Positions 1 through 20,475 of a stretch of 20,475 bases of DNA are shown here, one piece after another. The stretch is from a virus. The notes beneath the pieces are model-generated. The model was not told the DNA's origin. It searched no databases and saw nothing but the letters and a program-made list of their open reading frames with translations. Within the stretch, counting starts at the first letter, position 1. Each line of letters opens with the position of its first letter. A program made the position numbers and the translations under genes. Location: IMG/VR virus record IMGVR_UViG_3300031857_001722, positions 1 through 20,475 of that record. One strand, 5' to 3'.

Positions 1-265
1 TATAGGTTTGAAAGGCACTACCCGCTGAAACACCCGTGTTTGGCTCCACCTCAACCCCATTGATGTAGAGGGTTTGAGTGTTGGTGGTTCCTACGTTGAG
101 GAGGTCATTGCTATTGAGGTCCAAATCTGCCGTCATGGCATTAGGACTAGTTCCGTCAAGACTCAGGGTGTTCTCAATGGCGGCTTCAATCTCTGAGAAA
201 TTATCGTTAAGAGCGTCAATTGAGCCATAACGGCTACCAATGGTGTTCAGGGATACTTTAGGCAT
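1..265 (-). CDS. Tail fibre protein, N-terminal part (runs off window)
   Basis: Partial gene read leftward from an ATG at 265; 88 residues lie in the window and the frame is open to the edge. The N-terminus (MPKVSLNTIGSRYGSIDALN, then DNFSEIEAAIENTLS) is the form typical of podovirus tail-fibre or tail-appendage proteins, followed by a Leu/Asn/Thr-rich stretch (DLDLNSNDLLNVGTTNTQ) ending in a YINGVEV motif, as in the early fibre shaft. Its role would be attachment of the fibre to the tail and recognition of the host surface. It is divergent from the nuclease gene at 487. A good minus-strand promoter lies at 331-359, but the ribosome-binding site is poor (only AAGG about 13 nt upstream). The product class is inferred from N-terminal pattern recognition; the receptor-binding part is not in view. 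Confidence 0.72.
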   Translation of the reverse strand, partial: MPKVSLNTIGSRYGSIDALNDNFSEIEAAIENTLSLDGTSPNAMTADLDLNSNDLLNVGTTNTQTLYINGVEVEPNTGVSAGSAFQTY

Positions 266-330
266 AGGGAAGGAGCCTTACAATTAGGCGAGTAACAGTC
301 TCTTGTAGAGACTTTTAAGCATTGAACGAC

Positions 331-359
331 ATCTTAAAGGAAATTTTAGGTTTTGTCAA
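331..359 (-). promoter_or_regulatory. Sigma70-like promoter for the tail-fibre gene
   Basis: On the minus strand TTGACA (359-354) is followed after exactly 17 nt by TAAGAT (336-331), a 6/6 match to the -35 box and 4/6 to the -10 box. Transcription would start near 324 and give a leader of about 60 nt before the ATG at 265. It is back to back with the promoter at 423-451, so this is a divergent regulatory region. Confidence 0.6.
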
Positions 360-422
360 ATGTTTTTTATTGATTTTTATCAAAAAACATCAAAAATATC
401 TAGACAAAACAGCAAAAAGGAC

Positions 423-451
423 TTGACAAATACAAAAAAGTATGATATTTT
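423..451 (+). promoter_or_regulatory. Sigma70-like promoter for the HTH-HNH nuclease gene
   Basis: A perfect TTGACA at 423-428 is followed after 17 nt by TATTTT (446-451) in a very AT-rich stretch. Alternative -10 matches (TATGAT at 441) have poor spacing. The predicted start near 457 gives a short leader carrying AAGGAG just before the ATG at 487. Confidence 0.5.
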
Positions 452-486
452 GCCATTTACAGCAATGGTGCTGTAAGGAGAACAAG

Positions 487-1047
487 ATGACAGGATGGGT
501 ACACAAGTTAACACCAGAAGAGCGGGAACAACTTTTTGTTTGGGCCTCTGAAGGCGTTGGTTACACAGAAATCTCAAGACGCTTAAACAATAAGGTGAGC
601 AAACAAAGAGTTCAACAATTGTGCCGAAGGGCTAACATTGATGTAATGGAGAAGAAAAAACGGGAACAACTACAGGAAGAGGAAAAGAAAAGAAAGGTGA
701 AACTAGGTTCTTTTTACCAGGAAGACAAAGAACTAGTAGACATGGAGTTAAGAAACAGAGCCTTTAAGAAGTTTCAACAAAAAAGGCGGTGTGGACATTG
801 GAATATGGATATAACCTTTGGAGACATTGATTGGCCTTCAGTGTGTCCTATTCTTGGTTTAGAACTAGACTACTATGAACCAAGAAAAGAAAACTCTGCT
901 GAGTTTGACCGTATAGACAGCACCAAAGGCTACATAAAGGGTAATGTGTGGGTGATAAGCCGTAGGGCCAATAGAGTGAAGAACGACGGAACTGCGGAAG
1001 AACATAGGTTGGTGAGCAACGCTATGTTTAAACAAGGTGTCAAGTGA
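487..1047 (+). CDS. HTH-HNH (endonuclease VII-like) nuclease, 186 aa
   Basis: Probable sequence-specific DNA endonuclease, perhaps a free-standing homing type. Residues 8-50 look like a helix-turn-helix (GYTEISRRLNNKVSKQRVQQ). Residues 55-75 are a Lys/Glu-rich linker. The C-terminal half has the phage HNH/recombination-endonuclease pattern: C102, WPSVCPILG at about 116-124, then AEFDRIDSTKGYIKGNVWVIS at 138-158 and RANRVKNDGT. An upstream in-frame ATG at 442 would lie inside the promoter; ATG 487 follows AAGGAG by 6 nt, so it is chosen. The gene stands alone between the divergent promoter region and a long gene-free interval, which suits a mobile nuclease. The fold is well supported; the target is unknown. 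Confidence 0.75.
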   Translation: MTGWVHKLTPEEREQLFVWASEGVGYTEISRRLNNKVSKQRVQQLCRRANIDVMEKKKREQLQEEEKKRKVKLGSFYQEDKELVDMELRNRAFKKFQQKRRCGHWNMDITFGDIDWPSVCPILGLELDYYEPRKENSAEFDRIDSTKGYIKGNVWVISRRANRVKNDGTAEEHRLVSNAMFKQGVK

Positions 1048-1106
1048 TTGTTAGTGAAATGTAAAGAGAAAGGAACACTTTTTCTCTCACAAAGAAGAAA
1101 AACACC

Positions 1107-1135
1107 TTGACAAAAATGTTTAGATGTGTTACTCT
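1107..1135 (+). promoter_or_regulatory. Sigma70-like promoter, TTGACA-17-TACTCT
   Basis: Perfect TTGACA at 1107-1112 and TACTCT at 1130-1135 with a 17-nt spacer. Both boxes and the spacing are identical to those of the promoter at 6207-6235. No gene follows for about 670 nt, so it appears to drive the non-coding unit that ends at the terminator at 1383-1416. Confidence 0.6.
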
Positions 1136-1209
1136 TTTTCTAACACTCGGAAGTTTGCCCTGTCTTAACAACACGGGGGGTTGATATGAGTGGGGTCCGA
1201 ACACCTCTT

Positions 1210-1268
1210 GTCCTGAGGGATAAGAGTCTTTAGGGGCTAAACTAAAGAGTCTGATGATACCTCAGGAT
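1210..1268 (+). other. Long interrupted RNA hairpin
   Basis: TCCTGAGG (1211-1218) pairs with CCTCAGGA (1260-1267). Inside it AT and AGA pair with TCT and AT across single mismatches, and TCTTTAG (1227-1233) pairs perfectly with CTAAAGA (1242-1248) around the loop gggctaaa. A four-base bulge (GATA) lies on the 3' side. The stacked, nearly symmetrical arrangement is much more than expected by chance. Confidence 0.65.
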
Positions 1269-1287
1269 GACGTATTGTTGGAAAAAT

Positions 1288-1314
1288 GTTAATAGCCTTT
1301 ATAAGGTTATTAAT
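1288..1314 (+). other. 12-bp hairpin
   Basis: GTTAATAGCCTT (1288-1299) pairs with AAGGTTATTAAT (1303-1314) over 12 positions, including two G-T wobbles, with a 3-nt loop. It lies within the candidate ncRNA. There is no U-tract after it, so it is not itself a typical terminator. Confidence 0.6.
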
Positions 1315-1382
1315 TGAACACGTCTAATAAATTTTCCTAGGATGAAGTATTTTACTTTAATGTAACTTATATGTACTCTAAT

Positions 1383-1416
1383 GCACAGGGGGCCCTTTGG
1401 GGCCCTTTTGTGCTTT
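1383..1416 (+). terminator. Rho-independent-type terminator
   Basis: GCAC..GGGGGCCC (1383-1395), loop TTTG, GGGCCC..GTGC (1400-1413) forms a 12-13 bp stem closed by GCAC/GTGC with a GGGCCC core, one bulged T and wobble pairs, followed by TTTCT. The U-tract is short, but the stem is strong. It would end transcription from the promoter at 1107. Confidence 0.6.
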
Positions 1417-1474
1417 CTGGACACAAGAATTTCTCTGAGGGATTTTTTAGGGGCTATGCATAAACTCTAGAGCA

Positions 1475-1502
1475 CCCCCACACCCCCGCCCCCGGGTAGC
1501 CC
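1475..1502 (-). other. G-quadruplex motif on the minus strand
   Basis: Runs of C on the plus strand at 1475-1479, 1483-1487, 1489-1493 and 1500-1502 give four minus-strand G runs of 3, 5, 5 and 5 with loops of 6, 1 and 3 nt. This satisfies the usual G3+ N1-7 quadruplex rule. It lies in the gene-free interval, 120 nt before two DnaA boxes. Confidence 0.55.
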
Positions 1503-1516
1503 AAGGGACATGGGCG

Positions 1517-1540
1517 ATACACGCGTGTGTGCGTGCGTGC
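1517..1540. repeat. 24-nt alternating purine-pyrimidine (GT/GC) tract
   Basis: Every base from 1517 to 1540 alternates purine and pyrimidine, mostly as CG, TG and GC steps; a shorter alternating stretch resumes at 1543-1548. Such tracts favour left-handed Z-DNA under negative supercoiling. It is non-coding and part of the origin-like cluster. Confidence 0.6.
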
Positions 1541-1592
1541 CCGCGTGTCACTATTGTACTTCGAGGCTCAATCCCGAGTCCATAGGGGTTTA

Positions 1593-1611
1593 CCCTGGTG
1601 TTGTACCAGGG
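1593..1611. other. 7-bp hairpin next to the DnaA boxes
   Basis: CCCTGGT (1593-1599), loop GTTGT, ACCAGGG (1605-1611). It is a perfect stem, 12 nt before the first DnaA box, and has no U-tract. Confidence 0.5.
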
Positions 1612-1622
1612 CAACACATGAG

Positions 1623-1642
1623 TTATCCACAGGTTATCCACA
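1623..1642 (+). promoter_or_regulatory. Two tandem consensus DnaA boxes (candidate replication origin)
   Basis: TTATCCACA occurs at 1623-1631 and again at 1634-1642, separated by GG, so the boxes have an 11-bp period, about one helical turn, and the same orientation. Both match the strongest E. coli-type DnaA box exactly. They lie in a gene-free interval with a G-quadruplex motif, a Z-DNA-prone tract and a hairpin. Known biology: DnaA boxes nucleate origin opening. Inference: host DnaA may be recruited to start phage replication early, or be titrated. No DnaA or DnaA-like gene is in the window. Confidence 0.55.
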
Positions 1643-1722
1643 TGGGGTAAACACTAGAACCCCCATAAACACCCATGCAAGAACCATGCCAACAGCCCCA
1701 ATGCTAGGTGAAAACCCTAGTT

Positions 1723-1747
1723 CTGACAATATTTTATCTTTTGTCAG
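1723..1747. other. 7-bp hairpin in the leader of the 54-aa gene
   Basis: CTGACAA (1723-1729) and TTGTCAG (1741-1747) with an 11-nt AT-rich loop. Just upstream, at 1701-1720, CTAGG..CCTAG forms another small dyad containing the CTAG tetramer seen in the downstream leaders. Confidence 0.45.
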
Positions 1748-1805
1748 GATCATGTAAGTTTCATGTAGACAATCCATCTCATCGCAACCAACCCCGGAGT
1801 CTCAA

Positions 1806-1970
1806 ATGCTCACGCAAAATCAAAGGGATACACTGGAATATTTGAATTCTCTCATGTTTCGGACAGACGACCAAGAGCAACAAATGCGCCGTCTACTTGA
1901 CATTGCAAACCAAGAGGGAAGGGTCAACTACAATATGTATCGTCCCTATATTTCCTTCGAGCCTGCCTAA
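1806..1970 (+). CDS. Small hypothetical protein, 54 aa
   Basis: I do not recognise this protein. It starts MLTQNQRDTLEYLNSLMFRT and continues with a Gln/Arg-rich, probably helical segment (DDQEQQMRRLLDIANQEG), then a Tyr-rich tail (VNYNMYRPYISFEPA). ATG 1806 follows GGAG (1796-1799) by 6 nt, and the leader contains CATCGCAACCAA, a string that recurs before the GP88-like gene. The stop TAA (1968-1970) is the first part of the TAAGGGTTT element of the next leader. Small size, good RBS and the shared leader style support a real gene; function unknown. Confidence 0.55.
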   Translation: MLTQNQRDTLEYLNSLMFRTDDQEQQMRRLLDIANQEGRVNYNMYRPYISFEPA

Positions 1971-2038
1971 GGGTTTTCCCCATTGCGTCCCTTGTGGACG
2001 CAAGAGAGAATACCCCCAACAAACCAATGGAGTATCCC
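1968..2038 (+). repeat. Structured leader element, copy 1
   Basis: TAAGGGTTTTCCCC begins at the upstream stop codon. A perfect hairpin TTGCGTCC/GGACGCAA (1983-1990/1996-2003, loop CTTGT) follows, then ACCCCCAACAAACCA and GGAG ahead of the GTG at 2039. It has the same architecture as four other leaders in this block. Confidence 0.55.
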
Positions 2039-2227
2039 GTGATTCCAAAATCTCTTCACACTGTTACCGTACTGGTGCAATTGACCCGCCACCTATATGC
2101 AACCCGTAGTGATTTTGCCCTTACAATCAATCATTGCCTATTCAAGGCATTGGACGTACTGGGATACACTGATGCTCCCGATGTTCACGGGCTTACACTT
2201 CAAGCCCTGAAGAAACTAAGTAAGTAA
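2039..2227 (+). CDS. Small hypothetical protein, 62 aa, GTG start
   Basis: Not recognised. The start is chosen by analogy: neighbouring genes have CAACxAA, then GAGG or GGAG, then 6-8 nt, then the start codon. Here CAACAAACCAAT is followed by GGAG (2029-2032) and GTG at 2039, so the in-frame ATG at 2027 overlaps the RBS and is unlikely. The protein (VIPKSLHTVTVLVQLTRHLY, then a mixed helical region, ending LQALKKLSK) shows no metal or nucleotide motif. Its stop TAA (2225-2227) is again fused to the GGGTTT element of the next leader. Real-gene status is moderately supported; function unknown. Confidence 0.5.
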   Translation: MIPKSLHTVTVLVQLTRHLYATRSDFALTINHCLFKALDVLGYTDAPDVHGLTLQALKKLSK

Positions 2228-2297
2228 GGGTTTCCCCTAGTTCACAAGGGCTAGGGGCTCCCTTATAAACACCCCATCGCAACCAAGTGAGGCAAGA
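2225..2297 (+). repeat. Structured leader element, copy 2
   Basis: TAAGGGTTT starts at the upstream stop codon. The hairpin has two parts: AAGGG (2226-2230) with CCCTT (2260-2264), and CCCCTAG (2234-2240) with CTAGGGG (2251-2257). TATAAACACCCCATCGCAAC then leads to GAGG before ATG 2298. Confidence 0.65.
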
Positions 2298-2942
2298 ATG
2301 CTGAGAATCAGTGTTACCAGTAAACTAGACGGCATCCGCTCATGGTCCCTGCAAGCCCTTGATACTTGCCCGGGTTCAATTGCCCCCAATGGGGGGCTGG
2401 TGGACGCATGCAAGGGTTGCTATGCGACTACGGGGAATTACGTCTTTGATAACGTCAAAGCCCCTAGGCTAGAGAACCGGGATGATTGGGCCCGTGACAA
2501 TTGGGTTTCTGACATGGTGCAAGCCTTGAATAAGGATAGGTATTTCCGTTGGTTTGATAGTGGTGATATGTACGCTATTGGATTGGCAGAGAAAATCCTA
2601 GACGTTATGCGTGCAACCCCATGGGTTCAGCATTGGATTCCCACTAGGATGCAGAAGTTTTCCAAGTATCAGGGAATCCTGGATTCCATGCGTGCTTTGC
2701 CCAATGTGTCCGTGCGATTCTCTAGCGATAGTGTATCGGGGGAATACGTCAAGGGCCAGCATGGTTCCACCATTGTTCCCACTAGCGACAATGTGCCGGA
2801 TGGTGTCGCAGTGTGTCGTGCCTATGAACATGGGGGCAAGTGTAACGGATGCCGCACTTGTTGGGATAAGTCTGTCCCTGTTGTTGCCTACGTTGCGCAT
2901 GGTAAGAAGATGGCCAAAGTGATTAGGCTTCGCGTAGCGTAA
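2298..2942 (+). CDS. GP88-like cysteine-rich phage protein, 214 aa
   Basis: Resembles the GP88 family first named from mycobacteriophages; function is not established. Seven cysteines sit in two clusters: C24, C38 and C41 (LDTCPGS, then ACKGCYA), and C173, C182, C185 and C188 (C-x8-C-x2-C-x2-CW). Between them lie RWFDSGDMY (84-92) and HWIPTRMQKFSKY (112-124), typical of the family, and a YVAHGKK motif lies near the end. This layout suggests a bound metal or Fe-S cluster, and some similarity to the Gp37/Gp68-type radical-SAM-like phage proteins is possible but unproven. ATG 2298 follows GAGG by 6 nt. It is the largest gene in the leader-repeat block. Family call is fairly confident from motifs; biochemical role unknown. 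Confidence 0.65.
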   Translation: MLRISVTSKLDGIRSWSLQALDTCPGSIAPNGGLVDACKGCYATTGNYVFDNVKAPRLENRDDWARDNWVSDMVQALNKDRYFRWFDSGDMYAIGLAEKILDVMRATPWVQHWIPTRMQKFSKYQGILDSMRALPNVSVRFSSDSVSGEYVKGQHGSTIVPTSDNVPDGVAVCRAYEHGGKCNGCRTCWDKSVPVVAYVAHGKKMAKVIRLRVA

Positions 2943-2944
2943 CA

Positions 2945-3018
2945 CCTAGGGTTTCCCCTAGTGTACAAACTAGGGGAACCATAAGAATATCGGTTCACAC
3001 TAACAAAGCGAGGAAAGC
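2945..3018 (+). repeat. Structured leader element, copy 3
   Basis: CCTAGGGTTTCCCC is followed by the strongest hairpin of the set: GGTTTCCCCTAGT (2950-2962) pairs with ACTAGGGGAACC (2969-2980) over 12 bp with one bulged T and a 6-nt loop. ACTAACAAAGCGAGG then precedes ATG 3019. It begins just after the stop of the GP88-like gene (2940-2942). Confidence 0.65.
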
Positions 3019-3168
3019 ATGACATTCACTTTCACCCTATATGATTCCCTCGGCACTTTCACGAAGACAATAAAGGCCCCCGATTACCAACAAGCGGTAG
3101 AGAAAATTATGTCCCTTTATCCTTTCTGTCTCATCGTAAAACCGGAAGAACCATGGAATTTCGGCTAA
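3019..3168 (+). CDS. Small hypothetical protein, 49 aa
   Basis: Not recognised. Sequence begins MTFTFTLYDSLGTFTKTIKA, then a helical DYQQAVEKIM segment and a FCLIVKPEEPWNFG tail. The alternating pattern of the first 20 residues suggests a beta hairpin, giving a small beta-beta-alpha-beta fold. GAGGAAA lies 4-9 nt before ATG 3019. The stop TAA (3166-3168) is the start of the next TAAGGGTTT leader, as with two neighbours. Translation, RBS and context support a gene; function unknown. Confidence 0.6.
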   Translation: MTFTFTLYDSLGTFTKTIKAPDYQQAVEKIMSLYPFCLIVKPEEPWNFG

Positions 3169-3237
3169 GGGTTTATCCCTATGGCACAATATCCCGTGCC
3201 ATATTATAAACCTTTCGTCAACCAAAAGAGGACTAAC
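3166..3237 (+). repeat. Structured leader element, copy 4
   Basis: Two nested stems: AAGGGTTTAT (3167-3176) with ATAAACCTTT (3206-3215), 10 bp including one wobble, and TATGGCAC (3180-3187) with GTGCCATA (3196-3203), 8 bp perfect. CGTCAACCAAAAGAGG then precedes ATG 3238. The stop of the upstream gene is embedded in TAAGGG. Confidence 0.65.
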
Positions 3238-3648
3238 ATGGAATTCACAAGCCTACGGGAAAAGATCAGTCACGAGACAAAGCAAAGGGCCGAGCGGTAT
3301 GCTGGTTTCCGTGCAATGTTGGATGAAGCCCTTGCAGCGGGTAACGCTGCGGGTTCTGGTATCACCCCGTCAACCATGTACGTACGGGATACCAGCACCG
3401 GGGAAACATGGGCAGAGAGTGAGGGCCCTTGCGGTTTCGCTTGGGTTTCCATTTTCAATCAAGGGAATACCAGTTTCGGACGCTGGCTCCTAAAGAATGG
3501 GGCACGTAAGCGGTACACTGGTGGCCTGGAATTCTGGATTCACGGGTTCAACCAAAGCATGGAGCGTAAGGAGGCCTGCGCCCATGCAATGGCCCGGGTG
3601 TTTCAGGCGCACGGCATTCAAGCCTACGCTGAGTCTCGGCTCGATTAA
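3238..3648 (+). CDS. Conserved phage hypothetical protein, 136 aa
   Basis: A widespread phage family of unknown function, recognised by the order of motifs: a helical N-terminus (LREKISHETKQRAERYAGF), a CGFAWVSIFN block near residues 62-71, FGRWLLKNGARKRYTGGLEF near 78-97, and a C-terminal FNQSMERKEACAHAMARVF followed by GIQAYAESRLD. The conserved Phe/Trp and Gly residues suggest a compact alpha-beta fold. Other phages, including actinophages, carry proteins with the same layout. ATG 3238 is preceded by AGAGG with 7 nt spacing, and the upstream leader belongs to the repeated set. Confident as a gene; role unknown. Confidence 0.7.
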   Translation: MEFTSLREKISHETKQRAERYAGFRAMLDEALAAGNAAGSGITPSTMYVRDTSTGETWAESEGPCGFAWVSIFNQGNTSFGRWLLKNGARKRYTGGLEFWIHGFNQSMERKEACAHAMARVFQAHGIQAYAESRLD

Positions 3649-3680
3649 CCCCCGTCACAGACCCTAAGGAGACACACAAT

Positions 3681-3767
3681 ATGGATGATAGACCCTCATT
3701 CTGGGACTACCTGAGCGTGGCCCTTGTGGCTGCAATGATGGGCTATGCCCTTGCACACATGGTATAG
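3681..3767 (+). CDS. Tiny single-pass membrane peptide, 28 aa
   Basis: MDDRPSFWDYLSVALVAAMM then GYALAHMV. A short acidic head precedes one hydrophobic helix of about 18 residues, so it is probably a single-span inner-membrane peptide with its N-terminus in the cytoplasm. It has a strong RBS (AAGGAG at 3666-3671). Its TAG stop lies inside the AGGAGG of the next gene, which suggests coupled translation. Phages often carry such peptides among host-takeover genes, but nothing here shows what this one does. Confidence 0.55.
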   Translation: MDDRPSFWDYLSVALVAAMMGYALAHMV

Positions 3768-3775
3768 GAGGACAT

Positions 3776-4033
3776 ATGAAGTATCAACCGATGTTCAATA
3801 TATGGGAAATGCCCCATGCATTCTATTCCCACATTCAACCCGGACAATGGGTGTATGCTGGGGATAGGGACAACAAGGGTATTTTCTGTGGTGTCAAACC
3901 CTCTGGGGTTGTCGTTGTCGCATGGTATGGCAACGCCAAAAACCAGGATTTCAGGGGCTACATTCGCGCAGTCATGCGTTACGCTAGTCCTAGGGTTTCC
4001 ACTAGTGGACAACTCAAGACCAGCAAAGTATAA
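3776..4033 (+). CDS. Hypothetical protein, 85 aa
   Basis: Not recognised. It starts MKYQPMFNIWEMPHAFYSHI, followed by a beta-rich central part (PGQWVYAGDRDNKGIFCGVK, then SGVVVVAWYGNA) that looks like a small SH3- or Tudor-like barrel. ATG 3776 follows GGAGG (3767-3771) by 4 nt. The last 15 codons or so overlap the fifth leader element (CCTAGGGTTTCC at 3989-4000), so the C-terminus may be an extension produced by insertion of the element or by loss of an earlier stop. The rest has good coding character. Confidence 0.6.
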   Translation: MKYQPMFNIWEMPHAFYSHIQPGQWVYAGDRDNKGIFCGVKPSGVVVVAWYGNAKNQDFRGYIRAVMRYASPRVSTSGQLKTSKV

Positions 4034-4064
4034 ACAACCCGTCAGCAACAAAAGAGGTTCTCAA
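3987..4064 (+). repeat. Structured leader element, copy 5
   Basis: CCTAGGGTTTCC followed by CACTAGTG; GTCCTAG (3987-3993) can pair with CTAG..GGAC (4002-4010) with a 2-nt bulge. TATAAACAACCCGTCAGCAA, then AAAAGAGG precede GTG 4065. It is the most decayed copy and overlaps the end of the preceding gene. Confidence 0.55.
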
Positions 4065-4397
4065 GTGGTACAAACCATCACATTCCAGGATTTTGTGGAT
4101 GCCTTCCGTGCCCGTGGGCGGGAAAATCAGTTCTCCTATGACGCCCTGCGCCTCATCTGGGACCATCTAGAAGAGGTGGACCCTGATGGAGAGTTGGACG
4201 TTATCGCAATCTGCTGTGACTTTGTGGAGATGAGCACTACCGAGTGCATGGAACAATACCCGGATATTCCGTCTGTTGCCGAGTTCGACGGTGACTACGA
4301 TCAGGACGAGCAGGACGTATTTGTGCAGGACTACCTAGAAGATAGGACTACCTATCTGGGTATGGGCAATGACGGTCACGTATTCTTGCAGTTCTAA
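4065..4397 (+). CDS. Conserved acidic phage hypothetical protein, 110 aa, GTG start
   Basis: Recognisable as a family found in many phages, with unknown function: VQTITFQDFVDAFRARGREN, then FSYDALRLIWDHLEEVDPDG and LDVIAICCDFVEMS. The FSYDALRLIWDHLEE helix and the DVIAICCDF strand with two adjacent cysteines are the hallmark. The C-terminal third is very acidic (DGDYDQDEQDVFVQDYLEDR), which might mimic DNA. GTG 4065 is chosen because AGAGG (4053-4057) lies 7 nt upstream; an earlier in-frame ATG would read through the preceding gene and the leader. A good RBS for the next gene overlaps its stop. Confidence 0.65.
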   Translation: MVQTITFQDFVDAFRARGRENQFSYDALRLIWDHLEEVDPDGELDVIAICCDFVEMSTTECMEQYPDIPSVAEFDGDYDQDEQDVFVQDYLEDRTTYLGMGNDGHVFLQF

Positions 4398-4407
4398 GGA
4401 GACTATT

Positions 4408-4785
4408 GTGGGACTAGATATGTACGCATTCAGGTCTAGTAAACTGGGCTTGATGAATGAGGAAGTAGATTTCCCTGCCCTAAAGGATGCAGAGGAAATA
4501 GCCTACTGGAGGAAGTTCAACCATCTGCACGGGTGGATGGAGAAACTCTATAGGTCCAAGGGTGGACAGGAAGAATCCTTCAATTGTGTAGGCGTGAGGC
4601 TTGATGCTGATGACCTAGATCAACTGGAGAAAGACCTAAAGGTGGGGCTCCCCCATACTCCTGGTTTTTTCTTTGGTGGTCCTGAGGTGTGGCCCGATCA
4701 CATGGAGATGACAAAGGAATTTATTTCTAAGGCAAGGGATGCACTAGAACACGAATATGGTGTATACTACTATTCTTGGTGGTAA
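4408..4785 (+). CDS. GLDMY-type conserved phage hypothetical protein, 125 aa, GTG start
   Basis: The N-terminus VGLDMYAFR is the signature of a common phage family (MGLDMY...), sometimes misannotated as phosphoglycerate kinase. The family pattern continues with EIAYWRKFNHLHGWMEKLY (37-55), ESFNCVGVRLDADDLDQLEK, and the Tyr/Trp-rich end EYGVYYYSWW. Function is unknown. GTG 4408 lies 6 nt after AAGGAG (4396-4401), which itself overlaps the stop of the preceding gene. The internal ATG four codons later lacks an RBS and would remove the conserved GLD. Gene call is confident. Confidence 0.7.
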   Translation: MGLDMYAFRSSKLGLMNEEVDFPALKDAEEIAYWRKFNHLHGWMEKLYRSKGGQEESFNCVGVRLDADDLDQLEKDLKVGLPHTPGFFFGGPEVWPDHMEMTKEFISKARDALEHEYGVYYYSWW

Positions 4786-4809
4786 GCCTAACGGCAGAAA
4801 GGAACAATC

Positions 4810-5097
4810 ATGAACAGCCCAGAGTATTACGTTCTGCTGCAAGAGAATGCACGGCTCAAGCGTAGCATCTTCAATCTTGAGTACATCATCGAAGAGATGA
4901 AGGGCAAGGGCAGCACTCCCTTGCAGCACATCATGGACCTGATAGAGCAAGCCATCGAGCACTCGATGCGTCTTGAGAGCCCCATCACCTATGGTGTTGA
5001 TGAGTTGGTGGACGCCCTGCGCTATGCCCATACACGGGCAGGCGATGTATACTGGCATGATCCAGTGCCAGAGGAAGAACTGGAGGACATGGGGTGA
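4810..5097 (+). CDS. Hypothetical coiled-coil protein, 95 aa
   Basis: Not recognised. Residues 1-35 (MNSPEYYVLLQENARLKRSI, then FNLEYIIEEMKGK) have heptad-like spacing of Leu/Ile and charged residues, so a coiled coil is likely. A second amphipathic helix spans about 37-56. The acidic C-terminus ends DPVPEEELEDMG. AAAGGAA precedes ATG 4810 by a suitable distance. Its end overlaps the GTG of the deaminase gene in a GTGA junction, which suggests coupled translation. Function unknown; possibly a partner of the deaminase, but only by position. Confidence 0.6.
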   Translation: MNSPEYYVLLQENARLKRSIFNLEYIIEEMKGKGSTPLQHIMDLIEQAIEHSMRLESPITYGVDELVDALRYAHTRAGDVYWHDPVPEEELEDMG

Positions 5098-5393
5098 CTC
5101 AGTGTGTCTCTGCCATAGTGAGGGACAAGAGGGGCAGGGTTCTCAGTGTGGGGAGAAACTCCTACACCAAGACCCACCCTCTACAGGCTAAGGCAGCACA
5201 GGAGGTGGGGGAACCCTACAAGATATTCCTTCACGCTGAAATAGATGCACTGGTGAGGCTGAGGAACCCGAGCAAAGCAGCCTCCATCCATGTGTATAGG
5301 TATGACAAGGCAGGTAATCCAGTAAAGGCAGCACCATGCAAGATATGTCAGAGGGTAATAAGGGAATGGAATCTCCAGGTATTTCACACCTGA
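5094..5393 (+). CDS. dCMP/cytidine deaminase-like protein, 99 aa, GTG start
   Basis: Zinc-dependent nucleotide deaminase fold: HAE at residues 47-49 supplies the Zn-binding His and catalytic Glu, and PCKIC at 81-85 supplies the two Zn-binding Cys. The strand between them (SIHVYRYDKAGNP) and the end (VIREWNLQVFHT) fit the compact deoxycytidylate-deaminase-like type. The expected reaction is dCMP (or a related cytosine nucleotide) to the uracil form, feeding dUMP to the ThyX encoded downstream. At 99 aa it is shorter than cellular dCMP deaminases (about 150 aa), lacking insertions. GTG 5094 overlaps the previous stop. Fold and catalytic motifs are clear; exact substrate is inferred. Confidence 0.75.
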   Translation: MTQCVSAIVRDKRGRVLSVGRNSYTKTHPLQAKAAQEVGEPYKIFLHAEIDALVRLRNPSKAASIHVYRYDKAGNPVKAAPCKICQRVIREWNLQVFHT

Positions 5394-5545
5394 TGTGGGT
5401 ATGTGTGACACTGGTGAAGCCATGCTCATGTGTCATGTCCACGGAGTGGCCCTTCATCGAGGCACAATGTGTACATGGTAACGTGTGGGAAAAGAGAGTA
5501 CGGTATAGGCCCCTTCATCAGACTACAGAGGACGCACTGCTATGA
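5393..5545 (+). CDS. Small hypothetical protein wedged by overlaps, 50 aa
   Basis: The gene runs from ATG 5393, sharing a base with the deaminase stop (TGATG), to TGA 5545, overlapping the methylase start (ATGA). It fills the gap exactly. The product (MWVCVTLVKPCSCVMSTEWP, then FIEAQCVHGNVWEKRVRYRP) has four cysteines and a basic C-terminal half; I recognise no family. The perfect fit between two neighbours by overlaps at both ends is the main support, because there is no clear RBS. It could bind a metal through its Cys residues, but that is speculation. Confidence 0.5.
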   Translation: MWVCVTLVKPCSCVMSTEWPFIEAQCVHGNVWEKRVRYRPLHQTTEDALL

Positions 5546-6126
5546 ATGTCTTAGTCGCGTGTGAGTACAGTGGCATTGTGCGTGATGCCTTCATTGCACA
5601 AGGGTGCAACGCTACCTCCATTGACCTGTTGCCCACTGAGCAAGAGGGCCCCCACATTGTGGGTGATGTGGTGGAACACTTGAAGTTTCATGCAGCAGAG
5701 TATGATGCTCTCATTGCGTTCCCTCCCTGCACCCATCTGGCAGTGAGTGGGGCACGGTGGTTCAAGGATAAACTCAAGGAACAAGAGGAAGCCCTAGATT
5801 TTGTGCGTACCCTTATGTATTGTAATATTAATTATATTGCAATTGAAAACCCAGTATCTATTATATCCAGCAGAATAAGGAAACCCAATCAAACTATTCA
5901 ACCTTGGATGTTTGGACATGGAGAAGTAAAGCGCACTTGTTTATGGTTGAAACATCTACCACCACTTGTGCCAACTAACATTGTGGAAGGCAGGGAAGCA
6001 CGGGTGTGGAAGATGCCACCAAGTGCCAACAGGTGGAAGGAACGTAGCCGTACATTTCCTGGAATCGCTGGGGCAATGGCAGAGCAGTGGACCCCAGTGC
6101 TACGAAAGGCTCAGGAAGGGCCCTAG
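5542..6126 (+). CDS. Phage DNA methyltransferase-like protein, 194 aa
   Basis: Resembles the short phage DNA (cytosine) methylases. Motif-I-like VACEYSGIVRDAF at residues 5-17, DLLP near 28, PPC at 61-63 (catalytic Cys, motif IV, FPPCTHLAVSG), IENP at 101-104 (motif VI), then the family-typical QPWMFGHGEVKRTCLWL and KERSRTFPGIAGAMAEQW. At 194 aa it lacks a large target-recognition domain, so specificity, or even activity, is uncertain. It may protect phage DNA from restriction or modify host DNA. ATG 5542 overlaps the previous stop. Codons 92-135 or so (5815-5945) are strikingly AT-rich compared with the flanks, as if replaced or recoded. Confidence 0.75.
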   Translation: MNVLVACEYSGIVRDAFIAQGCNATSIDLLPTEQEGPHIVGDVVEHLKFHAAEYDALIAFPPCTHLAVSGARWFKDKLKEQEEALDFVRTLMYCNINYIAIENPVSIISSRIRKPNQTIQPWMFGHGEVKRTCLWLKHLPPLVPTNIVEGREARVWKMPPSANRWKERSRTFPGIAGAMAEQWTPVLRKAQEGP

Positions 6127-6201
6127 AAGGCCCTACAAGGCACGAATGGCACAAGGGTAAGGGGTGGGTAGCCTGAAGGCTTCTAAGGGCTCCTAGACAC
6201 T

Positions 6202-6235
6202 AGGTGTTGACACCTCCTCTACCTTGTGCTACTCT
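6202..6235 (+). promoter_or_regulatory. Sigma70-like promoter with overlapping dyad, ahead of primase-helicase
   Basis: TTGACA (6207-6212) and TACTCT (6230-6235) with a 17-nt spacer, identical in both boxes and spacing to the promoter at 1107-1135. The -35 box lies inside a perfect inverted repeat AGGTGT-TG-ACACCT (6202-6215), and ACAC-TAG-GTGT overlaps it upstream, so a repressor or activator may bind here. Transcription would start near 6242 and run into the AT-rich leader and the replication operon. Confidence 0.6.
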
Positions 6236-6239
6236 AAAG

Positions 6240-6345
6240 AACTCTTGAGTATAGTGACTTATAAGTAAAGAATACTTTATTACTTATGTACATAATATCT
6301 TGTATATAGATAATAAGTATATATCTTATACTCAGATGAAAGGAT
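6240..6345. other. AT-rich leader, candidate origin region
   Basis: About 105 nt, by eye roughly three-quarters A+T, between the promoter and the primase-helicase gene. It contains short dyads: ACTTATAAGT, AAAG-AATA-CTTT, and ATAAG/CTTAT, and a longer-range pair TGAGTATA (near 6246) with TATACTCA (near 6326). In T7-like phages the primary origin is a promoter followed by an AT-rich stretch, so this is a candidate origin. It may instead be a structured 5' leader. No gene is seen here. Confidence 0.4.
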
Positions 6346-6348
6346 GTT

Positions 6349-7854
6349 ATGGGTAAGTTTATAAGACATATAGGGTGTACTAGGTGTAACTCTAGTGATG
6401 CTAACGCCCTATATGATGATGGATCAACATATTGTTTTTCTTGCCATAGGGCAGGAGGCACAGAAAGGGAATGTGTGCAAGACATTGGACGAGGGCTAAA
6501 CAGTGACACCATCAAGACCTATGGTGTGTATGTGGATGGGGAATATGTGTACTTTCCCTACACCAATGCGTTGAAGCGCCGCAGTAGTGACAAGAAGTTT
6601 TCCTGGCCTCAGGGTAAGGGGGAAGGACTCTTTGGGCAAGGGGTGTTCCCATCCTCTGGGAAAACTGTTGTTGTCACAGAGGGTGAGTTTGACGCAATGG
6701 CAGCGTACCAGATGCTGGGTACAAAGGTGCCTTGTGTGTCCATCCGCAATGGTGCTGGCAGTGCCTTGCGGGACTGTCAGGATGCCTTTGAATGGCTCGA
6801 TGGCTATGGGTCTATCATCATTGCCTTTGACGCTGACGAACCCGGGCAGCAGGCGACACAGACCGTGGCTGAACTCTTTGGGTCAAAGGCCCGAGTGGTG
6901 AAGCACTCCAATGGATTCAAGGATGCCAATGACTACCTGATGCAGGGGTCCAGTGCCAAGTTTGTGAAGGCAGTGCTGGAGGCAGAGGAATATAGGCCAG
7001 ATGGCATTGTGTCTGTTGGGGACATAAAGGAGCGACTACTAGCCCCACAGAAACCTGGAATCCCTTGGTGTTTTGACACCCTCACGGCCCTCACACATGG
7101 CAGGCGTGAAGGGGAACTCTATGGGTTTGGTGCTGGTGTTGGTGTGGGCAAGACGGATGTGTTCACGCAGTCCATTGCCTACGACATTGCGGTGTTGAAT
7201 GAACGTGTTGGTGTCATCTACTTGGAGCAACCTGTAACGGAAACTGTGGCCCGTGTGGCAGGGAAACTCGATGGGGCCCTCTACCATGTACCGGGTGCAG
7301 GGTGGCAATGGGATGATTATGTGGCCTCCATTGAGGCTTTGGAGGCACGAAAGCAACTGTGGCTCTTTGAGCACTTTGGCAGCAAGGAATGGGCTGTCAT
7401 CAAGGCCAAGATTCGCTACATGAAGAAGAGTCTAGGTGTGCGGATGATTTACTTGGACCACCTCACTGCTCTCACGGCAGATGCAGAGGATGAACGCAGG
7501 AGTCTGGACAAACTCATGGCTGAGATGGCCTCATTGGCTCAGGCTGAAGGGCTGGTGATTCACTTCATTAGCCACCTGACAACCCCTTCAGATGGCAAGA
7601 GTCACGAGGAGGGAGCTCGGGTACGCGAACGGGACTTCACTGGTTCTCGTGCCATTGCCCGGTGGAGTCACTTCATGTTTGGCCTTGAGCGGGACAAGCA
7701 GGCAGAAGACCCAGTAGTTCGCTCAACTACTACGTTCCGGGTGCTGAAAGACAGGTATACTGGGCAAGCCACAGGAGAGGTATTCTTCCTTCGCTATGAT
7801 GCCAAGACGGGACGCCTGAACCAAAGTGACAAACCCCCGGAGGAAATACTGTGA
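6349..7854 (+). CDS. T7 gp4-like primase-helicase, 501 aa
   Basis: Unwinds DNA 5' to 3' and makes RNA primers at the replication fork. Domains in order: a zinc-binding primase finger with C10, C13, C29 and C32; a TOPRIM primase core with EGEFDAM (111-117), DADEPG (161-166) and KDANDYL (191-197); and a RecA-like helicase with Walker A GAGVGVGKT (261-269), a YLEQP switch (291-295), Walker B MIYLDHL (366-372) and an Arg-finger-region GSRAIARWSHFMFGLERD (432-449). It is slightly shorter than T7 gp4 (566 aa), and its C-terminus ends PPEEIL, less acidic than the T7 tail that contacts polymerase. ATG 6349 follows AAAGGA. First gene of the replication operon, expressed from the promoter at 6207. Confidence 0.92.
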   Translation: MGKFIRHIGCTRCNSSDANALYDDGSTYCFSCHRAGGTERECVQDIGRGLNSDTIKTYGVYVDGEYVYFPYTNALKRRSSDKKFSWPQGKGEGLFGQGVFPSSGKTVVVTEGEFDAMAAYQMLGTKVPCVSIRNGAGSALRDCQDAFEWLDGYGSIIIAFDADEPGQQATQTVAELFGSKARVVKHSNGFKDANDYLMQGSSAKFVKAVLEAEEYRPDGIVSVGDIKERLLAPQKPGIPWCFDTLTALTHGRREGELYGFGAGVGVGKTDVFTQSIAYDIAVLNERVGVIYLEQPVTETVARVAGKLDGALYHVPGAGWQWDDYVASIEALEARKQLWLFEHFGSKEWAVIKAKIRYMKKSLGVRMIYLDHLTALTADAEDERRSLDKLMAEMASLAQAEGLVIHFISHLTTPSDGKSHEEGARVRERDFTGSRAIARWSHFMFGLERDKQAEDPVVRSTTTFRVLKDRYTGQATGEVFFLRYDAKTGRLNQSDKPPEEIL

Positions 7855-8087
7855 GAAAGACATCATTTTGTGGGTGTGGAGATAGAGACGCTGATGGGTG
7901 TAAATATTTTGTTGTAGGTTTTACTGACTTTTATTGCTCATTGGGAAATAGAATTCGCTACTGGACTTCTAGAAGTGACGGAACTTATGGGTATTTCAGT
8001 AAGTATAAGTGCGAAGACCATATATTTGTTTCTTCTTCTGAACCTAAGAAATCACCAATGTGGTGGCTGAAAAAGGAAACTCTGTGA
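7851..8087 (+). CDS. Small Cys-rich hypothetical protein, 78 aa, GTG start
   Basis: Not recognised. C7, C9, C17 and C29 in the first 30 residues (RKTSFCGCGDRDADGCKYF) suggest a zinc-binding knuckle, followed by an aromatic-rich part and a basic tail (EPKKSPMWWLKKETL). GTG 7851 overlaps the primase-helicase stop (GTGA) and has a strong RBS, GGAGG, about 10 nt upstream, so translation is likely. Its DNA is noticeably richer in A+T than the genes on either side, which may indicate separate origin. It lies between two replication genes, so a replication accessory role is possible, by position only. Confidence 0.55.
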   Translation: MRKTSFCGCGDRDADGCKYFVVGFTDFYCSLGNRIRYWTSRSDGTYGYFSKYKCEDHIFVSSSEPKKSPMWWLKKETL

Positions 8088-8284
8088 AAATTGACATTGG
8101 AAAAATCTGGCTCATGGATGGTGATGAGCACGTTGCCAACGTAGAGGTGACAGAGGGCACGGCAGATGGGAATGTTTATGAGGTGACTCTGCATACTTCA
8201 GTGTATGATGAAAAATCCTGGACTGCCACGGCCAATGCCATTCGTGAGGCTATGGTTTTCATGCGTGAATCAAAGTATGTGTGA
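8084..8284 (+). CDS. Hypothetical protein, 66 aa, GTG start
   Basis: Not recognised. It starts MKIDIGKIWLMDGDEHVANV with alternating hydrophobic residues, giving a likely beta sheet, and ends in a helix (ATANAIREAMVFMRES). GTG 8084 overlaps the previous stop in a GTGA junction and follows AAAAGGA by about 6 nt. Composition is like that of the main operon, unlike its AT-rich upstream neighbour. Its stop is followed by a relay of two mini-ORFs leading to the membrane protein at 8323. Confidence 0.55.
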   Translation: MKIDIGKIWLMDGDEHVANVEVTEGTADGNVYEVTLHTSVYDEKSWTATANAIREAMVFMRESKYV

Positions 8285-8291
8285 ATAGGAA

Positions 8292-8326
8292 ATGAATAGT
8301 TTATGAATAATTCACGTGCACTATGA
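8292..8326 (+). other. Two chained mini-ORFs (4 and 7 codons)
   Basis: AGGAA precedes ATG 8292, which encodes MNSL and stops at 8304-8306; that stop overlaps ATG 8303 (ATGA). The second frame encodes MNNSRAL and stops at 8324-8326, overlapping ATG 8323 of the membrane protein (ATGA). The 8323 gene has no good RBS, so ribosomes may reach it by termination-reinitiation through this chain. Confidence 0.35.
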
Positions 8327-8466
8327 GTGGAACCCTCATAGCCATCACAGGTGTCATATACTTGTGGGTAGCCGTTGAACAGATGATGAAGGGGAATGTT
8401 CCCATGTTCATCTGCTACCTTGGTTATGCCTTTGCAAACATTGGCCTCTACTACATGGCAAAATGA
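8323..8466 (+). CDS. Small two-span membrane protein, 47 aa
   Basis: MSGTLIAITGVIYLWVAVEQ, then MMKGNVPMFICYLGYAFANI and GLYYMAK. Two hydrophobic helices (about 3-19 and 28-42) are joined by a short polar loop. Proteins of this size and pattern, with YLWVAVEQ and GYAxxNIGLYY, recur in phages near replication genes; function unknown. The stop overlaps the ATG of the DNA polymerase (ATGA), so the two are probably coupled. No strong RBS; see the mini-ORF chain just upstream. Confidence 0.65.
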   Translation: MSGTLIAITGVIYLWVAVEQMMKGNVPMFICYLGYAFANIGLYYMAK

Positions 8467-10103
8467 CTCTCTTTCTAGACATTGAAACCAACAGCACACA
8501 CAGCGTCATCTGGTGTGTTGTCACTCAAGTGGGACAAACACAGGAGGTACACTATGGGCCATCGACCTTGGCACCGCTCATCGAGCACGCTGAAAAAGTT
8601 GTTGGGCACAATGCTATTGCTTTTGATTTTCATGTTCTCTCTACCGTATGGGGCCTATCTGTACCTGAGGGAAAGCAGGAAGACACCTTGGTTCTCTCCC
8701 GGCTTCAAAAGCCCGACCGAGAAGGGGGACATTCCCTAGAGAGTTGGGGTGAGAGGCTTGAATGTCTCAAGGGAGCCTATGACCAATGGGACAACCCAGA
8801 CATGGAGCAACTGGTTGCCTATTGCAAACAGGATGTAAACCTGCTGGTGAAGGTCTATGACACCATCACCTACGAGTTAGACCGCATGAAGTTTTCCAGG
8901 CAATGCATTGATCTGGAGTATGAGGTGGCTCGTGTGCTGGCCCAACAGCAGCGCAACGGGTGGCTACTGGACTACAACCATGCCATCATGCTGCTGTCAA
9001 CGCTGAAGGACAGGCAGCAGGCCATAGTGTTTGCCTTGCAGGAGAAGTGGCAACCCAAGGTGGTGAAGCGTACTTCTGAGAAGACCGGAAAGCCACTGAA
9101 AGATCACGTTATAAAGTTCAATCCGAATAGTCGGGACCACATTGCAGAGAGACTCATTCAATGTGGGTGGAAGCCTGAGATGAAGACTCCCACTGGCAAA
9201 TGGATTGTTGATGAGTCTACACTAGAGGGTGTGGAGATTCCAGAGGCCAAGATGGTGCTGGAATCCCTCATGTTACAGAAACGTATTAGCCAATTGCAGA
9301 GTTGGCTAGATGAAATGGGAGAAGACAATCGTGTTCATGGCTATGTTAATAGTATCGGGGCTGTCACTGGCCGTTGCACTCATTCTAGCCCTAATATGTC
9401 TCAGGTTGCTGGCGTTAATGTCCCGTGGGGAAAAGAAATGCGACAATGCTGGGGAACTCCCGACAATAAGCGCATTGTGGGAGTAGACCTATCTGGCATT
9501 GAACTCAGGTGCTTGGCCCACTATATGCAAGACCCTGAGTACCAGAAGGAACTGCTAGAGGGTGACATACACACCAAGAATCAGAAGGCAGCAGGGCTTG
9601 ACACACGAGCACAGGCAAAGACATTCATCTATGCCCTGCTCTATGGTGCTGGTCCCGCTAAGATTGGTTCAATTGTTGGAGGAGATGCAAAGACAGGACA
9701 AAAGCTCATTGCAAGTTTCATGCAACAAACCCCAGCCCTGAGGAGACTCCAGGAAAAGGTAGCAAAGTTGTCTGACAAGGGCCACCTACCGGGCCTTGAT
9801 GGCAGGCGAGTGTGGATAAGAAGCCCACACGCTGCACTAAACACCCTGCTGCAAAGTGCAGGGGCCATTGTGAGTAAGCAGTGGATGGTGATAGCCAATA
9901 AGGCATTGAAGGAAAATGGTGTTGCCTTTAAGCAACTAAACTATAGTCACGATGAGTTGGAGTTTGAAGTGGATGAAAAAGACGTTGACAAAGTGAGAGA
10001 ACTTGTGGAATACTCCGCATTTCTCGCTGGTACTACACTAGGTTTCCGTTGTCCTGTTGCTGCGGAATCTAAGGTAGGCAAGAATTGGTACGATGTTCAT
10101 TGA
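8463..10103 (+). CDS. T7-like family-A DNA polymerase with 3'-5' exonuclease, 546 aa
   Basis: Replicative polymerase. Exonuclease motifs: DIE at residues 6-8, VGHNAIAFDF at 47-56 and YCKQDV at 120-125. Polymerase motifs: A, VDLSGIELR at 341-349 (catalytic D342); B/O-helix, RAQAKTFIYALLYG at 382-395; C, HDELEFE at 496-502 (catalytic D497). Position 390 is Tyr, matching T7 Tyr526, the residue linked to poor dideoxynucleotide discrimination. At 546 aa it is much shorter than T7 gp5 (704 aa); the region between residues 130 and 290 is compact, so the thioredoxin-binding thumb loop is probably absent and host thioredoxin is not expected as clamp. ATG 8463 overlaps the upstream stop. Confidence 0.93.
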   Translation: MTLFLDIETNSTHSVIWCVVTQVGQTQEVHYGPSTLAPLIEHAEKVVGHNAIAFDFHVLSTVWGLSVPEGKQEDTLVLSRLQKPDREGGHSLESWGERLECLKGAYDQWDNPDMEQLVAYCKQDVNLLVKVYDTITYELDRMKFSRQCIDLEYEVARVLAQQQRNGWLLDYNHAIMLLSTLKDRQQAIVFALQEKWQPKVVKRTSEKTGKPLKDHVIKFNPNSRDHIAERLIQCGWKPEMKTPTGKWIVDESTLEGVEIPEAKMVLESLMLQKRISQLQSWLDEMGEDNRVHGYVNSIGAVTGRCTHSSPNMSQVAGVNVPWGKEMRQCWGTPDNKRIVGVDLSGIELRCLAHYMQDPEYQKELLEGDIHTKNQKAAGLDTRAQAKTFIYALLYGAGPAKIGSIVGGDAKTGQKLIASFMQQTPALRRLQEKVAKLSDKGHLPGLDGRRVWIRSPHAALNTLLQSAGAIVSKQWMVIANKALKENGVAFKQLNYSHDELEFEVDEKDVDKVRELVEYSAFLAGTTLGFRCPVAAESKVGKNWYDVH

Positions 10104-10114
10104 AAGGAAACACA

Positions 10115-10534
10115 ATGCTCAAGATTAATGCTCAATTGTTCTGGGTGAAGGACTCTGTGAGTCTCAACACCAGCTTCGACCCTGACAACAAGAAGTACAA
10201 GCTCACCGTGTGCAACGTGAGCCCCAAAGCTGCTGAACGTCTAAGCCAGGATTTTGGCATCAAGCTCAAGAACAACCCTGAGAAGCCTGACTATGGTTTA
10301 CACTTCTCTGCTAAGAGTCTCTACCCTTGGGAGTTTAAGGATGATGCTGGTAATTCTGTGCCTGCTGATGACATTGGTAATGGCACTAAGGCAATCGTAG
10401 AGGTTTCTGGTAGCTATCCCCATAAGTTTGAGAAGGCACATGGCAAGGGCCCCATTGTGAACTCTCGTGGTGGTGTTGTCATCACTGAACTGGTTGCTCG
10501 TGAAGCCAAGGTTAGCGACGAAGAAACCCTGTGA
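10115..10534 (+). CDS. Phage single-stranded DNA-binding protein-like, 139 aa
   Basis: Probable OB-fold ssDNA-binding protein of the T7 gp2.5/DUF2815-like group. Supporting features: alternating beta-strand pattern (LKINAQLFWVKDSVSLNTSF), the block YGLHFSAKSLYPWEFKDDAG, IGNGTKAIVEVSGSYP (a strand pair typical of these SSBs), KGPIVNSRGGVVITEL, and a short acidic C-terminus (SDEETL), the sort of tail that contacts helicase and polymerase. It is shorter than T7 gp2.5 (232 aa). It lies right after the polymerase. AAAGGAA gives the start at ATG 10115 rather than the upstream in-frame ATG 10085, which lies inside the polymerase gene. Fold inferred from pattern and context. Confidence 0.65.
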   Translation: MLKINAQLFWVKDSVSLNTSFDPDNKKYKLTVCNVSPKAAERLSQDFGIKLKNNPEKPDYGLHFSAKSLYPWEFKDDAGNSVPADDIGNGTKAIVEVSGSYPHKFEKAHGKGPIVNSRGGVVITELVAREAKVSDEETL

Positions 10535-11364
10535 AAAACATCAACACCTTGGTGGCAGACATCTATGCCACGCTGGAGGGGAAGATGCCTACGGGCTCTT
10601 TCTCTCCCCTCGACATGACTGAGGCCCTGCAAAATGTCTATGCGAAGGCAAACACGATTAAGGAAAGACCTCCAAAGACGCTCTACTTTAGTGAACTGGG
10701 TGATCCATGCCCTCGGAAGCTCAACTATCGGGTTAACTCGCCCGAACTTGCCGAAAGCATTGACGGGAATACGCGACTTAAGTTCTTCTATGGTGATGTT
10801 CTGGAGAGTCTTGTACTCTCACTTGCAGAAGCGTCAGGACATACTGTGTCTGACAAGCAAAGACGAGTTGAACTGGAGCTTGATAACTCATGGAAAGTCA
10901 AGGGACGTATCGACGCTGTAATCGACGGCGCTCTAGTGGACGTAAAGTCCACCACCAAATTCGGAGAGGAAAAGTTCAAAAATGGACTACAAGACGATCC
11001 TTTTGGGTACAAGATGCAACTTGGGGGTTATGCCGTCGCACTAGAATTGCAACAATGCGGCTTCCTCACTATTCAAAAGGAACTTGGACACGTTGGCTAC
11101 TATCCAATCGAGGTATCAAAACAAGCCGTGTTAGATGGCGCACACGCGGCAGTGTCATACGTGGAACGTCCTTTGCAGGAACTCCCACGCCTTGATCCAG
11201 TGCCACAGAGCAAGACCAGTAAGAACAAGAAGCTATGCACCACTTGTTCCTATTGTTCTTACAAGAAGCATTGCTGGCCTGAGATGCGTACATTCCTGTA
11301 CTCTGACGGCCCAGTGTTCCTCACAGAAGTAGTGGATGTTCCACGAGTAGCGGAGTTGGTATGA
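10531..11364 (+). CDS. Cas4-like PD-(D/E)XK nuclease, 277 aa, GTG start
   Basis: Exonuclease of the Cas4/AddB-type PD-(D/E)XK family, likely for recombination, end processing or host-DNA breakdown; it sits where T7 carries gp3/gp6. Active-site features: GRIDAVIDG at 125-133 (D128), VDVKS at 136-140 (D137, K139) and QLGGYAV with the QxxxY motif (Q163, Y167). Cysteines fit a 4Fe-4S cluster: C60 (DPCPRKL) near the N-terminus and C236, C239, C242 and C248 at the C-terminus. No CRISPR genes are nearby, so it is a phage replication or recombination nuclease. GTG 10531 overlaps the SSB stop. One of the five Cys must be spare. Confidence 0.82.
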   Translation: MKNINTLVADIYATLEGKMPTGSFSPLDMTEALQNVYAKANTIKERPPKTLYFSELGDPCPRKLNYRVNSPELAESIDGNTRLKFFYGDVLESLVLSLAEASGHTVSDKQRRVELELDNSWKVKGRIDAVIDGALVDVKSTTKFGEEKFKNGLQDDPFGYKMQLGGYAVALELQQCGFLTIQKELGHVGYYPIEVSKQAVLDGAHAAVSYVERPLQELPRLDPVPQSKTSKNKKLCTTCSYCSYKKHCWPEMRTFLYSDGPVFLTEVVDVPRVAELV

Positions 11365-12131
11365 GACACCTCATCATTCCCGATTGTCAGGTGAAAGAGG
11401 GCACACCCTTGCAACACCTGGAATGGGCAGGCAAGGCCATCTGCGAGTACAAACCCAATGTGGTTGTTTGCCTTGGGGACTTTGCAGATATGCCTAGTCT
11501 CTCCAGCCATGACAAGGCAGGGAGTAAATACTTTGAGGGGCTGCGCTACAAGGCAGACATCGAGGTGGCTAAGGAGGCCATGTCCATGTTGCTAAAGCCC
11601 CTCAATGATTTACAGAGTACGCAGAAGCGTAACAAGGAGAAGGTGTACAAGCCTCGCATGGTGATGCTCTTGGGCAACCACGAGAACCGCATTGACCGTG
11701 CAGTGAACAACAGCCCTGTGCTAGAGGGCCTCATCAGTACAAAGGATTTGGAATATGAACGACATTGGGAAACACATGGGTTTCTTCATCCCGTATTCAT
11801 TGATGGTGTTGGCTATAATCACTACTGGCCTGTTGGCGCTATGGGGCGTCCTGCGTCCAGTGCTAGTGCAATTATCAGCAAGTTGCACATGAGTTGTGTG
11901 GCTGGGCACCAACAGGGTAAACAAGTAGCCTATGGCAAACGAGCGGATGGGGTTCCATTATGTGCTATTATTGCTGGTAGTTATTATCTCCATAATGAGC
12001 ACTATATGGATAGTCTTAGCAACAAGCACTGGCGTGGACTAGTAGTGCTGAACGATGTGAGAGATGGGCAGTTCGATGAGATGTTCCTCTCCATCGAATA
12101 TCTGGAACGGAAATATGGCAAAAACCTATAA
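11361..12131 (+). CDS. Calcineurin-like metallophosphatase, 256 aa
   Basis: Two-metal phosphoesterase or nuclease related in fold to Mre11/SbcD and calcineurin-like enzymes. Motifs: IPDCQ at residues 6-10 (D8; the usual His of DxH is Gln10), LGDFADM near 38-44, LLGNHENRI near 113-121, a conserved GYNHYW, and AGHQQGK near 181-187. This version, with DCQ and GHQQG, appears to be the norm of the phage family rather than a loss. It directly follows the Cas4-like nuclease with an ATGA overlap, and the pair may work like an SbcCD-type or Cas4-Mre11-type end-processing team, by inference. Substrate unknown. Confidence 0.82.
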   Translation: MRHLIIPDCQVKEGTPLQHLEWAGKAICEYKPNVVVCLGDFADMPSLSSHDKAGSKYFEGLRYKADIEVAKEAMSMLLKPLNDLQSTQKRNKEKVYKPRMVMLLGNHENRIDRAVNNSPVLEGLISTKDLEYERHWETHGFLHPVFIDGVGYNHYWPVGAMGRPASSASAIISKLHMSCVAGHQQGKQVAYGKRADGVPLCAIIAGSYYLHNEHYMDSLSNKHWRGLVVLNDVRDGQFDEMFLSIEYLERKYGKNL

Positions 12132-12411
12132 GCAGAAACTATATGAGATGACTTGTTTCATTGAAGACAATTTCGACACGCCAGAAGACGTAATGAATTT
12201 CCTGGAGTTGTCCATTGAAGACCTGATGAAGATGTGTCCAGATAGGTTGGTGAAGAAACACAGGACTACCTTTGAAGTAAACCTAGAGGAAATGGATGAA
12301 TATACAGCCGAAGATGAGAAGGAAGCATGGGACGGGTTCTCCTCAGTTGATGAGGATGACAGATTCACCGAGGAAGACTTTTGGGGTAAAACCCAAGAAG
12401 ATAATCGCTGA
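12115..12411 (+). CDS. Acidic hypothetical protein, 98 aa
   Basis: Not recognised. The N-terminal half (MAKTYKQKLYEMTCFIEDNF, then DTPEDVMNFLELSIEDLMKM) is helical and looks like a small helical domain; the second half is strongly acidic (EEMDEYTAEDEKEAWDGF, then VDEDDRFTEEDFW). Strong acidity may indicate DNA mimicry or a scaffold for basic partners. ATG 12115 overlaps the metallophosphatase end by 17 nt; an upstream in-frame ATG lies deeper in that gene and is rejected. The stop shares a base with the ATG of a 7-codon mini-ORF (TGATG). Confidence 0.55.
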   Translation: MAKTYKQKLYEMTCFIEDNFDTPEDVMNFLELSIEDLMKMCPDRLVKKHRTTFEVNLEEMDEYTAEDEKEAWDGFSSVDEDDRFTEEDFWGKTQEDNR

Positions 12412-12434
12412 TGAGAAAAATCGTGAGGCACTAG
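12411..12434 (+). other. 7-codon mini-ORF carrying the next gene's RBS
   Basis: ATG 12411 shares a base with the preceding stop (TGATG), encodes MRKIVRH and stops at TAG 12432-12434, directly followed by ATG 12435. Its GTGAGG stretch serves as the RBS of the next gene. It may keep ribosomes moving between the two genes. Confidence 0.35.
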
Positions 12435-12635
12435 ATGAAATCAACGAGTACAAAAGCGCCACCAGAGTATTCTGATACCTTGGTGAGATCATGTGACTCT
12501 TGTGCCCACAGCGAACCACGGGCCTACAGCATAGATGATGTACCTGCTATCTGTTGGTCCTGTGTGGGAGCACAAGGGGTGTTTCAGTTCCCTCTACCCT
12601 ATTGGAAACCAAAAGATGAAAGTAAGTCCAATTGA
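12435..12635 (+). CDS. Small zinc-ribbon-like protein, 66 aa
   Basis: Contains CDSC (C20, C23) and CWSC (C41, C44), a classical CxxC-x17-CxxC zinc ribbon. The N-terminal part is polar (MKSTSTKAPPEYSDTLVRS) and the end is Pro/Lys-rich (FPLPYWKPKDESKSN). Small zinc-ribbon proteins are common in phage early operons and may bind nucleic acid or host proteins, but no target is known here. GAGG lies 6 nt before ATG 12435. The 3' end overlaps the thyX start by 20 nt. Confidence 0.6.
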   Translation: MKSTSTKAPPEYSDTLVRSCDSCAHSEPRAYSIDDVPAICWSCVGAQGVFQFPLPYWKPKDESKSN

Positions 12636-13284
12636 AGCTTCTCTTGTCAATGTATGTGGTAGTGATTTGTTTGTTGCTAACGCTGCTAGGGTTTCGTTTA
12701 ATAAGGCATCTGAGCTTAACCCTGATGGAAGTCTTTCAGAGAAGGACACAAAACTCATCAACTACCTAGCCAAGCACAACCATAAGAGTCCCTTCAACCA
12801 TTGCTTCCTCACCTTCCGAGTTAAGGCACCAATCTTTGTGGCACGACAACTAGTGAAGCACAAGTTCATGCCGTGGAATGAAGTGAGTAGGCGTTACGTT
12901 GATGAGGAACCTGAGTTCTATTTTCCAGGTATTTGGCGCAAGAAGTCAGAGAGTAAGAAGCAAGGTAGCAGTGAAGAAGCAGTGAGCATGAGTCATGCCT
13001 GTGCCATCTCTGCTGAAACTACTATCAAGTCAAACCTAACTCTGTATAAGACTCTTCTGTTAGAAGGAGTATGTCCAGAACAAGCCCGTATGGTGTTGCC
13101 ACAAAACACCATGACAGAATGGTATTGGAGTGGCACACTAGGGGCCTTTTGTGATATGCTGTGGCTACGTCTGAAAGAGGACACACAAAAGGAAACTAGA
13201 GATGTAGCAGTGCTCATTGCCAATGAGGTAAAGAAGCACTTCCCTGTTAGTTACAATGCACTAAGGAGCAATTATGCAAACTAA
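12616..13284 (+). CDS. thyX: Flavin-dependent thymidylate synthase ThyX, 222 aa
   Basis: Converts dUMP to dTMP using FAD and methylene-tetrahydrofolate, supplying thymidine for replication alongside the deaminase and RNR. The ThyX motif RHRxxSxxxxSxR appears as K81-H-K-F-M-P-W-N-E-V-S91-R-R93, with conservative Lys for Arg changes and Pro in place of the first Ser; the catalytic-position Ser (S91) is kept. Flanking family features are VARQLVKH, RRYVDEEPEFYFP and QARMVLPQNTMTEWYWSGTL. Length matches the family. ATG 12616 is chosen because longer versions overlap the zinc-ribbon gene fully. The last codons (AATTATGCAAACTAA) belong to a 31-bp tandem duplication. Confidence 0.9.
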   Translation: MKVSPIEASLVNVCGSDLFVANAARVSFNKASELNPDGSLSEKDTKLINYLAKHNHKSPFNHCFLTFRVKAPIFVARQLVKHKFMPWNEVSRRYVDEEPEFYFPGIWRKKSESKKQGSSEEAVSMSHACAISAETTIKSNLTLYKTLLLEGVCPEQARMVLPQNTMTEWYWSGTLGAFCDMLWLRLKEDTQKETRDVAVLIANEVKKHFPVSYNALRSNYAN

Positions 13285-13326
13285 GAACCCTTATGGGAGC
13301 AATTATGCAAACTAAGAACACTTATG
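13265..13326 (+). repeat. 31-bp tandem duplication at the thyX 3' end
   Basis: GGAGCAATTATGCAAACTAA, then GAAC[C/A]CTTATG is present twice, at 13265-13295 and 13296-13326, differing at one base (C 13289, A 13320). Each copy holds an RBS (GGAG), ATG and the thyX-type ending. The first copy gives a 13-codon decoy ORF (MQTKNPYGSNYAN), and the second starts the next real gene. Confidence 0.9.
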
Positions 13327-13556
13327 AGTTTCACTTTTACGGTGAAGATGATGGAAGCATGGAGCGATCCTTCCGACACGAGCATGTCACCGATGGTGAA
13401 GACTACGCTACGGAAATCGTAGACCAGTTCCTCCTGTTCCTGTCTTCTGTGTTTGGTTACTCCATTACCCGTGAGTGGCTAGCCAATCATACAGACTTTG
13501 CAGACCCAGAAACCACCACGGCAGATGTTCTCGCTATGGGTGGCACGGAGGATTGA
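13305..13556 (+). CDS. Hypothetical protein, 83 aa
   Basis: Conserved-looking phage protein of unknown function: MQTKNTYEFHFYGEDDGSME, then HEHVTDGEDYATEIVDQFLL and FGYSITREWLANHTDF. The likely fold is a beta hairpin followed by helices. ATG 13305 is selected because GGAG (13296-13299) is 5 nt upstream; the in-frame ATG 13293 lies upstream of that RBS. The start is in the second copy of a 31-bp duplication, so before duplication its start overlapped the end of thyX. The stop overlaps a TTG start of the HNH gene (TTGA). Confidence 0.6.
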   Translation: MQTKNTYEFHFYGEDDGSMERSFRHEHVTDGEDYATEIVDQFLLFLSSVFGYSITREWLANHTDFADPETTTADVLAMGGTED

Positions 13557-14056
13557 CTCCCGTAGAGGGCTGGACTGAAGGGCGCTTCAATGCCTTCATC
13601 ACCAGCGTCCTACGGGCAGGGATGCGGAAGTTTCCCAACAAGTGGAAGGCACTAGAAGCAGCGTGTACTGGTCAGGGGCTCAATGCCGCTACAGGCAGGA
13701 AAGCCAAGTTGTACAAGTGTGCCTCTTGTGGTAAATTGTTTGTCGCCAAGAATGTAGAAGTAGATCACATAGCCCCTGTGGTGGACCCTGTAATGGGGTT
13801 CACTACGTGGGACTCCTACATAGAGAGACTCTTTTGCACCACGGACAATTTACAAGTATTGGATAAAGCATGTCACAAACAGAAAACCTCGATAGAAAAA
13901 TCGCTTCGCTCTCCCAAGAAGAGAAGCAACTCCTTGCTGAAGGAGTCAACATCTACATCATCCAAGCCTTCCAGGAAATCGTCAAGAGCAAAGAAGGCCA
14001 CACGGTCTGGTCAAAGCTTGATTCGGAAACGAAAGCCCACATCAGGCGCTGGGTAG
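13553..14056 (+). CDS. HNH endonuclease, 167 aa, TTG start
   Basis: DNA endonuclease of the phage HNH type. Zinc and catalytic features: C56 and C59 (KCASCGKLF), VEVDHIAPVVDP at 68-79 with the D71-H72 pair, FTTWDSYIERLFC and NLQVLDKACH with C107-H108. The core ends near residue 115. The remaining ~52 residues (for example LLKESTSTSSKPSRKSSRAK) are low-complexity Ser/Lys/Arg and lie wholly inside the next gene's reading frame, so this tail is probably overprinted. TTG 13553 overlaps the previous stop and matches the expected N-terminus (TPVEGWTEGRF), although GGAGG is only 1 nt away; the start is therefore the weakest part of the call. Confidence 0.72.
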   Translation: MTPVEGWTEGRFNAFITSVLRAGMRKFPNKWKALEAACTGQGLNAATGRKAKLYKCASCGKLFVAKNVEVDHIAPVVDPVMGFTTWDSYIERLFCTTDNLQVLDKACHKQKTSIEKSLRSPKKRSNSLLKESTSTSSKPSRKSSRAKKATRSGQSLIRKRKPTSGAG

Positions 14057-14091
14057 CCATTGAACAACTACGTGCAGAGAGGCGAGAATGA
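13870..14091 (+). CDS. Hypothetical protein overlapping the HNH gene, 73 aa
   Basis: MSQTENLDRKIASLSQEEKQ, then LAEGVNIYIIQAFQEIVKSK and HIRRWVAIEQLRAERRE: a mostly helical protein with normal amino-acid composition, unlike the HNH tail read in the other frame. It overlaps the HNH gene by 187 nt, starting at the codons for the last HNH zinc ligands. Its stop overlaps the ATG of the next small gene (ATGA), consistent with the coupled style of the operon. The RBS is weak (GGATAAAGC). Function unknown. Confidence 0.6.
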   Translation: MSQTENLDRKIASLSQEEKQLLAEGVNIYIIQAFQEIVKSKEGHTVWSKLDSETKAHIRRWVAIEQLRAERRE

Positions 14092-14219
14092 CATTCATAG
14101 AAATCTATTTCATCACCGGCTTCATGCTTGGTCTGGAGTTTCCAGGACAAGACAATATCAAGATGGTGGTTGACATGGGCATTGTACGTTTTGTATTTCG
14201 AAATGAGGAGATTGCATGA
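14088..14219 (+). CDS. Small conserved protein upstream of RNR, 43 aa
   Basis: MTFIEIYFITGFMLGLEFPG, then a short polar turn and MVVDMGIVRFVFRNEEIA. The ITGF..GLEF pattern recurs in small phage proteins, often next to nucleotide-metabolism genes; function unknown. The N-terminal segment is hydrophobic but short, so a membrane-associated peptide is possible. It overlaps both neighbours by ATGA junctions (14088 and 14216), and is therefore very likely co-translated with the RNR. Confidence 0.6.
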   Translation: MTFIEIYFITGFMLGLEFPGQDNIKMVVDMGIVRFVFRNEEIA

Positions 14220-16111
14220 CACCGTGGAGTACCATTGGATATTTGGTTTACAAGCGAACCTATTCCCGCCGCATTGACGCGGCAGATGTAAACAGTCGCA
14301 CTGAAGAATTCCCTGAAACTATTGAGCGTGTACTAGCCAGTGCTCGTGACCAACTGAATGTTGGGTTCACACCTGAGGAAGAAAACCGTCTACGTGACTA
14401 CTTTCTAAACCTCAAGGGCAGTGTTGCTGGGCGCTTCTGGTGGCAGATGGGTACTGACACGGTGAACACGCTGGGTCTATCATCCTTGCAAAACTGTGCC
14501 TTCACCACCGTGGACCACCCCATTCGTCCCTTCACATGGGCAATGGATATGCTCATGCTGGGTTCTGGTGTAGGCTATAACATCCAGAAGAAGAACGTAG
14601 ACAAGCTACCACCTGTGAATGCTGGGTTCACTTGCCCCACTCGTGTCAACAGCCATGATGCTGACTTCATCGTGCCTGATAGCCGCGAGGGATGGGTGAA
14701 GCTATTGGGCAAGACACTCAAGGCAGCATTCCTCGCAGAAGGCGCTAAAACCTTCACCTACAGCCCTATCCTCATCCGAGGCAAGGGAGCCCCCATCAAG
14801 GGCTTTGGAGGCGTTGCTAGCGGCCCTGAGGACCTTTGCTGGGGGATTAACGAGGTGTCTAAAATCCTGGAGAAACGTGCTGGCAAGAAGCTACGGCCCG
14901 TGGATGCTCTAGATGTTATGAACATCATTGGTGCTGTTGTGGTTGCTGGTAATGTCAGGCGCAGTGCTCAAATTGCTATTGGAGATGCAGACGATGTGGA
15001 ATTCCTACTTGCTAAACGATGGGACTTGGGTAACATCCCCTCATGGAGAGCCATGTCCAACAACTCCGTGGTATGTGATGATATCAACGACCTTCACGAG
15101 TTCTTCTGGGATGGCTATGAAGGCAAGGGTGAACCATACGGCCTTATTAACCTTAAACTCAGCCGAAAGGTCGGTCGTCTGGGAGAGACTCAATACCCTG
15201 ACCCAAACATTAACGGGTATAACCCATGTGCTGAACAATCCTTGGCTGATTACGAAACCTGCTGCCTAGCAGAGGTGTTCCTGCCCAATGTCACCAGCAA
15301 GGAAGAGTTCGTAGACGTTTGTAAGCTCCTCTATCGCATCAACAAGCACAGCCTTGCATTGTCCTGCCACCATCCTGAGACACAGACCGTGGTGAACAAG
15401 AACATGCGTATGGGCATTGGTGTCACAGGTGTCATGCAGGCTTCAGAGGAACAACTCTCTTGGCTCAAGCCCACCTATGAGGCCCTACGGGAGTTTGATA
15501 AGGACTACAGTGAACAACATGGTTTCAACAAGTCCATCAAGCTCACCACGGTGAAGCCCTCTGGCACGTTGTCTCTGTTGCCCGGTGTCACTCCTGGTTG
15601 TCACCCCGGGTATTCCCAATATATGATACGGAGGGTACGAATTGCTGCTAACCACCCGCTTGTTGATGTGTGTCGCCAGCATGGCTATGACATTGAGTAT
15701 CAGCGCAATTTCGATGGCTCAGAGGATCGGTCCACAATGGTTGTCAGTTTCCCTTTCTCCTACCCGGAGGGTACTAAACTGGCAAAGGAAATGTCTGCAA
15801 TCAATCAACTGGAAACGGTGAAGTGGCTCCAAGAGACTTGGAGTGACAACAGCGTAAGCTGCACCGTCTACTACAAGAAGGAGGAACTACCAGACATTAA
15901 GAAATACCTGAAGAAGCACTACAAGAATGGGCACAAAAGTCTGTCATTTTTGCTGCACAGCGAACATGGCTTCCAACAGGCCCCTCTTGAGGAAATCTCT
16001 AAAGAACGCTATGATGAAATGATGGCTCGTACCACCCTCATCACCTCCACAGATGAAGCCTCTATGGACTTTGGTGATGACTGTGCCACTGGTGCCTGTC
16101 CCGTTCGGTAA
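14216..16111 (+). CDS. Class II (adenosylcobalamin-dependent) ribonucleotide reductase, 631 aa
   Basis: Monomeric RTPR-like enzyme of the Lactobacillus leichmannii type, reducing ribonucleotides with a B12-generated thiyl radical. Residues that fit: C94 (LQNCAF) and C349 (ETCCLAEV) form the active-site redox pair; C338 in NPCAEQSL is the radical Cys with E340 two residues on; the spacing C338-C349 is 11, as in the L. leichmannii enzyme. The C-terminal pair C623 and C628 (CATGACPVR) would relay electrons from thioredoxin. At 631 aa it is shorter than the 739-aa reference, so the allosteric region may be trimmed. Use of B12 means the host must make or import cobalamin. ATG 14216 overlaps the preceding stop. 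Confidence 0.92.
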   Translation: MTPWSTIGYLVYKRTYSRRIDAADVNSRTEEFPETIERVLASARDQLNVGFTPEEENRLRDYFLNLKGSVAGRFWWQMGTDTVNTLGLSSLQNCAFTTVDHPIRPFTWAMDMLMLGSGVGYNIQKKNVDKLPPVNAGFTCPTRVNSHDADFIVPDSREGWVKLLGKTLKAAFLAEGAKTFTYSPILIRGKGAPIKGFGGVASGPEDLCWGINEVSKILEKRAGKKLRPVDALDVMNIIGAVVVAGNVRRSAQIAIGDADDVEFLLAKRWDLGNIPSWRAMSNNSVVCDDINDLHEFFWDGYEGKGEPYGLINLKLSRKVGRLGETQYPDPNINGYNPCAEQSLADYETCCLAEVFLPNVTSKEEFVDVCKLLYRINKHSLALSCHHPETQTVVNKNMRMGIGVTGVMQASEEQLSWLKPTYEALREFDKDYSEQHGFNKSIKLTTVKPSGTLSLLPGVTPGCHPGYSQYMIRRVRIAANHPLVDVCRQHGYDIEYQRNFDGSEDRSTMVVSFPFSYPEGTKLAKEMSAINQLETVKWLQETWSDNSVSCTVYYKKEELPDIKKYLKKHYKNGHKSLSFLLHSEHGFQQAPLEEISKERYDEMMARTTLITSTDEASMDFGDDCATGACPVR

Positions 16112-16169
16112 TGTTTTTACCAAATAGGGCAGGAAGTTAAAGAAATTTACCGTTCAGTAAAGGAAACAC

Positions 16170-16370
16170 ATGAAGGTACAAGAGATTAAGGAACACGAGG
16201 ATGGTAGTGCCACTGTGCTCATCGAGGAGATGACACCAGAGGAGGTACAGGTTCTCATTCAAGAGGGCTTCAAGGCCATGCTGATGCGCTACATTGCAGA
16301 GATGGAAGAGGACAACAAGAAGGCCGCTCTCTTCAAGCCTAAGAGTAGTTACTTTGAATCCAATGAGTAA
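16170..16370 (+). CDS. Small acidic conserved phage protein, 66 aa
   Basis: MKVQEIKEHEDGSATVLIEE, then MTPEEVQVLIQEGFKAMLMR and a charged tail. A beta strand pair (VQEIKEHEDGSATVLIE) followed by a helix is a common small phage protein type found near nucleotide-metabolism genes; function unknown. AAAGGAAA gives the start at 16170. The 58-nt gap from RNR contains only a small TTAC/GTAA dyad. The 3' end overlaps the DUF3310 start by 8 nt. Confidence 0.62.
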   Translation: MKVQEIKEHEDGSATVLIEEMTPEEVQVLIQEGFKAMLMRYIAEMEEDNKKAALFKPKSSYFESNE

Positions 16371-16719
16371 TCAAGTCGGAGGAGATCATTACGTAAGGTG
16401 TTCCATACAGCCGTGGGAAATCATAGAGCGTAATGAGCTTAACTTCTGGGAGGGAAACATAGTGAAATATGTTCTCCGTCATCGAATGAAGGATGGTAAA
16501 CGTGACCTTGAGAAGGCAAGGCACTACCTGGAATATCTCATCAACCAATATGAAAGGAAAGAGCATGTACAAGCTAACACGAGTGAACGGAAGTTTCCCC
16601 AAGCGCCTGCGGAAGTTGTTCCCCAGCTACGAAGAGGCTCGACGGGAGATTCGGAAATATCTCCGTACAGTTTTCCGTGGAGTCCCACGCAGCACCCATG
16701 TGCCCCTAGTAGCTACTAA
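16363..16719 (+). CDS. DUF3310 family protein (gp1.7-like), 118 aa
   Basis: Residues 1-65 carry the DUF3310 signature: VGGDHY, IQPWEIIERNELNFWEGNIV, KYVLRH, KDGKRDLEKARHYLEYLI. This domain occurs in T7 gp1.7, a nucleotide kinase, so a role in dNMP phosphorylation is possible, but the other gp1.7 region is absent and activity is unproven. The normal family end would be near residue 65 (NQYERKE). Here the frame continues for about 53 residues of Pro/Ser-rich sequence, overlapping the next gene by 155 nt, so the tail may be a by-product of stop-codon loss. ATG 16363 overlaps the previous gene. Confidence 0.78.
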   Translation: MSNQVGGDHYVRCSIQPWEIIERNELNFWEGNIVKYVLRHRMKDGKRDLEKARHYLEYLINQYERKEHVQANTSERKFPQAPAEVVPQLRRGSTGDSEISPYSFPWSPTQHPCAPSSY

Positions 16720-16750
16720 TGCCTACATTCGGCGTGTAGCAGAGCAATGA
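16565..16750 (+). CDS. Small basic hypothetical protein, 61 aa
   Basis: MYKLTRVNGSFPKRLRKLFP, then SYEEARREIRKYLRTVFRG and a tail ending AYIRRVAEQ. The SYEEARREIRKYLR helix with the preceding short strand resembles small phage proteins with a beta-alpha-beta layout; function unknown. Very basic, so nucleic-acid binding is plausible. AAAGGAAAG gives ATG 16565. It overlaps the DUF3310 gene by 155 nt and is the last gene of the rightward operon, ending 16 nt before the terminator. Confidence 0.6.
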   Translation: MYKLTRVNGSFPKRLRKLFPSYEEARREIRKYLRTVFRGVPRSTHVPLVATNAYIRRVAEQ

Positions 16751-16766
16751 CTCTGATGTAACAAAA

Positions 16767-16786
16767 AAGGCCCCGAAAGGGGCCTT
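16767..16786. terminator. Bidirectional intrinsic terminator between convergent operons
   Basis: AAGGCCCC (16767-16774), GAAA tetraloop, GGGGCCTT (16779-16786): a perfect 8-bp GC-rich stem. Read on the minus strand it is followed by a TTTTTT run, giving a strong terminator for the late operon; read on the plus strand it is followed by AGTGTTTCT, a weaker tail. It lies between the last rightward gene (stop 16750) and the last leftward gene (stop 16828). Confidence 0.85.
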
Positions 16787-16827
16787 AGTGTTTCTAAATG
16801 TCGTTAGTTATTTATAAGTGTTGCCGT

Positions 16828-16950
16828 TTAGGAACCAGCGGATGATGTGGGGTGCAGGGCGGGGAGGCCGGCGAGGGTGAAGAGGACGTAGGCGGCGCTG
16901 AAGATGGCACCGCCGACGACGATGTGGAGGGCTTTGTCGTGGGGGATCAT
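16828..16950 (-). CDS. Small membrane protein, HDKALH type, copy B, 40 aa
   Basis: MIPHDKALHIVVGGAIFSAA, then YVLFTLAGLPALHPTSSAGS. One hydrophobic span follows the IPHDKALH motif, which resembles the N-terminus of longer phage and bacterial membrane proteins of about 100 aa starting with PHDKxLHxxxG; this form seems cut short after the first helix. Its ATG overlaps the stop of a paralogous upstream gene (ATGA). The DNA is very GC-rich compared with the rest of the window. A lysis role (holin or spanin-like) is conceivable from its position downstream of tailspike but not shown. Confidence 0.5.
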   Translation of the reverse strand: MIPHDKALHIVVGGAIFSAAYVLFTLAGLPALHPTSSAGS

Positions 16951-17063
16951 GTGCGGCTCGGATACACCGCAGACATGCGGATGGTGGTGAGGGCCGCGGC
17001 GTAGACCACCAGCGCCACGGCCGCGCCAGACAGCAGGTGCAGAGCCTTGTCGTGAGCAATCAC
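16947..17063 (-). CDS. Small membrane protein, HDKALH type, copy A, 38 aa, GTG start
   Basis: VIAHDKALHLLSGAAVALVV, then YAAALTTIRMSAVYPSRT. It shares IxHDKALH, a following Gly and the hydrophobic helix with the next gene (16828-16950), so the two are tandem paralogs in the same operon. GTG 17063 overlaps the upstream stop (GTGA) and its own TGA overlaps the ATG of copy B. No separate RBS is evident, so translation is probably coupled. GC-rich. Function unknown. Confidence 0.5.
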   Translation of the reverse strand: MIAHDKALHLLSGAAVALVVYAAALTTIRMSAVYPSRT

Positions 17064-17176
17064 GAATACGCCTCTATCGCCTCGCGCGGGGCGTTGGAAA
17101 ACCACAAGATGCGGCCGGCGCCGTACTCAATGCCAATGGCCACACCTTGCCAATAGATCAGGTTTTCGTTTTCCAC
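17060..17176 (-). CDS. Small hypothetical protein downstream of tailspike, 38 aa, GTG start
   Basis: VENENLIYWQGVAIGIEYGA, then GRILWFSNAPREAIEAYS. A mixed polar-hydrophobic peptide, not recognised; the YWQGVAIGIEYGAG part may form a beta hairpin. It has a strong RBS (AAAGGAG) in the 15-nt gap after the tailspike stop (17192), which supports translation, and ends in a GTGA overlap with copy A. It is the first of three tiny coupled genes. Confidence 0.5.
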   Translation of the reverse strand: MENENLIYWQGVAIGIEYGAGRILWFSNAPREAIEAYS

Positions 17177-17191
17177 AGTTGACTCCTTTGA

Positions 17192-18805
17192 TTAGCCAGA
17201 CAATTCAATGTACCCACGGTGCCGCGTTGCAGTTGCACCAGCGGATGTCACCAGCTTGATCGTCAAAACGTCACCATCGGATACGGTGATGGCTCCATAC
17301 GAGATGACTTCAAAAGACGCGGCCCCGCTAATCGTGCCAGTAAGAGCTGTGTCCGCAGTGTTTTTGCGCAGCGTATAGGTGTAGGTTTGACCAGCGCCTG
17401 GAGCGTTTTCCACTTGCAAGCGGATTCTGCTGACAACCCCGGAAATTGGCACCGAGAAGAACGTATCAGCTTCAACGGACTGCTGCGCATTGCGGCCAAT
17501 GTAGGTGGTCGTTGCCGCAGCCACCGTGCCGTTGGTCATCAGCGGGAAGTTACTGCTGTTGGTTGGGTTGTAGCCAACTTGACGCGGCAAATTTGCAGTC
17601 ATCAAAGGCAGCACTGCGGAGTTGTTGGCTATACCGCTCTTGCCTGTGCCTGGGTTGCTGACATCGCACCCTGTAATTTGAATACGCCCAGCAAACGTCA
17701 CCGCAATGTTGACGCCATCGGCCTGTTCGTGAGTCAGGCCAGACGCAAAGTTGCCAATGCGGCAGGATGCCAACGCGACAGAAGAGCCGCCGGTAATGCT
17801 GACGCCGTGATAGGTGTTGGTCGTGAGCTTGGAGTTCTTGGCGATTTGCGTGTTGACAAAGCTGATGTTGGAGCCGCCCTCAATCAACACGCCGTGCTTG
17901 CCGTTCTCGCGGATGCGCCCGCCGCTCCAGTTGATGCCATCCACGCCGGATCGAATACGCACACCGTGGCCGTTGGTTTGATATCCGGCCCAGCACTCCA
18001 CAAATTCACACGCCGTGATGTTGGCCGAGGTGCCATCAATGTCCCACCCATCAGTGACGCTGGTGTCCGCGAGCACTTGATTCATAAACAGGTACGCAAC
18101 AACGTCGGACCCGGTAGGCTGGACTTGCACCGCCGTGTTGAATGTTGTGACATCAATGGTGTCGAAAAAGTCGCCACCGCTTTGTTTGACTGCTATACCA
18201 ACAGACGATGTGTTTGTGCCGGTAAAACCAAAATTGCTGATTTTTCCTTTGGAGAAAAACATTCCCGCGCTTGGCGTGCCACCAGACGGTGTGTCACAGA
18301 TCACGCCATAGTTTTGTGCGTACAGAACTTGGAAATCTTGGAACTTGGCGTAGAACGATTCCGCAACCCTGATGCCGGTGGCAAAAGCCTGCACATCAAT
18401 CCGAGTGCATGAGAAGCCGCCGTTGGCTTTGCGCAGCCGAATGCCGTTGCCGGTTGATCCTGTGTTGGTGTTGAACAAAGAGCCAGCGTGGATGGACAAA
18501 TCTTGAACACCGCCACCTACCAAATAACTGCTGTGATTGAAATAAATTCCGTCTGCCGTTGCAGAAGTTTGCAAAATGAAAGTCTTGGCAGCGCCATCAC
18601 CAACAAACAAAACTGCGCTTGTGGTTACAGATAATGCTGCCGTGATTTTGTAGGTCCCTGCCGGCAAATAAATTTTTGCCGCCCCGCTGTTTATTGCAGC
18701 TTGAATAGCGGCGGTATCATCCGCAACCCCATCCCCCACCGCGCCAAAGTCCTTGACGCTCACCACATCATTCAACTTAACCTTATTCTTAAGTGCCTTA
18801 CTCAC
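17192..18805 (-). CDS. Tailspike with pectate-lyase-like beta-helix, 537 aa, GTG start
   Basis: Host-recognition or polysaccharide-degrading tailspike. The motif VSVKDFGAVGDGVADDTAAI at about residues 15-34 is the start of the pectate-lyase superfamily domain; a right-handed beta-helix of repeating short strands rich in Gly, Asn, Val and Ile follows (for example HGVRIRSGVDGINWSGG, HGVLIEGGSNISFVN), then a jelly-roll-like end (SFEVISYGAITVSDGD, YIELSG). Only about 14 residues precede the enzyme domain, so a classic virion-anchoring head domain is absent. GTG 18805 overlaps the previous stop and has GGGAGA upstream. The body uses more G+C than the genes to its right, suggesting exchange of the host-range part. 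Glycan target unknown. Confidence 0.85.
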   Translation of the reverse strand: MSKALKNKVKLNDVVSVKDFGAVGDGVADDTAAIQAAINSGAAKIYLPAGTYKITAALSVTTSAVLFVGDGAAKTFILQTSATADGIYFNHSSYLVGGGVQDLSIHAGSLFNTNTGSTGNGIRLRKANGGFSCTRIDVQAFATGIRVAESFYAKFQDFQVLYAQNYGVICDTPSGGTPSAGMFFSKGKISNFGFTGTNTSSVGIAVKQSGGDFFDTIDVTTFNTAVQVQPTGSDVVAYLFMNQVLADTSVTDGWDIDGTSANITACEFVECWAGYQTNGHGVRIRSGVDGINWSGGRIRENGKHGVLIEGGSNISFVNTQIAKNSKLTTNTYHGVSITGGSSVALASCRIGNFASGLTHEQADGVNIAVTFAGRIQITGCDVSNPGTGKSGIANNSAVLPLMTANLPRQVGYNPTNSSNFPLMTNGTVAAATTTYIGRNAQQSVEADTFFSVPISGVVSRIRLQVENAPGAGQTYTYTLRKNTADTALTGTISGAASFEVISYGAITVSDGDVLTIKLVTSAGATATRHRGYIELSG

Positions 18806-18927
18806 TTCTTATCTCCCTTCTTCTTTGCCTTCTTTTGTTTCATTTCAACAGCGTAATAGACACGTTCACCTTTTTCTTTCCCGTAACGCTTCTTCATTTC
18901 TTTCATCATTGGTTTGTTCACTGGCAT
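18802..18927 (-). CDS. Small lysine-rich protein, 41 aa
   Basis: MPVNKPMMKEMKKRYGKEKG, then ERVYYAVEMKQKKAKKKGDK. A highly basic peptide of a kind often found among podovirus structural genes (pattern MKKxYGxxKGExVYYAxE). It may bind DNA or be a minor virion component; function not established. AAGGAG precedes it, and ATG 18927 is taken rather than ATG 18932, which reads into a stop after four codons. Its stop overlaps the tailspike GTG. Confidence 0.65.
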   Translation of the reverse strand: MPVNKPMMKEMKKRYGKEKGERVYYAVEMKQKKAKKKGDKK

Positions 18928-18938
18928 GTCATTCTCCT

Positions 18939-19340
18939 TTAACGAGTTACACCTTGTTTCTTCTCATAAGTACGTAGAGTTCCTAACCCAAGCATACCTC
19001 CTAAAATATAGAGGAGTATTTCAGTGTCCACTTGTGGTGGTTGGGGCCATCCGTTAATAGAGGCCAGCCAAGCAAGTACATAGTGCCCAATGGCTGCATA
19101 GGCCAACCCAATGCCTCCAATCCACCCACTAAAGGGCCTCCACCCAGCGACAAACAAAGATGGATGTGAAGCCTCTTTGAGGTTTATTTCCATTTGACCT
19201 ACAACCTTCTGCAAGTCACCCGCCTGAGCCATCTTGAACAACTCTATTTCAGCTTCAGCCTTTTTCTGGGGATCAGGCATCCACCTGTCTAATAGAGTCT
19301 TGCCAAAGTCCATTAAGGGGCCAAATAGTAGAGGATTCAT
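18939..19340 (-). CDS. Holin, 3-TM GTA-type, 133 aa
   Basis: Matches the GTA_holin_3TM pattern: an amphipathic N-terminal region with LLDRWMPDPQKKAEAEIELF, then SHPSLFVAGWRPFSGWIGGI (first membrane helix after the WRPF motif), a second hydrophobic stretch (AIGHYVLAWLASINGW) and a third (EILLYILGGMLGLGTLRTYE). It would form membrane lesions to release lysis enzyme at the end of infection. Its ATG lies just after the stop of the DUF6321 gene (TAACATG). No endolysin is visible in the window. Family call is good; role as holin is by family. Confidence 0.78.
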   Translation of the reverse strand: MNPLLFGPLMDFGKTLLDRWMPDPQKKAEAEIELFKMAQAGDLQKVVGQMEINLKEASHPSLFVAGWRPFSGWIGGIGLAYAAIGHYVLAWLASINGWPQPPQVDTEILLYILGGMLGLGTLRTYEKKQGVTR

Positions 19341-19341
19341 G

Positions 19342-19578
19342 TTAGCACTTCCATTTCTTTAGGGCTAGGGCTTTACGGGTAGGACGCCCCTTCTCATCCT
19401 TCATTGGACCCTTGACACCAGACATACGGGCACAGAAGCTCCTCTTACGAGGACCACCCTCGGGCTGTGGAGGCTTAAGGTTACTCCCTGTCTTACTGTT
19501 GTAATAGGCCCTACCCTTGGCAGACAAGCCACCCTCGGGGTTCTTATGCTCCTTACGGAGACTTACACCTTTAGCCAT
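19342..19578 (-). CDS. DUF6321 family protein, 78 aa
   Basis: Basic protein matching DUF6321: SLRKEHKNPEGGLSAKGRAY, then YNSKTGSNLKPPQPEGGPRK, CARMSGVKGPMKDEKGRPTR and KALALKKWKC. This family is common among podovirus-type virion genes; its function is unknown but its basic, Gly/Pro-rich nature suits DNA or RNA contact. AAGGAG precedes ATG 19578. It is followed at once by the holin gene, so both are in the late operon. Confidence 0.8.
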   Translation of the reverse strand: MAKGVSLRKEHKNPEGGLSAKGRAYYNSKTGSNLKPPQPEGGPRKRSFCARMSGVKGPMKDEKGRPTRKALALKKWKC

Positions 19579-19586
19579 AAAACTCC

Positions 19587-20475
19587 TTAAAGAGTAATTG
19601 CAGTTTTAGAGGATAGGGGTTTAATTAGAGCCCCTGTGTTTATGTCAATCTTCAACCCGAGGTCCACATAGGTTCCAATGTAGTCATTCCCGTTAGGCCC
19701 ATAAGGTGTACCCAGTTTCACCAGTTCTGGTGGTGGATAACGTGGGTAGAGGAGACTTGCATCAAAGCCCGTTAGAGAGTAGGCACCAGAAGCAGCAAAG
19801 AGGGAACGTGCCCTTACAAGGGTTGCATCAACCCCAGTGAGGCTATAGCTCCCTGCTGCGGCATTAATGGCCTTCCCTTGTGACAAGGTTGCAGCAGCAC
19901 CTGTGAGCACATAGGAGCCACTCTCGGCATTGATGAATCTGGCACTACCACTGTATTCCAGTGTGGCATCAACGCCTGTGAGGCTGTATGAACCCGCTGC
20001 TGCGTTAACAGCCCGCCCAACAGACAACGTTGCCGCTGCACCCGTGAGGCTATAACTGCCAGCCTCTGCGTTGACATTAGAGGCCCGTAGGAGCGTTGCA
20101 GGAGAGCCGGTAAGGGTGTAGGACCCACTCTCTGCGTTAACGGCTCTAAGGGCCTCTAAAGTGGCTGCAAAGCCCGTTAGGGTGAACGTCCCTGTCTCTG
20201 CATTGATGGTGTACGCTGTGACACCAGCAGCAGGAACCTCCATCTCTGCCCATGAGACATACCAGTTCTTCGCGTAAGTGAGAGTGGCATCAGCACCTGT
20301 GAGGGTGAAGGAGCCAGCAGCAGCGTTTACAGAGCGAGAGGCCGTTAGGGTGTTGTCTACACCTGAGAGGCTGTAGGAACCAGGAGATGCCTCTAGGGCA
20401 CGAAGGGCAACAAGTGTGGCAGCACTACCCGTTAGGTTGTAGGACCCCGGGGAAGCATCTATCTCATAGGCAGTG
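19587..20475 (-). CDS. Repeat-rich probable virion protein, C-terminal part (runs off window)
   Basis: The frame is open from the right edge (codon boundary at 20474) to TAA at 19587; no start lies in the window, so the internal ATG at 20243 is not the true start. Ten copies of a 22-25 residue repeat with the core NAxxGSYxLTGxxATL are seen (examples INAAAGSYSLTGVDATL, VNAESGSYTLTGSPATL). A short insertion of WYVSWAEMEVPAAGV interrupts the third. After the tenth comes a non-repeat end containing KLGTPYGPNGNDYIGTYVDL. Short beta-strand repeats of this kind occur in phage and bacterial surface proteins. Likely a tail or capsid-decorating component because it is in the late operon; the exact role is unknown. 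Confidence 0.6.
   Translation of the reverse strand, partial: TAYEIDASPGSYNLTGSAATLVALRALEASPGSYSLSGVDNTLTASRSVNAAAGSFTLTGADATLTYAKNWYVSWAEMEVPAAGVTAYTINAETGTFTLTGFAATLEALRAVNAESGSYTLTGSPATLLRASNVNAEAGSYSLTGAAATLSVGRAVNAAAGSYSLTGVDATLEYSGSARFINAESGSYVLTGAAATLSQGKAINAAAGSYSLTGVDATLVRARSLFAASGAYSLTGFDASLLYPRYPPPELVKLGTPYGPNGNDYIGTYVDLGLKIDINTGALIKPLSSKTAITL
19747..20475 (-). repeat. Array of ten 22-25 residue coding repeats
   Basis: About 66-75 nt per unit, in frame, with core NAxxGSYxLTGxxATL. Units 7 and 9 have nearly identical protein (NAAAGSYSLTGVDATL) but many synonymous differences at the DNA level, so the repeat is kept by selection on the protein and is not a recent DNA amplification. 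Confidence 0.8.

Follow-up and report, generated by a model that had tools for sequence, protein, structure and literature searches.

We predict, with a probability of about 0.75, that each of five small-gene leaders in a phage genome is a compact intercistronic promoter module carrying a palindromic site for a predicted dimeric regulator. The window, which is the whole stretch of DNA analysed, is a 20,475-nt IMG/VR record of an uncultivated freshwater phage. The phasing of the palindromic box to the promoter, together with the distances to the start codons, is the strongest evidence of the analysis. We propose that the dimer would bind the box directly upstream of the -35 position and partly replace the -35 element, and that a sigma70-type -10 would follow 23 nt past the box. 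The transcript would begin shortly after, with a short, unstructured, C/A-rich leader (CAACCAA) followed by the RBS and, at 70-85 nt from the box, the start codon. All results come from sequence analysis.

Layout of the leaders and embedded stop codons

The five leaders (1967-4064) have in common the string AGGGTTT and, exactly 30 nt past it, TATAAA (leaders 2, 4 and 5) or a weaker equivalent (AGAATA in leader 1, GAATAT in leader 3). These -10-like letters are followed by a few nucleotides, a CAACCAA/CAACAAA-like string, an RBS and the start codon (Table 1). The three-part pattern AGGGTTT-N29-31-TATAAAC-N4-14-CAAC occurs three times in the window (leaders 2, 4 and 5), compared to about 1e-5 expected per strand for a sequence of the window's length and composition. 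Across all of IMG/VR, more than one copy was found only in near-identical contigs of the window phage. Exact matches to AGGGTTT-N30-TATAAAC-CAAC elsewhere in IMG/VR look like chance and were rejected. The leader 9-mer by itself is not enriched (8 matches at one mismatch versus 4.8 expected).

Table 1. Positions of the modules, further boxes and one associated gene in the window.
Feature	Position	Strand	Components
Module 1	1967..2041	+	box CTAAGGGTTTTCCCCAT (1967-1983), holds the TAA stop of ORF 1806-1970; dyad TTGCGTCC/GGACGCAA (1983-2003); weak -10-like AGAATA (2007-2012); RBS GGAG; start GTG 2039
Module 2	2225..2300	+	box A TAAGGGTTTCCCCTAG (2225-2240); -35-like TTCACA (2241-2246); N17; -10 TATAAA (2264-2269); second box B CTAGGGGCTCCCTTA (2251-2265), overlaps the -10; hairpin 2234-2257; CAACCAA (2280-2286); ATG 2298 of GP88
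GP88-family gene (PF17338)	2298..2942	+	served by module 2 (predicted)
Module 3	2946..3021	+	box CTAGGGTTTCCCCTAG (2946-2961); -35-like TGTACA (2962-2967); weak -10-like GAATAT (2985-2990); hairpin 2953-2978; ATG 3019
Module 4	3165..3240	+	box CTAAGGGTTTATCCCTA (3165-3181), holds the TAA stop of ORF 3019-3168; hairpin TATGGCAC/GTGCCATA (3180-3203); -10 TATAAA (3205-3210); ATG 3238
Module 5	3990..4067	+	box CTAGGGTTTCCACTAG (3990-4005); -35-like TGGACA (4006-4011); N17; -10 TATAAA (4029-4034); no stable hairpin; GTG 4065
Sixth box, second register	6183..6235	+	CTAAGGGCTCCTAG (6183-6196); N10; TTGACA (6207-6212); N17; TACTCT (6230-6235)
Box-like sequence	1583..1598		TAGGGGTTTACCCTGG, within a long intergenic region
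Related palindrome	1704..1720		CTAGGTGAAAACCCTAG, upstream of ORF 1806-1970; promoter not evident
Related box string	1778		CATCGCAACCAA

A sequence-only reading of this DNA had described five structured leaders with stop codons embedded in a repeated element. All five lie where it placed them, and the shared architecture, the embedded stops and the hairpins of variable sequence were confirmed in the leaders. The sequence TAAGGGTTT is exact at 1968, 2225 and 3166 and provides the TAA stop of the upstream ORF each time (modules 1, 2 and 4), and CTAGGGTTT was found at 2946 and 3990. Two extra strings had also been listed; the one at 1778 is correct, and the one at 1663 reads CATAAACACCC, not TATAAACACCC. 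Copies of the leaders in related genomes, which it had proposed to look for, were found. New relative to that reading are the constant 30-nt spacing, the palindromic symmetry of the box and an additional box at 6183, upstream of the primase-helicase gene (6349-7854).

ORFs also end at the box TAA in other records (L055, L239, L070, L089, L018, L009, L013, L335, L351 and L354); in L070 the stop is that of GP88 itself. Every CTAAGGG contains a stop codon in one frame, so the embedded stops are partly automatic. Genuine genes end at the box TAA, and thus the predicted promoter overlaps the end of the preceding gene. This overlap with the upstream stop would arise because the genes are packed tightly.

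The window had no match among named phages by megablast, and its primase-helicase shares 35-46% identity with the counterparts of T7-like phages. Homologues of ORF 3238 were found only in contigs near-identical to the window. These contigs have zero variation across the modules and thus yield no covariation. Many of the compared records are fragments.

Phasing of the palindromic box to sigma70-like promoters

The string AGGGTTT forms the left half of a palindrome of 14-18 bp, CTA(A/G)GGG-N-CCCTAG (leader 3 is an example). In a first set of boxes, collected from relatives of GP88, of the primase and of ORF 3776, sigma70-like promoters lie immediately behind the box, for example CTAGGGAAAACCCCTAG-TTGACT-N17-TATAGT in L261 and CTAGGGTTTGTCCCTAG-N10-TTGACA-N16-TATAGT in L015. 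A promoter with its -35 abutting the box (offset -1 to +1) occurs at 12 of 41 non-redundant boxes, compared to 0.8 +/- 1.0 (maximum 6) in dinucleotide shuffles. The -10 alone peaks 23 nt past the box (10/55 boxes versus 0.5 expected) and a second time at 32-33 nt (9/55 versus about 1 expected). The 10-bp distance between the peaks places the two registers one helical turn apart. The box in this set was defined after examples had been seen; an independent scan of IMG/VR with CTAAGGGNNNACACCTAG, which used fresh sequences (104 stretches, 39 non-redundant), reproduced both registers: the -10 lay 22 nt past its 18-bp box, and TTGACA lay at +10/+11. The start codon follows the start of the box by 70-85 nt in the majority of adjacent-register cases, and for the other register this distance is mostly about 100 nt. 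The scoring matrix is an approximation of E. coli sigma70, entered by hand, that may not fit the host, and the peak positions should be independent of its details.

Within the window, modules 2 and 5 score in the top 0.1% (99.96th and 99.94th percentile, respectively), and modules 1 and 3 have weak promoter scores. A general promoter scan of the window called none of the five leaders. Intrinsic terminators (a GC-rich hairpin with a T-run) were not called at any leader either. Given that a conserved box is phased to a sigma70-like promoter, transcription initiation fits better than the shared translational or termination control that the sequence-only reading had considered.

The box is present in dozens of uncultivated, unrelated phages with differing gene content. 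A genome scan for one exact form, CTAGGGTTTTCCCTAGTNNACA, gave a single acidobacterial match and thus no sign of a host-wide motif. Among Limnohabitans, Bordetella and Pseudomonas phages there was one weak match with two mismatches (Limnohabitans phage YIMV22061), and the open-licence literature contained nothing relevant on the palindrome.

Our leading reading is that the regulator would be an activator that recruits host RNA polymerase in the manner of Mor at Mu Pm, and the poor -35 hexamers of many modules (e.g., GGCATT in L055, AGCATT in L015 and TGGCAC in module 4) suggest this. The main alternative, compatible with a promoter at each leader, is that a repressor or a co-opted host regulator uses the box as its operator; we regard this as a tentative option. 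It could account for the second box of leader 2 (2251-2265), which covers the -10, and for the occurrence of the box in phages of differing gene content, and host-regulator sites are known in phage promoters (CtrA, PMC9437464). However, the many poor -35 hexamers favour activation, and a repressor site would be less expected to abut the promoter exactly, as the box does in most cases. We did not find the Mor family (PF08765) in 13 records at E<=1, several of which are fragments. A comparison of ORFs from box-bearing and box-free loci identified no obvious regulator and no common DNA-binding protein; the shared clusters mainly read as structural and replication genes, along with GP88 and ORF 4065.

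Hairpins between the box and the -10

The hairpins of leaders 1-4 are far more stable than those of shuffled sequences (RNA folding z of -4.0, -4.4, -2.9 and -5.0), and leader 5 has a z of +0.2. The claim that the hairpins keep their shape thus holds for the first four leaders and fails for the fifth. Folding with DNA parameters agrees with this, leader 2 then having a weaker value. The hairpins of leaders 2 and 3 are formed partly from repeated box half-sites (CCCCTAG...CTAGGGG). About half of the adjacent-box promoters have a hairpin and the rest do not. Relative to shuffles, the adjacent-register hairpins of the first set reach a Stouffer z of -11, and those of the independent set, in which there was no selection for hairpins, reach -4.1; in the other register the value is -2.4.

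The idea that structure is preserved while bases change found agreement in one subgroup of few sequences: in the common 13-pair stem of L015, L055 and L239, compensatory double changes affect 3 of 13 pairs, with two G-C/G-U exchanges and one pair broken in L239. Several stems contain G-U pairs. Across seven modules with aligned arms, chosen for having a stem, 81 of 91 pairs form, and only 6 of 5040 arm permutations equal that. An upstream stop codon lies no more than 13 nt away in 13/13 hairpin modules compared to 8/23 hairpin-free modules (p = 9e-5, with labels assigned by hand). That hairpins are confined to sites just behind an upstream stop codon suggests that they work as RNA, in read-through transcripts.

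Could the hairpin be the functional unit, so that the leaders are structured intercistronic RNA elements (for RNase III-type processing, 3'-end protection or translation insulation) and the box is simply part of the RNA? The stability of the hairpins, the G-U and compensatory pairs and the association with upstream stops speak for this, but a hairpin is missing from leader 5 and from about half of the adjacent-box modules, and the box is palindromic and phased to the -10 with or without one. In addition, no Rfam family scored above its gathering threshold, and the covariation counts come from few sequences picked for their hairpins. We consider this explanation of the leaders unlikely. The promoter model alone nonetheless leaves the hairpin unexplained. 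In modules that directly follow an upstream stop, the hairpin probably works in read-through transcripts coming from upstream, in processing, 3'-end protection or stability, or insulation, as judged from its position and pairing.

Tentatively, the promoter and hairpin observations could be combined in a dual DNA/RNA module, in which about 75 nt would hold a stop codon, an activator site, a promoter spacer, a read-through hairpin and a translation leader. The hairpin would be kept by its pairing, with its sequence free to change, and the module would move together with small early genes between many uncultivated freshwater phages and be controlled by a regulator not yet described.

Orthologous genes, relatives and known systems

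Several genes retain the module in related records. GP88 is directly behind it in the window, L055, L041, L018, L013 and L242 (34% identity), ORF 4065 in the window, L015 and L239, and ORF 2039 in the window and L089 (a box-hairpin module). ORF 3776 has a module directly before it in L036 and none directly before it in the window. Several other genes of this region follow simple RBS-only junctions in L036 and L089; thus, either the window phage multiplied the module or its relatives lost copies. Four box-bearing records yielded no GP88, which is therefore not an obligatory partner, as far as these fragments show.

Because gene order varies among relatives and orthologous genes retain their module, it is possible that small genes move as cassettes. 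It is, however, quite improbable that the modules are themselves recombination or cassette boundaries, whether site-specific or hairpin-based. Early-region gene order differs among the window, L036 and L089 and the modules persist, but there is no constant recombinase site, the arms differ in each copy, the near-identical contigs have no gene gain or loss at modules, and a phased promoter better accounts for the fixed spacing.

Promoters of a T7-like phage RNA polymerase that start at the GGG of the box are the least probable explanation: some T7-like promoters have a 3' end similar to CTAAGGG (PMC9596486), but the letters upstream of the box, where such promoters would conserve 17+ bp, are the ends of different coding sequences and are not conserved, and a start at GGG leaves the downstream -10 phasing unexplained. 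The single-subunit RNA polymerase (PF00940) was not found in four related records, a weak result as the control genomes also gave no match. We also considered N4-type hairpin promoters and integron attC sites and rejected both, as loop size and arm sequences vary and there is no constant core.

The early region of T7 has promoters and RNase III sites between small genes. The window is similar in that its small early genes are separated by short promoter and hairpin regions. Unlike in T7, no T7-like RNA polymerase was found, and the hairpin is optional and lies inside the predicted promoter spacer.

The Mu promoter Pm has a -10 and no -35; its 16-bp element, which contains 5-bp inverted repeats and is centred at -43.5, is bound by a dimer of Mor (PMC4390567). 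Assuming that transcription starts 7 nt past the -10, the centre of the box is also predicted at about -43.5. Relative to this predicted start, the modules have the Mor/C-type geometry of a dyad of about 16 bp immediately upstream, a -10 and, in many copies, a poor or absent -35. They differ from Pm in their A/T-rich box centre (G/C-rich in Pm), in having many copies per genome, in a second register one turn upstream and in the absence of a Mor-family gene from the 13 records.

The closest functional parallel is provided by the extended start-associated sequences (ESAS) of cluster K phages, which are inverted repeats upstream of start-associated sequences (SAS) (PMC3203893). In a later reading, the Adephagia copies are SigA-like promoters of 46-47 bp that contain an imperfect inverted repeat (PMC11373665). 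Repeated sigma70-like promoters with an imperfect inverted repeat before early genes were likewise found here: both systems have several intergenic copies before early genes, and every copy combines an inverted repeat with sigma70/SigA-like hexamers separated by 17-18 bp and with a conserved region at the translation start. The likeness noted by the sequence-only reading is therefore one of function (a promoter with an inverted repeat) and not of sequence, which is unrelated, and the modules are not members of the cluster K family. The SAS 13-mer GGGATAGGAGCCC, which in cluster K lies within a few nt of start codons, has 0 matches in the window with up to 2 mismatches, the box differs in sequence, half-site length and position, and unlike the ESAS it often overlaps stop codons and occurs in unrelated freshwater phages. 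For small early genes of abundant uncultivated freshwater phages, the modules offer a specific promoter signature that can be searched for, and they lead to the testable prediction that the module genes would be driven in parallel by a regulator of phage or host origin. The same functional layout as in the ESAS seems to have arisen in unrelated phages.

Surroundings of the early-gene modules

The long intergenic region preceding the early genes holds two DnaA boxes, and three were found over the window where 0.24 would be expected. The pair may mark a replication origin. Comparison with the near-identical contig L093 shows many small deletions distinguishing 1428-1562 and no change across 1562-4806. 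A locally variable segment adjoins the modules (five leaders of palindromic box plus predicted promoter).

Features of the window and of other phage records
Feature	Record	Position	Strand	Remark
HNH/endonuclease VII-like protein	window	496-1047		HTH_38-like segment at N-terminus; 5' of early block
Two perfect DnaA boxes, TTATCCACA	window	1623-1642		11 nt apart
Direct duplication, 31 nt, 97%	window	13265-13326		RBS and start region doubled, GGAGCAATTATGCAAACTAAGAAC
Tandem repeats, 66-nt spacing	window	19819-20464	-	within one gene
Extended palindromes, perfect or near-perfect, e.g., GTCAACTAGGGGTTTTCCCTAGTTGAC	L261	3017 and about 5176 (- strand)
	L262
Recurring block CTAGGG(A/G)NAATCCTAGGCCATA(A/G)CG...	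L016	464	-
	L026	2717	-
	L030	4046	-
	L005	4936	-

Repeats elsewhere in the window

The gene with tandem repeats encodes recurring (I/V)NAxSGSYxLTG units; its product is likely a structural or fibre protein.

Palindromes and blocks in other phages

The extended palindromes of L261 and L262 take in the -35 hexamer itself. The recurring block is a different element; it lies on the opposite strand in several phages carrying homologues of GP88 (the PF17338-family gene served by module 2).
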